64,000 bases of DNA, taken from Piscinibacter sp. (GTDB lineage: Bacteria > Pseudomonadota > Gammaproteobacteria > Burkholderiales > Burkholderiaceae_C). Shown piece by piece: positions 1 to 64,000 of the stretch (positions are counted from its first letter, which is position 1; each line of letters opens with the position of its first letter). The stretch is taken from assembly GCA_017983795.1 (NCBI GenBank), contig JAGOAS010000015.1:41006-105005 (forward strand), read 5' to 3'. A program made the position numbers and the translations under genes. The notes beneath the pieces are model-generated. The model worked only from the letters and a program-made list of their open reading frames with translations. It was not told the origin of the DNA and ran no database searches.

Positions 1-1137
1 GCGCGCGTGCGCGCCGACGCGCCGATGCGCGCCAACACGCGGCTCGAGCTGTGGCGCGCCGACGGCAGCCTGCTCTACGCGGACGCCCGCAGCGGCGTGC
101 ACGCGATGTCGGCCCACACCCATGCCATCGACTTCGACGTCCCCGCGCCGCAGTTGTCCGGCGGCGTGCTGAAGGCGCGCTACACGATGGATTTCGCCGG
201 CGACGCCAAGTTCGGCAACCAGTGGGTGCTCGTCTTCGTGGTCGTCACGCTGCTGGCCGGCGTGCTGGTGGCCGCCGGCAGCCGCTGGCACGTGCGGCGC
301 GCGCTGCAGCCGCTGCATGCGCTGGCCGCGCAGACGCGCGCCATCTCGCCGAGCCGGCTCGACCAGCGCCTGCACCTGGCCGACCCGGCCGAGGAACTGC
401 TGCCCTGGGTCGAGCAGTTCAACGCGCTGATGGACCGGCTCGAGCGGGCGGTGTCGCAGCTGGAGGCTTTCAACGCCGACGTGGCGCACGAGCTGCGCAC
501 GCCGCTGGCCGCGCTGATCGGCCACACCGAGGTGGCGCTGTCGCGCGAGCGGTCGGCCGAGGAGCTGCACGAGACCCTGCTGAGCAGCCTCGAGGAGGCG
601 CAGCGCCTGTCGGCGATGGTCAACGACATGCTGTTCCTCTCGCAGGCCGACCGCGGCGCGACCGCGCGGCGCGGCGCGCCCACGAGCCTGGCGGCGCTGG
701 CGGCGCAGGTGGTGGAGTTCCACGAGGGCGTCGCCGAGGAGGCCGGGCTGGCCATGCGCATCGAGGGCGATGCGCAGGCCGCGGTCGACGAGCCGCTGGT
801 CAAGCGCGCGCTCTCCAACCTGCTGTCCAACGCGATTCGCTACGCGCCGCGCGGCTCCACGCTGGTGCTGCGCATCGCGCCGGAGGAGGGGCAGCAGCTG
901 CGCGTCGAGGTCGAGAACGCCGGCGAGACGATCGCGCCGCAGCACCTGCCGCGCCTGTTCGACCGCTTCTTCCGCGCCGACGCGGCGCGCTGCTGCGACG
1001 GCCGCGACGGCCAGGCCCACCACGGCCTGGGGCTGGCCATCGTCGCGGCCATCGCGCGCATGCACGGCGGCCGGCCGCTGGCCGAATCCTGCCAAGGGCG
1101 CACGCGCGTCGGCTTCACGCTGCTGGCGCAGGGCTGA
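1..1137 (+). CDS. Sensor histidine kinase, heavy-metal (CusS/CopS) type, 5' end cut
   Basis: The reading frame is open to the left edge, so the N-terminus and first membrane segment lie outside the window. What remains is a periplasmic stretch, one membrane segment (WVLVFVVVTLLAGVLVAAG, bases 223-279), a HAMP linker, the H-box FNADVAHELRTPL (phospho-accepting His codon at 487), the N-box (LLSNAIRYAP) and an ATP-lid with GLGLAIV. This order and the HAMP/H-box wording fit inner-membrane kinases that sense copper, silver or other metals and phosphorylate an OmpR-type regulator, presumably encoded just upstream. The C-terminus is complete. The metal specificity is inference from family resemblance only. 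Confidence 0.85.
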   Translation, partial: ARVRADAPMRANTRLELWRADGSLLYADARSGVHAMSAHTHAIDFDVPAPQLSGGVLKARYTMDFAGDAKFGNQWVLVFVVVTLLAGVLVAAGSRWHVRRALQPLHALAAQTRAISPSRLDQRLHLADPAEELLPWVEQFNALMDRLERAVSQLEAFNADVAHELRTPLAALIGHTEVALSRERSAEELHETLLSSLEEAQRLSAMVNDMLFLSQADRGATARRGAPTSLAALAAQVVEFHEGVAEEAGLAMRIEGDAQAAVDEPLVKRALSNLLSNAIRYAPRGSTLVLRIAPEEGQQLRVEVENAGETIAPQHLPRLFDRFFRADAARCCDGRDGQAHHGLGLAIVAAIARMHGGRPLAESCQGRTRVGFTLLAQG

Positions 1138-1168
1138 GGTGCGCGCGGGAGTTCTGGCGCCTCTGCCC

Positions 1169-1197
1169 TTGCATCGCGGATGCAGAAATCTGTATCG
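1169..1197 (+). promoter_or_regulatory. Possible promoter and operator of the VapB-like gene
   Basis: TTGCAT (1169-1174) and TGTATC (1191-1196) are 16 bases apart and resemble sigma-70 -35 and -10 boxes. A perfect short inverted repeat GCATC-GCG-GATGC (1171-1183) overlaps the -35 and could bind the ribbon-helix-helix antitoxin. Transcription would begin about at the ATG at 1205, making the message almost leaderless. Motif inspection only. Confidence 0.35.
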
Positions 1198-1204
1198 TCG
1201 CTTG

Positions 1205-1441
1205 ATGAAAACCACCCTGGATCTCGATGATCAGCTTCTCGCCGACGCCAAGGCGTTTGCGGCCCAGCAGCGCACGAGTCTGACGCGCGTGATCGAAGAA
1301 AGGCTGCAACTGCGACTTCACGCGAAGGCCGCTGCCGCGGAGCGGCAGCGGGTCCGCCTGATGTCAGCGTGCTCGTCGCTGCGTCGCGCGCCGATCACCC
1401 GCACCATGCCGTGGCGCGCGCCTGGCTCGAGGAGGCCCTGA
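1205..1441 (+). CDS. VapB-type antitoxin, C-terminus replaced by a deletion junction
   Basis: The first about 45 residues (MKTTLDLDDQLLADAKAFAA, then RTSLTRVIEERLQLRL) are a standard ribbon-helix-helix antitoxin of the VapB/DUF2191 kind: a beta strand that binds DNA, then two helices. From about residue 50 (after AERQRVRL) the frame runs into sequence that in another frame encodes the start of a PIN toxin, so the toxin-binding tail is missing and the remaining 28 residues are meaningless. The frame ends at 1441. The N-terminal DNA-binding part could still be made. The partner toxin next to it is broken. Confidence 0.6.
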   Translation: MKTTLDLDDQLLADAKAFAAQQRTSLTRVIEERLQLRLHAKAAAAERQRVRLMSACSSLRRAPITRTMPWRAPGSRRP

Positions 1442-1736
1442 CCGCGTCCGGGGCGGGTGCAGCCTTCGCGCTGATGCCGGTGGTGCTGGCCGGCTTCCTG
1501 CGGCTGGTGACCAGCCCGAAGATCTTTCATCTGGCGACGCCGGTCGAAGATGCCGTGGCCTTCGTCGATGCGCTGCTGGCATCGCCCGGCGTGCGACTGG
1601 CGGCCCTGGGTCCGGAGTGGCCAAGACTGCGGCAGCTGTCGCCCACTCGGGCGAGCACCTCGTCAGCTTCGATCGGGACGTCAGGAAGCTGCTCGCGCGC
1701 AGCCAGTTCACGCTGCTGCAGAATCGCGCCGCATGA
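1351..1736 (+). pseudogene. VapC-type PIN-domain toxin remnant
   Basis: In frame 1 from about 1351 the translation PPDVSVLVAASRADHPHH, followed by SGFLRLVTSPKIF-like text, is the N-terminal half of a VapC PIN ribonuclease, including its first acidic residue (codon 1360). No start codon precedes it. At about 1620 the homology jumps to frame 3, giving AVAHSGEHLVSFDRDVRKLL and a stop at 1734-1736. Compared with intact family members from memory, about 15 residues between the halves are gone, including the conserved NLVPDA-like Asp. Both the antitoxin/toxin junction and the middle of the toxin are therefore deleted, and the gene cannot give an active nuclease. The last four bases overlap the start of the GST gene. 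Confidence 0.7.
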
Positions 1737-2374
1737 TGCAACTGCACTACTTTCCCGGCAACGCCAGCATGACGCCGCACATGCTGCTCGAGGAGCTGGG
1801 CGTGCCGCACCAGCTTGTGCTGGTCGACCGCGCGAACAACGGCCAGCGTTCGCCCGCCTACCTGGCGCTCAACCCGAACGGCAAGATCCCGGTGCTGGTC
1901 GACGGCGCGCTGGTGCTCTACGAGACCGCGGCGATCGTGCTGCACCTGGTCGACACGCACCCGCAGGCACGGCTCGCGCCGGCCGTCGGCACAGCCGAGC
2001 GCGCCGTGTTCTACAAGTGGCTGATGTGGCTGTCGAACACGCTGCAGGCCGAGATGCCGCTGTACTACTACAGCGAGCGCTGGGCCGACGGCGCGGAGGG
2101 CGCGGCGCAGGTGAAGCGGCATGCCGAGTTGCACATCGCCGCGCTGATCGACCAGCTCGAGGCCGAGCTGGCGCGCCATGGCGGGCCGTGGTTCGGGGGC
2201 GAGCGCTTCAGCGCGCTCGACCCCTACGTGCTGATGCTGTGCCGCTGGACGCGCGGTATGGCGCGCCCGGCGCGCACGCTGCCGCGCCTGGGCGAGTATC
2301 TGCAGCGCATGCTGGCGCGGCCCGCGGTGCAGCGTGTATTCGCCAGCGAAGGGCTGACGCAGCCCTACGTCTGA
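1733..2374 (+). CDS. Glutathione S-transferase family protein
   Basis: A 213-residue cytosolic GST. The N-terminal thioredoxin-like domain (residues 1-80) has the expected MQLHYFPGNASMTPHMLLEE start, the cis-proline region GKIPVLVDG and the glutathione-contact YETAAI. The all-helical C-terminal domain carries FSALDPYVLMLC, matching the conserved N-capping box. Two adjacent ATG codons (1733 and 1736) can start it. It probably conjugates or reduces electrophiles, but the substrate is not readable. The 3' end overlaps the convergent nitroreductase gene by ten bases. Confidence 0.85.
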   Translation: MMQLHYFPGNASMTPHMLLEELGVPHQLVLVDRANNGQRSPAYLALNPNGKIPVLVDGALVLYETAAIVLHLVDTHPQARLAPAVGTAERAVFYKWLMWLSNTLQAEMPLYYYSERWADGAEGAAQVKRHAELHIAALIDQLEAELARHGGPWFGGERFSALDPYVLMLCRWTRGMARPARTLPRLGEYLQRMLARPAVQRVFASEGLTQPYV

Positions 2375-3024
2375 GCCGGCGCCGCCGGCAGGCCCACCGT
2401 CTGCGCCAGCAGCAACTGCTGGTCGGCGCCCAGGCCCATCGCGGCGGCGAGCGCGCGGTGGTCGAACCAGGCGCGGATCACCGCGGCCAGGCCCTGCGCG
2501 GCGCAGGCGAGGTAGACGTTCTGCGCCATCGCGCCGGCGGCGGTGAACGCGAAGGCCTCGCGCTGCGCGGCCGGCACCATCTTCATGCGCGCGTGGTCGG
2601 CCACGTAAACGAGGTCCAGCGGCGCGCTGTCGACGAAATCCTGGTAGCCGGTGACGCGCCGCACGTCGCTCGCGGCGACGTGCAGCAGCGCATGCGCGGC
2701 CGGGTCGTAGCGGTACAGGCCGTCGGCCATGGCGGCGTAGACGTCGACCTCCTGCGCGTTCAGCGCGCTCGGCGCGGTGCGGCCGCCGAGCTCGGGCCGG
2801 TTGATGCCGGCGGCGGCCCAGAGCAGATCGGCAAGCTGCTGCGGCGTGAGCGGCCCGGGCGCGAACTCGCGCTGCGACTGGCGCTGCATCAGCGCCTCGA
2901 CGAGCGGCTTGCCGCCATGCCGGCGCGCGGCGGGCAGCGTGATGGTGCGTGCGGCATCGGCCGGCGCGCCGTGCGGCTTCAACTGGCCCAGCATGCCGAG
3001 GGCGAGCTTGGTGAGGGTATTCAT
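2365..3024 (-). CDS. Nitroreductase family protein (SagB/ThcOx type)
   Basis: A 219-residue FMN-dependent oxidoreductase-fold protein. The signature QRQSQREFAPGPLTPQQLADLLWAAAGIN near residue 48 is typical of the SagB/ThcOx branch, and the middle of the protein (Y-x-YDPAAHALL) fits the same branch. The ATG at 3024 begins just before a short hydrophobic helix. These proteins reduce or oxidise small substrates using NAD(P)H. No cluster for peptide cyclisation or other SagB partners is nearby, so a housekeeping redox role is more likely. It is a single gene, convergent with the GST gene. Confidence 0.8.
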   Translation of the reverse strand: MNTLTKLALGMLGQLKPHGAPADAARTITLPAARRHGGKPLVEALMQRQSQREFAPGPLTPQQLADLLWAAAGINRPELGGRTAPSALNAQEVDVYAAMADGLYRYDPAAHALLHVAASDVRRVTGYQDFVDSAPLDLVYVADHARMKMVPAAQREAFAFTAAGAMAQNVYLACAAQGLAAVIRAWFDHRALAAAMGLGADQQLLLAQTVGLPAAPAQT

Positions 3025-3067
3025 CGCGCCAGCGTAGGCCGGCGCGCGCCGGCGGCATTGCGTGGCG

Positions 3068-4402
3068 TCAACCGCGCGCGGCGAGGCCGAGCCGTTCGCG
3101 CCAGTGCGCCAGCTGCGGCGTGTGGCCGCGCGCCAGCGCCCGCTCGTTGAGCAGCGCGCGGCCCAGCGGCCGGCTGCCGCCGGGCAGGGCGCAGGCGGCC
3201 AGCAGCGTGAGCTCGATGAGATCGCGCTGCGCATGGCTGCCGCCGAAGCGGTGCGCCGTCTCGCGCAGCGGCGCGAGCAGCGCGATGCTGCCGGCCGCAT
3301 CGCCGGCGTCGAAGGCGAGCAGGCCGCGCATCAGCGGCAGGCCGACTTCGCGCGCCATCGCCGCGTTGGCGTCGCTGCCGCGTTCGGCGCGGCGCTGCAC
3401 GGCGCCGAGCAGCGCCTGCGTGGCGGCGCCCTCACCCGTGCCGATCAGCGTCATCAGCGCGTGCGCGTCGTTGAAGGCCGAATGGCCGGCGTCGCGCGGC
3501 GTGAGATCCCAGCCCTGGGCCAGATCGTTCCAGCGCGCGCCGACGTCCGCGCCGAGCAGCTTCAGGCGCCACAACAAGGCCGCACCGTCGAGGCGCTGCA
3601 GCGTCAGCACGGCATGTGCGCTGCCCTGGTGGGCGTCGTGCAGCGCGAGTGCGCCGTCGAGGTCCATCGCCTCCAGGTGGAACAGCGCGAGGTGCCACCA
3701 CAAGTGCCCGGCGAAGCCGTTGCCCTCGGCCCAGCCGGGCTGCTGCGCGCGCAGCCAGGCCTGGCCTTCGGCGTGGCGACCCTGCATCTCCATCACGTGG
3801 GCGACGGCGTGCGTGGCCCAGGGCACTTTCGCAGCGCCGGCCAGCGCCTCGCGCCCCACGCCTTCCGCCTGCGCGTACAGGCCGCATTCCTCCAGGCCGA
3901 AGGCGTGCATGCCCAGCAGGTAGGGGCGCAGCGCATCGTCGGCCGGCCACTCGGGCAGCACGCGCGCGACGCGGCCGCGCAGGTTGCGCGCATCGCCGCG
4001 GTAGAAGTCGAACAGGTGCGCCCATTGCAGCGCGTACAGGTCGCGCGGGTGTTCGAGCAGGATCTGCTCCCAGGCCGCGCAGGCGCCATGCCAGTCGCCC
4101 GCCGCGCAGCGGCTCGCCGCGGCCCACAGCGCGCGCTCGCGCTCGGGCGCGTCGGCGGCGAGCAGGTCGGCCTGTTCGAGCGCGGCGCGCACGTCGGGCA
4201 GCAGCGAGGGTTCGGTGAGCGAGAGCAGGAAGCTCGCGCGCATCACGTGCGGCAGCATCCAGCCGGGGTCGGCGGCGATGGCGGCATCGATGTCGGCGAT
4301 CGGCGCATCGAAGAAGGAGCACATGCGCCACAGCGCGGTCTCGGCGTGTTCCAGCGCTTGCTGCGAGGCCGTGCCGACGGGGTTGCCGCGACGGTCGTTC
4401 AT
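3068..4402 (-). CDS. Tetratricopeptide repeat protein, TTC38-like
   Basis: A 444-residue soluble protein made of helical repeats. It resembles the TTC38 family, with the conserved stretches MLPHVMRASFLLSL, YALQWAHLFDFYRGD, HAVAHVMEMQGRHAEG and HLWWHLALFHLE spaced through the chain. No signal peptide is visible. The ATG at 4402 was chosen because upstream codons are not family-like. The molecular role of TTC38 proteins is unknown; TPR scaffolds normally bind other proteins. The gene stands 43 bases from the nitroreductase start on the same strand. Confidence 0.75.
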   Translation of the reverse strand: MNDRRGNPVGTASQQALEHAETALWRMCSFFDAPIADIDAAIAADPGWMLPHVMRASFLLSLTEPSLLPDVRAALEQADLLAADAPERERALWAAASRCAAGDWHGACAAWEQILLEHPRDLYALQWAHLFDFYRGDARNLRGRVARVLPEWPADDALRPYLLGMHAFGLEECGLYAQAEGVGREALAGAAKVPWATHAVAHVMEMQGRHAEGQAWLRAQQPGWAEGNGFAGHLWWHLALFHLEAMDLDGALALHDAHQGSAHAVLTLQRLDGAALLWRLKLLGADVGARWNDLAQGWDLTPRDAGHSAFNDAHALMTLIGTGEGAATQALLGAVQRRAERGSDANAAMAREVGLPLMRGLLAFDAGDAAGSIALLAPLRETAHRFGGSHAQRDLIELTLLAACALPGGSRPLGRALLNERALARGHTPQLAHWRERLGLAARG

Positions 4403-4528
4403 GGCAGATGCGTCACCGAGCGCGGCGCGGGCGCGGCCTGCCGGTCTGCGCGCCGCCCGATATCGGTGCTCGACCGGCAGGCCACGCCCGGCCGATGCCG
4501 CTCTCCGAAGCCACGAGACGAGCACCCA

Positions 4529-5929
4529 TCACAAAGGCGGCCGAGGCCAGGGCCGCTGCGCGGGCCGCAGCCGCTCCCACAGGCGCGCCACCTGCAGCAC
4601 GCCGAGGTCGTCATGGCGCTGCCCGCTGATCTGCAGGCCGATGGGCAGGCCGGCGCTCGTGTAGCCGCAGTTGATGCTGGCCGAAGGCTGCTCGCTCATG
4701 TTGAAGGGCAGCGTGAAGCCGATGTGCTCGAGCGGGTGCGCCGGGTCGTTGGTGGGCGAGGCCCACTCGGCAGCGTAAGCCACCACCGGCGAGGTCGGGC
4801 TGATCAGCACGTCGAAGGGCGCGCAGGCGGCCACCGCGGCTTCGCGCATCGCGCCCATCTGGCTGTAGCCGCGGAACACCTGCTCGCCGCTGAGATTCGC
4901 GCCGCCGCGCGCCCATTCGAGGATGAAGGGCAGCACGCGCGCGCGGCGCTCTTCCGGCAGCGCCGAGATGTCCAGCCAGCTGCGGCAGCGCCAGAAGGCG
5001 TCCATGCCGTCGATCATCGCGCGCGTCATGAAGGGCGCGATCGGCTCGACGATCGCGCCGGCGTCGGCAAAGCGCTGCGCCGCGGCCTCGACCGCCGCGC
5101 GCGTCTCGGGCTCGACGGGCAGGCCCCAGCCGGCGTCGAGCTGCAAGCCGATGCGCAGGCCCTTGGCATCGCGGTCGAGTCGATGCCAGGCGATGTCCTG
5201 CCAGGGCAGGCTCATGGTGTCGCGCGCATCGGGGCGGGAGAGCACGCCCATCATCAATGCTGCATCGACCACCGTGCGCGTCATCGGCCCGGCCACGCGG
5301 CCGGCATAGGGCGGGAAGATCGGGATGCGCCCCAGGCTGGGCTTGAGCGCGAAGATGCCGCACCAGGCCGCCGGCAGGCGCACCGAGCCGCCGATGTCGG
5401 TGCCGACGTGCAGCGGCCCGTAGCCGGCCGCCGCAGCCGCACCGGCGCCGGCGCTGCTGCCGCCGGGGTTCTTCGTCAGATCCCAGGGGTTGCGCGTCAG
5501 CGCATGGAAGCTCGACAGCCCCGAGGACAGCATGCCGTAGTCGGGCATGGTGGTCTTGCCGAGAATCACCGCACCGGCCTCGCGCAGCCGCGCGGCCGGC
5601 GGTGCGTCCTGCGCGGCCGGCACGAGCTCGGTGGCGGCGGTGCCCAGCGGCACGGGAACGCCGCGCGTGGCGATGTTCTCCTTGATGGTCGCCGGCACGC
5701 CGTCGAGCGCGCCGAGCGGCTCGCCCTTCAGCCAGCGCGCTTGCGACGCCTCGGCCTGCGCCAGCGCGGCCGCCGCATCGAGCGCATAGGTGGCGTGCAG
5801 GTGCGGCTCCCAGCGCTCGATGTGCGCGAGCACGGCGCGCAGCACCTCCACCGGGCCGAGCCGGCGCGTGCGGTAGGCGTCGCTCAGTTCGGCGGCGCTC
5901 AGGTCATGCAGCTCATGCAGTTCGGCCAT
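4529..5929 (-). CDS. Amidase, amidase-signature family
   Basis: A 466-residue cytosolic hydrolase of the GatA/fatty-acid-amide-hydrolase fold. The Ser-cisSer-Lys triad is readable: Lys83 in GVPATIKEN, Ser158 in NPGGSSAG and Ser182 in TDIGGSVRLP, with the usual 24-residue spacing between the two serines. It hydrolyses a carboxamide or short-chain amide. GatB/GatC genes are absent, so it is not the tRNA amidotransferase subunit. The gene is 10 bases from the TonB-receptor stop and may be transcribed with that operon. Confidence 0.87.
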   Translation of the reverse strand: MAELHELHDLSAAELSDAYRTRRLGPVEVLRAVLAHIERWEPHLHATYALDAAAALAQAEASQARWLKGEPLGALDGVPATIKENIATRGVPVPLGTAATELVPAAQDAPPAARLREAGAVILGKTTMPDYGMLSSGLSSFHALTRNPWDLTKNPGGSSAGAGAAAAAGYGPLHVGTDIGGSVRLPAAWCGIFALKPSLGRIPIFPPYAGRVAGPMTRTVVDAALMMGVLSRPDARDTMSLPWQDIAWHRLDRDAKGLRIGLQLDAGWGLPVEPETRAAVEAAAQRFADAGAIVEPIAPFMTRAMIDGMDAFWRCRSWLDISALPEERRARVLPFILEWARGGANLSGEQVFRGYSQMGAMREAAVAACAPFDVLISPTSPVVAYAAEWASPTNDPAHPLEHIGFTLPFNMSEQPSASINCGYTSAGLPIGLQISGQRHDDLGVLQVARLWERLRPAQRPWPRPPL

Positions 5930-5939
5930 GCGGCGATCC

Positions 5940-8156
5940 TCACAGTTTCATCTCGAGCCGCAGCGTCGCATTCAGGTCTGTGCGGCCGACCGTATTGACC
6001 GTCTGCAACTGCGAGCCCTGCAGCACGCTCACGGTGCCGACGCTGTCGATCGGCACGAGGTTGGCGAGCGAGAGACGCAGCCGCGTGCCAGCGTCGATCT
6101 GCCACAGCACATAGGCATCGAGCACGCGGCGCAGGCCCAGCTCCTGGCTCTGGAACTCGGTGAGCTGGGTGCGGTAGCCGGGCGTGAGGCCCAGCGAGCC
6201 GCCCACCGTCCAGGGCGTGCCGCGGAAGCGGTAGTCGGCGCCGAGGTTGCCCACCGCGTGCGGCTGCTGGTCGATGCGGTTGTCGGGGCCGGGCACCGAC
6301 TCGACGCGCGAGCGGTACAGGCTCAGGTTCATGCGCAGGTCCAGCGGCAGCCAGTCGGGTTGCAGCTCGGTGAGGCGGAACTTGGCGTCGAACTCGACGC
6401 CCTCCACCGTCGCGCGGCCGAGGTTGCGCGGCCGCGAGACCCAGCGCGGCTCGCCGGCCCAGGGCACGTCTTCCAGCGCGGTGACGTTGCGGATCAGGTC
6501 GCGGATGCGGCGGTGGAACAGGTTCACCGAGACGATGCCGCCGTTGGCGAGGTAGCGCTCCAGCGCGAGGTCGATGCCGTGCGACTGCTCGGGCTTGAGC
6601 TCGGGGTTGCCGGCGCGGTCGGGCGAGGAGGCGACGTTGCCGCCGGGCACCGGGTAGAGCGTGTTGAGTGCCGGCAGCGCGATCAGGTTGCGCAGCGTCG
6701 GCGCGCGGTAGCTCTGCGTCAGCGACAGGCGCAGCTGGTCGCGCCTGGGCGCATCGAAGCGCCACACCAGATGCGCCAGCGGCGAGATCACGCTGCTGCG
6801 GTTGTCCACCGGCGTGTCGCCGCTGTCACTGGTCGAGCGGATCGTCTCGACGCGCAGCCCCGCATAGGCCGACCAGTCGCGCGCCGGATCCCATTCGTCC
6901 TGCAGGTAGAGCGCGCGGCGCCGCGTGCGTGCCGACATGTCGATGCCGGTGGCGCCTTCCTGCAGCGCTCCGTCGAGCCAGGTGGCGTCGTCTTCGCGGC
7001 GCTGCGCGCCTTCCATCTCCCAGCCGCCGACCAGGTTGTGGCCGCTCCCGAGGCTGTGCAGCAGCTTGCCCGCGAGCGACCAGGAGCGGTCGCGGATGCT
7101 GGTTTCGTTGCGCACGTCCAGCACCGGCGAAGCGTCGGCCGCGAACTGGTTCAGCGTCGAGCCCGCGTCGGCGCTGAAGTGCCCGGCGCCGCCGCGCAGC
7201 TCGATGCGCGTGTCGGGCCCGATGCGGCGCGTCAGCTGCAGGTTCAGGCGTGCGATGTCGTACGAGGACGAGCTCGCGCCGGCGCGCGTGGCATAGGGCG
7301 CGGCCGGCGCAGCACCAATCGCCGCCAGCGTGCCTTCGCTCTCGCCGCGCGACTGCCCGTGCATCAGGAAGGGCTGCAGCGTGAACTGCTCGCCGGGGCC
7401 GAGCCGCCACTGGAAGCGCGAGGAGGCGTTGATGCGCCGGCGCACCGAGCTGGCGAGGTCTTCGTCGAGCTGGTCGAGCGTCACCGCGCCGCTGCCGGTG
7501 TCGACGAAGGTGGTGCGCGTGGCGGTGTCGGTGCGATCGTGGTTCTCGCTCGCGTTGACGCTGACGTTGAAGCTGCCGTCCTCGCCGAACAGACCGTCGC
7601 GCGAGAGCGAGAGCTGCGGTGAGAGCCGGCCGCGCTCCAGGCTCAGCGCGGGGCGCAGCTCGGTATTGCGCCGGCGCAGCGGCTCGCGCAGGATGATGTT
7701 GATGGTGCCGGCGATGGCGCGCGTGCCGGTCTCGGCGGTGGGTGCGCGCAGCAGCTCGATGCGCTCGACCATGTCGGGCGAGATCTGATCGATCGAGAAG
7801 CCCGGCGGCGGGCGTTCGCCGTCGATGAGGATCTGCGTGTAGCCGCTGCCCATGCCGCGCATGCGCAGATCGCCGCCGCGGCCGGGCCGGCCGCCCTGCG
7901 TGACGCCGGGCAGGCGGCGGATCACGTCGCCCAGCGTGCTGTCGCCGTACTGCTCGATCTCCTGGCGGCCGATCACGATCTTGGCCGCGCTGGCGTTGCG
8001 GCGCATCTCGGTGGGGTCGTCGCGCCGACCCTGCACTTCCACTCTCTCCAGCGAGGTCGACGCCGGCGCCGAGGCGGCCGCCGCCGGTGCCGCCGGCTGC
8101 GCGTGTGCGGCCGGCGCAAGGGCCAGCGCGGCCAGGGCGAGAAGCGCCGGCCTCAC
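5940..8156 (-). CDS. TonB-dependent outer-membrane receptor
   Basis: A 738-residue receptor that starts with GTG at 8156, overlapping the stop of the binding-protein gene as GTGA. This start gives a clean signal peptide (RPALLALAALALAPAAHA, cleavage before Gln20). A plug domain follows at about residues 45-160 (EQYGDSTLGDVIRRLPGV, then MRGMGSGYTQILIDGERPP and PTAETGTRAIAGTINIIL), then a 22-strand-type barrel to the C-terminus. Because it is translationally coupled to an ABC binding protein and ATPase, it probably brings the same substrate across the outer membrane. The C-terminal residue is Leu rather than the usual Phe. The substrate is unknown. Confidence 0.88.
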   Translation of the reverse strand: MRPALLALAALALAPAAHAQPAAPAAAASAPASTSLERVEVQGRRDDPTEMRRNASAAKIVIGRQEIEQYGDSTLGDVIRRLPGVTQGGRPGRGGDLRMRGMGSGYTQILIDGERPPPGFSIDQISPDMVERIELLRAPTAETGTRAIAGTINIILREPLRRRNTELRPALSLERGRLSPQLSLSRDGLFGEDGSFNVSVNASENHDRTDTATRTTFVDTGSGAVTLDQLDEDLASSVRRRINASSRFQWRLGPGEQFTLQPFLMHGQSRGESEGTLAAIGAAPAAPYATRAGASSSSYDIARLNLQLTRRIGPDTRIELRGGAGHFSADAGSTLNQFAADASPVLDVRNETSIRDRSWSLAGKLLHSLGSGHNLVGGWEMEGAQRREDDATWLDGALQEGATGIDMSARTRRRALYLQDEWDPARDWSAYAGLRVETIRSTSDSGDTPVDNRSSVISPLAHLVWRFDAPRRDQLRLSLTQSYRAPTLRNLIALPALNTLYPVPGGNVASSPDRAGNPELKPEQSHGIDLALERYLANGGIVSVNLFHRRIRDLIRNVTALEDVPWAGEPRWVSRPRNLGRATVEGVEFDAKFRLTELQPDWLPLDLRMNLSLYRSRVESVPGPDNRIDQQPHAVGNLGADYRFRGTPWTVGGSLGLTPGYRTQLTEFQSQELGLRRVLDAYVLWQIDAGTRLRLSLANLVPIDSVGTVSVLQGSQLQTVNTVGRTDLNATLRLEMKL

Positions 8157-9637
8157 CAGCTCAGCGCCGCCAGGTCGTTGGCGAAGATCGGCGAGCTGCT
8201 CCACAGGCCCTTGAGCGGCTTGCGCGCCACCGCGAACTGCGGCAGCTGGAACAGCCAAGCGTTGACCTGGTCGTCGGCCAGGCGGCGCTGGATGTCGCCG
8301 ACGATCTTCAGCCGCGCCTTGGCGTCGGTGCTCGCGTTGTAGGAGGCCAGCAAGTCGCGGAAGGGCTTGCTGTCGTAGCCCCAGTAGTAGTTCGGGTCGG
8401 CGTAGCGATCGAAGTCCAGCGGCTCGACGTGGCTGATGATGGTGAGGTCGTAGTTGCCCTTGAAGGCACCCGACAGCCACTGCGCCCACTCGACGTTCTC
8501 GATCTTCGCGACGATGCCCGCCTTGGCGAGTTGCGCGGCGACGATCTCGCCGCCCTTGCGCGCGTACTGCGGCGGCGGCAGCGTGAGCGTCACGTTCAGC
8601 GGCGTGGCCACGCCGGCTTCCTTGAGCAGGCGCCTGGCCTTGTCGATGTCGTGCGGGCTCGCTCCGGTGAGGTCGACGTAGCCGGCGTCGCTGGGCACGA
8701 GGTGGCTGCCGATGGGCGCGCCGTAGCCTTCCAGCGCGCCATCGACGATCGCCTTGCGGTCGACCGCGGCCGCGATGGCACGGCGCACGCGCACGTCGTC
8801 GAAGGGCTTGCGCTTGTTGTTGATGGCGACGATGGTCTTGCCCTCGGTGCCGCCGATGGCCACCGTGAAGCGCTTGTCGGCCTGGAACTGCGGCAGGTTC
8901 TGCGGCGCGCCGAAGCGCGGCATGCCGTCGATGTCGCCGGCCAGCAGCGCCGACACCTGAGCGGCCGGGTCGCTGATGAAGCGCCAGGTCACCTTCTTCA
9001 TCTTCACCGCGGCGGCGTTGCGGTAGTCGGGGTTCTTCGCCAGCGTGATGGAGGCGCCCTTCTTCCAGTCCTCGAAGCGGAACGGGCCGGTGCCGATCGG
9101 CTTGGTCGCCGTGCCGGCCGCGCTCTTGGGGTCGAGAATGGCGGCGGTGGCCTCGCCCATGCGGAAGAGGAAGTTGCCGTCGGCCCGCTCGAGCACCAGG
9201 ATCACCGTGTAGGGGTCGGGCGTCTCGATGCGGCTGATGTTGTCGAATACCGACTTCTTGGCCTTGTTGGTCGAACCCTCCGCCTTCGCGCGCTCGAAGC
9301 TGAACTTCACGTCGCTGGCATCGAAGGCTTCGCCGTCGTGGAACTTCACGCCGCGGCGCAGCTTGAAGCTGTAGACCTTGCCGTCCGGGTCGACGCTCCA
9401 GCTCTCGGCCAGCAGCGGGCTCACCGTGCCGTCCATGCCGATCTTCGTCAGCCCTTCCAGCACGCTCAGGTGCACCACTTCGCCGATCGCGGCGGCCGAG
9501 GCCATGGTCGGGTCCAGCCCCGGCGCGGGTTCGAGCACCATGCCGAGCACGACGCTGTCCTTGCGGCTCTGGGCGGGGCTGGTGGCGGCGAGCGCGGCGA
9601 GCAGGGTGGCGGCGAGCAGGCGGGCGGTCGGGGTCAT
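8153..9637 (-). CDS. ABC transporter substrate-binding protein, peptide/nickel/opine type
   Basis: A 494-residue periplasmic binding protein of the SBP_bac_5 (DppA/NikA/OppA) family. A signal peptide covers residues 1-23 (MTPTARLLAATLLAALAATS). The family markers PLLAESWSVDPDGKVYSFKLR and GVKFHDGEAFDASDVKFSFER follow, and later GTGPFRFEDWKKG. It captures the ligand in the periplasm for the DppBCDF-like inner-membrane transporter. The ATG at 9637 overlaps the ATPase stop as ATGA, and its own stop overlaps the TonB receptor start as GTGA, so the three genes are translationally coupled. Confidence 0.9.
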   Translation of the reverse strand: MTPTARLLAATLLAALAATSPAQSRKDSVVLGMVLEPAPGLDPTMASAAAIGEVVHLSVLEGLTKIGMDGTVSPLLAESWSVDPDGKVYSFKLRRGVKFHDGEAFDASDVKFSFERAKAEGSTNKAKKSVFDNISRIETPDPYTVILVLERADGNFLFRMGEATAAILDPKSAAGTATKPIGTGPFRFEDWKKGASITLAKNPDYRNAAAVKMKKVTWRFISDPAAQVSALLAGDIDGMPRFGAPQNLPQFQADKRFTVAIGGTEGKTIVAINNKRKPFDDVRVRRAIAAAVDRKAIVDGALEGYGAPIGSHLVPSDAGYVDLTGASPHDIDKARRLLKEAGVATPLNVTLTLPPPQYARKGGEIVAAQLAKAGIVAKIENVEWAQWLSGAFKGNYDLTIISHVEPLDFDRYADPNYYWGYDSKPFRDLLASYNASTDAKARLKIVGDIQRRLADDQVNAWLFQLPQFAVARKPLKGLWSSSPIFANDLAALSW

Positions 9638-10479
9638 CGAGGCTCCTCGGGTTCGTCGGATGGCGCCGTCACTGTAGCGGAGGCCGGCGCCGGCTCGCCC
9701 TCGTGCGCGGCGATCAGGGCGCGCGTGGTCGGATGCTGCGGGTTGCGGAAGATCGCCGCCGTCTCGCCGCGTTCGACGATGCGGCCATGCTGCATCACCA
9801 CCACCTCGTCGCAGACGTGGTCGACCACCGCGAGGTCGTGGCTGATCAGCAGGTAGGTCACGCCGTAGCGCTGCTGCAGCTCGATCAGCAGATTGAGCAC
9901 CTGCGCCTGCACGGACACGTCGAGCGCGCTGACCGGCTCGTCGGCGACGATCAGCCGCGGCCGCGTGATCAGCGCACGCGCGATCGCGATGCGCTGGCGC
10001 TGGCCGCCGGAGAATTCGTGCGGGTACTTGGCCGCGTCGCTCGCGCGCAGGCCGACCGCTTCGAGCACCTCGGACACCGCGCGCTCTCGTTGGCCGGCGC
10101 TGTCCTGCTGCAGCGGCTCGGCGACGATGCGGCCGACCTTCATGCGCGGATCCAGCGAGCCGTAGGGATCCTGGAACACCATCTGGAAGTCGCGCCGCGC
10201 CGCGCGCAGCTCGCGCTCCGGCAGCGCATTCAGGTCGCGGCCCATGAACTCGACGCGGCCCGTGCTGGGCGGCTCCAGCGCCATCGCGATGCGCGCCAGC
10301 GTCGACTTGCCCGAGCCCGATTCGCCCACCACGCCGAGGCTGCGGCCGGCGTGCAATAACAGGCTCACGCCCTGCAACGCGTCGACATGCGCTGCCGGTG
10401 CAAGCAGGTGTTCGCGCGGCGCGCGGTAGCGGCGCGTCACCTCGTGCAGCGCCAGCAGCGGTGGTTCGGAGCGGTTCAC
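9634..10479 (-). CDS. ABC transporter ATPase, DppF/OppF type
   Basis: A 281-residue ATPase with Walker A GESGSGKSTLAR, signature FSGGQRQRIAIARAL, Walker B LIVADEPVSALDV and switch His in LISHDLAVV. The likely start is GTG at 10479 (VNRSEPPLLALHEV); upstream codons read into non-family sequence. The C-terminal tail is short for the family. It should pair with the DppD-like ATPase encoded at 13694-14671 to form the nucleotide-binding heterodimer of one importer, since neither block alone is complete. Confidence 0.88.
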   Translation of the reverse strand: MNRSEPPLLALHEVTRRYRAPREHLLAPAAHVDALQGVSLLLHAGRSLGVVGESGSGKSTLARIAMALEPPSTGRVEFMGRDLNALPERELRAARRDFQMVFQDPYGSLDPRMKVGRIVAEPLQQDSAGQRERAVSEVLEAVGLRASDAAKYPHEFSGGQRQRIAIARALITRPRLIVADEPVSALDVSVQAQVLNLLIELQQRYGVTYLLISHDLAVVDHVCDEVVVMQHGRIVERGETAAIFRNPQHPTTRALIAAHEGEPAPASATVTAPSDEPEEPR

Positions 10480-10711
10480 GGCAAGGGATGATGCCCGAGG
10501 CCGGGAACGCGCTCGTCTGCATGTGCGTTGCGGCCCGTCACCAATCTGTGGCCCACATGTTCGTAAGGGCTGGTCGCGTGGCTGCGCCAAGCTGTGACGG
10601 ACGTAAAGGTGGCGGATACATGTGGGAAAACGTCCCACGACGCCCTTATGGTTCGCACCCGCCGGGATGCAAGCCCCGGCTCACACCATCACAGACCAGA
10701 AGGGTACGAGC
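10480..10711 (+). promoter_or_regulatory. Divergent intergenic region with a short hairpin
   Basis: This 232-base spacer separates the divergent ATPase and cytochrome-lipoprotein genes and should hold both promoters. A perfect 6-bp inverted repeat GTGGGA-AAACG-TCCCAC lies at 10622-10638, and an AGAAGGG ribosome-binding site at 10699-10705 precedes the ATG at 10712. I see no convincing -35/-10 pair. Confidence 0.3.
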
Positions 10712-12079
10712 ATGAAATCCAAGACATCGACGTCGTTGAAACTGAGCGCCGTGGCGTTCGCCACCGCGCTGCTGTTCGGCTGCGGCGGCGGCAACGGCAC
10801 CGACGGCGCGGACACCGCAGCCGCATCGAGCGTGCAGGTCAGCGAGACCGCCAACGCGCTGCGCGTGAGCGTCGCCAGCGACGACAGCAGTTCGGCCGGC
10901 AGCACCGTGCTCGCCCAGGCGCAGTACACGTTCAGCGCCACCGTGAGTGCAGGGCCGGATGCCGGTCAGACCATCAGCGGCACGCTGATGCTCAAGACCG
11001 AGCAGGAAGACGACGGCACCGAGGTCGAGGGCCTGCTGGTGCCGACCACCGCGGCGGCGACGACCACCACCACGAGCGCGGCGACCGACGCCCAGGTGGC
11101 CGCGCTGCGCGCGCAGCTCAAGACCAAGCTGGCCGACCTGCGCAGCGCCTACCGCGCCGATGTGCAGGTGCTGCTCGATACCCTCAAGGCCGCCATGAAG
11201 GCCGGCGCACCCACCGACGGCAGCCACAAGCTGAGCGCGGCGCAGAAGGAAGCGCTGGCCGCCTTCAAGACGGCCTTCGCCGAGCGCACCACGCGCTATG
11301 AGACCGACGTGGCCACGGTGACGCAGGACATCCGCAGCCAGCTGCAGGCGCTGGGCGTGACGCTGGCCGACAAGGGCTCGCGCGACAGCGACGACGACCG
11401 CCGCGAGAGCGCCAAGGGCTACAAGGTGAAGGGCGAGATCGCGGCCGACGGCTCGATCAAGCTGAAGATCAGCTACGGCGCGAAGACCATCGTGGCGACC
11501 GCCGGCCCCGCGGGTAGCGACGGCAGCCTGAGCGGCAACATCACCGGCCCGGCCAGCGGCGACACGGGCACGTGGACGGCCACGGTGGCTGGTGGCACGC
11601 CTGCGCCGGCACCTGCTCCGGCACCGGCCCCGGCACCCGCGCCGGCTCCGGCTCCCGCACCTGCCCCGGCACCTGCACCTGCACCTGCACCTGCGCCTGC
11701 GCCTGCGCCTGCGCCTGCGCCTGCGCCTGCACCTGCGCCTGCGCCTGCACCTGCACCTGCGCCTGCGCCTGCACCTGCACCTGCACCTGCACCTGCACCT
11801 GCACCTGCGCCCGCACCGGCACCTGCACCTGCACCTGCACCTGCGCCCGCACCGGCACCTGCACCGACGGGTGACGTTGCCGCGGGTCTCGCGCTCTACA
11901 CCGCCAACTGCACTGGCTGCCACGGCACGGGCAAGGCGAGCGCGTCGCAAGCCAACACGGCGACCAAGCTGCAATCGGTCATGAACAGTGTGGGCAGCCA
12001 CGTCAACATGGGGCTGAACACCAAGTTCAGCAGCCAGCAGCAGCTTGACCTGTCGGCCTACATCGCCAGCCCGAAGTAA
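10712..12079 (+). CDS. Lipoprotein with long Pro-Ala linker and C-terminal cytochrome c domain
   Basis: A 455-residue protein. The N-terminus is a lipoprotein signal (ALLFGCGGG, Cys about residue 26). Residues about 30-296 form an unrecognised, Ala/Thr-rich domain containing a helical stretch (ALRAQLKTKLADLRSAYRAD) and a basic/acidic patch. Residues 297-385 are an unbroken Pro-(Ala-Pro)44 rod. After it comes a small class I cytochrome c module with haem motif CTGCH (Cys400, Cys403, His404) and a likely Met ligand in SHVNMGLN. A ribosome-binding site AGAAGGG precedes the ATG. It may hold a haem group at a fixed distance from the membrane anchor; the electron partner is unknown. A terminator follows directly. 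Confidence 0.8.
   Translation: MKSKTSTSLKLSAVAFATALLFGCGGGNGTDGADTAAASSVQVSETANALRVSVASDDSSSAGSTVLAQAQYTFSATVSAGPDAGQTISGTLMLKTEQEDDGTEVEGLLVPTTAAATTTTTSAATDAQVAALRAQLKTKLADLRSAYRADVQVLLDTLKAAMKAGAPTDGSHKLSAAQKEALAAFKTAFAERTTRYETDVATVTQDIRSQLQALGVTLADKGSRDSDDDRRESAKGYKVKGEIAADGSIKLKISYGAKTIVATAGPAGSDGSLSGNITGPASGDTGTWTATVAGGTPAPAPAPAPAPAPAPAPAPAPAPAPAPAPAPAPAPAPAPAPAPAPAPAPAPAPAPAPAPAPAPAPAPAPAPAPAPAPAPAPAPAPAPAPTGDVAAGLALYTANCTGCHGTGKASASQANTATKLQSVMNSVGSHVNMGLNTKFSSQQQLDLSAYIASPK
11600..11866 (+). repeat. Hexanucleotide tandem repeat encoding Pro-Ala
   Basis: 267 bases of in-frame six-base units, mostly CACCTG/GCGCCT/GCACCT variants, encode 45 prolines alternating with 44 alanines. Long perfect sub-runs (for example six-base units at 11685-11810) make length change by slippage likely. 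Because the unit is six bases, expansion or contraction keeps the frame and only changes linker length. Confidence 0.9.
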
Positions 12080-12103
12080 GCCGTCAACCGGCCTTCCAGG
12101 CCA

Positions 12104-12137
12104 GGGCGGGCGTCCTCACGGGCGCCCGCCCTTCTTT
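12104..12137 (+). terminator. Rho-independent terminator
   Basis: A perfect 9-bp stem GGGCGGGCG (12104-12112) / CGCCCGCCC (12123-12131) with a 10-base loop is followed by TTCTTT, 24 bases after the cytochrome-lipoprotein stop. It also separates this gene from the convergent toxin-antitoxin pair. Confidence 0.85.
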
Positions 12138-12169
12138 CGTTGCGCTGTCGGGCAGCGTGCTACCCGGCG

Positions 12170-12673
12170 CTAACCCGCCACCCGAGTGAACTTCGCGAGC
12201 GACACGATCAGCTTGCGCGTCGCGCCGCCGAATTCCTCGAAACCGTGGTGGCGGTAGAAGGCAGCCGCGGCATCGTCCTTCGCATCGACGACGAGCGCGA
12301 ACACGGCAAGCTCGGACCGCGCCGCTCGCAGGGCTGCATCGGCGAGCAGGGCGGCGCCCAGACTCCTGCCATGGAACGCCTGGTCTACGGCCAGCCTGCC
12401 GATGCGGGCGACGGGAACCGAAGGGTAGCGAGGCAGGCGCTTGGTCAGCGTCGGCGGCAGTTCGTTCAAGGGCACACCGCCGGCGGCGAGCGTGTAGTAG
12501 CCGGCGATCCTGCCGGTGCCGACTTCAACGGCGACATAGCAGGCGCTGACGCTGCGCCGGACATCCTGGCTCACCTGGCGGAGCAGGTATTGATTCAATG
12601 CCTCCACGCCACAGGAGAAAGCAGCCCGGTCGTGCTCCGGTGCAAGGGTCTCGATCCGGAACGGCGCCGTCAC
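12170..12673 (-). CDS. GNAT acetyltransferase toxin, TacT/AtaT type
   Basis: A 167-residue GNAT-fold protein. Residues 15-30 (RAAFSCGVEALNQYLLRQ) match the conserved N-terminus of toxins that acetylate aminoacyl-tRNA. The acetyl-CoA loop VARIGRLAVDQAFHGRSLGAALL carries the usual R/Q-x-x-G-x-G/A pattern, and the C-terminal FYRHHGFEEF holds the catalytic Tyr region. The start is GTG at 12673, overlapping the antitoxin stop as GTGA. It blocks translation when free and is neutralised by the upstream DUF1778 protein. Confidence 0.88.
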   Translation of the reverse strand: MTAPFRIETLAPEHDRAAFSCGVEALNQYLLRQVSQDVRRSVSACYVAVEVGTGRIAGYYTLAAGGVPLNELPPTLTKRLPRYPSVPVARIGRLAVDQAFHGRSLGAALLADAALRAARSELAVFALVVDAKDDAAAAFYRHHGFEEFGGATRKLIVSLAKFTRVAG

Positions 12674-12960
12674 TTCGCGCCGTCGATCAGGCGTTGGCGA
12701 GCCTTGAGTGCGCGCTTCATGGCCGGCGCAAGCGGCGGCGGCTCGAGCAGCAGATCGACGAAGCGCTGCTGGTCTTCAACCGACAGGCGGACGAGCTGGG
12801 CGTCCTCGATCGTGCGCTGCGCATCCTTCAACGCAGCGGCCACCAGGAAGTCGCTGAGGCTGCGGCCCTGCAGCTCCGCGGCACGGCGGACGACGGCGAG
12901 GGCGTCGGGCGCGATGCGAGCCTCGACGCGAGCGGTGCGGGTGGATTCGGTGGTGGCCAT
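12670..12960 (-). CDS. DUF1778 antitoxin, TacA type
   Basis: A 96-residue protein. Residues 8-50 (TARVEARIAPDALAVVRRAA, then LSDFLVAAAL) form the ribbon-helix-helix DNA-binding dimer domain of DUF1778. The C-terminal helix (FVDLLLEPPPLAPAMKRALK) is the part that wraps the acetyltransferase toxin in this family. Antitoxin-first order and the 4-base overlap with the toxin gene are standard for the module. A palindrome in its promoter is the likely autorepression site. Confidence 0.88.
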   Translation of the reverse strand: MATTESTRTARVEARIAPDALAVVRRAAELQGRSLSDFLVAAALKDAQRTIEDAQLVRLSVEDQQRFVDLLLEPPPLAPAMKRALKARQRLIDGAK

Positions 12961-12984
12961 GACGATCCTCGATGGGCAGCAGGT

Positions 12985-13014
12985 AGTGTACGTCGATTCG
13001 CCGTACACAACCAA
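12985..13014 (-). promoter_or_regulatory. TacAT promoter with overlapping operator palindrome
   Basis: On the minus strand TTGGTT (13014-13009) and TACACT (12990-12985) are separated by 18 bases, as in a sigma-70 promoter. A perfect 7-bp inverted repeat GTGTACG (12986-12992) / CGTACAC (13002-13008) with a 9-base centre covers the spacer and -10. This is the expected place for a ribbon-helix-helix repressor to sit. Confidence 0.6.
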
Positions 13015-13034
13015 CGGCGCGCAGATTTCGCGTT

Positions 13035-13697
13035 TCAACCGGGCCAGCCCTGCGCCCCGGTGAGCGGCACGAAGCGCACGCCCATCAGTTCCTCGCGGCG
13101 CGTCTCGTGCTCGTTCACGCGCGTCAACCGCAGCAGCCACTGCGCGCCCTCGCGCTCGCCCACCGGCATCACCAGCCGGCCGCCGACGGCGAGCTGCGCC
13201 AAGAGCGCCACAGGCACTTCGGGCCCGGCCGCGGTGACGACGATGGCGTCGTAGGGCGCCGCCGCCGGCCAGCCCAGCGTGCCGTCGGCGGTGTGCACCT
13301 GCACGTTGTCCACGCCGAGTGCGGCGAGCGCCGCTGCCGCGCCCTCGGCCAGCACGGCGTGGCGTTCCACCGTGTGCACCTCTTTCGCCAGCCGCCCCAG
13401 CACCGCGGCCGCGTAGCCGGAGCCGGTGCCGATCTCGAGCACGCGCTCGCCGCCGCGCAGCTGCAGCGCCTCGCTCATGAAGGCGACGATGTAGGGCTGC
13501 GAGATGGTCTGGCCGGCGGCGATGGGCAGCGGGTTGTCGTCGTAGGCCTCGGCCTCCCAGCCGGGGCGCACGAAGCGTTCGCGCGGCAGCTCGCGCATCG
13601 CCTGCAGCACGCGCGCATCGTGCACGCCGCGTGCCTCGATCTGCTCGCGCACCATCGCGTCGCGGCGGCGCGCGAACTCCTCGGCGTGGCGGTTCAT
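13035..13697 (-). CDS. pcm: Protein-L-isoaspartate O-methyltransferase
   Basis: A 220-residue PCMT. It has the family opening REQIEARGVHDARVLQAM, the substrate loop RERFVRPGWEAEAYDDNPLP, the GQTISQPYIVA motif and the SAM-binding glycine loop VLEIGTGSGYAAAVLGRL. It methylates isoaspartyl residues in aged proteins, starting their repair. Its ATG overlaps the upstream ATPase stop (ATGA), so it is translated with the transporter operon, an uncommon partner. It ends 75 bases from the TacA start. Confidence 0.92.
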   Translation of the reverse strand: MNRHAEEFARRRDAMVREQIEARGVHDARVLQAMRELPRERFVRPGWEAEAYDDNPLPIAAGQTISQPYIVAFMSEALQLRGGERVLEIGTGSGYAAAVLGRLAKEVHTVERHAVLAEGAAAALAALGVDNVQVHTADGTLGWPAAAPYDAIVVTAAGPEVPVALLAQLAVGGRLVMPVGEREGAQWLLRLTRVNEHETRREELMGVRFVPLTGAQGWPG

Positions 13698-14671
13698 GGC
13701 CGGCCCTCCTCGATGCGGATGCAGCGCGCCGCGTGGCTCGCGCCCACCTCGACCGCCGGTGGCGGCGCGCGCCGGCAGTCGTCGATGGCGCGATCGCAGC
13801 GCGGCGCGAAGGCGCAGCCCTCGCCCAGATCGGCCAGCTCGGGCACGCGGCCGGGGATGGTGGGCAGCAGCGTGCCGCGCGTCGCACCCAAGCGCGGCCG
13901 CGCCGCGTAGAGGCCGCGCGTATAGGGATGGGCGCGCTGCTCGAACACCGCCGCGGTCGGGCCGGCCTCGACCACCGTGCCGCCGTACATCACCATCACG
14001 CGCTGCACATGGCGCGCCATCACCGAGAGATCGTGGCTGATCAGCAGCAGGCCCATGCCGCTGCCGCGCACCAGTTCGTCGATCAGCATCAGCACCTCGT
14101 GCTGCAGCGTCACGTCCAGCGCCGTGGTCGGCTCGTCGGCGATCAGCAGATCGGGCCCGCAGGCCAGCGCCATGGCAATCATCACGCGCTGGCGCTGCCC
14201 GCCGCTCAGCTGGTGCGGGTAGGCGTCGAGGCGCCGCGCCGCGTCCGGCAGCCGCACGCGATCGAGCAGGCGCAGCGCCTCGGCGCGCGCCGCCGCACGA
14301 TCCAGGCCGCGGTGCAGGCGCAGCGGCTCGGCCACCTGCGCGCCGACCGTGTGCAGCGGGTTGAGCGCCGTCATCGGCTCCTGGAAGATCATCGCCACGC
14401 GGTCGCCGCGCAGGCGCGCCATCGCGTCGTCGGCGAGGCCCACCAGCTCCGCGCCGTTCAGGCGGATGCTGCCCTCGATGCGTGCGCCCTCGGGCAGCAG
14501 GCCCATGATGGCCAGCGCGCTGAGCGACTTGCCGCAGCCGCTCTCGCCGATCAGGCCGAGCTTCTCGCCGCGCGCCATCGTGAAGGACACGCCGCGCAGC
14601 GCCGCTGCCGGGCCGCGCGCGGTGGGCAGCACGACGCGCAGGTCACGCAGTTCGAGCAGCGGCGCGCTCAT
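13694..14671 (-). CDS. ABC transporter ATPase, DppD/OppD type
   Basis: A 325-residue ATPase: Walker [14 protein letters not shown]-loop [12 protein letters not shown], signature [15 protein letters not shown], Walker [14 protein letters not shown], switch His in LISHDLSVM. The C-terminal oligopeptide/dipeptide extension has the usual cysteine pair region ([14 protein letters not shown]). The start overlaps the DppC stop as ATGA and the stop overlaps the pcm start. It probably forms a heterodimer with the DppF-like ATPase encoded 3.2 kb further along. Confidence 0.9.
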
Positions 14672-15501
14672 CGTGTTCTTGCCAGGCGCGGGTCGAGCAG
14701 ATCGCGCAGCCCGTCGCCCAGCAGGTTCAGGCCCAGCACCGAGAACACGATGGCCAGGCCCGGCCACACGGCCAGCAGCGGCGCCTGGTACATCATGCTC
14801 TGGCCTTCGTTGAGCATGCGGCCCCAGCTCGGCAGCGGCGGCTGCGCACCGAGGCCGAGGTAGCTCAGGCCGGCCTCGGCGAGGATGGCGATGGCGAAGC
14901 GCACCGTCGCCTGCACGATCAGCACCGAGGCCACGTTGGGCAGCACGTGTTCGAGCGTGATGCGCGTCGCGCCCTTGCCGCAGGCGCGCGCGGCCAGCAC
15001 GAACTCGCGCGACCACACCGCATTCGCCGAGGCGCGCGTGATGCGCGCGAACTCGGGGATGTTGAACAGGCCGATGGCGACGATGGCGGTGGCCAGGCCC
15101 GGCCCGTAGACCGCGCCGAGCATGATGGCGGTGAGCAGCGCCGGGAAGGCGAGGCCGAAGTCCGCCAGGCGCATCACCGCCTCCTCCACCCAGCCGCGCC
15201 GCGCCGCGGCCAGCAGGCCCAGCGCCACGCCGCCCGCGATGCCGATGCCCACCGCGATCAGGCCGACCGCGATCGAGGCGCGCGCGCCGACGATCAGCTG
15301 CGAGACGATGTCGCGCCCCAGGCTGTCGGTGCCCAGCCAGTGCGTGGCCGAGGGCGGCTGCAGCTTGTTCGGCACGTCGATCTCGGTGGCGGGAAAGGGC
15401 GTCCACACGAAGGACAGCAGCGCGAGCGCGACGAGCAGCATCACCAGCACGCCGCCGGCGACGAAGCTCTTGTGGCGCAACGCGCGCTGCCAGAAGTTCA
15501 T
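14668..15501 (-). CDS. ABC transporter permease, DppC/OppC type
   Basis: A 277-residue inner-membrane permease. Residues 15-35 form the first membrane helix. The family motif [24 protein letters not shown] follows it, and the EAA loop [24 protein letters not shown] contacts the ATPases. It ends with [12 protein letters not shown], the standard DppC C-terminus. The start overlaps the DppB stop (ATGA). It forms the translocation pore with the DppB-like subunit. Confidence 0.9.
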
Positions 15502-16460
15502 CGGCCCACCATCTTCAAGCGCGGGTCGATCACCGCATAGAGCACGTCGACCACGAAGTTGATCGTGATCACCGTCGCCGCGATCAGCATCACCAGCGCC
15601 TGCACCAGCGGCAGGTCGCGGTTGCCGATGGCCTGGAAGATCAGCCGGCCGAGGCCGGGCAGCGAGAACACGTTCTCGATCACCACCGTGCCGGTGACGA
15701 GGTTGGCGAACTGCAGGCCCATCACCGTGAGCACCGGCACCATGGCGTTGCGCAGCACATGGCCCCACAGCACCGCGCGCCGCGACAGGCCCTTGGCGCG
15801 CGCGGTGCGCACGAAGTCCTCGCGCAGCACGTCGAGCACCGCCGAGCGCGTGAAGCGCGCCAGGATGGCGGCCTGCACCACGGCCAGTGCGACGGCCGGC
15901 AGCGCCAGCGCGCGCAAGCCCTCCCACAGGCCGCCGCCTTCGTCCTCGCTCCAGCCGGGAAAGCCGCCGGAAGGGAACCAGGGCAGCTTCACCGCGAACA
16001 GCATGACGAGCAGGATGCCGAACCAGAAGCTCGGCACGGCGATGCCCAGCTGGCTCAGCGCCATCACGCCGAGATCGCCGGCGCGGTTGTGGCGCGACGC
16101 GGCGTAGAGGCCGGCGGCGAGCGCCAGCACCACCGTCAGCGCCATCGCCAGCAGCGCCAGCGGCAGGGTCACCGCGAGGCGCTCGGCCACCAGCTCGACG
16201 ATGGGGCTGTCGTAGGCGTGGCTGATGCCGAAGTCCAACGTGACCAGGCCGCGCAGCCAATCGAGGTAGCGCGCGGGCGCGGGGCGATCCAGGCCGAGCC
16301 TGGCTTCGAGCGCGGCCACCGCCTCGGGCGTGGCGCTCTCGCCCAGCATCACCTGTGCGACGTTGCCGGGCAGCAGGGCCAGCACCGCGAACACCACCAC
16401 CGAGGCCACGGCCAGCGTGATCAGCAGGCTCGCGAAACGCTTGAGCAGGAAGAGGGCGAT
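15498..16460 (-). CDS. ABC transporter permease, DppB/OppB type, unusual start
   Basis: A permease with the DppB features FPSGGFPGWS, EAA loop EDFVRTARAKGLSRRAVLWGHVLRN, and VIENVFSLPGLGRLIFQAI. The first ordinary start codon, GTG at 16409, would remove half of the first membrane helix and leave 303 residues. Reading upstream gives the typical N-terminus IALFLLKRFASLLITLAVA, but no ATG, GTG or TTG precedes it before a TAG. An ATC codon at 16460-16458, six bases after GGGGA, is the best start and gives 320 residues, the family's usual length. GTG at 16409 is the fallback. Confidence 0.82.
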   Translation of the reverse strand: MALFLLKRFASLLITLAVASVVVFAVLALLPGNVAQVMLGESATPEAVAALEARLGLDRPAPARYLDWLRGLVTLDFGISHAYDSPIVELVAERLAVTLPLALLAMALTVVLALAAGLYAASRHNRAGDLGVMALSQLGIAVPSFWFGILLVMLFAVKLPWFPSGGFPGWSEDEGGGLWEGLRALALPAVALAVVQAAILARFTRSAVLDVLREDFVRTARAKGLSRRAVLWGHVLRNAMVPVLTVMGLQFANLVTGTVVIENVFSLPGLGRLIFQAIGNRDLPLVQALVMLIAATVITINFVVDVLYAVIDPRLKMVGR

Positions 16461-16548
16461 GGCGGTTCCCCGCGGGAAGTCGACTGCCTATGATGGCCGA
16501 AACGCGTCGGGCCTCATCCGGGACGCCTTTTGTGTGGGAGAGCCGAAC

Positions 16549-17142
16549 ATGCAACGCCAGATCGAGTTCTTCTATTTCATCGGAAGCACCTACTCCTACT
16601 TGTCGGTGACCCGAGCCGAAGCACGCGCCGCTCAGGACGGGGTAGCGCTGATCTGGCGCCCATTCAGCGTGCGCACGCTGATGCGCGAGCAGAACAACAT
16701 TCCCTTCGCGACCAAGCCCGTGAAGATGAAGTACATGTGGCGCGACCTGGAGCGCCGAGCGGCGCGGTTCGGCGTCCCCTTCAGCGGGATCCCACCCTAC
16801 CCGATCGATCCCGACGAGACGGCGAATCACGTGGCAACGCTGGCCGCCCGTGAGGGCTGGTGCAGAGAGTTCACGCAGGCCGCCTATCGCACCTGGTTCC
16901 TTCAGAAGCAGGATCCGGGCACGCCGGAGAGCCTGCGCAACATCCTGGCGTCACTCGGCCGGGATGCCGATGATTGCCTCGCGCGTGCGGCCGAGGACAG
17001 GACGAAGCAGGACTACCTGGCGTCGACCGAGAGCGCGCGCCAACTGGGGCTCTTCGGTTCGCCCAGCTTCGTCGTGGGCCAGGAGATCTTCTGGGGCGAC
17101 GACCGGCTCGACGACGCGCTCGACTGGTGCAAGGCGCAGTGA
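16549..17142 (+). CDS. 2-hydroxychromene-2-carboxylate isomerase / DsbA-family protein
   Basis: A 197-residue kappa-GST/DsbA-fold protein. The N-terminus QIEFFYFIGSTYSYLSV carries the serine that replaces the DsbA cysteine and binds glutathione in HCCA isomerase. The C-terminal thioredoxin part contains GLFGSPSFVVGQEIFWGDDRL, the strongly conserved cis-Pro region. In naphthalene breakdown such enzymes isomerise hydroxychromene carboxylate, but this one stands alone, so the substrate is open. It is divergent from the permease gene; TATGAT at 16489-16494 could be its -10. Confidence 0.85.
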   Translation: MQRQIEFFYFIGSTYSYLSVTRAEARAAQDGVALIWRPFSVRTLMREQNNIPFATKPVKMKYMWRDLERRAARFGVPFSGIPPYPIDPDETANHVATLAAREGWCREFTQAAYRTWFLQKQDPGTPESLRNILASLGRDADDCLARAAEDRTKQDYLASTESARQLGLFGSPSFVVGQEIFWGDDRLDDALDWCKAQ

Positions 17143-17234
17143 GGCCTGACATCCGTGCTCAGGAATTCCTAAGTTCCGGCGTCCAAAGTGGAAGCACAGT
17201 CAGTGTCGACTGGACACCGTCGGAAGGAAGGATC

Positions 17235-17519
17235 ATGAATCTCAACAGCATCGGCATCGCGCTGTGCCTCGCAGCCGCCGCGGCCAGCTTCTCCTCGTAC
17301 GCGGGCGATCATCGCAAGGCGTCGCGTGACACGCGTCACGCCGAGTCGGCCATGCAACTCGTCGCCGTCGACGCACGCGCCGGCGAGCCCGGCCACGGGT
17401 GGCAATACTTCAGCGATGTGCGCAGGCACAGAGCCGTCGTGATCAGCCCCGATGGCGACTACTACTACAGCCGCGGCAAGGGCCTCGAGCTGGTGTTCAA
17501 GGCAAGCGGCAGCGCCTGA
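17235..17519 (+). CDS. Small secreted protein, unknown function
   Basis: A 94-residue protein with a strong ribosome-binding site (GGAAGGA, nine bases before the ATG). A signal peptide covers residues 1-23 (MNLNSIGIALCLAAAAASFS). The mature part is hydrophilic, with a Tyr-rich motif DGDYYYSRGKGLELVF near the C-terminus. I do not recognise the family. It lies between an isomerase gene and a toxin-antitoxin module without evident operon partners. Confidence 0.6.
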   Translation: MNLNSIGIALCLAAAAASFSSYAGDHRKASRDTRHAESAMQLVAVDARAGEPGHGWQYFSDVRRHRAVVISPDGDYYYSRGKGLELVFKASGSA

Positions 17520-17583
17520 CCCTTCGCCGGAGCAGACGGCCACCGGCAAGCATCCACCCCCTTGGCCGTCACCAATTCTGACT

Positions 17584-17623
17584 GCGCATGCCGTAGCCTG
17601 CAAGCTACAATCGCGGCATGCGC
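17584..17623 (+). promoter_or_regulatory. Nested operator and promoter of the RelE/HigA-type module
   Basis: A perfect 10-bp inverted repeat GCGCATGCCG (17584-17593) / CGGCATGCGC (17614-17623) encloses a second palindrome, GTAGC-CTGCAA-GCTAC (17593-17608). The -10 box TACAAT lies at 17606-17611. With normal spacing transcription begins at 17618, the A of the toxin ATG, so the mRNA would be leaderless. The antitoxin could repress by covering the -10. Confidence 0.65.
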
Positions 17624-17911
17624 GTTGAGAAGACCGACGAGTACCGCGACTGGATCGACAAGCTCAAAGATCCAGCCGGCCGGGCCCGCATCTTGATGCG
17701 CGTTGATCGGCTCATCCACGGCAATCCAGGTTCGCACCGCAACTTGACGCATGGCGTATCCGAGCTGAAGGTCGATGTTGGTCCCGGCTATCGCGTGTAC
17801 TACGCGCAGCGCGGCGATCGCTTGCTCCTTCTGCTCGTTGGCGGCGACAAGTCCACGCAGCCCAAGGACATCGCCAGAGCCATTCGCCTCGCACAGGCAT
17901 ACGGAGAGTGA
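17618..17911 (+). CDS. RelE/ParE-superfamily toxin (Gp49-like)
   Basis: A 97-residue toxin of the phage Gp49-like branch of RelE/ParE. It has WIDKLKDPAGRARILMRVDRL, GVSELKVDVGPGYRVYYAQRG and LLVGGDKSTQPKDIARA, all diagnostic for the type II addiction-module killer family that cleaves mRNA or inhibits gyrase. Toxin-first order is usual here. Its stop lies two bases before the antitoxin ATG. The ATG lies inside the right arm of the operator and no ribosome-binding site precedes it. Confidence 0.9.
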   Translation: MRVEKTDEYRDWIDKLKDPAGRARILMRVDRLIHGNPGSHRNLTHGVSELKVDVGPGYRVYYAQRGDRLLLLLVGGDKSTQPKDIARAIRLAQAYGE

Positions 17912-17913
17912 CC

Positions 17914-18231
17914 ATGGCCTCGACTGCCCGCAAGAAGCCCGCAAAGGTGAAGACCTCCTCCTACGACGTGGCGGAACATCTGCGCACGCCCGAAGAGATG
18001 GCCGCCTATCTCGACGCGTGGCTTGATGAAGCGCCGGATGATGTGTCCGGCATTGCCAGAGCGCTCGGTGACATCGCCAGAGCCAAAGGAATGAGCCAGG
18101 TCGCCAAAGAAGCCGGGCTCAGTCGGGAGAGCCTTTATCGGGCCCTCAGCGAAGGTGGCAATCCAAGCTTTTCTACCGTGCTCAAGGTTGCGCGGGCGCT
18201 CGGCGTGCGCCTGCACGCCCAACCGGCTTGA
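17914..18231 (+). CDS. HigA-like helix-turn-helix antitoxin
   Basis: A 105-residue antitoxin. The N-terminal part (YDVAEHLRTPEEMAAYLDAW) is the toxin-binding segment of this antidote family. A helix-turn-helix follows at about residues 60-95 (MSQVAKEAGLSRESLYRALS, then NPSFSTVLKVARALG). ATG 17914 has GGAGAG at proper spacing; the GTG at 17908 also fits the frame but sits right on that site. It neutralises the upstream toxin and autoregulates the pair. Confidence 0.9.
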   Translation: MASTARKKPAKVKTSSYDVAEHLRTPEEMAAYLDAWLDEAPDDVSGIARALGDIARAKGMSQVAKEAGLSRESLYRALSEGGNPSFSTVLKVARALGVRLHAQPA

Positions 18232-18246
18232 GTTCGGAGACCGGCC

Positions 18247-19704
18247 ATGCGCGAAACGCTTCCCTTCCCCACCCACGAACTCCTCATCGCCGGCCGCTGG
18301 CGTGAAGCGGGTTCGGGCCAGCGCCTGCCGCTGATGAACCCGTCGGACGGCAGCACGCTCGCCGAGATCGCGCGCGGCAATGCCGAAGACGTGGACGCCG
18401 CCGTGCAGGCCGCGCAGGCGGCCCGCGCGGGCGAGTGGGGCCGGCTGACCGCCGCCGAGCGCGGCCGGCTGCTGATGGCGATGGGCCGCGCGGTGCTGGA
18501 GCGTGTCGACGAACTCGCGCGCCTCGAAGCGCTGGACGTCGGCAAGCCGCTGCGGCAGGGCCGCGCCGATGCCGTCGCGCTGGCGCGCTACCTCGAGTTC
18601 TACGGCGGCGCGGCCGACAAGGTGAGCGGCGAGACGATTCCCTACCTGAACGGCTACACCGCGCTCACCTGGCGCGAGCCGCATGGCGTGACCGGCCACG
18701 TGGTGCCCTGGAACTACCCGATGCAGATCATCGGCCGCAGCGTCGGTGCGGCGCTGGCGATGGGCAACGCCTGCGTGCTCAAGCCCGCCGAGGAAGCCTG
18801 CCTCACGGCGCTGGCCATCGGCCGCATCGCGCAGCAATGCGGCCTGCCTGCCGGCGCGCTCAACATCGTGCCGGGCCTGGGCGAAGAAGCCGGCGCGGCG
18901 CTCACGGCGCATGCCGGCGTGCAGCACCTCTCCTTCACCGGCTCGGTGGCCACCGGGCGGCTGGTGCAGGCGGCGGCGGCGAAGCACACGGTGCCCGTGA
19001 CGCTGGAACTCGGCGGCAAGAGCCCGCAGATCGTCTTCGCCGATGCCGAGCTGGACGCGGCGCTGCCCTTCCTCGTCAACGCCGGCATCCAGAACGCCGG
19101 GCAGACCTGCTCGGCCGGCTCGCGCATCCTGGTCGAACGCAGCCGCTTCGACGAGGTGGTGGAGCGCCTCGCGCAGCGCGTGCGCGTGCTGAAGGTGGGC
19201 CCGGCGCTGGCCGATCTCGACCTCGGCCCGCTGATCTCGAAGCGCCAGCACGAGATCGTCTCGCACTATCTCGGCCTGGCGCGCGACACTGGCCTGAGCG
19301 TCGCCGCGCAAGGCGAGATCGTGGACAGCGCGCCGGCCGGCGGCTTCTACGTGCGGCCGACGCTGGTGGCAGCCGTGCCCGCGGCGCACGCGCTGGCGCA
19401 GGAGGAGATCTTCGGCCCGGTGCAGGTGGTGATCGCCTTCGACGACGAGGCCGATGCGCTGCGCATCGCCAACGGCACGCCCTACGGCCTGGTGGCCGGC
19501 GTGTGGACGCGCGACGGCTCGCGCGCGCTGCGCATGGCGCGCGCGCTGCGCTGCGGCCAGGTGTTCATCAACAACTATGGCGCGGGCGGCGGCGTCGAGC
19601 TGCCCTTCGGCGGCGTCGGCGCTTCAGGGCACGGGCGCGAGAAGGGCTTCGAGGCGCTGTATGGTTTCTCCGCGCTGAAGACGGTGGCGATCCTGCACGG
19701 CTGA
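18247..19704 (+). CDS. NAD(P)-dependent aldehyde dehydrogenase (betaine-aldehyde type)
   Basis: A 485-residue ALDH-superfamily enzyme. It has Asn156 in PWNYP, the coenzyme loop FTGSVATG, general base Glu254 in LELGGKSP and nucleophile Cys288 in GQTCSAGS, all in canonical positions. It oxidises an aldehyde to the acid with NAD(P)+. The sequence resembles betaine-aldehyde or gamma-aminobutyraldehyde dehydrogenases, but no choline or polyamine genes adjoin. The SDR gene 124 bases downstream could supply or use the same substrate class. Confidence 0.9.
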   Translation: MRETLPFPTHELLIAGRWREAGSGQRLPLMNPSDGSTLAEIARGNAEDVDAAVQAAQAARAGEWGRLTAAERGRLLMAMGRAVLERVDELARLEALDVGKPLRQGRADAVALARYLEFYGGAADKVSGETIPYLNGYTALTWREPHGVTGHVVPWNYPMQIIGRSVGAALAMGNACVLKPAEEACLTALAIGRIAQQCGLPAGALNIVPGLGEEAGAALTAHAGVQHLSFTGSVATGRLVQAAAAKHTVPVTLELGGKSPQIVFADAELDAALPFLVNAGIQNAGQTCSAGSRILVERSRFDEVVERLAQRVRVLKVGPALADLDLGPLISKRQHEIVSHYLGLARDTGLSVAAQGEIVDSAPAGGFYVRPTLVAAVPAAHALAQEEIFGPVQVVIAFDDEADALRIANGTPYGLVAGVWTRDGSRALRMARALRCGQVFINNYGAGGGVELPFGGVGASGHGREKGFEALYGFSALKTVAILHG

Positions 19705-19828
19705 GATGTCGGGCGCCGGGCCGCCCCAAGCCCGACGGCGCCCCACGGGGGCAGGAGCGAAGCGACTGGGGGGCTCTGTGCCCCGGCGGCTGGCCATAAT
19801 CGTCGACAACAAGTTCCAGGAGGCCAAC
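19705..19828 (+). repeat. Spacer with C-run/G-run palindrome of an intergenic repeat
   Basis: The spacer between ALDH and SDR genes holds GCCCC-ACG-GGGGC (19740-19752) within C/G-rich text, similar in style to the palindromes at 21493-21507 and 59441-59460. Such elements are scattered between genes in many Burkholderiales. An AGGAGGCC ribosome-binding site (19818-19825) serves the SDR gene. Confidence 0.4.
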
Positions 19829-20569
19829 ATGCGCCTGCAAGGCAAGGCCGCCATCGTCACCGGCGGCGGCTCGGGTTTCGGCGAAGGCATCGTGCGCAAG
19901 TTCGTTGCCGAGGGCGCGAAGGTGATCGTGGCCGACCGCGACGCGGCCAACGCGCAGCGCGTCGCCGAGGCCACCGGCGCGGTGGCGCTGACGGTCGACG
20001 TGGCGCGCGCCGAAGATGCGAAGCGCATGGTCGACGCGGCGTATGAACGCTTCGGCGCGCTCGACATCCTCGTCAACAACGCCGGCATCGGTCACCTGCC
20101 GCAGCCGCTCGAAGGCCTGGCGGAAGACGAGTTCGACCGCATCGTGGCGGTCAACATGAAGGCCATCTACCTGGCCGCGCGCGAAGCCGTGCCGCGCATG
20201 AAGGCGGCGGGCCGCGGCGTGATCCTCAACATGGCGAGCACGGCCGGCGTGAGCCCGCGGCCGAAGCTCGCCTGGTACAACGCCAGCAAGGGCTGGGTGA
20301 TCACCGCCACGCGCGCGATGGCGGTGGAGCTGGCGCCCTTCGGCATCCGCGTCGTGGCGCTCAACCCGGTGGCCGGCGAGACGCCGCTCTTGGCCACCTT
20401 CATGGGCGGCGACACGCCCGAGACGCGCGCGAAATTCCTCGCCACCATCCCGCTCGGGCGCTTCTCGCGGCCGGAGGATCTCGGCAACGCCGCCTGCTTC
20501 CTGTGCAGCGACGAGGCGGCGATGATCACCGGCGTGGCGATGGAAGTGGACGGCGGACGCTGCATCTGA
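19829..20569 (+). CDS. Short-chain dehydrogenase/reductase, FabG-like
   Basis: A 246-residue classical SDR: coenzyme motif TGGGSGFGEG (residues 11-20), NNAG motif, and catalytic Ser/Tyr/Lys (NMAS, WYNASK). The acidic residue after strand 2 (VADRD) suggests NAD(H) rather than NADP(H). It ends with the family C-terminus GVAMEVDGGRCI. It interconverts an alcohol and a ketone; the exact substrate is not readable. A good ribosome-binding site (AGGAGG) lies before the ATG. Confidence 0.88.
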   Translation: MRLQGKAAIVTGGGSGFGEGIVRKFVAEGAKVIVADRDAANAQRVAEATGAVALTVDVARAEDAKRMVDAAYERFGALDILVNNAGIGHLPQPLEGLAEDEFDRIVAVNMKAIYLAAREAVPRMKAAGRGVILNMASTAGVSPRPKLAWYNASKGWVITATRAMAVELAPFGIRVVALNPVAGETPLLATFMGGDTPETRAKFLATIPLGRFSRPEDLGNAACFLCSDEAAMITGVAMEVDGGRCI

Positions 20570-20571
20570 AT

Positions 20572-20808
20572 ATGAAAACCTACGACATCGAGATCCAGCG
20601 CCTCAAGTCGGCGCGACACGACAAGGGCGTGATCGAACTCGGCACCGACGCATTCGTGCAGGCCAAGACAGCGCGCGACGACGGCGCCATGAGCAGCACC
20701 CTCCGCCTGCCGGTGGAGCATGCACGCACGCTGGTGATCCTGCTCAAGCAGCAGCTCGCCGAACTCGACAAGCTGCAGCCGCGCAGCCGTCGCTCGGGGC
20801 GCTGCTGA
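20572..20808 (+). CDS. Small conserved-looking protein, unknown
   Basis: A 78-residue cytosolic protein, two bases after the SDR stop and overlapping the FrnE-like start as TGATG, so it is translated within the same unit. Residues 1-65 alternate strands and a helix (MKTYDIEIQRLKSARHDKG, then LRLPVEHARTLVILLKQQLAEL). The tail is basic and low in complexity. I do not recognise a named family. The tight fit between two genes argues that it is real. Confidence 0.65.
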   Translation: MKTYDIEIQRLKSARHDKGVIELGTDAFVQAKTARDDGAMSSTLRLPVEHARTLVILLKQQLAELDKLQPRSRRSGRC

Positions 20809-21467
20809 TGGGTACCGTGAAGACGCTCAAGATCGACTTCGTCTCCGACGTGGTCTGCCCCTGGTGTGCCATCGGCCTCGCGTCGCTGGAGATCGCGCTG
20901 AAGCGGCTGCAGGGCGAAGTCGCGGCCGAGCTGCACTTCCAGCCCTTCGAGCTGCATCCGGACATGGGGCCGGAGGGCGTGGAGGTCGTGCCCTACCTGG
21001 CGAAGAAATACGGCATGAGCGCCGAGCAGGTCGAGCGCAACCAGCAATCCATCGCCGAGCGCGGCAAGGCGGTCGGTTTCGAGTTCCGCATGGAGCGGCG
21101 CAACCGCACCTGGAACACCTTCGATGCGCACCGCCTGCTGCACTGGGCCGGCGAGGTGGGTGCCGCGCAACAGCGCGCGCTCAAGCATGCGCTGCTCTCG
21201 GCTCACTTCACCGAGGGCGAGAACCCGGGCGCGCGCGCGGTGCTGCTGCGCTGCGCCGCCCAGGCCGGGCTGGATGCGACGCGCGCCGCCGCGGTGGTCG
21301 ATGGCGACGAATACGCCGACGCGGTGCGCGAGCGCGAGCAGCTCTACCGGCAGGCTGGCATCAGCTCGGTGCCCTCGGTGATCGTCAACGAGCGCTACCT
21401 CATCCAGGGTGGCCAGCCGCCCGAGCTGTTCGAGAAGTCGCTGCGCGAGATCGCGGCCGAGATATGA
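20808..21467 (+). CDS. DsbA-family oxidoreductase, FrnE-like
   Basis: A 219-residue thioredoxin-fold protein without signal peptide. The active site is CPWC (Cys17-Cys20) in FVSDVVCPWCAIG. The helical insertion and the GISSVPSVIVNERYLIQGGQ cis-Pro region match the FrnE/polyketide-isomerase branch. It probably works as a cytosolic disulfide oxidoreductase or isomerase under oxidative stress. It is the last gene of a short operon with the SDR and the 78-residue protein. Confidence 0.85.
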   Translation: MGTVKTLKIDFVSDVVCPWCAIGLASLEIALKRLQGEVAAELHFQPFELHPDMGPEGVEVVPYLAKKYGMSAEQVERNQQSIAERGKAVGFEFRMERRNRTWNTFDAHRLLHWAGEVGAAQQRALKHALLSAHFTEGENPGARAVLLRCAAQAGLDATRAAAVVDGDEYADAVREREQLYRQAGISSVPSVIVNERYLIQGGQPPELFEKSLREIAAEI

Positions 21468-21544
21468 GACCCCCAAGCTCACTGCGTTCGCGGCCCCCCG
21501 AGGGGGCGCTCAGTGGCTTCGGAACGGCCGTGCGCCACTGACCG
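21468..21544 (+). repeat. Burkholderiales-type intergenic palindromic element
   Basis: The 77-base spacer starts with GACCCCCAAGCTCACTGCG and contains the hairpin GCCCCC-CGA-GGGGGC (21493-21507), then a CAGTGGCTTCGGAACGG stretch. I recall closely similar text between many genes in Comamonadaceae-type genomes. The hairpin could slow or end transcription from the FrnE side; there is no T-run. Confidence 0.5.
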
Positions 21545-22228
21545 ATGCGTGTGCTTGTCGTCGAGGACGATCCCCAACTCGGCGACGCGCTCGCCACCGG
21601 GCTGCGCCAGCTGCAGCACGTGGTCGACTGGTTCCGCGACGGCGCGCGCGCCGATGCGGCGCTGCAGGGCGTGCCCTACGACGCCGTGGTGCTCGACCTC
21701 GGCCTGCCGGGCGGCGACGGCATGCGCTGGCTGCGCCAGTGGCGCGGCGCCGGGCGCGACATGCCGGTGCTCATCCTCACCGCGCGCGACGGCGTGGCCG
21801 ACCGCGTGGCCGGGCTGGATGCCGGCGCCGACGACTACCTCGTCAAGCCCATCACCATCGACGAACTCGCCGCGCGACTGCGCGCGCTGAGCCGGCGCAG
21901 CACCGGCCGCGCGCAGAGCGTGTGGCGCCACGGCGCGCTCAGCTACGACCCGGCCGGCCGCAGCGTGCGCTGGAACGATCAGCCGGTGGAGCTGACGGCG
22001 CGCGAGCTGATGCTGCTCGAGGCGCTGATGGCGCACCCCGGGCGCATCCTCTCCAAGGCGCAGCTGCAGGAGAAGCTCTACGACTGGGGCGAATCGTTGG
22101 AGAGCAACACGCTCGAGGTGCACGTGCACCACCTGCGCCGCAAGCTCGGCCGCGAGCTGATCCGCACCGTGCGCGGCGTGGGCTATGCGCTCGGCGCGGC
22201 GCAGGGCGAGGAGCCGGAGCCCGCATGA
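21545..22228 (+). CDS. OmpR-family response regulator, QseB/PmrA-like
   Basis: A 227-residue regulator. The receiver domain (1-115) has the acidic pair Asp8/Asp9, phospho-acceptor Asp51 in VVLDLGLPG, Thr79 region LTARD and Lys101 region LVKP. The winged-helix DNA-binding domain (about 125-218) has ELTARELMLLEALM and VHVHHLRRKLG. The stop overlaps the kinase ATG (ATGA). The resemblance to QseB/PmrA suggests control of envelope or motility genes, but the targets are unknown. Confidence 0.9.
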   Translation: MRVLVVEDDPQLGDALATGLRQLQHVVDWFRDGARADAALQGVPYDAVVLDLGLPGGDGMRWLRQWRGAGRDMPVLILTARDGVADRVAGLDAGADDYLVKPITIDELAARLRALSRRSTGRAQSVWRHGALSYDPAGRSVRWNDQPVELTARELMLLEALMAHPGRILSKAQLQEKLYDWGESLESNTLEVHVHHLRRKLGRELIRTVRGVGYALGAAQGEEPEPA

Positions 22229-23562
22229 GCATTCAAAGGCGGCTGCTGCTCTACCTGCTGGTGGGCGCGCCGCTGGTGTGGCTGCTGGCCGGGTTGGTGT
22301 CGATCCGCTTCGCGCGCCACGAGGTCGACGAGCTGTTCGACACCGAGCTGATCCGCCTGGCGCGGCAAGTGCAGGTGACGCTCGCGCTGCCCGCCGCCGA
22401 GCGCGGCGCGCCGCTGCCGATGCCGCCGGCCAGCGCCGCCAGCGGCGAGGCCGACGTGCGCGATCTGGCGATCGCCGTCTGGGCGCGCGACGGCCGCCTG
22501 CTGCTGGCCGACCGCGAAGGCGTGAGCCTGCCCTACCGGCCCGAGACGGCCGGCTTCGTCGACCTCGCCATCGCCGGCGAGCTGTGGCGCATCTACTACC
22601 TGCAGTCCTTCGACGGCGACTGGCTGGTGGCCGCCGGCCAGAAGGCCCACGAGCGCGAGGAGCTGGCGCTGGACGTCACGCTCGGCCAGGCGCTGCCCTG
22701 GCTGGCGACGCTGCCGCTGCTGCTGCTGGTGATGGCCTTCGCCGTGCGCCGCGCCGTCGCGCCGCTGCACGGGCTGAGCGACGAGCTGCGTGCGCGCAGC
22801 GCCGATGCGCTGCAGCCGCTGGCGCTGACCCATGCGCCCAGCGAGCTGCGTCCGCTGGTCGGGGCGATGAACGGCCTGTTCTCGCGCATCGAGGCCATGC
22901 TGGCGCGCGAGCGCCGCTTCACCGACGATGCCGCGCACGAGCTGCGCACGCCGCTGGCGGTGCTGCGCGCGCAATGGGACGTGCTGCGCCGCGCGCGCCC
23001 CGGCACCGAGCGCGACGAGGCCGAGGCCAAGATGACGCGCGGGCTCGCGCGGCTCGACCGCCTGGTGGCCCAGCTGCTGGCGCTGTCGCGCGTCGAATCC
23101 GGCGGCAGCGTGCTGGCCAAGCAGCCGGTGGACTGGGCCGCGCTGGTCGAGCAGGTGATGAACGACTGCCTGCCGCTGGCCGAGCGCCGCCGCATCGAGC
23201 TGGAATGCGACTGGGCGCAGCCCGCCGGCCGCGAGCCGCTGCCGCTGCACGGCGACGCGGCGCTGCTCGCCGTGCTGCTGCGCAACCTGCTCGACAACGC
23301 GCTGCGCTACGCGCCGCAGGGCAGCACCGTGACGCTGCGCTTCGACGAGCGCTCGCTCGAGGTCGAGAACGATGCCGAACCGCTTGCCGACGAACAGCTC
23401 GCGCGGCTCGGCGAGCGCTTCTACCGCCCCGAGGGGCAGGAGGAGATCGGCAGCGGCCTCGGCCTGTCGATCGTGCGCCGCATCGCCGCGCTGCACGGGC
23501 TCGGCCTGCACTTCGAGCGCCGCGACGGCGGGCGTGGCTTGCGCGTGCGCGTCGGCGCCTGA
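22225..23562 (+). CDS. Sensor histidine kinase, QseC-like
   Basis: A 445-residue inner-membrane kinase. Membrane segments are at about residues 8-27 and 153-173, with a periplasmic sensor of about 125 residues between them that has the 2CSK-type N-terminal pattern. The H-box RRFTDDAAHELRTPLAVLRA has phospho-accepting His238. The N-box is LRNLLDNALRYAP and the ATP lid GSGLGLSIVRRIAALHGL. It phosphorylates the response regulator encoded just upstream. It converges end to end with the TPR gene with no gap. Confidence 0.9.
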   Translation: MSIQRRLLLYLLVGAPLVWLLAGLVSIRFARHEVDELFDTELIRLARQVQVTLALPAAERGAPLPMPPASAASGEADVRDLAIAVWARDGRLLLADREGVSLPYRPETAGFVDLAIAGELWRIYYLQSFDGDWLVAAGQKAHEREELALDVTLGQALPWLATLPLLLLVMAFAVRRAVAPLHGLSDELRARSADALQPLALTHAPSELRPLVGAMNGLFSRIEAMLARERRFTDDAAHELRTPLAVLRAQWDVLRRARPGTERDEAEAKMTRGLARLDRLVAQLLALSRVESGGSVLAKQPVDWAALVEQVMNDCLPLAERRRIELECDWAQPAGREPLPLHGDAALLAVLLRNLLDNALRYAPQGSTVTLRFDERSLEVENDAEPLADEQLARLGERFYRPEGQEEIGSGLGLSIVRRIAALHGLGLHFERRDGGRGLRVRVGA

Positions 23563-24201
23563 TCAACGCGCAGCGCGCGCCTTCTCCAGCAGCGCGCGCG
23601 CTTCCTCGCGGCGGCCGATGTCGGCCACGTAGTGGCCGTGGCGCGGCGCGGCGGCCATGGCGCGCTCGAGGTAGTCCACCGCCTGCGCGGCGCGGCCGCT
23701 GTCGAGCAGGAACTCGCCGTAGAAGTAGTTCGGCTCGAGCCCCGCCGGGTCGAGCGCGAGCGCCTTGTCGAGCAGCTCTCGGGCGCGCTCGCGGTCGGCG
23801 AAGCCGAGCGGCCAGGGCAGGGTGCGGTAGTAGAGCGCGCCGAGGCCGTCGTAGGCGGCGCCGTCCACGCCGCGCTCGTCCAGGCGCAGCGCGTCCTCGT
23901 ACAGCGCCTTGGCGCGCCGCACGAGCACGAGGGCGCGCAGGCCGCCCTGCGCATCCGCCCAGGAGCTCACGATGCGGCCTTCCCAGCTCAGCAGCTCGGC
24001 GCGGCCGGGGTGCGCCTCGGCGAGCTGGCGGGCACGTTCGGCGAGCAGCTCGAAGCGGCGCGCGCGGCCGGCGGCCGGCGTCTGGTAGCGCACCACTTCC
24101 CAATCACGCTGCAGCTGCACGAGCTCGTCCTCGATGCTGCCGGCGCGGGCCGGCGGCAGCAGGGTGAGCGTGGCGAGCAGCGCCAGGGAAAACTTGGTCA
24201 T
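23563..24201 (-). CDS. Periplasmic TPR protein
   Basis: A 212-residue protein. The ATG at 24201 gives a signal peptide (MTKFSLALLATLTLLPPARA); an upstream ATG would add an arginine-rich tail. The rest is helical repeats, with a TPR-like segment GLEPNYFYGEFLLDSGRAAQAVDYLERAMAAAP near residues 160-190. No enzymatic motif is present. Proteins of this kind bind peptides or envelope proteins. The gene is monocistronic as far as seen. Confidence 0.75.
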   Translation of the reverse strand: MTKFSLALLATLTLLPPARAGSIEDELVQLQRDWEVVRYQTPAAGRARRFELLAERARQLAEAHPGRAELLSWEGRIVSSWADAQGGLRALVLVRRAKALYEDALRLDERGVDGAAYDGLGALYYRTLPWPLGFADRERARELLDKALALDPAGLEPNYFYGEFLLDSGRAAQAVDYLERAMAAAPRHGHYVADIGRREEARALLEKARAAR

Positions 24202-24292
24202 CGCGCGACGGGCCGGCACGGCCCGGAAGGCCATGCTCGCGCGAGCCGGTTAGCGGCGCCTTAAGCGCCGTGTGGGCGGCGAGATGTCGACG

Positions 24293-24838
24293 TCAACCGG
24301 CGGGGAACCTCGGGCACCCCGGCACGAGTGGAAGACGGACTGCATTCGTCAAGTAGCTCACTGTGCGGTAGAACCCCGCGAGCATCAGGAGTTCGATCAG
24401 GGCCTCTTCCGTGAATGTGCGACGGAGGTCTGCCCACAGCGCATCATCGATATCGCATTGACGATGAAGAGAGTCGCAGAGCCTGAGGAGACAACGTTCT
24501 TCATCAGTCCAGCAAGGGGCGTCCGCACCACCGTGCACCGTGGCCCGGACCTGCTCCTCCGTGAGCCCCGCGTTTGCTCCGAAGCCCGCGACGTGAACAC
24601 CCCACTCATACTCGGAACGACACAGCGCGGTTGTGCGGTCGATGACGATTTCTCGCTGGCGGATGGTCAAGTGGCCCTTGTCCAGAAGACCGCCAGCGAA
24701 GAACTTCCTTGCAAGCCTACTGTCCCGCGCGAGCGTCGTGAACAGTTGAAGAGGCGGCCGGCCTTTCATCGTGCGCTCGATGATCTGAGCGATGTCCGAT
24801 TCGAAGGGCTCACTTGCTGGCGCAATACGAGCGGCCAT
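24293..24838 (-). CDS. Carboxymuconolactone decarboxylase (AhpD-like) family protein
   Basis: A 181-residue all-helical protein. The family block REIVIDRTTALCRSEYEWGVHVAGFGANAGLTEEQV resembles the catalytic helix pair of CMD/AhpD proteins. The usual CxxC is reduced to a single Cys followed by R-S-E, so peroxidase chemistry of the AhpD type is doubtful. A dehydratase or decarboxylase role is possible. Base composition here is visibly less GC-biased than in the neighbours, which may point to recent acquisition. Confidence 0.75.
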   Translation of the reverse strand: MAARIAPASEPFESDIAQIIERTMKGRPPLQLFTTLARDSRLARKFFAGGLLDKGHLTIRQREIVIDRTTALCRSEYEWGVHVAGFGANAGLTEEQVRATVHGGADAPCWTDEERCLLRLCDSLHRQCDIDDALWADLRRTFTEEALIELLMLAGFYRTVSYLTNAVRLPLVPGCPRFPAG

Positions 24839-24917
24839 CTCTTCTCCCTTGGTAGTTGAAGGCTGACAGGCTAGCTCCCGATCGAAGGAATCGCTGTCTG
24901 GGACGCGACAGGTCGCC

Positions 24918-26150
24918 TCAGGCGAGCGCCTCGTCCAGCACCTCGACCCAGTGCCGCACCGGCGTCGCCGTGCCGGTGGCGAGGTGCTGGATGCAGCCGA
25001 TGTTGGCCGAGACGATCACCTCGGAGCGCAGCGGCTCGAGGTGCGAGAGCTTGCGGTCGCGTAAGCGCTTGGAGAGCTCGGGCTGCAGCACCGAGTAGGT
25101 GCCGGCCGAGCCGCAGCACAGGTGCGACTCGCACTGCGCCAGCTGCACCTCGAAGCCGAGCGCGGCGAGATTCGTCTCCACGCCGCCGCGCAGCTGCTGG
25201 CCGTGCTGCAGCGTGCAAGGTGGGTGGAAGGCGAGCTTCTTCGGGCCGCGGCTGCGCAGCCGCGGCTTGAGGCGCGGCACCAGGTCGGGCAGCAGCTCGC
25301 TCAGGTCCTTGGTCAGCTCGCTGATGCGCTGCGCGCGCTCGGCGTAGGCCGGGTCGTGGGCCAGCGCGTGGCCGTAGTCCTTCACCTGAGCACCGCAGCC
25401 GGAGGCGTTCATCACGATCGCCTCGACCTTGCCGGCGCTGACCAACGGCCACCAGGCGTCGATGTTGCGGCGCATGTCCGCCAGGCCGCCCTCGATGTCG
25501 TTCAGGTGCGTGCGGATCGCGCCGCAGCAGCCGGCCTCGTCGGCCACCAGGGTCTGGATGCCGGCGGCGTCGAGCACGCGCGCGGTGGCGCTGTTGATGT
25601 TGGGCATCATCGCCGGCTGCACGCAGCCCATCAGCATCAGCACCTTGCGCTCGTGCTCGCGCGTCGGCCAGCGGTGCGCCTGCGGCGGTGCGGCGGCAGG
25701 CACCTTGTCGCGCAGCGTCGCGGGCAGCAGCGGGCGCAGCAGCCGGCCGAGCTTCATCGCCGGGCCGAACAGCGGCGAGGTCAGGCCCTCCTTGAGCAGC
25801 CAGCGCACCGCGCGCTCGCCGGCCGGGCGCTCGACGCGCTCTTCCACCACCTTGCGGCCGATCTCGACCAGATGCCCGTACTGCACGCCCGAGGGGCAGG
25901 TGCTCTCGCAGTTGCGGCAGGTCAGGCAGCGGTCGAGGTGCTGCTGCGTGGCGCTCGTCACCGGCCGCCCTTCCATCACCTGCTTGATCAGGTAGATGCG
26001 GCCGCGCGGGCCGTCGAGTTCGTCGCCGAGCAGCTGGTAGGTCGGGCAGGTGGCGGTGCAGAAGCCGCAGTGCACGCACTTGCGCAGGATGGCCTCGGCC
26101 TCGGCGCCTTCGCGGGTGCCCTGGAACTCGGGAGCGAGCGTGGTCTGCAT
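24918..26150 (-). CDS. glcF: Glycolate oxidase iron-sulfur subunit
   Basis: A 410-residue GlcF. Two 4Fe-4S motifs are readable: CVHCGFCTATCP (Cys25, 28, 31, 35) and CLTCRNCESTCP (Cys75, 78, 81, 85). Two CCG domains follow (EAGCCGAIRTH and HLCCGSAGTYS). It passes electrons from the GlcD/GlcE flavoprotein to quinone. It is the last gene of the lctP-glcD-glcE-lrgA-lrgB-glcF operon and is separated from glcE by the two lrg genes. Confidence 0.92.
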   Translation of the reverse strand: MQTTLAPEFQGTREGAEAEAILRKCVHCGFCTATCPTYQLLGDELDGPRGRIYLIKQVMEGRPVTSATQQHLDRCLTCRNCESTCPSGVQYGHLVEIGRKVVEERVERPAGERAVRWLLKEGLTSPLFGPAMKLGRLLRPLLPATLRDKVPAAAPPQAHRWPTREHERKVLMLMGCVQPAMMPNINSATARVLDAAGIQTLVADEAGCCGAIRTHLNDIEGGLADMRRNIDAWWPLVSAGKVEAIVMNASGCGAQVKDYGHALAHDPAYAERAQRISELTKDLSELLPDLVPRLKPRLRSRGPKKLAFHPPCTLQHGQQLRGGVETNLAALGFEVQLAQCESHLCCGSAGTYSVLQPELSKRLRDRKLSHLEPLRSEVIVSANIGCIQHLATGTATPVRHWVEVLDEALA

Positions 26151-26175
26151 GGAGCGGTCTCGGGGTCTCGTGGGG

Positions 26176-26889
26176 TCAGATGAGCCGCGCCAGCAGCGGC
26201 ATCAGCAGCGCGGCGAGCACCACCTGCACGCCCAGCGCCAGCCCGGCATAGGCGCCGGCGTCGGGATGCACCTGCAGCGCGCGCGCCGCGCCGATGCCGT
26301 GCGCCGCCGTGCCCAGCGCGAAGCCGCGCACCTCGGGCTCGGCGATGCGCAGCGCGTCGAACAGGTATTTGGCGCTGATGGCGCCGGTCAGGCCGGTGAT
26401 GACGGCGAAGGCCGCGGCCAGCGCGGGAATGCCGCCGAGCTGCTCGGCGATGCCCATGGCCACCGGCGCCGTCACCGACTTGGGCGCGAGCGAGCGCAGC
26501 ACCGCATCGGGCAGGCCGAGCAGCCAGCCCAGGCCCACCGCCGCGGCCGCTGCCGCCAGCCCGCCCGCCGCGGCGGCGAGCAGCACGGCACGCGCACGCG
26601 CGCGCAGTTCGGCGCGGCGCTGCCACAGCGGCCAGGCCAGTGCCACCACCGCCGGGCCGAGCAGGAAGTGGATGAACTGCGCGCCGGAGAAGTAGGTCGG
26701 GTAGGGCGTGCCGCTGGCGGCCAGCAGCAGCGCCAGCGTGAGCACCGTCCACAGCACCGGATTGGCCCAGGGCGCGAAGCCGACGCGCGCGTACAGCGCC
26801 TGCGCCAGCACGTAGGTGACGAGCGTGGCGGTCAGGCCGAACAGCGGCGTGGCCGAGAGGTAGACCCAGAGTTCGACGAAGCTCTGCAT
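26176..26889 (-). CDS. lrgB: LrgB/CidB family membrane protein
   Basis: A 237-residue inner-membrane protein with about seven hydrophobic helices. The LrgB signature SLAPKSVTAPVAMGIAEQLGG and the C-terminal AAHGIGAARALQ are clear. LrgAB/CidAB were first described as holin-like. Plant PLGG1, a fusion of both, carries glycolate/glycerate across the chloroplast envelope, and bacterial pairs move pyruvate. Lying inside a glycolate/lactate oxidation operon, this pair most likely transports 2-hydroxy or 2-oxo acids. It starts 6 bases after lrgA. Confidence 0.88.
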   Translation of the reverse strand: MQSFVELWVYLSATPLFGLTATLVTYVLAQALYARVGFAPWANPVLWTVLTLALLLAASGTPYPTYFSGAQFIHFLLGPAVVALAWPLWQRRAELRARARAVLLAAAAGGLAAAAAAVGLGWLLGLPDAVLRSLAPKSVTAPVAMGIAEQLGGIPALAAAFAVITGLTGAISAKYLFDALRIAEPEVRGFALGTAAHGIGAARALQVHPDAGAYAGLALGVQVVLAALLMPLLARLI

Positions 26890-26895
26890 GGTGCT

Positions 26896-27240
26896 TCAGG
26901 CGCGCGTGCGCAGCAGGGCGCGCAGCACCAGCGCCGTCACCGCCATGCCGACCCAGGTGGAGATCACGATCACCAGCAGCATGCGCGCGCCGTACTGGGT
27001 GAGCAGGCCGGCGTGCGTCATCACGCCCACGCCCACCGGCACGAACAGCAGCGAGAGGTGGGCGAGCAGCACGTCGGCGGCCGCGCCCACGCTGCGCCGC
27101 ACCGCCTCCCAGCGCAGCGCCACCAGCATCAGCAGCAGGCCCAGCACCGGCCCCGGCAGCGGCGCGCCGGCCAGCCGCACCAGCGCCTCGCCGGCGGACT
27201 GGGCGAGCAGCAGCCAGGCGAGGCCCCGGAGTGCTTGCAT
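26896..27240 (-). CDS. lrgA: CidA/LrgA family membrane protein
   Basis: A 114-residue protein with four hydrophobic helices. It carries the family motifs GAPLPGPVLGLLLMLVAL (Pro-Gly-x-x-x-Gly) and LLFVPVGVGVMTHAGLL. It partners LrgB encoded immediately downstream. It starts 3 bases after the glcE stop, so it is clearly part of the glc operon. Transport of glycolate, lactate or pyruvate is the likely job, inferred from PLGG1 and operon context. Confidence 0.85.
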   Translation of the reverse strand: MQALRGLAWLLLAQSAGEALVRLAGAPLPGPVLGLLLMLVALRWEAVRRSVGAAADVLLAHLSLLFVPVGVGVMTHAGLLTQYGARMLLVIVISTWVGMAVTALVLRALLRTRA

Positions 27241-27243
27241 GGC

Positions 27244-28332
27244 CTAGAAGCCCGGATACATCCGGCCGGGGTTGAACACGCCGCTCGGGTCGAAGGCCTT
27301 CTTCAGCTCGCGGTGGATGCGGTCCAGCGGCGGGCGCAGCGGCGCGAAGGCGCCGGCGCTCTTGTCGCCGCGGAACAGCGTGGCGTGGCCGCCGGCGCGC
27401 GCCGCGGCATCGCGCACCAACGAAGCCGGCGCGGCCGAGCAGACCCAGCGCTGCGCGCCGCCCCACTCGATCAGCTGCTCGCCGGGCAGGGCCAGTGGCG
27501 GTGTGGTCGGCGGCACCGAGAGGCGCCACAGCCGCGCGCCGCCCTCGACGGCCGCGAGCGCCTTGGTGAAGAACTCGTCCTCGTGGTGGCGCAGCCCGTG
27601 CCAGAACGAGGTGGCATGGGCCGGCTCGATCAGCTCGCCGCCCAGCCGGGTGATGGCCGCGTTCACGGCCGCCAGCGCGCCGCGCAGGCGCAGCACCAGG
27701 GTGCCGTCCCACCAGGCGCTGGCGTTGATGGGCAGCGGCTGGCCGCCCCACTCGTTGAGCCGGCGCAGCGCCTGCGCCTCGTCCATGGCGAAGCGCAGCG
27801 TCGCGGTGGCCGGCGCCACCGGCAGCACCTTGAGCGAGACCTCGAGGATCACGCCCAGCGTGCCCATCGAGCCGGCGAGCAGGCGCGAGACGTCGTAGCC
27901 GGCCACGTTCTTCATCACCTGGCCGCCGAAGCTGAGCACTTCGCCGCGGCCGGTCAGCAGCGTGGCGCCGAGCACGTAGTCGCGCACCGCGCCGACCGCC
28001 GCGCGCGAAGGGCCCGAGAGCCCGGCGGCGACCATGCCGCCCACCGTGCTGCCGGGCGCGAACTGCGGCGGCTCGAAGGGCAGGCACTGGCCCTGCTCGG
28101 CGAGCGTGGCCTCGAGCTTGGCGAGTTCGGTGCCGCAGCGCGCGGTGACCACCAGCTCGGTGGGCTCGTAGCTGGAGATGCCCGCCAGCGCGCGCGTGTC
28201 GAGCCGCTCGCCGGCCGGCGCCTCGCCGTAGAAGCGTTTCGTGCCGCCGCCCTCGATGGCGAGCGGCGTGCCGCTGGCGCGCGCGGCGTTCACGCGCGCG
28301 ACCAGGGCTTGCAGGGCCGGTTCGTTCGTCAT
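27244..28332 (-). CDS. glcE: Glycolate oxidase FAD-binding subunit
   Basis: A 362-residue protein of the FAD-linked oxidase family. The FAD-binding half has PLAIEGGGTKRFYG, PQFAPGSTVGGMVAAGLSGP and GQVMKNVAGYDVSRLLAGSMGTLGVI. It ends with LKKAFDPSGVFNPGRMYPGF, typical of GlcE. It forms the glycolate dehydrogenase core with GlcD. The ATG overlaps the glcD stop by one base (TGATG), showing translational coupling. Confidence 0.92.
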   Translation of the reverse strand: MTNEPALQALVARVNAARASGTPLAIEGGGTKRFYGEAPAGERLDTRALAGISSYEPTELVVTARCGTELAKLEATLAEQGQCLPFEPPQFAPGSTVGGMVAAGLSGPSRAAVGAVRDYVLGATLLTGRGEVLSFGGQVMKNVAGYDVSRLLAGSMGTLGVILEVSLKVLPVAPATATLRFAMDEAQALRRLNEWGGQPLPINASAWWDGTLVLRLRGALAAVNAAITRLGGELIEPAHATSFWHGLRHHEDEFFTKALAAVEGGARLWRLSVPPTTPPLALPGEQLIEWGGAQRWVCSAAPASLVRDAAARAGGHATLFRGDKSAGAFAPLRPPLDRIHRELKKAFDPSGVFNPGRMYPGF

Positions 28333-29837
28333 CAGAAACGTTCGATGTCGGGGAAGGGCAGCAGGCCGCGCGCGACGTGCATCTTTCCGTACTCGGCGCA
28401 GCGGTGCTTGGTGGGGATCACCTTGCCGGGGTTGAGCAGTTCCTTCGCATCGAAGGCGCGCTTGAGCGCCGCCATCTGCTCGTTTTCCTCGGGCGAGAAC
28501 TGCACGCACATCGAGTTGAGCTTCTCGATGCCGACGCCGTGCTCGCCGGTGATCGTGCCGCCCATGCGCACGCTGGTCTCGAGGATCTCGGCGCCGAACA
28601 GCTCGCAGCGGTGCAGCTGGTCGGGGTCGGCGGCGTCGAACAGGATCAGCGGGTGCAGGTTGCCGTCGCCGGCGTGGAAGACGTTGGCGCAGCGCAGGCC
28701 GTACTTCTTCTCCATCTCCTGGATGGCCAGCAGGATGTCGGCCAGGCGCTTGCGCGGGATGGTCGAGTCCATGCACATGTAGTCGGGGCTGATGCGGCCC
28801 GAGGCGGGGAAGGCGTTCTTGCGCCCGCTCCAGAAGCGCAGGCGCTGCGCCTCGTCCTGGCTCACGGCGATGGCGGTGGCGCCGCAGCGCTGCAGCACCT
28901 CGGCCATGCGGGCGATCTCTTCCTCGACCTCCTCCGGCGTGCCGTCGCTCTCGCACAGCAGGATGGCCTCGGCGCTCAGGTCGTAGCCGGCGTGCACGAA
29001 GTCCTCCACCGCGGCCGTCATCGGCTTGTCCATCATCTCCAGCCCGGCGGGGATGATGCCGGCGGCGATCACGCCGGCCACCGCGTCGCCGGCCTTGCGC
29101 ATGTCGTCGAAGCTGGCCATGATGCAGCGCGCCAGCTGTGGCTTGGGCACCAGCTTGACGGTGGCCTCGGTGATGACGGCCAGCATGCCCTCGCTGCCCA
29201 CCAGCACGCCCATCAGGTCGAGGCCCGCGGCGTCGAGCGCCTCGGAGCCGAACTCGACCGCCTCGCCTTCCACCGTGTAGCCGCGCACGCGCAGCACGTT
29301 GTGCACGGTCAGGCCGTATTTCAGGCAGTGCACGCCGCCGGAGTTCTCGGCGACGTTGCCGCCGATGGTGCAGGCGATCTGGCTGGACGGATCGGGCGCG
29401 TAGTACAGGCCGTGCGGCGCCGCCGCCTCGCTGATGGCGAGGTTGCGCACGCCGCTCTGCACGCGCGCCGTGCGCGAGAGCGCATCGACCGACAGGATCT
29501 TGTTGAACTTCGCCAGGCTCAGGGTGACGCCCAGCTTGTGCGGCAGCGCGCCGCCCGAGAGCCCGGTGCCGGCGCCGCGCGCCACCACCGGCACGCCCAG
29601 GCGGTGGCAGGTGCGCAGCACCGCGGCCACCTGCTCCTCGGTCTCGGGCAGCGCCACCGCGAGCGGCTTCTCGCGGTAGGCGGTCAGGCCGTCGCACTCG
29701 TAGGGCACGGTCTCCTCGCTGTGCCACAGCAGCGCATGCGCGGGCAGCACGGGGGAGAGCGCGGCCACCACTTCGGCGCGGCGCGCCGCGCGGTCCTCGC
29801 GCGGCGCCGTTTCCAGCATCGCAGCAGCTGCGTTCAC
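28332..29837 (-). CDS. glcD: Glycolate oxidase / D-lactate dehydrogenase FAD subunit
   Basis: A 501-residue flavoprotein with FAD motif VVARGAGTGLSGGALPHKLG, and PDPSSQIACTIGGNVAENSGG. The C-terminal cap holds FHAGDGNLHPLI and the substrate/metal motif TGEHGVGIEK. It oxidises glycolate or D-lactate to the 2-oxo acid. A lactate permease gene 42 bases upstream suggests that lactate is a physiological substrate along with glycolate. Confidence 0.93.
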   Translation of the reverse strand: MNAAAAMLETAPREDRAARRAEVVAALSPVLPAHALLWHSEETVPYECDGLTAYREKPLAVALPETEEQVAAVLRTCHRLGVPVVARGAGTGLSGGALPHKLGVTLSLAKFNKILSVDALSRTARVQSGVRNLAISEAAAPHGLYYAPDPSSQIACTIGGNVAENSGGVHCLKYGLTVHNVLRVRGYTVEGEAVEFGSEALDAAGLDLMGVLVGSEGMLAVITEATVKLVPKPQLARCIMASFDDMRKAGDAVAGVIAAGIIPAGLEMMDKPMTAAVEDFVHAGYDLSAEAILLCESDGTPEEVEEEIARMAEVLQRCGATAIAVSQDEAQRLRFWSGRKNAFPASGRISPDYMCMDSTIPRKRLADILLAIQEMEKKYGLRCANVFHAGDGNLHPLILFDAADPDQLHRCELFGAEILETSVRMGGTITGEHGVGIEKLNSMCVQFSPEENEQMAALKRAFDAKELLNPGKVIPTKHRCAEYGKMHVARGLLPFPDIERF

Positions 29838-29879
29838 GTCTTGTCTCCTGCGCGGGTCAGCATCCGCGCACTGTAGCGC

Positions 29880-31541
29880 TCAGCGCACCACCATCGCCGT
29901 GAACGGCCAGACGTAGGCCTGCAGCGTCACGTACAGGCCCACCAGGCAGGCCAGCGCGATCGAGTGGAAGAACACGTAGCGCAGGATGTCGCCTTCGTGA
30001 TCGAACCAGCGCGTGGCGGTGGAGGCCACGACGATCGATTGCGCGTCGATCATCTTGCCCATCACGCCGCCCGAGCTGTTGGCCGCGCCCATCAGGTTGG
30101 GGCTGAGGCCGAGCTGCTCCGCCGCCACCTTCTGCATGCCGCCGAACAGCACGTTCGAGGCGGTGTCCGAGCCGGTCAGCGCCACGCCCAGCCAGCCCAT
30201 CAGCGTGCCGAAGAAGGGATAGAACACGCCGGTGTTGGCGAAGGCCAGGCCGAGCGTGGTGTCGGTGCCGGAGAAGCGCGTCAGCGTGCCCAGCGCCAGC
30301 ATCAGCACGATGGTCAGCAGCGAATAGCGCACCAGCCACAGCGTGCGGAAGAACTGCGTGACGAGCTGCAGCGGGTTGTACTTCATCACCAGCCCGCCGA
30401 CGATGGCCGACAGCAGGATGCCCGTGCCGGTGGCCGACAGCAGGTTCAGCGTGTAGACCGCGGCTTCCTTGTGCGGCGCCTTGACCACCGGCGGCATCTT
30501 CTCGATCAGGTTGTGCAGCCCGGAGATCGGGAAGGACGGCGCGAAGATGCCGTTGAACCAGGCCTTCACCGGCGGCAGGCCCCAGATGAAGACGAACACC
30601 GTCAGGATGGCCCAGGGCGTCCAGGCGCGGATCACGTCGGCGCGCGGGTGCACCACCGGCGGCGGTGCGACGTGGCCTTCGCCGCCGTCCTTCTCGTGGC
30701 CCTTGAGCGACACGGAGGTCCAGATGTTCTTCGGCTGCCAGATCTTCAGGAAGGACACCAGCGAGATCATCGAGACCACCGCGGCGATCACGTCCACCAG
30801 CTCCGGCCCGATGTAGTTGGAGACGAAGAACTGCGAGGCCGCGAAGCTCGCGCCCGTCACCAGGATGGCGGGCCAGATCTCCCACATCGCCTTGCGGCCG
30901 GCGAAGGCCCAGATCAGCCAGAACGGCACCAGCAGCGAGAAGAACGGCAGCTGGCGGCCGATCATGGCCGACACCGCCATCAGGTCGTAGCCGTGCACCT
31001 TGGCCAGCGTGATCACCGGCGTGCCCAGCGCGCCGTAGGCCACCGGCGCGGTGTTGGCGATGAGCGAGAGGCCCGAAGCGGCCAGCGGCGAGAAGCCCAG
31101 GCCGATCAGGATCGCCGCGGTCACCGCCACCGGCGTGCCGAAGCCGGCCGCGCCCTCGAAGAAGGCGCCGAAGGCGAAGGCGATCAGCAGCAGCTGCAGG
31201 CGGCGGTCCTGCGTGATGCCGGCGATCGAATCCTGCAGGATCTTGAAGCTGCCGTTCTGCTCGGTCAGCTGGTGCAGGAAGATGATGTTCAGCACGATCC
31301 AGCCGATCGGCAGCAGGCCGGTCAGGCCGCCCAGCAGCGCCGCGTTGCCGGCCATGCCGGCGGGCATGCCGTAGGCGAAGATCGCGATGGCCAGCGCGGC
31401 CACGAGGCCGAGCGCCGCCGCGATGTGCGCCTTGATGTGGAAGAACCCGAGCGCGGCCAGCATGACCACCACCGGCACGGCGCCGAGCGCCGTGGAGATG
31501 AACATGTTGCCGAAGGGGTCGTAGACCTGCTGCCAGACCAT
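29880..31541 (-). CDS. lctP: L-lactate/glycolate permease, LctP family
   Basis: A 553-residue inner-membrane permease with about 13 hydrophobic helices. It has the family-specific stretches FGAFFEGAAGFGTPVAVTA, LIANTAPVAYGALGTPVI and GSDTASNVLFGGMQ. It starts at ATG 31541 (MVWQQVYDPFGN, the standard LctP opening) behind AAGGAGAC. It takes up lactate and glycolate with protons and is the first gene of the operon that oxidises them. A LysR-type box lies in its promoter. Confidence 0.93.
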   Translation of the reverse strand: MVWQQVYDPFGNMFISTALGAVPVVVMLAALGFFHIKAHIAAALGLVAALAIAIFAYGMPAGMAGNAALLGGLTGLLPIGWIVLNIIFLHQLTEQNGSFKILQDSIAGITQDRRLQLLLIAFAFGAFFEGAAGFGTPVAVTAAILIGLGFSPLAASGLSLIANTAPVAYGALGTPVITLAKVHGYDLMAVSAMIGRQLPFFSLLVPFWLIWAFAGRKAMWEIWPAILVTGASFAASQFFVSNYIGPELVDVIAAVVSMISLVSFLKIWQPKNIWTSVSLKGHEKDGGEGHVAPPPVVHPRADVIRAWTPWAILTVFVFIWGLPPVKAWFNGIFAPSFPISGLHNLIEKMPPVVKAPHKEAAVYTLNLLSATGTGILLSAIVGGLVMKYNPLQLVTQFFRTLWLVRYSLLTIVLMLALGTLTRFSGTDTTLGLAFANTGVFYPFFGTLMGWLGVALTGSDTASNVLFGGMQKVAAEQLGLSPNLMGAANSSGGVMGKMIDAQSIVVASTATRWFDHEGDILRYVFFHSIALACLVGLYVTLQAYVWPFTAMVVR

Positions 31542-31608
31542 GGCTTGTCTCCTTGATTTGAAGTCGTGCACGGACGAGCCAGCCGAGCCCACCCGAATCT
31601 GGGGCGCG

Positions 31609-31649
31609 ACTGTAGAGACGGGGCGCAGTGTGCGCGTGAAGAATCTTCA
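31609..31649 (-). promoter_or_regulatory. lctP promoter with LysR-type T-N11-A palindrome
   Basis: A 13-base palindrome TGAAGA-A-TCTTCA (31637-31649) fits the LysR T-N11-A box. On the minus strand a -10 box TACAGT lies at 31614-31609. The -35 position (31637-31632) reads ACGCGC, a poor match, as expected of an activator-dependent promoter. The LysR gene ends 38 bases upstream of the palindrome. Confidence 0.55.
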
Positions 31650-31687
31650 GCGCCAGCGTGAGCGTTTTTCAGCCCGTCAGAAGCCTG

Positions 31688-32569
31688 TCAGGCCAGCGCG
31701 AGGCGCAGCCAGTCGACGAAGGCGGCGCATTCCCAGCGCTCCAGCACGCCCGGCTTCCAGCACAGGAAGTGGTGGTTGGGCGAGGCCACCTGGCGCGGCG
31801 AGAGGCGCACGAGCCGGCCGTTGTCGAGCCAGGCGCGTCCCAGCTTCAGGCGCATCAGCGCGACGCCGAAGCCGGCCGCGGCGCCGTCCAGCATCAGCCC
31901 GACGTCGTTGAACTGCGCGCCGGCGCGCGGCTCGGGCAGCGCGATGCCGCAGGCGCGGAACCAGGTATTCCACGATTCCAGCGGGCTGCGGATCAGGCGC
32001 GCGCGCGACACCTGCTCGAGCGTGTCGAAGCCGTCGAAGGGGCCGGCCTCGTTCAGATAGTCGGGGCTGCACACCGGCACCACCTCGTCGCTGAGGATGC
32101 GCAGCTGCTCGACGCCGGCATAAGGCCCGGTGCCGTAGCGGATCTCCAGATCGGCTTCCTCCGCCTTCACGTCGAGCAGCGGGATGGCCACCTGCAGGAT
32201 CAGCTCGACGTCGGGGTAGGCGTGGCGGAACAGCGCCAGGCGCGGCAGCAGGATCTGGCGCGAGAAGGTCGGCGTGACCGCCAGGCGCAGCTTGGCGCTG
32301 CGCGGCGCGGGTGCGCTGCCGGGCAGCTGCTGCAGCGCCTGCAAGCCCTGGCGCACCTGCGCGAGGTAGGTGGCGCCGTCGGCCGAGAGCGTGAAGTCGT
32401 TGCGCGCGAACAGGCGCACGCCGAGCTGCGATTCGAGCTGGCGCATGCGGTGGCTCACCGCGCTGGGCGTGACGTTGAGCTCGTCGGCCGCCAGCGTGAC
32501 CGAGCGCAGCCGCGCCAGCGCCTCGAAGCTGAGCAGGCAGTGGATGGGCGGGATGCGTGGCGGAGGCAT
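31688..32569 (-). CDS. LysR-type transcriptional regulator, GcvA-like
   Basis: A 293-residue regulator. The winged HTH near residues 14-70 (LLSFEALARLRSVTLAADEL, then NVTPSAVSHRMRQLESQLG, LFARN) and a periplasmic-binding-protein-like effector domain place it in the GcvA branch. Its ATG overlaps the FIST gene stop (TGATG). It lies immediately upstream of the lctP-glc operon with a T-N11-A palindrome between them, so lactate or glycolate control is the best guess. Confidence 0.87.
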   Translation of the reverse strand: MPPPRIPPIHCLLSFEALARLRSVTLAADELNVTPSAVSHRMRQLESQLGVRLFARNDFTLSADGATYLAQVRQGLQALQQLPGSAPAPRSAKLRLAVTPTFSRQILLPRLALFRHAYPDVELILQVAIPLLDVKAEEADLEIRYGTGPYAGVEQLRILSDEVVPVCSPDYLNEAGPFDGFDTLEQVSRARLIRSPLESWNTWFRACGIALPEPRAGAQFNDVGLMLDGAAAGFGVALMRLKLGRAWLDNGRLVRLSPRQVASPNHHFLCWKPGVLERWECAAFVDWLRLALA

Positions 32570-33780
32570 CAGGCCCGAAACACCGTCAGCACGCCGGTGT
32601 AGCCGTAGACATGGTGGCGCGCGATCTCGCCGCCGGCGAAGAAGCCGGCCAGCGGCACGTCGCCGAGCGCGCGGCGCACGATCTGCAGCTCGGCCGAGGG
32701 CGCGCCGAAGTGCGGCCCGCCGCGGCCCGAGCAGCTCACGTAGACCGCGCCGGCGATGCCCGATTCCGGCGCCTCGGCGACGCCGCCTGCGGGCAGCGTG
32801 GCCGACAGCGGCAGCTCCTCGGGCGCGAGCTCCTCGCGGATCTCGGCGCAGATGCGCACCAGGTCGCGCCGCGCGGCCTCGGCATGGCGCTGGCAGAAGG
32901 CCAGCTCCAGGCCCTCGGGCGCGAGGTCGCTGACGACCACGCCGCGCCGCGCCGGATCCAGCCCGACGAGGTGGCGCACGCGCGTGTCCGGGCCGAAGGC
33001 GCCGCGCTGCGCGCTGCGGCTGCCGTCGCTGCGCTCGGCCGGGTCGGTCAGGCCGACCAGCGTCTGGCGCAGCTGCGGCAGCACCTCGCGCGGCTCGCGC
33101 CCGGCCGCGCCGAGATCGGCGAGCAGGCAGTCGAGCGCCGGTTCGCCGTCGAGCGCCGTCACCACGTTGTCGGTCGAGGCGCTGATGCGGCGCGTGCGGC
33201 CGACCGGCTGGCAGCCCTGCGTGACGCGCGACACCAGCGCCACCTCGCTCGAAAAGGCGACGCCCGACAGGCCGCCCTGCAGCACGCCGTCGGCGATGTG
33301 CAGCGTGCGCGTGCGCGCCGCGGCCAGGCCGCCGAACAGGTAGCCGGTGGCGGTGCGCCCGGCCATGTCGGCCACCAGCTCGGCGAGGTCGGGCGTGGCC
33401 GGGTCGGCGTGCACCTGCGCGGTGTGCGCCGCAAAGCGGCCGAGCGGCCTGGCGCCGGAGAAGACGCGGAAGTCGGCCGCCGGCAGCTCGGCCAGCATCA
33501 CCGACAGCGCCGGTTCGTCGAAATACTCCACGCCGCTGGCCGCGACGCCCACGCCCACCGCGCCCACCCAGGCCACGCCCGGCCAGTGGCGCTGCAGCTC
33601 GGCGAGCAGGGCCTCGGCCTCGCTCGCGTAGTGGTCGGTCAGGTAGAGCCAGCCCAGCGTGGGCTCGCAGGCGGGCCGCCCGCCCGCGCCGAGGCGTTGC
33701 GCCTCGAGCTGCGGCTGCACCATCGCCAGCGCGAAGCGCCAGTCGGGGTGCGTGGCATGCGCCTGCAGAAAACGCTTCAA
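32569..33780 (-). CDS. FIST-domain signal-input protein
   Basis: A 403-residue soluble protein with FIST N (about 30-225) and FIST C (about 235-380) domains, including AELPAADFRVFSG and VYVSCSGRGGPHFG / LAGFFAGGEIARHHVYGYTGVLTVF. The start is TTG at 33780, overlapping the phaM stop as TTGA. It gives MKRFLQAHATHPDW, the normal FIST N-terminus. FIST domains are thought to bind small ligands such as amino acids. Being sandwiched between phaM and a LysR gene suggests a carbon-status sensor. Confidence 0.82.
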   Translation of the reverse strand: MKRFLQAHATHPDWRFALAMVQPQLEAQRLGAGGRPACEPTLGWLYLTDHYASEAEALLAELQRHWPGVAWVGAVGVGVAASGVEYFDEPALSVMLAELPAADFRVFSGARPLGRFAAHTAQVHADPATPDLAELVADMAGRTATGYLFGGLAAARTRTLHIADGVLQGGLSGVAFSSEVALVSRVTQGCQPVGRTRRISASTDNVVTALDGEPALDCLLADLGAAGREPREVLPQLRQTLVGLTDPAERSDGSRSAQRGAFGPDTRVRHLVGLDPARRGVVVSDLAPEGLELAFCQRHAEAARRDLVRICAEIREELAPEELPLSATLPAGGVAEAPESGIAGAVYVSCSGRGGPHFGAPSAELQIVRRALGDVPLAGFFAGGEIARHHVYGYTGVLTVFRA

Positions 33781-34454
33781 GGCGCGCCCTTCTTCTTCGA
33801 GATCGACTTGCGCGTGGCGCTGCGCGTGGCATTGCGCGCTACGGCGCCGGCGCCGCGCGCCACCGCGCCCGGCACCGAGGCGGCCTTCTTGAGCGTCTGG
33901 CCGGCGGCGTCGAAGCTCTGCTTGACCATCGTGCCGGCGAGGTTCTTCGCCGCATCGGTGGCGCTGTCCTTCATCGCGCCGGCGGCCAGCTCGGTGAACT
34001 GCTTGGTGAGCGCGCCCCACCACTGCATCGGGTCGACCGCCTGCGCCGCGGCGGCCTTCGCGGCGGGGGCCTTGGCCGCCGGCTTCTTCTTTGCCGGCGC
34101 GGCCTTCTTGGCTGCCGCTTCGGTGGCGCCCGCCGCCTTGGCCGCCGGCTCGGGCATCCGCAGCGTCATGGCCTCGCGCAGATCGTCCATCTGCACGTTC
34201 ATGGTCTTGAGCGTCGAGAGCGTCATGCGCTGCACCTCCAGCGCCTGGATGGTGGCGCCCAGCATGCGCGCGTTCTGCTCGAGCCAGAACTGCACGGTGC
34301 GCAACTCCTCGATGCGCTTCTCCAGCTCCTCCGGATTCAGCGTCGGCGCGACCCACTGGCCGATGTTGGGCAGCGCGGAGCCGGCGTTCTTCACCAGGCC
34401 CTGCAGGAAATCGAAACCGGGTACGAGCTTGGCGAAAGCGGTGGCGTCGGCCAT
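33777..34454 (-). CDS. phaM: PHB granule-associated protein PhaM
   Basis: A 225-residue protein. The N-terminal half (FAKLVPGFDFLQGLVKNAG and NIGQWVAPTLNPEELEKRIEELR) is the PhaM family core that binds and activates the PHB synthase PhaC. After it come a helical LEVQRMTLSTLKTMNVQMDD segment and a Lys/Ala/Pro-rich stretch (about 130-160) of the type that binds DNA and links PHB granules to the nucleoid. The C-terminus is again basic (RKSISKKKGAP). A GAGGAGA ribosome-binding site precedes the ATG. Confidence 0.88.
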   Translation of the reverse strand: MADATAFAKLVPGFDFLQGLVKNAGSALPNIGQWVAPTLNPEELEKRIEELRTVQFWLEQNARMLGATIQALEVQRMTLSTLKTMNVQMDDLREAMTLRMPEPAAKAAGATEAAAKKAAPAKKKPAAKAPAAKAAAAQAVDPMQWWGALTKQFTELAAGAMKDSATDAAKNLAGTMVKQSFDAAGQTLKKAASVPGAVARGAGAVARNATRSATRKSISKKKGAP

Positions 34455-34516
34455 GGGGTCTCCTCGTTGTGGGTTCTGGGTGGGGTCGATGGTAAGCCGC
34501 GCGCCGGCTGCGCGGC

Positions 34517-36346
34517 TCAGCGCGACAGCGTCAGCAGCCGCGCCAGCCGGGCCGCGTCGGGGCGCTCGACGGTATCGAGGCGCGACAGCTGCGCATGCGC
34601 GCGGGCGAAGTGGGGCCGCGCCTCCTCGGCCCGGCCGAGCGCGAGCAGGTTTTCGGCGATCTCCTCGGGCACGAAGCCGTCGCTCTCGCCGGCGCTCGCC
34701 AGCTCGGCCTCGAGCGGGCGCAGCAGCGCCAGCGCCTCGTCGTGGCGGCCCAGCGCGCGCAGCTCGCGCGCCACCGACCAGCGCGCCTCGTGCAGGCGCG
34801 CCGGCTTGGCGCCGTCGCGCTCGCGCGCTGCCAGCGCGGCGCGGAAGCTCTGCAAGGCTTCCGCGTGGCGGCCGGCGTCGTGCAGGTGCCAGCCGATGTT
34901 GTGGTTCAGCGAGGCCTCCCAGCGGTGCGCCTGCGGGTCGGCGGCGGCGCGCGCGGCGGCCAGGGCCCGGCGCGTCCAGTCGAGCTGCAGCTCCGGATCG
35001 GTCTGCACCAGCGCCACCATGTGCAGCGCGTCGACGTGCAGGAACTCCAGCTTCGCAGTGCGCGCCAGCTGCTCGGCCTGCAGGAAGAGCGGCCGCGCCC
35101 GCGCCGGCTCGCCGGCCGAGCGCCAGCTGCGGCCGCGTTCCAGCAGCGTGCGCACGCGCGGCTCCGCGCCCGCGCCGGCGAGCTCGGCATCGACCGCGTC
35201 GAGCTCGCGCTGCGCCTCGTCGAAGCGGCGCCGCAGGCTGAAGCTGCGCGCGATCTGCGTGCGCAGCGACAGCGCGACGTCGTGCGTGGCCTCGTTCGTC
35301 GTGTCGGCCAGCGCGGCGCGGAAGCGCGCTTCGCTGGCGGCCGGGTCGTCGTAATCCCACAAGGCGTTGATGTCGGGCGCGGGCGCCTCCAGCGCGATGC
35401 GCTCGACGCGGTAGCCGCGCTGCGCCATCAGCGCCGGCAGGCCGCGCGGGCCGATCATGTGCAGGCTGCCGACGGCGGCGAATACCGGCTGTCCGCCGCG
35501 GTGCAGCGCGTCCAGCCGCGCCGCCATCGCCGGGTGGCGCGCTTCGAGCAGGCGCCGCATCGCCGCCGCGTCGGCACTGCTGTGCTGGCATTCGCACCAC
35601 TGCGCGTAGCGCTCGAGCAGGGCGTGGTCGCCGCTCGCCCACATGCGCGCCATGCGCGCCAGCAGGGCCTGGGCGCGGCCGCTGTCGAGCTCGTCGAGCG
35701 CGCCCTTCACCAGCTGGGCGAGCTCGGCGCGCGAGCCCACGCTCATGGCGCGCAACTGGTCCTCGGCCGTCTCCAGTGCCACCACCGGCCGGCCCTCGCG
35801 GCGCGCCAGCGCGGCGAGCGTGGCGTCGATGCCGTAGTCGGGTTCGAGCCCGAGGCGCCGGCCGGCCAGCATGGACAGCGCAGCCACCTGGAACTCGGGC
35901 TTGAGCGGCGCCAGCACCCCGGCCGCGGCGCATTCGAGGCGCGCGCGGCGTTCGATGCGCGCGCGCAGTTCGGGCGCCAGCGCCGCGCCCGCCTCGCCCG
36001 GCCTGGCGGTGCTGCCGGCGGCGAGGCGGCGCTGCGTCTCGGCGTCGAGCAGGTCGAGCTCCAGCGCCAGCGTGCGGCTGGCCGCCAGCGCCTCGCGCAC
36101 GCGCGGGCCGGGGAAGGCCCATTCCAGTCGCGCGAGATGCAGCGTGCCGTACAGCCAGGAGCTGCGGCCGTCCTTCTCCAGTCGCCACAGGAAGCCGCGA
36201 TCGCGCGCCGCGCCCTGTGCCTGCGCCAGGGCCTCGGCGGTGGGCGGTGCCGGCGGCGGCGGGCAGTCGTCCTGCGCGGCGGCGAGCAGCGGCCAGGCGG
36301 TCAGGGCAGCGGCGAGCAGGCGGCGCGCGTGTCGGAGCGGGTGCAT
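34517..36346 (-). CDS. TraB/GumN-type protein fused to a C-terminal TPR domain
   Basis: A 609-residue exported protein. A signal peptide spans residues 1-24 (ALTAWPLLAAAQ). Residues 45-320 are a TraB/GumN (Tiki-like, erythromycin-esterase-like fold) domain, with the GTLH motif at 67-70 and the second motif VGSLHMIGPRGLPALM near 292-307. Residues 330-609 are helical TPR repeats (for example NHNIGWHLHDAGRHAEALQS). TraB/GumN proteins are usually about 300 residues without TPRs, so this is a fusion. Metal-dependent proteolysis is proposed for the fold. Confidence 0.78.
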   Translation of the reverse strand: MHPLRHARRLLAAALTAWPLLAAAQDDCPPPPAPPTAEALAQAQGAARDRGFLWRLEKDGRSSWLYGTLHLARLEWAFPGPRVREALAASRTLALELDLLDAETQRRLAAGSTARPGEAGAALAPELRARIERRARLECAAAGVLAPLKPEFQVAALSMLAGRRLGLEPDYGIDATLAALARREGRPVVALETAEDQLRAMSVGSRAELAQLVKGALDELDSGRAQALLARMARMWASGDHALLERYAQWCECQHSSADAAAMRRLLEARHPAMAARLDALHRGGQPVFAAVGSLHMIGPRGLPALMAQRGYRVERIALEAPAPDINALWDYDDPAASEARFRAALADTTNEATHDVALSLRTQIARSFSLRRRFDEAQRELDAVDAELAGAGAEPRVRTLLERGRSWRSAGEPARARPLFLQAEQLARTAKLEFLHVDALHMVALVQTDPELQLDWTRRALAAARAAADPQAHRWEASLNHNIGWHLHDAGRHAEALQSFRAALAARERDGAKPARLHEARWSVARELRALGRHDEALALLRPLEAELASAGESDGFVPEEIAENLLALGRAEEARPHFARAHAQLSRLDTVERPDAARLARLLTLSR

Positions 36347-36356
36347 GGGCAGCAGC

Positions 36357-36848
36357 TTAGCGGGGGCGTCCGGCCTCGATGCGCAGCACGCCGTCGACCT
36401 GCTGCCAGCGCAGCCGGCCGAGCACGTCCATGCCGAGCAGCGGACGGTCGGACAGGCCATCCAGCGCGAGCACCCGCAACCGCTCGGCGCGCACGCCACC
36501 GCGCAGCTCGATGTCGGCACACATCACCTGTCCGGTGACCACGCCGCCGGCCGTGTCCGTTTGCACGCTGTCGATCGGCTGCAGCCGCAACTCGCGCGCC
36601 AGCCGCGCCGGGACGGCCGTGCCGGTGGCGCCGGTGTCGACCAGGAAGTCGACCGCGCGGCCTTCGATGACGCCCGGCCAGTGGTAGTGGCCGTCGGGCC
36701 CGCGGCGGATCTCGACCACCTCTGTGCCGGCGCTGAAGCGCATCTGCTGCGCTCGGTGCTGCCACCGCTTCACGCCGAGGAAGAGCGCCAGGCCGATGAG
36801 CAGCCAGACGGTGACGAGTTTGAAGCTGCGCGGCAGATCGGAATCCAT
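36357..36848 (-). CDS. Membrane-anchored retropepsin-like aspartic protease
   Basis: A 163-residue protein. A membrane anchor spans residues 10-26 (LVTVWLLIGLALFLG), followed by a clan AA aspartic protease domain with the active-site triplet DTGA (Asp71) in FLVDTGATGTAVP. LLGMDVLGRL is the family's C-terminal hydrophobic-hydrophobic-Gly partner motif. It acts as a homodimer in the periplasm; targets are unknown. It starts at ATG 36848 (MDSDLPRS) and lies 10 bases before the TraB-TPR gene, so the two may be co-transcribed. Confidence 0.82.
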   Translation of the reverse strand: MDSDLPRSFKLVTVWLLIGLALFLGVKRWQHRAQQMRFSAGTEVVEIRRGPDGHYHWPGVIEGRAVDFLVDTGATGTAVPARLARELRLQPIDSVQTDTAGGVVTGQVMCADIELRGGVRAERLRVLALDGLSDRPLLGMDVLGRLRWQQVDGVLRIEAGRPR

Positions 36849-36974
36849 GCCGCAACGATGCCACGACCACGCAGCGCTCTTGCACCGCGCAGCCGTCAGC
36901 AGGCGGCGAGCGCGGCGAAGGGAGTGCATAAGTCGCAGCTTAGGGCTTGGTCGGTCGCTGTGGCCGCGCCGGCA

Positions 36975-37001
36975 TCAAGAACGCGGCGCGGGCGCCGATA
37001 A
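36975..37001 (+). promoter_or_regulatory. Sigma-28 (FliA) promoter of the chemoreceptor gene
   Basis: TCAAGAAC (36975-36982), then exactly 11 bases, then GCCGATAA (36994-37001). The consensus is TAAAGTTT-N11-GCCGATAA: the -10 is perfect and the -35 differs by one base in its first five. Transcription should start near 37008. Chemoreceptors are classical FliA targets. Confidence 0.85.
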
Positions 37002-37010
37002 GGCGAGGGA

Positions 37011-37027
37011 GGGCCGTGTCACGGCCC
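37011..37027 (+). other. 17-base perfect palindrome in the chemoreceptor leader
   Basis: GGGCCGTG-T-CACGGCCC lies just after the predicted sigma-28 start point and 22 bases before the ATG. It could be a repressor site or an RNA hairpin limiting translation. No T-run follows. Confidence 0.5.
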
Positions 37028-37049
37028 CGTTCTACCCGGAAGTACAGCT

Positions 37050-39008
37050 ATGAACTCCACCTCTCGCTCCACCGTGCGCGGCCGCCTCGTCGGCATGCTC
37101 GCCCTCTGTGCCGTCGCCTGTGCCCTGCCCGCCGCAATGATGGCCTGGAGCCGCATCGAGGATGCGCGCATGGCCCGGCGCGAGACCGCCGGCCTGGTGC
37201 CGGCGCGCCAGCTGCTGCAGGTGATCCGCCTGACGCAGCAGCACCGCGGCGCATCGGCGGTCTGGCTGGGCGGCAACGAGGCCGCCGCCGCGCAGCGCGA
37301 GGCCACCCGCAGCCAGCTGGAAGCCGCCATCGCCGCCTTCGACGCCACGCTGCGCGCCGACGGCGCCGAGGCCTCGCGGCTGGGCCGCGCCTGGCAGCAC
37401 GACCGCGAGGCCTGGCAGGCGCTGGACAAGGCCGTGAGTGGCCGCCAGATCGACGGCGGCGAGAGTTCGACGCGCCACGGCGCCGCCGTCGCCGGCATGC
37501 TCGGAACGCTGGGCGAAGTGAGCGACCATTGGGAGTTGACCTTCGACCCGCATGCGGCCGCCTACTTCCTCGGCGCGGCCTCGCTGCACGACGCGCCGGC
37601 CATGATCGAGCTGATGGGGCAGACCCGCGCGCGCGGCGCCGGCCTGCTGGCGGCCAAGGCCGCGCTCGACGGCGCCGACAAGGCGCGCTTCGAAGCCCTG
37701 CAGGTGCGCATGAAGGCGACCTTCGAGTCGCTGCAGGCGACGCTGGACAAGGCCGTGAGCGCCGAGGCCGAGGTGCGCGCCGCGCTCGATCCGTCGGTCA
37801 AACGCCTGGGCGAACTCGGCCAGACCGGCATCAAGCTGGCGCAGGAGCATGTGCTGACGCCGGCCGTGCCCAGCTTCCCTTCGGCCGACTACTACACGCA
37901 GACCACGGCGGTGATCGACGGCATGTACGAATCGCTGGCCGAGTCGCTGGCGGTGCTGGAGCGGCGCCTGCAGGCCCAGGCCCGCGCCGAGACGACGCAG
38001 GCCGCGGCGGCGCTGGCCGCGGTGCTGGCGCTGTTTGCGCTGGCGGTGTGGCATGGCCTGCGCACCGCCTCGGCGATCCGCCGCGAGCTCGGTGCCGAGC
38101 CGGCCGCGCTGCGCGCGCTGGCCCAGCGCGTCAGCCAGGGCGACCTCGGCTCGCGCCTGCCGCTGGCCAGCGGCGACAGCAGCAGCCTGGCGGCCGCACT
38201 GCAGGGCATGCAGCAGCAGCTGGCGCAGACCGTGCAGCAGGTGCGGCTGAACGCCGAGAGCGTGGCCACCGCCAGCACGCAGATCGCGCAGGGCAACCAG
38301 GAGCTCTCGAATCGCACCGAGCAGCAGGCCAGCGCGCTGCAGCAGACCGCCGCGACGATGGAGGAGCTCGGCGGCGCCGTGCAGCACAACGCCGCCAACT
38401 CGCAGCAGGCCGATCGTCTGGCGCGCGAGGCCTCGGGCGTGGCGCAGCAGGGCGGCGAAGTGGTCGCGCAGGTGGTGCAGACCATGCAGGGCATCAACGA
38501 CAGCAGCCGCCGCATCGCCGAGATCACCGGCACCATCGACGGCATCGCCTTCCAGACCAACATCCTGGCGCTCAACGCCGCGGTCGAAGCCGCGCGCGCC
38601 GGCGAGCAGGGGCGCGGCTTCGCCGTGGTGGCCGGCGAGGTGCGCACGCTGGCGCAGCGTTCGGCCGAGGCGGCGCGGGAGATCAAGGGCCTGATCGGCG
38701 CCAGCGTCGAGCGCATCGAGGCCGGCTCGCGCCAGGCCGAAGCGGCCGGCCAGACCATGCAGCAGGTGGTGCAGGCAGTGCAGCAGGTGTCGGCCATCAT
38801 CGGCGAGATCAGCACGGCCAACCAGCAGCAGAGCGGCGGCGTGCAGCAGGTCGGCCAGGCGGTGGGCGAGCTCGACCAGGGCACGCAGCAGAACGCCGCG
38901 CTGGTGGAAGAGACCGCCGCCGCGGCGCAGAGCCTGCAGCAGCAGGCCGGCGAACTGGTGCGCGCGGTGGCGGTGTTCCGCGTCGAGGCGAGCGCGAGCG
39001 CGGCCTGA
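37050..39008 (+). CDS. Methyl-accepting chemotaxis protein
   Basis: A 652-residue chemoreceptor with membrane segments at about 13-33 and 310-332. The roughly 275-residue sensor between them has a [20 protein letters not shown] motif resembling NIT-type helical sensors. It is followed by HAMP and the signalling coiled coil with tip [20 protein letters not shown] and [20 protein letters not shown]. It relays a ligand signal to CheA/CheW. The ligand is unknown; a nitrate/nitrite role is only hinted at. It is expressed from a clear sigma-28 promoter. Confidence 0.92.
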
Positions 39009-39033
39009 GCGGCGGCGCTACGATGCGACGACC

Positions 39034-39447
39034 ATGAAAGCGCTGTTCCACCTCGCCTACCACGTCACCGATCTGGACGCCGCGCGCCGCTTCTACGGCG
39101 GCGTGCTGGGCTGCCGCGAAGGCCGCAGCACCGCCACCTGGGTCGACTTCGATTTCTTCGGCCACCAGCTCTCGCTGCATCGGGGCGAGCCGTTCAAGAC
39201 CACCAACACCGGCCACGTCGGCGAGCACCTCGTGCCCATGCCGCACCTCGGCCTGGTGCTGCAGCGCGCCGACTGGGAAGCGCTGGCGCAGCGCCTGCGC
39301 GCGGCCGGCGTCGAATTCGTGCTCGAGCCGCAGCTGCGCTTCGCCGGCCAGCCCGGCGAGCAGTGGACGATGTTCTTCCGCGACCCCTGCGGCAACCCGA
39401 TCGAGGTGAAGGGCTTCGAGTCGCTGGACAGCCTCTACGCTGCCTGA
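39034..39447 (+). CDS. VOC-superfamily (glyoxalase-like) protein
   Basis: A 137-residue protein with paired beta-alpha-beta-beta-beta modules. It carries LAYHVTDLDAARRFYGGVLGC at the start, a central metal-site His (HLGLVL) and the terminal MFFRDPCGNPIEVKGF with its Glu ligand. The VOC fold binds a metal and serves isomerases, dioxygenases or resistance proteins; the substrate is not readable. Its 3' end overlaps the convergent FAH-family gene by 13 bases. Confidence 0.85.
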   Translation: MKALFHLAYHVTDLDAARRFYGGVLGCREGRSTATWVDFDFFGHQLSLHRGEPFKTTNTGHVGEHLVPMPHLGLVLQRADWEALAQRLRAAGVEFVLEPQLRFAGQPGEQWTMFFRDPCGNPIEVKGFESLDSLYAA

Positions 39448-40424
39448 AGCGGCACCACCTTCTGCTCGATCGCGCCGAACAGGCTCTGCCCGTCGGCGCC
39501 CTTCATCTCGATGCGGATGCTGTCGCCCCAGCGCATGAACTCGGTCCTGGGCGCGCCGCCCTCGATGGTCTCGATGGCGCGCTTCTCGGCGATGCAGCTG
39601 TAGCCGCGCGACCAGTCCTTGTTGCTCACCGTGCCGCTGCCGACGATGCTGCCGGCGCGCACGTTGCGCGTCTTGCAGATGTGGGCGATCAGCTGGCCGA
39701 AGTGGAAGGTCATCTCCTCGCCGGCGGCGCACAGGCCGACGCGCTTGCCGTTCCACACCGATTCGAGATTGAGGTGCACGCGCCCGCCCTGCCAGGCCGC
39801 GCCCAGCTCGTCGGGCGTGCAGGCCACCGGGCTGAAGGCGGTGGCCGGCTTGCTCTGGAAGAAGCCGAAGCCCTTGGCCAGCTCGGCCGGGATGAGGTTG
39901 CGCAGGGAAACGTCGTTGGCCAGCATCAGCAGCCGGATGCCCTCCAGCGCCGCCTCGGGCGTGCTGCCCATGGGCACGTCGGCGGTGACCACCGCCACCT
40001 CGGCCTCGAAGTCGATGCCGAAATCCTCGCTGGGCGCGACGATGTCGTCGGTGGGGCCGAGGAAGTCGTCGCTGCCGCCCTGGTACATCAGCGGGTCGCT
40101 GTAGAAACTCTCGGGCACCTCGGCGCCGCGCGCCTTGCGCACCAATTCGACGTGGTTGATGTAGGCCGAGCCGTCGGCCCACTGGAAGGCGCGCGGCAGC
40201 GGCGCCATGCACTTCTGCGGCTCGAAGGCGAAAGCGTGGCGCGCCTTGCCGTGGTTCAGCGTCTGGTAGAGGTCTTCGAGCTGCGGGCTGAGGAAGTTCC
40301 AGTCGTCCAGCACCTGCTGCAGGCGCGTGGCGATGCCGCTGGCATAGTGGGCGGTGGAGAGGTCACGCGAGACGACGACGAGCTGGCCGTCGCGCGAGCC
40401 GTCCTTGTAGGTGGCGAGTTTCAT
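39435..40424 (-). CDS. Fumarylacetoacetate hydrolase family protein
   Basis: A 329-residue enzyme. The N-terminal SH3-like part (MKLATYKDGSRDGQLVVVS) and the FAH core with metal ligands in DFEAEVAVVTADVP, then LANDVSLRN, FQSKPATAFSPVA, and SGTVSNKD-like ending identify the family. It hydrolyses C-C bonds in fumarylacetoacetate-like diketo acids or isomerises related compounds. The length and N-terminus match bacterial fumarylacetoacetases of aromatic catabolism. No tyrosine-pathway genes adjoin. Confidence 0.87.
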   Translation of the reverse strand: MKLATYKDGSRDGQLVVVSRDLSTAHYASGIATRLQQVLDDWNFLSPQLEDLYQTLNHGKARHAFAFEPQKCMAPLPRAFQWADGSAYINHVELVRKARGAEVPESFYSDPLMYQGGSDDFLGPTDDIVAPSEDFGIDFEAEVAVVTADVPMGSTPEAALEGIRLLMLANDVSLRNLIPAELAKGFGFFQSKPATAFSPVACTPDELGAAWQGGRVHLNLESVWNGKRVGLCAAGEEMTFHFGQLIAHICKTRNVRAGSIVGSGTVSNKDWSRGYSCIAEKRAIETIEGGAPRTEFMRWGDSIRIEMKGADGQSLFGAIEQKVVPLQAA

Positions 40425-40464
40425 GCGTGGGGCAGGAACACGGTGGGCGAAGAGGTGATTGTCG

Positions 40465-41544
40465 ATGCTGGCGGCTAGGTTCGAGGCCCGGCATCGCCGC
40501 GGTCTGCTGACGCTGGTGGCGCTGACGCTGGCGGCGCACCTGGTGTTGCTGGGCGGCATCGACATTTCGCTGCCCCAGCGCGACGCTTCACGCGCGGCGG
40601 CGCTGCAGGTGCGCACGCTGACGCTGCCGGCGGCAGTGCCAACCGTCGAAGCGCCACCACCGGCCCCTGCGCCGGCAACACCCGAACCCGCGCGCAAGCC
40701 CCGGCCGCGGCAGGAGCCTGCGCGCGTAGCGCCGCCCGCGCCCGCCCCAGCGGTGGCGGCCGTGGCCGTCGCAGAGGACGAAGCGCCGGTGCAGCACGGC
40801 CGCCGCGAGCCGGATCCCGAACCCGTGCTGCAGACGCAGGTCGAGCCGGCAGCATCGGCGGCGTCGCCACCCGCCGGCGATCCCGAAGCCATACCGCCGC
40901 CGCTCTACGCCACCCGCCTGCCGCCGCCGCTGATGCTGCACTACGAACTGCGCCGCGGCCGCCTCAGCGGCAGCGGCGAACTGCTGTGGCGGCCCGCGGG
41001 CGGGCGCTACAGCCTGCGCCTCGAAGGCTCGGTGATCGGCCTGAATGTGCTCACGCAGGAGAGCACGGGCACGCTGGAGCCGCACGGCCTCGCGCCGGAG
41101 CGCTTCACCGACCAGCGCGCGCGCCGGCCCATGGTGGCGGCCAACTTCGAGCGCGAGGCCGGGCGCATCCGCTTCTCCGGGCCGTCCACCGAACTGCCCT
41201 GGCAAGCCGGCGTGCAGGATCGGCTGAGCTGGATGATGCAGCTCGCCGGCGTCGCCGAGGCCGAGCCGCAGCATCTGGCCAGCGGCGAGCGCATCGTCAT
41301 GCAGGTGGTGGGCGCGCGCGGCGATGCCTCGATCTGGGCCTTCCGCAGCCTCGGGCCGGAGCCTCTGGCGATATTCGGCGACAGCCTCGCCACCGTGCAC
41401 CTGCTGCGCGAGCCGCGCCACCCTTACGACACCCGCGTCGAGGTCTGGCTGGACCCGGCGCGCCACCATCTGCCGGTGCGCGCGACGATGGGCAGCGGCG
41501 ACGAGGACCGGCTGGAACTGCGCCTGCGCGAGGCGATTCCCTGA
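40465..41544 (+). CDS. DUF3108 domain protein with Pro-rich periplasmic linker
   Basis: A 359-residue protein. One membrane segment (about 14-32, LTLVALTLAAHLVLLGG) is followed by a Pro/Ala-rich linker (about 55-140), a TonB-like layout. Residues about 150-355 are DUF3108 (YELRRGRLSGSGELLW, and HPYDTRVEVWLDPARHHLPVR). The function of DUF3108 is unknown; an envelope role is likely. The ATG at 40465 was preferred; a TTG at 40459 is possible. It is divergent from the FAH gene with 40 bases between starts. Confidence 0.8.
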   Translation: MLAARFEARHRRGLLTLVALTLAAHLVLLGGIDISLPQRDASRAAALQVRTLTLPAAVPTVEAPPPAPAPATPEPARKPRPRQEPARVAPPAPAPAVAAVAVAEDEAPVQHGRREPDPEPVLQTQVEPAASAASPPAGDPEAIPPPLYATRLPPPLMLHYELRRGRLSGSGELLWRPAGGRYSLRLEGSVIGLNVLTQESTGTLEPHGLAPERFTDQRARRPMVAANFEREAGRIRFSGPSTELPWQAGVQDRLSWMMQLAGVAEAEPQHLASGERIVMQVVGARGDASIWAFRSLGPEPLAIFGDSLATVHLLREPRHPYDTRVEVWLDPARHHLPVRATMGSGDEDRLELRLREAIP

Positions 41545-41623
41545 CGCCGGCAGGGCGGTCGGTCGGCGCGGGGCTTGAATTGGGCGTTACAGGACTCAAC
41601 TGCCGGTGCAGGAGAGTCCCTAC

Positions 41624-41887
41624 ATGCAGATGCTCTACAACTCGGACAGCTTCGCCGTCGTCTCCTTCGACGTCCCCGCGGACGAAGGCGAGGGCGCGCT
41701 GACGCGCGGCGGTTACGAGATCGTCGACAAGTTCGCGCGCAAGGAGATCTTCATCCAGGGCGCGCTGGCCGAGAGCTTCAAGCAGGGCGTGCAGGCGCTG
41801 GTCGAGACCGGCCCCTCGGAAGAGGAGATGGACGCCTTCATCGAGCGCTTCGCCGTGCTCTCGCAGCAGCCGCTGGTGCTGCACTGA
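41624..41887 (+). CDS. DUF3567 family protein
   Basis: An 87-residue acidic cytosolic protein (MQMLYNSDSFAVVSFDVPAD, then GGYEIVDKFARKEIFIQGAL) that matches DUF3567, a family I know mainly from betaproteobacteria and of unknown function. The ATG at 41624 has AGGAGA eight bases upstream. The GTG at 41606 would add six residues not typical of the family. It is monocistronic and followed by a hairpin. Confidence 0.85.
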   Translation: MQMLYNSDSFAVVSFDVPADEGEGALTRGGYEIVDKFARKEIFIQGALAESFKQGVQALVETGPSEEEMDAFIERFAVLSQQPLVLH

Positions 41888-41899
41888 TTCCCTCCTCCA

Positions 41900-41920
41900 C
41901 CCGCGCCTGTGTGGCGCGGG
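41900..41920 (+). terminator. Terminator-like hairpin after DUF3567
   Basis: A perfect 8-bp stem CCCGCGCC-TGTGT-GGCGCGGG 12 bases after the stop codon. No T-run follows, so termination may be incomplete or need Rho. Confidence 0.5.
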
Positions 41921-41952
41921 CGTGCGCTTCACCACGTTACGGGTGACGGCGG

Positions 41953-42007
41953 TCGACACGGCGGCGCCTTCTGCGTTATGGTCCCCTTGCGCCGAGGTGG
42001 CGCCACC
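41953..42007 (+). promoter_or_regulatory. Promoter and palindrome before the tandem-AAA gene
   Basis: TCGACA (41953-41958) and TATGGT (41977-41982), spaced by 18 bases, resemble a sigma-70 promoter. A 12-base palindrome GGTGGCGCCACC (41996-42007) lies directly before the AGGAGGTGA ribosome-binding site and could hide it in a hairpin or bind a repressor. Confidence 0.45.
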
Positions 42008-42020
42008 CAGGAGGTGAGCG

Positions 42021-44348
42021 ATGGTGAAGACGAGCCGCAGCACGGGTGAAGGCCGCGCGGTCCTCTCGCCCGGCCTGAACGAGGCGCCGGTGCTGGACCG
42101 CATGTGCTCGCACTTCGTGCTCGCGCTGACGCTGGCCCAGGCCGGCCGCTTCAACCCGCGCCGCGACTGGAACAGCCTGCTCTCGCTGACCGGCCGCCAC
42201 CTCGTCTGGCCAGCCGCCGTGCTGCGCCGCGTGCGCGACTTCCTCGACAACCGCTGCCGCGCCAACGAGCAGTGGCGCGGCCACGAGGCGCTGTCGGATG
42301 CGGCCTTCGTCGAGCGCCACGGCGCCTGGCGCGGCCCCTACGAGGAAGGCACGCTGTTCTTCTACCTCGACGAATACGTCAAGGACGCGCCCAAGGATCT
42401 GCTGCTCGTGCTCGGCGCCACCGCCGAGTGGCTGGAGCGCAGCCTGAAGAAGCAATCGACCCTGGTCGAGAAGAATATCGACGCGCTCGCCGGCCTGCTG
42501 CAGCTCAACGCCGCCGAGCGCGCGCTGCTGCTGTACGGCACGCTGGCGCGCTACCAGCGTGATCTGCGCGGCCTGCTGGTCGAGTTCAAGGTCAGCAACG
42601 CGCGCGAGGCCTATGCGGCGATCGCGCGCGTGGCCGGCGTCGACGAGGGCGACGTGGCCGAGGCGCTGCGCGCCGGCTCGCGCCTGGAGCGCATCGGCAT
42701 GGTCGAGAACCTGATCTCGGAGCACAACATCACCGACCTCGCCGACCTGATGAAGGTCAGCGAGCAGCTGCCGCCGGTGCTGATGCGCGAGTACAAGGGC
42801 CCGGCCGACCTGATGGCGGTGTTCACGCGCCCGGCGGTGCGCAGCGAGCTGACGCCGGCCGACTTCCACTACGTGGCCGACGACTGCCGCATGATGAGCG
42901 CGCTGCTGCGAAGCGCGGTGGCGTGCAAGGAGCCGGGCGTCAACATCCTGCTCTACGGCCCGCCCGGCACCGGCAAGACCGAGCTCGCCAAGGTGGCCGC
43001 GCAGGCCGCCGGGCTGGAGCTCTACGAGGTCGAGTACGCCGACCGCGACGGCAATTCGCTCTCGGGCCGCGACCGTTATCGCTCGCTGCAGATCAGCCAG
43101 GTCTTCCTCAAGGGCAGCGAGCGCGTCGCGCTGCTGTTCGACGAGGTGGAAGACGTCTTCCCGCCCATCTCCACCGACGCCGCGCAGCTGATGGCGCGGC
43201 TGGACAGCGGCGACGGCGGCGCGCCCACCGGCAGCGTGAGCGGCAAGGCCTGGGTCAACCAGATCCTCGAGAGCAACCCGGTGCCGGTGATCTGGGTCAC
43301 CAACCGCATCGAGCAGATCGACCTCGCGTTCCGGCGCCGCTTCCAGTACCACCTCGAGCTGAAGAGCCCGCCGCCCGGCGCGCGCGAGGCGCTGGTGCTG
43401 AAGGCGCTGCAAGGCGTGGCGGTGGCCGAGGGCTTCGCCGCGCGGCTGGCCGAGCGCAAGGGCCTCACGCCGGCGCAGGTGCGCACGGCGGTGAAGTTCG
43501 CGCGCCTGGCTGGGGCGGACGCCGGCGAGGGCGGCGTCGACGGCGCCGAGGCGCTGATCGAGCGCCAGCTGCTCAACGCCGACAAGGCGCTCGGCCAGGG
43601 CAGCGGCGAGCGCGGCGCACGCCGCGTGGTGACGCACTACGACCTCTCGCTGGTCAACACCGAATCGCGCTTCGAGATTCCGAAGATCGTCGAGGCGCTG
43701 CGCCGCAAGGGCTTCGGCACGCTGTGCTTCTACGGCCCGCCGGGCACCGGCAAGACGGCGCTGGCCGAGCACATCGCCGCCGAGCTGCGCCGGCCGCTGA
43801 TGATCCGCCAGGCCAGCGACCTGGTCAGCAAGTTCGTCGGCGAGACCGAGCAGAACATGGCCAAGATGTTCGAGGAGGCCGAGGCCGAGCAGGCCGTGCT
43901 GCTGCTCGACGAGGCCGACAGCTTCCTGCGCAGCCGCCGCATGGCCGAGCGCAACTACGAGGTCAGCGAGGTCAACGAGATGCTGCAGGGCATGGAGCGC
44001 TACGCCGGCGTCTTCATCTGCACCACCAATTTGTTCCAGGAACTCGACGAGGCTGCGCTGCGCCGCTTCACCTTCAAGATCCAGTTCAAGCCGCTCACGC
44101 CCGCGCAGCGCGAGCGCATGTTCGTGGCCGAGGCGCTGGGCGGCGACGAGGGCGCCCTGAACGACGAGCAACGCAAGCGCCTGCGCGCGCTGGAGCTGCT
44201 GGCGCCGGGCGACTTCGCGGCGGTCAAGCGCCAGATCGACGTGCTCGGTGAAGCCTTCGAGCCCGACGAGTTCCTCGCCCAGCTCGAGGCGGAGCACCGC
44301 GTCAAGCCGGAGGTGCGGCAGCGGCGCGGCATCGGGTTCGTGCAGTAA
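42021..44348 (+). CDS. Tandem AAA+ ATPase (Cdc48/VAT-like arrangement)
   Basis: A 775-residue protein with two AAA+ modules. Walker A is GPPGTGKTELAKV (Lys319) and GPPGTGKTALAEH (Lys578); Walker B is LLFDEVED and LLLDEADS. The second module has the FVGETEQNMAKMFEEA pore/substrate segment. The first 290 residues form a helical N-domain of unknown function. It probably unfolds or remodels proteins; two full modules are uncommon in bacteria outside ClpABC. Ribosome-binding site AGGAGGTGA is near perfect. No obvious protease partner is adjacent. Confidence 0.82.
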   Translation: MVKTSRSTGEGRAVLSPGLNEAPVLDRMCSHFVLALTLAQAGRFNPRRDWNSLLSLTGRHLVWPAAVLRRVRDFLDNRCRANEQWRGHEALSDAAFVERHGAWRGPYEEGTLFFYLDEYVKDAPKDLLLVLGATAEWLERSLKKQSTLVEKNIDALAGLLQLNAAERALLLYGTLARYQRDLRGLLVEFKVSNAREAYAAIARVAGVDEGDVAEALRAGSRLERIGMVENLISEHNITDLADLMKVSEQLPPVLMREYKGPADLMAVFTRPAVRSELTPADFHYVADDCRMMSALLRSAVACKEPGVNILLYGPPGTGKTELAKVAAQAAGLELYEVEYADRDGNSLSGRDRYRSLQISQVFLKGSERVALLFDEVEDVFPPISTDAAQLMARLDSGDGGAPTGSVSGKAWVNQILESNPVPVIWVTNRIEQIDLAFRRRFQYHLELKSPPPGAREALVLKALQGVAVAEGFAARLAERKGLTPAQVRTAVKFARLAGADAGEGGVDGAEALIERQLLNADKALGQGSGERGARRVVTHYDLSLVNTESRFEIPKIVEALRRKGFGTLCFYGPPGTGKTALAEHIAAELRRPLMIRQASDLVSKFVGETEQNMAKMFEEAEAEQAVLLLDEADSFLRSRRMAERNYEVSEVNEMLQGMERYAGVFICTTNLFQELDEAALRRFTFKIQFKPLTPAQRERMFVAEALGGDEGALNDEQRKRLRALELLAPGDFAAVKRQIDVLGEAFEPDEFLAQLEAEHRVKPEVRQRRGIGFVQ

Positions 44349-44399
44349 GCCCATCCGTGCCGAGCGTGACGCTCCGCACGCCGCGCGCAGCCGGCGCTC

Positions 44400-44426
44400 T
44401 CCAGCGCGCTCCCGGCCGGCCGATAA
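44400..44426 (+). promoter_or_regulatory. Probable sigma-28 promoter of the GGDEF-EAL gene
   Basis: A perfect GCCGATAA -10 element (44419-44426) is preceded, 11 bases upstream, by TCCAGCGC (44400-44407), a weak match to TAAAGTTT. It lies 29 bases before the chosen start codon. The second such element in the window strengthens the case. Confidence 0.6.
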
Positions 44427-44454
44427 GGTCGGACTGGATCACCCTGGACTCGCC

Positions 44455-46566
44455 TTGGATCACGACACCTTCCTCGCCTGGCATTTCGCGCCGGTGCTGT
44501 CGGTGGCGGCGGCGGCGCTCGCCGCGCTGGCCTGCTACGTCGCGCTCGACCTGAGCCGCCGCCTGGCCGGCGCCCGCCTGCGCGCCGCCATCCCGTGGCT
44601 GCTCGGCGCCGCGCTGGCGCTCGGCAGCGGCCAGTGGAGCGTGCACTTCCTTTCGCTGGCCAATCGGCCGCTGCATCTGGCGGCCGGCTATGGCGGCGCG
44701 ATCACGCTGGCCGTCTGGGCGGGCGGCGTGCTCGCCGGCGCGCTTGCCCTGCGCTGGGCCTTCGCCGGCCGCGCACGGCGCGCGGCGAACCTGGCCGCCG
44801 CGCTGCTGCTCACCGCCACGGCGGTCGGCGGCCCGATGCTCTACCTCGTCGACATGCGTCTCGCCCCGGCGCCGCACTGGCAGGCGTTGCCGCTGGCGCT
44901 GGCCGCGCTGGCGATGCTGGCCGTGTGGACCGCCTGCGGCGCGCTGACCGCGGGGCCGCGCGGCGCCGACTGGCGCTGGCGCGCGGCCGCGGCCGTACTG
45001 GCCGGCACGGGCCTCGTCGGCGTGCATCACGCGGTGCTGGGCGCGGCGCAGGTGAGCGAGGGCGCCGTCTCGCTGCACGAGATGGGCTGGCTGGCCGATA
45101 CCACGCTCGCGCTGCTCGCCGGCGTGGCGACTCTGGCGCTGTCCGTCACCCTGCTGGCGCTGTCCATCATGGAGGCGCGCATGCGCCGCGCGCTGCGTGC
45201 GGCCATCGCGCGCGTCGAGGAAGCTTCGCGCACCGACGCGCTGACGCGCCTGCCCAACCGGCGCTCCTTCGAGGCGCGGCTGGACGCCGTCGCCCATCAT
45301 GCGGTGGCGGCGCCGCTGGCCACCGCGGTGCTGTTCATCGGGCTGGACCAGTTCAAGCAGGTCAACGATTCTTTCGGCCGGCGCATCGGCGACTTGATGC
45401 TGCAGGCGGTGGCCGAGCGGCTGCGCGGCGTGATCGGCCGCGGCGGCCTGCTGGCGCGCGCCGGTGGCGACGAGTTCGTGCTGCTGCTCGGCCCGGGCAG
45501 CGGCCGCCCCGAGGCCGCCGCAATGGCGCAGCAGCTGCTCGACGCGCTGGCCGAGCCGGTCGAGATCGAGCAGCGCTCGCTGGGCCTGGGCGCTTCGATC
45601 GGCGTCGTGCTCTACCCGCGCGACGGTTCGCTGTCGGCCGCGATGGCCAATGCCGAGGCGGCCTCGCACTACGCCAAGCGCAACGGCGGCTCGACCTTCG
45701 CCTTCTTCGAGCCGCGCATGCTGGGCGACGCACGCGAGCAGGTCGAGCTGCTGCGCGATCTGCGCCACGCGGTGGCGAAGAACCAGCTCGAGCTCGTCTA
45801 CCAGCCCAAGGTGCACGCGCCCAGCGGCGAGATCATGGGCGCCGAGGGCCTGCTGCGCTGGCACCATCCGGAGCGCGGCATGGTCAGCCCGGCCAGCTTC
45901 ATCCCGCTGGCCGAGCGCCACGGCCTGATCGTCACGCTCGGCCAATGGGTGATCGAGGAGGCCTGCCGGCAGGCGCGCGCCTGGCGCGACCAGGGCCTGC
46001 GCATGCGCGTGGCGATCAACCTCTCGGTGCACCAGCTGCGCCAGCCCGACCTGGCCGAGCGCATCGCCGCGGCGCTGAAGCGGCACCAGATCAACCCCAA
46101 CCTGCTGACCTGCGAGATCACCGAGTCCGCCGCGATGGAGGATGCCGAGGGCACGCAGGCCATCCTCGAGCGGCTCGCCGCGGTGGGCGTGCACCTGTCG
46201 ATCGACGACTTCGGCACCGGCTTCTGCAATTTCGCGATGCTGCGCAAGATGCCGGCCGAGGAGCTGAAGATCGACCGCAGCTTCGTGCTCGACCTCGAGA
46301 CCAGCGCCGACGCGCGCGCGGTGGTCGACGCGGTGGTCAAGCTCGGCCAGGCGCTCGGCCGCAAGGTGGTGGCCGAGGGCGTCGAGACCGAGGGCCAGGC
46401 CCAGGTGCTGCGCGCGCTCGGCTGCGATGTGCTGCAGGGCTACCTGTACGCCAAGCCGATGTCGGCGCGCGCGCTGGCGCTGTGGGCGATGAACGACGTC
46501 GGCCCGCGCGCCATCGAGTTCAGCGCCTCGCTGTTCCAGGAAACGCAGCCCGTCTCGGTGCACTGA
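44455..46566 (+). CDS. GGDEF-EAL c-di-GMP protein with degenerate MHYT-like membrane domain
   Basis: About 703 residues from TTG 44455 (LDHDTFLAWHFAPVLS); no ATG suits. Seven hydrophobic helices (residues 1-240) have the layout of an MHYT sensor, but the His-Tyr motifs read SVHFLSL and GVHHAVL. The GGDEF domain has an intact GGDEF (337-341), so cyclase activity is possible. The EAL domain has EGL at 464 in place of EAL but keeps EITESA, IDDFGTGF, LKIDRSFV and EGVET, so hydrolysis is plausible. With a FliA-type promoter it probably adjusts c-di-GMP for motility. Confidence 0.85.
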   Translation: MDHDTFLAWHFAPVLSVAAAALAALACYVALDLSRRLAGARLRAAIPWLLGAALALGSGQWSVHFLSLANRPLHLAAGYGGAITLAVWAGGVLAGALALRWAFAGRARRAANLAAALLLTATAVGGPMLYLVDMRLAPAPHWQALPLALAALAMLAVWTACGALTAGPRGADWRWRAAAAVLAGTGLVGVHHAVLGAAQVSEGAVSLHEMGWLADTTLALLAGVATLALSVTLLALSIMEARMRRALRAAIARVEEASRTDALTRLPNRRSFEARLDAVAHHAVAAPLATAVLFIGLDQFKQVNDSFGRRIGDLMLQAVAERLRGVIGRGGLLARAGGDEFVLLLGPGSGRPEAAAMAQQLLDALAEPVEIEQRSLGLGASIGVVLYPRDGSLSAAMANAEAASHYAKRNGGSTFAFFEPRMLGDAREQVELLRDLRHAVAKNQLELVYQPKVHAPSGEIMGAEGLLRWHHPERGMVSPASFIPLAERHGLIVTLGQWVIEEACRQARAWRDQGLRMRVAINLSVHQLRQPDLAERIAAALKRHQINPNLLTCEITESAAMEDAEGTQAILERLAAVGVHLSIDDFGTGFCNFAMLRKMPAEELKIDRSFVLDLETSADARAVVDAVVKLGQALGRKVVAEGVETEGQAQVLRALGCDVLQGYLYAKPMSARALALWAMNDVGPRAIEFSASLFQETQPVSVH

Positions 46567-46587
46567 CCAGGGTTTCGGGCCGCTTCG

Positions 46588-46599
46588 TAGAATCCGGGC
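46588..46599 (+). promoter_or_regulatory. -10 box directly before metH part 1
   Basis: TAGAAT (46588-46593) is followed by only six bases before ATG 46600, so the transcript would start on or next to the start codon. A weak -35 candidate CTGACC lies at 46563-46568. No ribosome-binding site is seen. Confidence 0.4.
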
Positions 46600-47649
<1,050 letters not shown>

Positions 47650-47654
47650 TCGCG

Positions 47655-47671
47655 ATCCCGTTCGGGCTGAG
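47655..47671 (+). repeat. Left piece of an intergenic inverted repeat, interrupted by the IS
   Basis: ATCCCGTTCGGGCTGAG is identical to the first 17 bases of the uninterrupted element copy beginning at 57774. The rest of this copy continues at 48881 on the other side of the insertion sequence. Confidence 0.85.
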
Positions 47672-47686
47672 GTTCTATGGTCGCTG

Positions 47687-48649
47687 TCAAGCGCGGCCGT
47701 TGGTGCGCAGACGCGCAGGGTCGAAGTCGCTGCGGTTTTTGAACAGGCTGAAGGCGACGCGCACGAGCTTGCGCGCGAGCACGATCAGGGCCGCTGTGCT
47801 GGGCAAGCCCTTGGCGCGTTCGCGCTCGTACAGCGCGCACCAGCTCGAGGTGCGCGCGGCCGACATGGCGGCATTGAACAGCAGCCGGCGCAGCTCGGCG
47901 GGCCCGCGCTTGGACAGGCAACGCCGGCCACGGCGGTTGCCCGAGTCCATCGGGCGCGGGTCGAGCCCGGTGAAGGCCACCACCGTGTCCGCCCCGGCCG
48001 AAGGCAGCCGAGTGAACAACGCCAGCAGCGCGGCTGCGCTGAGCAACCCCAGCCCGGGCACGGAGGTGATGTGCTGCAACGCCTGAGCGCCATCGGGGAC
48101 GGCGGCGGCCGCCTGGGCGATCTGCTTGTCCAGCCCCGCCACGGCCGTCTTCAGCGGCTGCAGCACGGCTTGCAGCAGCGCCGGCTGGTCCTGCAGGCCC
48201 TGGCGCAGTGCTGTCGTGTGGCGTACCAGCGTGGCGCGCCGACGCAGCAGCTCTTGCAGCCGCTGCAGCTGCGCCGTGCTGGGCTGCCAGGCGTGCAGCT
48301 GGCCATGCTCGTGGGCGATGTAGCGCGCCAGCACGAGCGCATCGAGCCGGTCGGTCTTGCCGCGCTGGCCCACCGCGCGCGCATAGTGCTTGACGTCGCG
48401 CGGGTTGAGCACGTACACGCGCAGCCCGCGCTCGTGCGCCAGCTCGGCCAGCCGCAGGTGATACCGCCCGGTGGCCTCCATCGCCAAGACCGCCGTGCGC
48501 GGCAGGCCGGCCAGCCAGCGCCGGATCGAGCTGTCGTCGTTGGCGATGCGCCGCACCCCAGGCTGAGCGTGCCAGGCCACGTCCAGCTGCGTGCTGGCCA
48601 CGTCCACGCCGATGAAGCTCATCGACTCGACAGGCGAATTCGCTTTCAT
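47687..48649 (-). CDS. IS110-family transposase (DEDD recombinase)
   Basis: A 320-residue protein. The N-terminal RuvC-like DEDD domain has Asp in FIGVDVAST, Glu in AMEATGRYH and the Asp pair in KTDRLDALVLARY. A coiled-coil linker follows. The C-terminal Tnp domain has SVPGLGLLSAAALLA and FTGLDPRPMDSGNRRG with the catalytic-serine region. ATG 48649 was chosen; MSFIGVDV at 48622 is an alternative. It cuts and rejoins DNA through a circular intermediate guided by a bridge RNA in characterised relatives. Confidence 0.92.
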   Translation of the reverse strand: MKANSPVESMSFIGVDVASTQLDVAWHAQPGVRRIANDDSSIRRWLAGLPRTAVLAMEATGRYHLRLAELAHERGLRVYVLNPRDVKHYARAVGQRGKTDRLDALVLARYIAHEHGQLHAWQPSTAQLQRLQELLRRRATLVRHTTALRQGLQDQPALLQAVLQPLKTAVAGLDKQIAQAAAAVPDGAQALQHITSVPGLGLLSAAALLALFTRLPSAGADTVVAFTGLDPRPMDSGNRRGRRCLSKRGPAELRRLLFNAAMSAARTSSWCALYERERAKGLPSTAALIVLARKLVRVAFSLFKNRSDFDPARLRTNGRA

Positions 48650-48659
48650 GGTGCAATCG

Positions 48660-48830
48660 CGATCGCCGGGCGTGGGGCTTGCCGCAGCGGCGTGAGCTTG
48701 CAACGAATCGGCGCTGGCCTCGCTGCCGCGCCAGGTTCCTTATCGACGCTCGATGCGGCGGGTGGGATGCGTCTCAGCGGGTCGGTCGGACGCCTTCTAC
48801 GTTCGCCGATGCTTGTCGATGTCCCTCCTC
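48660..48830 (-). ncRNA. Predicted IS110 bridge RNA
   Basis: The upstream non-coding end can be read as two guide loops. In the first, a GGGA/TCCC stem (48825-48822 / 48767-48764) encloses TCGACAAGC (48819-48811), identical to the left target half, and GCTGAG (48778-48773), complementary to the right half CTCAGC. In the second, GAACCT (48738-48733) matches the right IS end and TGCAAG (48702-48697) pairs with the left IS end CTTGTA through one G-T pair, around a GGCGC/GCGCC hairpin. This is the architecture known for IS621. Boundaries are approximate; no folding was computed. Confidence 0.68.
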
Positions 48831-48880
48831 GCCCGGCATCTCGCTTCTCCTTCTCGTGGTTGAGGAGGGGAAACCATACA

Positions 48881-48940
48881 AGCTTGTCGAAGCCCACCGC
48901 GTGCCACACAGGGCCCTTCGACAAGCTCAGGGCGAACGGA
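48881..48940 (+). repeat. Right piece of the interrupted inverted repeat
   Basis: AGCTTGTCGAAGCCCACCG and the following arm CCCTTCGACAAGCTCAGGG continue the repeat broken off at 47671. The element lies at the 3' ends of the convergent metH part 1 and HD-GYP-like genes, as the second copy lies between two convergent genes at 57.8 kb. Confidence 0.85.
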
Positions 48941-48948
48941 GTGGTGGG

Positions 48949-50157
48949 TCAGGTCATCTGCAGCAGCCGCTGCAGGTTGAGCCGCACCTTCACCTCGTGC
49001 GGCGCCACGCCGCCGGTCACCGCATGGGTGGGCATGTGGGTCTGGCGCAGCGCCGGCGAGGCCAGCACGGCGCCGGCCGGGTTGACGATGCAGGCCACCG
49101 TCGGTGCATTGGCGCGCCGGCCGCGGCGCAGCACGACGGCGGTCTCGCCATCGGCCAGCTTGACCAGCGAGCCGGGCGGGTACAGGCCCACCGCCTTGAT
49201 GATCGCCGAGCCGGCTTCGTCGGGCTTGCCCTGTTCGTCGAGGTAGGCCGCCTTGGCGGCGGCCGTGGCCGAGAGTGCCTGGCGGCCGCGGCGCGGGCTC
49301 ATGCGCGCGGCGAAGACGTCGGCGCGGCGGATCAGGCGCGCGAGGCGCTGCGCCGGCTCCATGGCGGCCAGCGGCCCGCCCGGGGCATCGTGGTGGTGCA
49401 GCACGGCGTCGAGCCAGAGCGCATCGTCCACGCCCGCGGCACGCAGCGCCGCGACGGCACGCGCCGGGTGCGCATCGACCTCCGCGCGTTGCTGCGGCGT
49501 GAGGGGGCTGCTCTGCTGGGCGAGCTGGTTCTGCAGCGCGGTCATCGCGACGTTCATGCTCAGCGCCGCGCAGCGCAGTGATTGCCGCTGCGCCGGTGTG
49601 ATGCCCGGCACGTGGCGCGAGGCCAGCTCGGCGACCACGGCCACCAGCAGCGCATGGTTGGCGCTGTAGTCGCGGTACTCCTGCGTGGCCGCGTGCACCA
49701 GCAGCAGCAGCGCGTCGTCGGCGTCGCTGTTGACCTGCTCGAACATCGTCTTCTGCAGCTGCATCAGGCGGCCGGCGAAATCCGGCTGCGCGGCGTCGCG
49801 CAGCAGCGCGGCCAGGCGCACCTGCAGGTTGGACCAGTCGGTGGGCGCGTCGTCGAGGCGGCGGCGTCCGGCCGCCGAGGGCGCGGCCAGCTCCAGCGAT
49901 TCGGGGCGCGCCTTGGCGATGCGGCCGAGCAGCTCGTCGTTGCGCACCAGCTCGTGCACCTTGCCGGCGATGGCGCGGCGCAGCGCTTCGCCGTCCTGGT
50001 CGTCGACGTAGAGGTCGCGCGCGGCGAGCTGCTCGAGCTGGTCCGCGTCCATCATGGTGCCCTTGGGCACGAGCAGGCAGCCGCTCTTGTCGCGCAGCGC
50101 GAACAGCGTCGGGAAGCCGGCGCGCAGCACGTCCGGGGGAAGCGGTTGGTAGGCCAT
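48949..50157 (-). CDS. HD-GYP-like protein with degenerate HD motif
   Basis: A 402-residue cytosolic protein. Residues about 150-330 follow the HD-GYP layout (SANHALLVAVVAELASR, CAALSMNVAMTAL, DAHPARAVAALRAAG, VLHHHDAPGG, LIRRADVFAARMSPRRGR), but the HD dyad reads MN and GYP is absent, so metal binding and c-di-GMP hydrolysis are doubtful. The N-terminal 90 residues (LRAGFPTLFALRDKSGCLLV) occur with such proteins in betaproteobacteria. It may be a binding-only sensor. Start ATG 50157 (MAYQPLPPDVL). Confidence 0.75.
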   Translation of the reverse strand: MAYQPLPPDVLRAGFPTLFALRDKSGCLLVPKGTMMDADQLEQLAARDLYVDDQDGEALRRAIAGKVHELVRNDELLGRIAKARPESLELAAPSAAGRRRLDDAPTDWSNLQVRLAALLRDAAQPDFAGRLMQLQKTMFEQVNSDADDALLLLVHAATQEYRDYSANHALLVAVVAELASRHVPGITPAQRQSLRCAALSMNVAMTALQNQLAQQSSPLTPQQRAEVDAHPARAVAALRAAGVDDALWLDAVLHHHDAPGGPLAAMEPAQRLARLIRRADVFAARMSPRRGRQALSATAAAKAAYLDEQGKPDEAGSAIIKAVGLYPPGSLVKLADGETAVVLRRGRRANAPTVACIVNPAGAVLASPALRQTHMPTHAVTGGVAPHEVKVRLNLQRLLQMT

Positions 50158-50229
50158 GACGTTCGGGAACTCGGCGGTTTTTCGGCACTGCAGCAAGCCG
50201 ACTTGAGGCCGCGCGGCGCGCGCATATTC

Positions 50230-50781
50230 TCAGGGCGTGGCGCGTTCCCCGACGAGGATGTGCAAGCGGCCATCGACGGCCGGCGCGCGGCCGCGCGGGT
50301 CCGCTCCCGAGACGGCCATGCGGCGTGGCGCGACGCCGCGCACCACCATCCAGTCGCGTGCGCTGGCGGCGCGGTCGACCGCCAGGGCCTGGCCGCCCGC
50401 GCCGCGCGCATCGGTGGGGCCGACGATCTGCAGCTCGGCACGCGGCAGGCCGCGCAGTGCGGCGGCGATCTTGTCCAGCCACGCGCCGGCGGCCGGCGTC
50501 ACGGCGCTGCGCCCGGCCGGGAAGACGGCCTCGCCCGGCAGCGCGATCCACAGGCGCTGGTCGGGCGTCTGCGACACCTCGGCGCCGGAGCCCGCCAGCG
50601 CGCTGCGCAGCCGCGCGCCGGCCGATTCGAGCGGCGTCGACCAGGCCCAGCCGCTGCCCGGCGCGGCCGGCAGCGGTGCCGCAGCGACGGGCGGCGGCAG
50701 CGGCGGCGGAGCGGATTGCGGCAGCGCGCAGCCGCCCAGGGCGAGCGCGAGGACGACGACAGCGCGTGAGCAAGCGACCAT
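50230..50781 (-). CDS. OmpA-like lipoprotein
   Basis: A 183-residue protein with lipoprotein signal (VVVLALALGGC, lipid Cys18), then a Pro-rich spacer and an OmpA/MotB-type peptidoglycan-binding domain (about 80-175), with GEAVFPAGRSAVTPAAGAWL and the end VDGRLHILVGE. Some family residues are weak: the second half reads PTDARGAGGQALAVDRAASA in place of the usual TD-x-x-G-x-x-x-x-N-x-x-L-S. ATG 50781 gives the best signal peptide; 50799 adds six residues. It lies upstream of and divergent from metH part 2. Confidence 0.7.
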   Translation of the reverse strand: MVACSRAVVVLALALGGCALPQSAPPPLPPPVAAAPLPAAPGSGWAWSTPLESAGARLRSALAGSGAEVSQTPDQRLWIALPGEAVFPAGRSAVTPAAGAWLDKIAAALRGLPRAELQIVGPTDARGAGGQALAVDRAASARDWMVVRGVAPRRMAVSGADPRGRAPAVDGRLHILVGERATP

Positions 50782-50842
50782 GCGCCGATTGCAGCCCATG
50801 GCCGCGCTGCGGGCAAGAGCTGCGACGCGCGCACGCCTCCCC

Positions 50843-50848
50843 TACAAT
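50843..50848 (+). promoter_or_regulatory. -10 box of the riboswitch transcript
   Basis: TACAAT at 50843-50848 puts the transcription start at about 50855, the first base of the P1 stem of the riboswitch. The -35 (TGCGAC, 50821-50826, spacer 16) is weak. Confidence 0.6.
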
Positions 50849-50854
50849 CCGCGC

Positions 50855-50953
50855 CTGCCCGAGGAGCGTTGCGACGACCGCTGCGGTCGCCAGGCTCGGG
50901 CAGGGCGGTGCGCCAGCGAATCCTTCGCGCGCCGCAGCCAACGGCGCTCACCC
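50855..50953 (+). ncRNA. S-adenosylhomocysteine (SAH) riboswitch
   Basis: The leader of metH part 2 has the SAH-riboswitch core: P1 CTGCCCGAG (50855-50863) pairs with CTCGGGCAG (50895-50903) over nine bases. Next to P1 lies the conserved GAGCGTTGCGAC, with the P2 hairpin GCGAC/GTCGC (50871-50875 / 50886-50890). The distal AACGGCGCTCACC supplies CGCTC (50945-50949), which pairs with GAGCG (50864-50868) as the pseudoknot. SAH riboswitches turn genes on when SAH builds up, here raising methionine synthase. The Shine-Dalgarno GGAAG follows 30-40 bases downstream. Confidence 0.9.
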
Positions 50954-50999
50954 GACACACAGGTCGCGGTGAGCCGCGGCCCCCGCTGGAAGCGCCGCG

Positions 51000-53726
<2,727 letters not shown>

Positions 53727-53867
53727 GCAACGCGCAGACGCAACGCCGGCGCGACAACGCGCGGCGAGAGTGCATCCGCGTGTAAAGAGCTGCTGCATCC
53801 GCGGCGATCCGGCGACATGCGTCGCCGCCCCCACGCGAAGAATTCGCCCTTGCTCAGGGAGAACGAC

Positions 53868-55619
53868 ATGACGATGGGGAAACCAACCCGCGCATTGATC
53901 ACCGCGGCCGCATTGCTCGCGCTGGCCGCCTGCGGCGGCTCGAAGGACGAAGGGCCACCGGCCGACCTGCCGGCCTCGCGCGCCGAGGCGGCGCGCTTTC
54001 TCACGCAGGCCAGCTTCGGGCCGACCGCGGCGGAAGTCGACCGCGTGATGGCGCTGGGCTACCGCGGCTGGATCGACGACCAGCTGGCGCGCCCGGCGAG
54101 CTCCAACCGCGCCTTCTGGGAGACGCAGGACGCCGCGGTGAAGGCCGCGGACCCGACCAATACCAGCGCCACCATCGGCCAGGACGGCGTCTACAACGCC
54201 TTCTGGCGCCATGCAGTGAGCGGCGACGACCAGCTGCGCCAGCGCATGGCCTATGCGCTCTCGCAGATCTTCGTGATCTCGCTGCAGGACAGCAACGTCG
54301 GCAACGAGCCGCGCGCGGTGGCGCACTACCTCGACATGCTGGGCGACAAGGGGCTGGCCAACTACCGCGAGCTGATCGAAGCGGTGTCGCTGCACCCGAT
54401 GATGGGCACCTACCTGACCAGCATCCGCAACCGCAAGGCCGATCCGCGCACCGGCCGCGTGCCCGATGAGAACTACGCCCGCGAGGTGATGCAGCTGTTC
54501 TCGATCGGCCTCGTCGAACTCAACGACGACGGCTCGGTGAAGCAGGCGGGCGGCGTGCCGAAGGAAACCTACGGCCCGGCCGACATCGCCGGCCTGGCCA
54601 AGGTCTTCACGGGCTGGAGCTGGGCCTGCGCGGATCTGTCCAACACCTGCTTCGGCAGCGGTGCGCTGGGCGGCGTCAGCGACCCCGAGCGCAGCACCAA
54701 GCCCATGGTCGGCTACCCGCAGTACCACGCGATGGAGGAGAAGAGCTTCCTCGGCACCACCATCGCCGCGCAGGGCACGGCCGATCCGAATGCCAGCCTG
54801 AAGACGGCACTCGACACGCTCTACAACCATGCCAACGTCGGGCCCTTCATCGGCCGGCAGCTGATCCAGCGCTTCGTCACCAGCAACCCCAGCCCGGCCT
54901 ACGTGGCCGCGGTGGCCGGCGCGTTCAACAACAACGGCGCCGGCGTGCGCGGCGACATGAAGGCGGTGCTCAAGGCCGTGCTGCTCAACCCGGAAGCGCG
55001 TGCCACGTCGGACCGCAGCGGCAAGATCCGCGAGCCGGTGCTGCGCCTGTCGGCCTTGCTGCGCGGCTTCGGCTACGCCTCCGATTCGGGCCGCTACCGC
55101 GTCGGCAACACCGACAACGCCGGCAGCTCGCTGGGCCAGACCGCGATGCGCTCGCCCTCGGTGTTCAACTTCTACCGCCCCGGCTACGTGGCGCCGGGCA
55201 CGCAGGCGGCCGCGGCCGGGCTGGTGGCGCCCGAGATGGCGCTGGCGCAGGAGACCACCGCGGCCGGCTACGTCAACTACGTGCGCGACGGCATCTCCTC
55301 CGGCTTCGGCGCGAGCGCCACGGTGACGGTCAACGGCGTGCAGGTCACGCGCCGCGATCTGCAGCCCAGCTTCAGCGCCGAACTCGCGCTGGCCGACAAG
55401 CCGGCCGACCTGGTGCAGCAGGTGGGCGACAAGCTGATGCAAGGCGGCATGCCCGATGCGCTGAAGACCGAGATCGTCACGGCGGTGGGCGCCATCACGA
55501 TTCCCGCGCTCAACAGCACGGGCAGCAACCAGGCGCAGATCGATACCGCCAAGCGAACCCGCGTGAACGCCGCCGTGTTCCTCACGATGGTGTCGCCCGA
55601 ATTCCAGGTCCAGAAATGA
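53868..55619 (+). CDS. DUF1800 lipoprotein
   Basis: A 583-residue protein with a lipoprotein signal (ALLALAACGG, Cys22). The DUF1800 body begins with RFLTQASFGPTAAEVDRVMA and carries YAREVMQLFSIGL and later RSPSVFNFYRPGY, all family hallmarks. The biochemical role is unknown. It pairs almost always with a DUF1501 protein, here encoded directly downstream (stop overlapping an in-frame ATG). ATG 53868 was chosen because it opens the signal peptide after AGGGAGAA. Confidence 0.85.
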   Translation: MTMGKPTRALITAAALLALAACGGSKDEGPPADLPASRAEAARFLTQASFGPTAAEVDRVMALGYRGWIDDQLARPASSNRAFWETQDAAVKAADPTNTSATIGQDGVYNAFWRHAVSGDDQLRQRMAYALSQIFVISLQDSNVGNEPRAVAHYLDMLGDKGLANYRELIEAVSLHPMMGTYLTSIRNRKADPRTGRVPDENYAREVMQLFSIGLVELNDDGSVKQAGGVPKETYGPADIAGLAKVFTGWSWACADLSNTCFGSGALGGVSDPERSTKPMVGYPQYHAMEEKSFLGTTIAAQGTADPNASLKTALDTLYNHANVGPFIGRQLIQRFVTSNPSPAYVAAVAGAFNNNGAGVRGDMKAVLKAVLLNPEARATSDRSGKIREPVLRLSALLRGFGYASDSGRYRVGNTDNAGSSLGQTAMRSPSVFNFYRPGYVAPGTQAAAAGLVAPEMALAQETTAAGYVNYVRDGISSGFGASATVTVNGVQVTRRDLQPSFSAELALADKPADLVQQVGDKLMQGGMPDALKTEIVTAVGAITIPALNSTGSNQAQIDTAKRTRVNAAVFLTMVSPEFQVQK

Positions 55620-55636
55620 GCGGGGAGAAGATTGTC

Positions 55637-57184
55637 ATGAGCACGATGAACGCATCGCGCCGCCTGTTCCTGCGCCACGCCGGCATGATGTCGGCGATCG
55701 GCGCGGCCGGCGGCCCGCTGGCCCTCAACCTGTCGGCGATCGGCACGGCCTCGGCGCAGACCGCCGCCGACTACAAGGCCATCGTCTGCCTGTTCCTGTT
55801 CGGCGGCAACGACAGCATCAACATGGTGCTGCCGACCGACGCCGCCTCGTTCGCCAACTACACGACGCTGCGCAGCCAGGCGCCCGACCCGATCGCGCTG
55901 CTCGCCGCCGGCACGGCCGCCAACGCCGGCGCCGCCAACGGCTCGCCGGCGCGGCTGGGCGGCGTGCTGCCCATCGCGCCGGCCAATGCGCAGGGCCGCA
56001 GCTTCGCGCTGCACCCGGCGATGGGCACGCTGCAAACCATGTTCGACACCGACAAGCGGCTGGCGATCCTGCCCAACGTCGGCACGCTGATCCTGCCGAC
56101 CAGCAAGACGCAGTACGGGCAGGCCTCGCATCCCAAGCCGGTGAGCCTGTTCTCGCACAACGACCAGCAGAACACCTGGCAGTCGTTCCAGCCCGAGGGC
56201 GCGACGGTGGGCTGGGGCGGGCGCATGGGCGACCTGCTGGCGTCGATGAATTCGCGTGCGGTGTTCACCTCGATCACCGCCGGCGGCAATGCGGTCTGGC
56301 TGTCGGGCAACGAAGTGCGCCAGTACCAGGTGACGAGCAACGGCGCGATCCGCCTCGGCACCAACGCTTCCGGCCAGGTCTACGGCTCGGCGGCGGTGGG
56401 CCAGGCGATGGAGCGCATCGTGCAGACCACACGCGGCGGCCACCTGCTGGAGATGGATCTCTCCGCGGTGGCGGCACGCTCGATGCAGGCCGAATCGCTG
56501 CTGCGCAATGCGCTCAAGCCGGCCAGCGACCCGCTGTTCGGCACGGCGCCGGCCAGCGGCAGCTACAACGCGACGAACGATCCCAAGCTGCGCTACACCG
56601 ATCCGAACAACCCCGGCACGACGATCGCCAACCCGCTGGCGCAGCAGATGCAGGTGGTGGCGCGCATCATCGAGGCCAGCGGCAACGCCGACGTCGGCGC
56701 GAAGCGGCAGGTCTTCTTCGTCAGCCTGGGCGGCTTCGACACCCACGATGCGCAGAACAACAACCATGCGCAGCTGATGGCGCGCCTGGCGCATGCGCTG
56801 CGCTACTTCGACGACACGCTCGGCGCCCTGGGCCTGCGCAACCAGGTCACCACCTTCACGGCGAGCGACTTCGGCCGCACCTTCACCAGCAACGGCGACG
56901 GCACCGATCACGGCTGGGGTGCGCATCACTTCGTGATGGGCGGCGCGGTGCGCGGCGGCGACCTCTACGGCAGCTTCCCGGTGTACGGCGCGAAGAACGC
57001 GAACAACAACAACTTCGACAGCAGCCCCGACCAGCTCGGCAACGGCGCCCTGCTGCCCACCACCTCGGTCGACCAGCTCGGCGCGACGCTCGGCAGGTGG
57101 TTCGGGCTCAGTGACACTCAGTTGCTCGATGTCTTCCCGAACCTTGCAAACTTCTCCACTCGCAATCTCGGATTTCTGACATGA
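55637..57184 (+). CDS. DUF1501 protein with twin-arginine signal
   Basis: A 515-residue exported protein. The N-terminus has a twin-arginine motif (SRRLFLR) and a hydrophobic stretch, so it is probably folded before export. The body is of the DUF1501/alkaline-phosphatase-like fold: LFLFGGNDSINMVLP, SLFSHNDQQNTWQ, FVSLGGFDTHDAQNNNHAQL, and SDFGRTFTSNGDGTDHGWG-type metal-site text. ATG 55637 follows GGGGAGAAG at good spacing; the ATG at 55616 overlaps the DUF1800 stop. The pair may act on a sulfated or phosphorylated surface polymer, which is unproven. Confidence 0.85.
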   Translation: MSTMNASRRLFLRHAGMMSAIGAAGGPLALNLSAIGTASAQTAADYKAIVCLFLFGGNDSINMVLPTDAASFANYTTLRSQAPDPIALLAAGTAANAGAANGSPARLGGVLPIAPANAQGRSFALHPAMGTLQTMFDTDKRLAILPNVGTLILPTSKTQYGQASHPKPVSLFSHNDQQNTWQSFQPEGATVGWGGRMGDLLASMNSRAVFTSITAGGNAVWLSGNEVRQYQVTSNGAIRLGTNASGQVYGSAAVGQAMERIVQTTRGGHLLEMDLSAVAARSMQAESLLRNALKPASDPLFGTAPASGSYNATNDPKLRYTDPNNPGTTIANPLAQQMQVVARIIEASGNADVGAKRQVFFVSLGGFDTHDAQNNNHAQLMARLAHALRYFDDTLGALGLRNQVTTFTASDFGRTFTSNGDGTDHGWGAHHFVMGGAVRGGDLYGSFPVYGAKNANNNNFDSSPDQLGNGALLPTTSVDQLGATLGRWFGLSDTQLLDVFPNLANFSTRNLGFLT

Positions 57185-57768
57185 GCCTCGACTCCAACTC
57201 CCCGGGCGCGGTTGCGCCCGGCGCCGCCCCCTCGCGCACCGTGTGGCTGATTGCCGGCGTTCTCGGCGCGGCCTCGCTGGCCGCGGGCGCCGGCATGCTG
57301 GTGCGCAACGGCCTGCCCGCGCCGGCCGGCCAGGCCGTGCCCGCCAAGGAAGCCGCCGCGCCCGCGGGCAAGGCGGTCGAAGCCGCCAACCACAAGCTCG
57401 CCGCTGCGCCGCAGGCGGCCGCCGTGTGCCGCGAATGCGGCGTGATCGAATCGGTGCAGGCCGTCACGCGCAAGGGCGAAGCCAGCGGCGTCGGCGCCGT
57501 GGCCGGTGGTGTGCTCGGCGCGGTGGTCGGCAACCAGGTCGGCAAGGGCAACGGCCGCAAGGCGATGACGGTGCTGGGCGCCGTCGGCGGCGGCGTGGCA
57601 GGCAACGAGATCGAGAAGCGCAGCAAGAGCACCACCGTGCACGTGGTCAAGGTGCGCATGGACGACGGCTCGCTGCGCAGCATCGAGCAGGCCGCTTCGG
57701 CCCACGTCGGCGAGCGTGTCGTCGTCGAAGGCAACAAGCTGCGCGCGCTGCCGGCGCAGCAGGGCTGA
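57181..57768 (+). CDS. Glycine-zipper (SlyB/17 kDa-like) membrane protein
   Basis: A 195-residue protein. One N-terminal membrane helix (about 21-40, VWLIAGVLGAASLAAGAGML) is followed by an Ala/Pro linker. A Cys-x-x-Cys (CRECG) precedes the glycine-zipper 2TM segment VGAVAGGVLGAVVGNQVGKG and VLGAVGGGVAGNEIEK. The C-terminal part (VKVRMDDGSLRSIEQ) resembles the beta domain of SlyB-type proteins. The ATG overlaps the DUF1501 stop (ATGA), making a three-gene operon. Confidence 0.82.
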   Translation: MSLDSNSPGAVAPGAAPSRTVWLIAGVLGAASLAAGAGMLVRNGLPAPAGQAVPAKEAAAPAGKAVEAANHKLAAAPQAAAVCRECGVIESVQAVTRKGEASGVGAVAGGVLGAVVGNQVGKGNGRKAMTVLGAVGGGVAGNEIEKRSKSTTVHVVKVRMDDGSLRSIEQAASAHVGERVVVEGNKLRALPAQQG

Positions 57769-57775
57769 TGCAAAT

Positions 57776-57847
57776 CCCGTTCGGGCTGAGCTTGTCGAAG
57801 CCCACCGAGTGCCACGCACGGCCCTTCGACAGGCTCAGGGCGAGCGG
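57776..57847 (+). repeat. Intact intergenic inverted repeat (REP-like)
   Basis: Two 24-base arms match at 20 of 24 positions: CCGTTCGGGCTGAGCTTGTC to the left and, reverse-complemented, CCGCTCGCCCTGAGCCTGTC to the right, joined by about 22 bases. It lies between the convergent glycine-zipper and comM genes. The same element is interrupted by IS110 at 47.7-48.9 kb. A role as bidirectional terminator or mRNA-stabilising hairpin is likely. Confidence 0.85.
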
Positions 57848-57861
57848 ATGTCTACGAGCGC

Positions 57862-59382
57862 TCAGCGCGCTACCAGCACGCGCCGGTACTGGATCGCCTC
57901 GGCGAGCTGCGGCAGCGTGATGGCCGCGCTGCCGGCCAGATCGGCGATGCTGCGCGCGACGCGCAGCGTGCGGTGGTAGCCACGCGCCGACCAGCCCAGG
58001 CGCTGCGCCGCACTTTCCAGGAAGGATGAACCGCTCGCGTCGAGCGCGGCGTGGCGTTGCAGCGCCTCGCCCGCCAGCGCGTGGTTGAGCATGCCCTGGC
58101 GCTGCAATGCGCGCTCGCGCGCCATCGCCACGCGCGCGGCGATCTGCGCGCTCGGTTCGCCATCGGGCGCGCTGGCCAGCGCCGCCAGCGGCACGGCCGG
58201 CACCTCCACCTGCAGGTCGATGCGATCGAGCAGCGGGCCGCTCAGGCGGCTCTGGTAGCGCGCCGCTTCGTCGGGGCTGCAGCGGCAGGCGCGTTGCAGG
58301 CTGCCCAGGTGTCCGCAAGGGCAGGGGTTCATGGCAGCGATGAGCTGGAAGCGCGCAGGGTAGTCGGATTGCCGCGCGGCACGCGAGATCGTCACGCGAC
58401 CGGTCTCCAAGGGTTCGCGCAAAGCCTCCAGGGCATGCCTTGGAAATTCCGGCAGTTCATCCAGGAACAAGACCCCGTGATGCGCCAGCGAGATCTCGCC
58501 CGGCCGCGGCGGTGAACCGCCACCGACGAGCGCCGCCGCCGAGGCGCTGTGGTGCGGCGCGCGCCAGGGCCGCTCGCCCCAGCGCGGCAGCGCGCCCTGC
58601 GCCGTGAGGCTGAGCAGCGCGGCGGACTCCATCGCCTCGTCGTGCGTCAGCGGCGGCAGCAGCGAGGGCAAGCGCTGCGCCAGCATGGACTTGCCGCTGC
58701 CCGGCGGGCCGACCATCAGCACGCCATGGCCGCCGGCCGCAGCGATCTCCAGCGCGCGTTTGGCGCCGGCCTGGCCTTTCACCTCGCGCAGCTCGGGCCA
58801 GATCATCGGTGCTGCATCGGGCTCGGCCTGCGCCAGCGGCAGGGGCTCGACCTCATCACCCGCTTGCAGTGCGCGCACGACTTCGAGCAGATGGGCTGCT
58901 GCATGCACGCGCACGCCGGCCACGCGCGCGGCCAACGCGGCGCTCTCGGCGGGCAGCACCATCGCGCGCTGCGCGCCGCCGCTCTCGTGCGCCGCAGCCA
59001 GCGCCATCGCCAGTGCGCCGCGCACCGGGCGCAGCTCGCCGGCCAGCGAGAGTTCGCCGGCGAACTCGAAGGCCTCGAGCTTCGCCGCGTCGACCTGCCC
59101 GCTGGCGGCGAGGATGCCGATGGCGATGGGCAGGTCGAAGCGGCCCGATTCCTTGGGCAAGTCGGCGGGCGCCAGGTTGACGGTGATGCGCTTGTTCGCC
59201 GGCCACTCCAGTGCGCTGGTCTGCAGCGCGGCGCGCACGCGCTCGCGCGCCTCCTTGACCTCCGTGTCGGCGAGGCCGACCAGGGTCACGCCGGGCAGGC
59301 CGTTGGCGAGGTGCACTTCCACCGTGACGGCGGGCGAGCGCAGCGCATCGAGCGCGCGGCTGTGGACGATGGCGAGCGACAT
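57862..59382 (-). CDS. comM: ComM/YifB family AAA+ helicase
   Basis: A 506-residue protein. The N-terminal LonC-like domain has LANGLPGVTLVGLADTEVKEARERV and DLPKESGRFDLPIAIGIL. The Mg-chelatase-type AAA+ module has Walker A GPPGSGKSMLAQ and Walker B VLFLDELPEF, plus the Cys-rich insert NPCPCGHLGS. ComM drives branch migration during natural transformation. ATG 59382 (MSLAIVHSRALD) is the usual start; the upstream frame is low-complexity. Confidence 0.93.
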   Translation of the reverse strand: MSLAIVHSRALDALRSPAVTVEVHLANGLPGVTLVGLADTEVKEARERVRAALQTSALEWPANKRITVNLAPADLPKESGRFDLPIAIGILAASGQVDAAKLEAFEFAGELSLAGELRPVRGALAMALAAAHESGGAQRAMVLPAESAALAARVAGVRVHAAAHLLEVVRALQAGDEVEPLPLAQAEPDAAPMIWPELREVKGQAGAKRALEIAAAGGHGVLMVGPPGSGKSMLAQRLPSLLPPLTHDEAMESAALLSLTAQGALPRWGERPWRAPHHSASAAALVGGGSPPRPGEISLAHHGVLFLDELPEFPRHALEALREPLETGRVTISRAARQSDYPARFQLIAAMNPCPCGHLGSLQRACRCSPDEAARYQSRLSGPLLDRIDLQVEVPAVPLAALASAPDGEPSAQIAARVAMARERALQRQGMLNHALAGEALQRHAALDASGSSFLESAAQRLGWSARGYHRTLRVARSIADLAGSAAITLPQLAEAIQYRRVLVAR

Positions 59383-59440
59383 GCGGCGATTCTTCGCAGC
59401 GGCCGCGCCGGCGTCTTTCCCCCGCGCGGCGGCACGCCGG

Positions 59441-59460
59441 GTGCCCCCGGAAGGGGGTGC
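59441..59460 (+). repeat. C-run/G-run hairpin between comM and the LysR gene
   Basis: CCCCC-GGAA-GGGGG (59444-59457) with partly paired flanks, similar to elements at 19740 and 21493. It sits in the 109-base divergent spacer shared by comM and the LysR gene. Confidence 0.4.
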
Positions 59461-59491
59461 GCTACAGTCGCCGCGAAGGCCACGCCATCGA

Positions 59492-60406
59492 ATGAACCTC
59501 ACCCAGCTGCGCTACTTCGTCCGCGTTGCCGAGATGGGCAGCTTCAGCAAGGCCGCCATCGAGCTGGACGTGGCACAGCCGGCGCTGAGCCGCCAGGTGC
59601 GCCTGCTCGAGACCGACCTGCGCGTGACCCTGCTGCAGCGCACCGGCCGCGGCGTGCTGCTCACCGAGGCGGGCAAGCGGCTGTACGACCACGCGGTGAG
59701 CATCCTGCAACTGGTCGCGCATGCGCGCGAGGACATCAGCGCCAACCGCGGCGAGGCCACCGGCCGCATCGTCATCGGCCTGCCGCCCAGCATGGGCCGC
59801 ATGCTCACGCTGCCGCTGGTCGACGCCTTCAAGCAGCACCTGCCGCGTGCGCGCCTGGCCATCGTCGAGGGCCTGTCGGCACACATCGTCGAGTGGATCT
59901 CGACCGGCCGCGTCGACCTCGGCCTGATCCACAACCCCGACGCCAACCCGGCGATCGAGACCATCCACGTGCTCGACGAGCCGCTGTGTCTGGTCAGCGC
60001 TTCGAAGGGGGCGGCGCGCAAGGCGGCGCCGCTGCCCTTCACCGAACTGGTGAAGCTGCCGCTGGTGCTGCCCGAGCCCAGCCACGCGATCCGCAAGCTG
60101 CTGGAGACGCAGGCGGCGCTGGCCGGCTTGAAGCTGAACATCGCCTACGAGGTGTCCAGCGTCAGCGCCATCCTCGAGCTGGTGCGCAGCGGCCACGGCC
60201 ACGCGGTGCTGGCGCCCAGCGCGATCGCCGCCTCGGGCCAGGCCACGGCCTTTCGGATGCGGCCGCTGGCCGAGAGCGTGCTGCGCAGCACGCTGTGCAT
60301 GGCGGTATCGGCGCACAAGCCGGCCACGCCGCTGCTCAAGCAGGCGACACGGCTGCTGCGCGAGCTGGTGGTGTCCGGCGTCGGCGCGGCGGGCGCGCGT
60401 CCATAA
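59492..60406 (+). CDS. LysR-type regulator of the protocatechuate 4,5-cleavage genes
   Basis: A 304-residue LysR regulator with HTH at residues 1-60 (MNLTQLRYFVRVAEMGSFSK, then LDVAQPALSRQVRLLETDL) and an effector-binding domain in the NAC/CynR style (GRIVIGLPPSMGRMLTLPLV). It lies 106 bases upstream of, and in the same direction as, the protocatechuate genes, like PmdR of Comamonas or LigR of Sphingobium. It probably activates them with protocatechuate or a pathway intermediate; target sites were not identified. Confidence 0.85.
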   Translation: MNLTQLRYFVRVAEMGSFSKAAIELDVAQPALSRQVRLLETDLRVTLLQRTGRGVLLTEAGKRLYDHAVSILQLVAHAREDISANRGEATGRIVIGLPPSMGRMLTLPLVDAFKQHLPRARLAIVEGLSAHIVEWISTGRVDLGLIHNPDANPAIETIHVLDEPLCLVSASKGAARKAAPLPFTELVKLPLVLPEPSHAIRKLLETQAALAGLKLNIAYEVSSVSAILELVRSGHGHAVLAPSAIAASGQATAFRMRPLAESVLRSTLCMAVSAHKPATPLLKQATRLLRELVVSGVGAAGARP

Positions 60407-60512
60407 CAGGATGCGATAACTGCTAGCGGGGTGATCGCTTGGGCCTTGCCCGGGGCGCGCCGCAGAATCGGCCTCCCTTCCTCCAGCTCGTCCGCGAGCG
60501 CGTGTGTACGCC

Positions 60513-61202
60513 ATGGCTTCCCGCATCACCGGCATCTCCTCGATGGCCACGCGCGCCCTGCTGGCCGAACTCGCACGCGCCTACGAGGCGCGCAGCGGCT
60601 GGGCGGTGGCGATCGAATCGGTCGGCGGCGTCGATGCCGCGAAGCGCGTGCAGGACGGAGAGGCTTTCGACGTGGTCGTGCTGGCCTCCGATGCGCTTGC
60701 CAAGCTGGTCGACACCGGCCGCGTGATGGCCGGCAGCGTGGTCGACCTCGTGCATTCCGGCGTCGCCGTGGCGGTGAAGGCCGGCGCGCCGCGGCCGGAT
60801 CTTTCCAGCGAGGCTTCGGTGAAGGCGGCGGTGCTGGCCGCGAAGAGCATCGGCTATTCCACCGGCCCGAGCGGCACGGCGCTGCTCAAGCTGTTCGAGC
60901 GCTGGGGCATCGCCGCCCAGCTGCAAGGGCGCCTCGTGCAGGCGCGCGCCGGCGTGCCCGTGGGCGCGCTGGTGGCCAGCGGCGTGGTCGAACTCGGCTT
61001 CCAGCAGCGCTCGGAGCTGATCCACCTGCAAGGCATCACGCTCGTGGGCGATCTGCCCGAGGCGATCCGCATCGACACCATCTTCTCCGCCGGCATCTGC
61101 ACGGCGGCCACGCAGAGCGCGGCGGCGCGTGCGCTGCTGGCCTTCATGGCCTCGCCCGAGACGGCCGAGGCCAAACGGGCGCAGGGCATGGCGCCGGCCT
61201 GA
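60513..61202 (+). CDS. ModA-like substrate-binding-fold protein without signal peptide
   Basis: A 229-residue protein of the periplasmic-binding-protein type II fold (RALLAELARAYEARSGWAVA, then DVVVLASDALAKLVDTGRV, SIGYSTGPSGTALLKLFERWG), related to molybdate-binding ModA. From ATG 60513 there is no export signal, and GTG 60504 adds only three residues. It therefore probably stays in the cytoplasm and may sense or hold a pathway acid. No transporter genes adjoin. It is the first gene of the operon after the regulator. Confidence 0.75.
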   Translation: MASRITGISSMATRALLAELARAYEARSGWAVAIESVGGVDAAKRVQDGEAFDVVVLASDALAKLVDTGRVMAGSVVDLVHSGVAVAVKAGAPRPDLSSEASVKAAVLAAKSIGYSTGPSGTALLKLFERWGIAAQLQGRLVQARAGVPVGALVASGVVELGFQQRSELIHLQGITLVGDLPEAIRIDTIFSAGICTAATQSAAARALLAFMASPETAEAKRAQGMAPA

Positions 61203-61224
61203 GGAAATTCCTGGGAGCACCACG

Positions 61225-62253
61225 ATGATCATCGACATCCACGGCCACTACACCACCGCGCCCAAGGCGCTGGAAGAGTGGCGCAACCGCCAGATCGCCG
61301 GCATCAAGGATCCGGCGGCCAGGCCCAAGGCGAGCGAGCTGAGGATCTCCGACGACGAGATCCGCGAGACCATCGTCAGCAACCAGCTGGCGAAGATGAA
61401 GGAGCGCGGCTCCGACCTCACGGTGTTCAGCCCGCGCGCCAGCTTCATGGCGCACCACATCGGCGACTTCGAGGTGTCTTCCACCTGGGCGGCGATCTGC
61501 AACGAGCTCTGCTTCCGCGTCGCGCAGCTCTTTCCGGATCACTTCATCCCCGCGGCCATGCTGCCGCAGAGCCCGGGCGTGGATCCGAAGAGCTGCATCC
61601 CCGAGCTGGTGAAGTGTGTCGAGCAATACGGCAACGTGGCGCTCAACCTCAACCCCGATCCGTCGGGCGGCCACTGGAAGGAGCCGCCGCTGACCGACCG
61701 CCACTGGTACCCCATCTACGAGAAGATGGTCGAGTACGACATCCCGGCGATGATCCACGTCAGCACCTCGTGCAACGCCTGCTTCCACACCACGGGCGCG
61801 CACTACATCAACGCCGACACCACGGCGGTGATGCAGCTGATCCAGGGCGACCTGTTCAAGGATTTCCCGACGCTGAAGTTCATCGTGCCGCACGGCGGCG
61901 GCGCCGCGCCCTACCACTGGGGCCGCTACCGCGGGCTGGCGCAGGAGCTGAAGAAGCCGCTGCTGAAAGATCACCTGCTGAAGAACATCTTCTTCGACAC
62001 CTGCGTCTACCACCAGCCGGGCATCGACCTGCTCACCAAGGTGATTCCGGTCGACAACATCCTGTTCGCCAGCGAGATGATCGGCGCGGTGCGCGGCATC
62101 GACCCGGAGACCGGCTTCAACTACGACGACACCAAGCGCTACATCGAGGCGAGCACGCAGCTGACGGCGGCGCAGAAACAGCAGATCTACGAAGGCAATG
62201 CGCGGCGCGTCTATCCGCGCCTCGATGCGGCCTTGAAGAAGAAGGGGAAGTGA
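61225..62253 (+). CDS. ligJ: 4-oxalomesaconate hydratase
   Basis: A 342-residue amidohydrolase-superfamily enzyme matching LigJ/Pmd[21 protein letters not shown] opening with the metal-binding His-x-His, [36 protein letters not shown] and [14 protein letters not shown]. It hydrates 4-oxalomesaconate to 4-carboxy-4-hydroxy-2-oxoadipate in the protocatechuate 4,5-cleavage pathway. A GGGAG ribosome-binding site precedes the ATG. The next gene starts one base after its stop codon. Confidence 0.92.
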
Positions 62254-62254
62254 G

Positions 62255-62938
62255 ATGTACGAACTCGGAGTGGTGTATCGCAACATCCAGCGCACCGATG
62301 CGGCCACCGCCGACGCGCTGGCCAAGTTCGGCTCGGCCACCGTGCACGAGGCCATGGGCCGCGTCGGCCTGCTCAAGCCCTACATGCGGCCGATCTACGC
62401 CGGCGCGCAGGTCTCCGGCACGGCCGTGACGGTGCTGCTGCACCCCGGCGACAACTGGATGATGCACGTGGTGGCCGAGCAGATCCGCCCGGGCGACATC
62501 GTCGTGGCTGCGGTGACGGCCGAATGCAGCGATGGCTACTTCGGCGACCTGCTGGCGACCTCGTTCATGGCGCGCGGCGCGCGCGCGCTGGTGATCGACG
62601 CCGGCGTGCGCGACGTGAAGACGCTGCAGGAGATGGGCTTCCCGGTGTGGAGCAAGGCCATCAGCAGCAAGGGCACGATCAAGGCCACGCTGGGCTCGGT
62701 GAACATCCCGCTGGTGTGCGCGGGCATGCTGGTGACGCCGGGCGACGTGATCGTCGCCGACGACGACGGCGTGGTCTGCGTGCCGCGTGCCATGGCCGCC
62801 AAGACGCTGGAAGCCGCCGCGGCGCGCGAAGCCAACGAGGGCGAGAAACGAGCCCGGCTGGCCTCGGGTGTGCTGGGGCTGGACATGTACAAGATGCGCG
62901 AGCCGCTCGAGAAGGCGGGCCTGCGCTATATCGATTGA
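62255..62938 (+). CDS. ligK: 4-carboxy-4-hydroxy-2-oxoadipate aldolase
   Basis: A 227-residue class II aldolase of the RraA-like HMG/CHA family: [16 protein letters not shown], then [21 protein letters not shown], and [20 protein letters not shown] with the catalytic Arg/Asp (G-x-R-D). It splits 4-carboxy-4-hydroxy-2-oxoadipate into pyruvate and oxaloacetate, the last step of the pathway. It follows ligJ with one base between, as pmdE-pmdF in Comamonas. Confidence 0.92.
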
Positions 62939-62943
62939 ACGCG

Positions 62944-63843
62944 ATGAAGAAGATCGCGCTGATCGGCTACGGCGAAGTCGGGCGCATCCTCGGCGAGGAC
63001 CTGCGCGCGCGCGGCGAGAGCGTGGCGGCGTTCGACCTCAAGCTCGCCGACGCGCGCGGCCATGCGCTGCGCGAGCATGCGCTGTCGCACGGCATCACGC
63101 TGGCCGGCTCGCATGCCGATGCGGTGCGTGGCGCGGAGCTGATCGTCTCCGCCGTCACCGCCAGCCAGGCCGTGCCGGTGGCGCAGGCCTGCGCGAGCGG
63201 CATCGAACGCGGCGCGTTCTTCCTCGATTTCAACTCGGCCTCGCCGGGCGCGAAGTGCCGCGCCGCGGAAGCGATCAACGCCGCCGGCGGGCGCTACGTC
63301 GAGGGCGCGGTGATGACCTCGGTGCCGCCCTATCGCATCAAGGTGCCGCTGCTGCTCGGCGGGCCGGATGCGGCGGCGCTGGAGCCGCTGCTCGCGAGCC
63401 TCGGCTTCGCGCCCAAGGTGGCCAGCGAGAAGCTCGGCGTGGCCAGCGCCACCAAGATGTGCCGCAGCGTGATGATCAAGGGCCTGGAGGCCATGGTGAT
63501 CGAGAGCTTCACCGCGGCGCGCCACTACGGCGTGGAAGACGCGGTGATCGCCTCGCTGCGCGAGACCTTCCCCGGCATCGAGTGGGAGAAGCAGGCGGCC
63601 TACTTCTTCCAGCGCGTCATCGAGCATGGCCGGCGCCGCAGCGAGGAAGTGCGCGAGGTGGCCGAGACGGTGCGCGAAGCCGGGCTCGAGCCCTGGAGCG
63701 CCAGCGGCACCGCCGAGCGCCAGGCCTGGGTGGCCGACCTGGCCGATGCCGGGCTGTTCGGCGAACGCGGCAGCAAGGAATTCGCACGCAGCGCCGACTG
63801 GCGCATGGAAGCCGACCGCATCCTCAACCGAGACGAGAAATGA
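62944..63843 (+). CDS. NAD(P)-dependent oxidoreductase with DUF1932 domain
   Basis: A 299-residue protein: Rossmann domain (KKIALIGYGEVGRILGEDL; GxGxxG-type loop at residues 8-13), the 6-phosphogluconate-dehydrogenase-like FLDFNSASPGAK and GGRYVEGAVMTSVPPY. A C-terminal DUF1932 helical domain follows (about 185-260, LGVASATKMCRSVMIKGLEA). It lies between ligK and ligI, four bases from its own stop to the ligI start. Its reaction in the pathway is not established; it may handle a hydroxy/oxo acid side product. Confidence 0.85.
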   Translation: MKKIALIGYGEVGRILGEDLRARGESVAAFDLKLADARGHALREHALSHGITLAGSHADAVRGAELIVSAVTASQAVPVAQACASGIERGAFFLDFNSASPGAKCRAAEAINAAGGRYVEGAVMTSVPPYRIKVPLLLGGPDAAALEPLLASLGFAPKVASEKLGVASATKMCRSVMIKGLEAMVIESFTAARHYGVEDAVIASLRETFPGIEWEKQAAYFFQRVIEHGRRRSEEVREVAETVREAGLEPWSASGTAERQAWVADLADAGLFGERGSKEFARSADWRMEADRILNRDEK

Positions 63844-64000
63844 GCTTCGAAAAGACCTCCGGCTGGCTGGACTGGTACGCCGGCCCATCCAAGCCCGCAT
63901 TCAAGCTGCCGCCCGGCAGCGTCGACGCGCACTGCCATGTATTCGGCCCCGGCGCGGAGTTCCCGTTCGCGCCGGAGCGCAAGTACACGCCCTGCGATGC
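63840..64000 (+). CDS. ligI: 2-pyrone-4,6-dicarboxylate hydrolase, 3' end outside the window
   Basis: The 53 visible residues (MSFEKTSGWLDWYAGPSKPA, and PGSVDAHCHVFGPGAEFPFA) match the N-terminus of LigI/PmdD, including the His-x-His metal motif DAHCHV. It opens the 2-pyrone ring to 4-oxalomesaconate. Its ATG overlaps the preceding stop as ATGA. The dioxygenase ligAB and dehydrogenase ligC genes would be expected to the right of the window. Confidence 0.9.
   Translation, partial: MSFEKTSGWLDWYAGPSKPAFKLPPGSVDAHCHVFGPGAEFPFAPERKYTPCD

Follow-up and report, generated by a model that had tools for sequence, protein, structure and literature searches.

A candidate bridge RNA in the left end of an IS110-group element inserted in a REP palindrome

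The non-coding left end of an IS110-group insertion sequence, located in the 64,000-nucleotide stretch of DNA analysed here (the window), almost certainly encodes a bridge RNA, and its mechanism would be that of IS621. Comparative sequence analysis establishes (i) the ends of the element and its CT core; (ii) four putative guides in order; (iii) a conserved predicted two-loop structure and (iv) covariation of three of the guides (left target, right target, left donor) with the sites they would read.

The element and its insertion site

An IS110-group insertion sequence is confirmed in the window. The element is complete, lies on the minus strand and spans 1213 nt with both CT cores included (47670-48882); it comprises one gene, a left end of 233 nt and a right end of 17 nt. 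The CT core is common to the target and the joined ends. The ends were placed by reference to intact REP copies and to the ends of relatives, which read CTTGTATG and (C/A)ATAG(A/G)(A/T).CT. The gene (47687-48649, minus strand) encodes a DEDD transposase, or recombinase, of 320 amino acids from the ATG at 48649, with an alternative in-frame start at the ATG at 48622. Both Pfam domains, PF01548 (RuvC-like DEDD) and PF02371 (Tnp), score above cut-off, and phmmer relates the protein to the recombinases of IS621 (PDB 8wt6, E 7.2e-30) and ISCro4 (PDB 9t56, E 1.2e-28). In the alignment igvD, mEatG, KTDrlD and the serine of pmdSgn line up with IS621; this serine stands opposite chain residue 243, which is S241 by a hand count with an offset of 2. 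The acidic residues of the aligned motifs are those we take to be catalytic.

IS1111 elements share the transposase superfamily and, according to the part of PMC11187229 drawn on here, their RNAs likewise hold stretches complementary to each target strand. That the left end encodes an IS1111-type seekRNA is nevertheless vanishingly unlikely, as the long non-coding end (233 nt) precedes the gene and just 17 nt follow it, the subterminal inverted repeat comprises no more than CCATA/TATGG, with the ATA/TAT of the group, and the left guide comes before the right guide. These are features of the IS110 group, as far as the excerpts of PMC11208160 and PMC11187229 describe them. The long non-coding region downstream and the long subterminal inverted repeats that mark IS1111 were both absent from the element.

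The element interrupts a REP palindrome within one of its arms. Most of the palindrome, including the left target (LT) and matching intact genomic copies, adjoins the left end (48883-48942, minus strand), and the remainder, recognised by comparison with intact REP copies and including the right target (RT), adjoins the right end (47654-47669, minus strand). Read on the minus strand, the target consists of LT TCGACAAG (48890-48883), the core CT (48882-48881) and RT CAGCCCG from 47669 down. Rejoining the flanks with a single CT restores a REP palindrome that resembles intact copies of the genome; with the copy L003 the identity is 96% over 78 bp, ungapped. The genome holds 55 matches to the query region, 53 of which are neither the element nor the remnant on contig C35 described below; many of the 53 are the two strands of a single palindrome.

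Of seven same-genus genomes, four (L130-L133) show the blocks that match the first metH gene and the neighbour gene beyond the element at a distance of 1-10 nt; therefore neither REP nor element is present at the locus. In the remaining three (L134-L136) that neighbour gene was not found in the stretch searched, and the transposase was found in no stretch of the seven. The REP itself (window 47654-48942) looks like an insertion separating the first metH gene from the neighbour gene, with four of the seven genomes lacking both REP and element. metH is apparently split in two genes (window 46600-47649 and 51000-53726), between which lie the element and two more genes; the homocysteine methyltransferase part was assigned by Pfam and the remainder judged by eye. 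Rfam places an SAH riboswitch at 50855-50956, upstream of the second metH gene.

Candidate guides and the sites they match

An earlier note on this DNA claimed four guides in order upstream of the transposase, and all four were located. On the minus strand they run LTG, RTG, LDG, RDG, for left and right target and then left and right donor, which is the order of a bridge RNA. LTG (ATCGACAAGC, 48811-48820) shares nine contiguous bases with the target (TCGACAAGC), and RTG (GCTGAG, 48773-48778) would pair through six bases with CTCAGC. LDG (GGAACCT, 48733-48739) contains the GAACCT of the right end, six matching bases, and RDG (TGCAAG, 48697-48702) would pair with CTTGTA by five Watson-Crick pairs and one G.T wobble. 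The donor, again on the minus strand, is formed by LD CCATAGAAC (47680-47672), the core CT (47671-47670) and RD TGTATGG (48880-48874). When the region is shuffled with dinucleotides preserved, the 9-mer alone recurs in 50 of 20,000 cases, whereas the four motifs in order recur in none of 20,000.

This last result bears on an alternative in which the resemblance arose by accident or descent, with a captured piece of REP in the left end and chance behind the other short matches. REP copies are indeed abundant in the genome, with the 53 matches given above, and the sequence of LTG occurs unchanged in the REP. The shuffles argue against this origin for four ordered motifs, and relatives at targets other than this REP carry, at the same place, different guides that match their own targets. 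We regard a captured REP as extremely unlikely. The two-loop order and logic of an IS110 bridge RNA, which the earlier note had proposed, is upheld by these relatives, in which candidate guides change with sites. The same note had explained the choice of arm by a preference of RTG for CTCAGC over CTCAGG. The genome has 24 TCGACAAGCTCAGC sites and 17 TCGACAAGCTCAGG sites and the insertion is a single one, therefore the C arm would be expected by chance more than half the time; RTG as the cause of the arm choice was dropped on these counts.

The clade is sparse. Transposase matches (E 1e-50) occur in 6 of 399 genomes in the family and 7 of 399 in the order, and (E 1e-40) in 9 of 369 in the class, the window's genome being counted in each figure. 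Five of 62 loci from genome contigs reached 180 bits in tblastn. No transposase match was found by tblastn in plasmids (E limit 1e-40) or phages (E limit 1e-30), and viral contigs gave two weak loci only, which were left unused. In all, 30 elements with a tblastn score of at least 180 bits were gathered, the window's own counted once (L001 and L083 are the same locus). Leaving out L024, which begins within the gene, and L086, whose left end is off the contig, gave 28 elements in 18 clusters; the transposases of the relatives are 39-54% identical to that of the window. The RT test, run without L095 and L088 (flank short or missing), covers 26 of the 28 elements and 17 of the 18 clusters. Lower-scoring loci (for example L025-L037) lie outside every permutation test. 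The permutations treat clusters as unrelated, and kinship between clusters is still in the statistics.

Among these relatives three of the candidate guides are shown to covary with their sites, namely both targets and the left donor. With the LTG window anchored on the GGAGGG motif, independently of any match, LT agrees with its own guide at 6.28 of 8 positions versus 3.50 with the guides of others (0 of 20,000 permutations, 18 clusters). In 13 of 18 clusters no other guide fits better than the own one, and 19 of 28 elements match at 7 or 8 of 8 positions. Poor fits are seen in five of the 18 clusters: L103 (2/8), L106 (3/8), L102 (4/8), L087 (5/8) and L104 (5/8). For RT and RTG the agreement is 4.00 of 5 versus 2.85 (0 of 20,000 permutations, 17 clusters), and in 14 of 17 clusters the own guide ranks first or ties for first; fits are poor in L021 and L093 (2/5 each). 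Controls are null, whether the target is shifted 6 upstream (19,217 of 20,000) or 5 downstream (18,356 of 20,000) or LT is set against the RTG window (12,637 of 20,000). The homologous elements were checked for different sites with unchanged guides; the opposite was seen, though some relatives fit poorly.

The donor side varies less. LD agrees with its own LDG at 4.83 of 6 positions versus 4.04 with others (0 of 20,000 at the expected register, 18 clusters), a result that rests on two positions because only two left-donor positions vary. Six registers were tried on alignment columns, and the other five gave 13,730, 20,000, 19,895, 7,301 and 91 of 20,000. With guide windows misplaced in 5 of the 28 rows (L109, L101, L103, L088, L107) the figure is 979 of 20,000, which is not significant. 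LDG tracks the right end through the variants GAAT, GAAC, GGAT and GGAA. RDG reads CAAG in 18 of 18 aligned RNAs, and RD is invariant because all 28 elements carry CTTGTATG, the string that served to find their left ends.

Two further cases lie outside the permutations. Genome G775 carries five copies with identical LTG, each after a target ending in ATGCAGG, and their right flanks all differ. Upstream flanks are similar in four of the five copies, which therefore may lie in a repeat; L096 has an unrelated upstream flank, yet shares ATGCAGG with the other copies. In L025, from a Fimbriimonadaceae MAG, ATCCCTCG stands before the left end and again after GGAGGGACC, although the end reads CCTGTATGG.

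Further copies were observed. A 130-bp copy on contig C35 (L002 1501-1630 / L116, G000:C35:9336-9465) is 88% identical to the target-loop part, with changed guides (LTG TCGACCGGC, RTG GCGCAG). There is no transposase match in the surrounding stretch, L116. The copy is without the left end and the RDG side and is therefore probably a remnant. At three G000 contig ends (C3, C5 and C17; L114, L115 and L117) lies a same-clade IS110 element with LTG CCTTGGGGGC. These copies look like a second multi-copy G000 element split by assembly; its target CTTGGGGGT fits the guide at L115 and the fit is poor at L114 and L117 (CCGCGCGGG). In a single-contig genome, L127 (G298:C1:1915645-1915770) is a partial copy with left end, target loop and LDG only; it ends inside the donor loop, and its target CCTGCGGTG equals its guide exactly. 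Bridge-RNA matches in G286, G354 and G237 lie at contig ends, where a transposase search at 1e-10 found C-terminal pieces only in G286 and none in G354 or G237. Matches without a nearby transposase were considered as solo guide RNAs; none was convincing. A second, partial bridge-RNA match (51.7 bits) occupies L088 1089-1205, just upstream of the L088 element, and L084 has a left end that exceeds those of the other elements by some 150-170 nt, the extra length falling between CTTGTATG and the guide motif.

Predicted fold and the closing helix

The body of the predicted RNA, target loop followed by donor loop, spans 48660-48841 on the minus strand, as do all features of the fold given here; it is delimited by folds and by covariance model R1 (98.2 bits), the window sequence being one of the 18 from which that model was built. 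A predicted 5' hairpin (48841-48876) comes from the minimum-energy fold only. The GGGA/TCCC stem that the earlier note had closing the first guide pair is present in the minimum-energy fold (48825-48822 with 48767-48764) and is helix 2 of the model alignment. The basal stem of the donor loop pairs GCCGCA (48754-48759) with TGCGGC (48681-48686) in the same fold, and the corresponding stem covaries in relatives. The earlier note had also raised burial of the guides in stems as a point against it. They are buried in part, since 5 of 10 LTG and 3 of 6 RTG bases fall within helices of 2-3 bp in the minimum-energy fold; the pairing there is AGC/GCU, of LTG with RTG, and both guides contain the core.

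Taken singly, the window sequence folds with a modest advantage over shuffles (z -1.85, equalled by 9 of 200; z -2.35, 5 of 200), and the relatives L091 and L029 fold no better than shuffles. Rfam 15 at gathering score, over the whole window, returns only the SAH riboswitch and no bridge-RNA match; over 48600-48960 with E up to 5 it returns two matches, both far under their gathering scores. RNAalifold on a plain MAFFT alignment of the 18 sequences, before any model, gives 22 pairs, 12 of them with two-sided changes. Model R1, built here with the structure given by hand, matched 21 of 22 sources at 22 places, among them L086, L122 and L025 from outside the model, and gave no match in L031. The model alignment has 88.3% of its cells paired and shows two-sided changes at 18 of 26 pairs, versus 3 to 8 in slid controls, counts that reflect the fitting of this alignment to the structure.

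Another reading is a structured leader that regulates the transposase gene in cis, as a 5' UTR structure or attenuator with no guide. The leader, which is predicted to be structured, immediately precedes the gene and shares its strand, and the ISPpu9 transposase is reportedly controlled by two small RNAs and a 5'UTR structure, according to the part of PMC8450116 drawn on here. Such a regulator does not predict that loop bases agree with the insertion site or with the element end, and as the sole function it is very unlikely. A guide RNA may have a second role as cis regulator.

In the bridge RNA predicted for this clade, a helix, P1, seems to close both loops together. Its 5' strand GCCGGGCG (48830-48837) pairs with its 3' strand CGCCCGGC (48665-48672) in the minimum-energy folds, where it is present for the window and for L091, and there is covariation in relatives. 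Two-sided changes are seen in 6 of 8 pairs, yet just 77.8% of cells are paired; these model-fitted counts lean toward P1 because it was proposed by hand from the window fold and then tested. RNAalifold on the MAFFT alignment missed P1. A permutation of arms that is independent of the model alignment, with arms picked by eye, gives 7.00 of 8 for own partners versus 6.24 for those of others (0 of 20,000). The signal is in the outer part, GCCGGG against the tail giving 3 of 20,000 with Watson-Crick pairs and 31 of 20,000 with G-U included. GGGGTGG gives no signal against the tail (3,600 and 4,485 of 20,000) and no clear signal against the 3' side of the target loop (1,152 and 8,942 of 20,000), therefore the idea of a conformational switch is weak.

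A fuller proposal would be that the clade has an architecture of its own, in which P1 (GCCGGG and following bases with the 3' tail; GCCGGGCG/CGCCCGGC) joins both loops in a three-way junction and GGGGTGG, from the 5' strand of P1, alternatively extends the target-loop stem, providing a possible switch that couples the loops. IS621 would differ, its loops being separate and supplied by two RNA molecules in the synaptic complex. We consider this rather doubtful and put it forward tentatively.

Proposed mechanism and comparison with known systems

A predicted sigma-70-like promoter, TTGACA-17-TATGGT, would be reconstituted at the joined ends. Its -35 half, TTGACA (47685-47690), and its -10 half, TATGGT (48873-48878), both on the minus strand, come to lie 17 nt apart in the joined-end sequence, so that the promoter would exist in the circle only. 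Of the 27 elements for which both ends are available, 26 place their best -35 match at a spacing of 17 nt and L107 at 19; the -35 matches at 6/6 positions in 3 elements, 5/6 in 12, 4/6 in 8 and 3/6 in 4, and the -10 at 4/6 in 26 of 27. The -10 position was anchored on TTGTAT, and these promoter counts stand without a shuffled control. A junction promoter is described for IS621 in the portion of PMC11208158 used here.

By homology with IS621, we propose that the element excises as a circle, whose joined ends would form the promoter that transcribes both RNA and transposase. The first loop would pair with both strands of the TCGACAAG-CT-CAGC site in the REP, and the second loop with the joined ends GAAC-CT-TGTA. 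The DEDD/Ser recombinase would then join target and donor at CT. The position of the element within the REP palindrome would be due to the target loop.

With transposases far from that of IS621, the relatives put the bridge-RNA rule to a natural and independent test, as guides and sites change together. The element contributes a compact recombinase that targets REPs and whose target code is readable, and the possible closing-helix variant bears on the coupling of the loops, which would matter for the engineering of bridge recombinases.

The element resembles E. coli IS621 (PDB 8wt6), as described in the excerpts of PMC11208160 and PMC11208158, in its DEDD and Ser recombinase, its CT core, a left end that starts CTTGTAT, a left-end bridge RNA whose target loop precedes its donor loop, the order of its guides, a REP target and a junction promoter. 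It differs in that the REP is another one and the kinship of the transposases is seen only at a phmmer E of 7.2e-30. Model R1 run on IS621, taken from a plasmid, gives at best 4.2 bits, at a place away from the IS621 bridge RNA. The fold of the IS621 RNA has two loops, separate from each other, behind a 5' hairpin. PMC11208158, in the part drawn on, assigns nt 34-98 to the target loop and nt 110-177 to the donor loop. In the minimum-energy fold of this RNA just 2 bp, formed with coding sequence, link the two ends, and in its centroid no pairs do. In the window's clade, by contrast, the predicted structures carry the closing helix P1, and loops in series with no helix closing both, as in IS621, were not found. 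ISCro4 (PDB 9t56) has a homologous recombinase (E 1.2e-28), the comparison covering the protein. ISPpu9, ISPpu10 and ISPa11 are likened by description, as REP-targeting members of the IS110 family that use Pseudomonas REPs; the part of PMC1525189 consulted places 7 of 7, 7 of 7 and 6 of 6 copies, respectively, within a REP. The element joins the known IS110 bridge-RNA class, possibly with a distinct RNA architecture.
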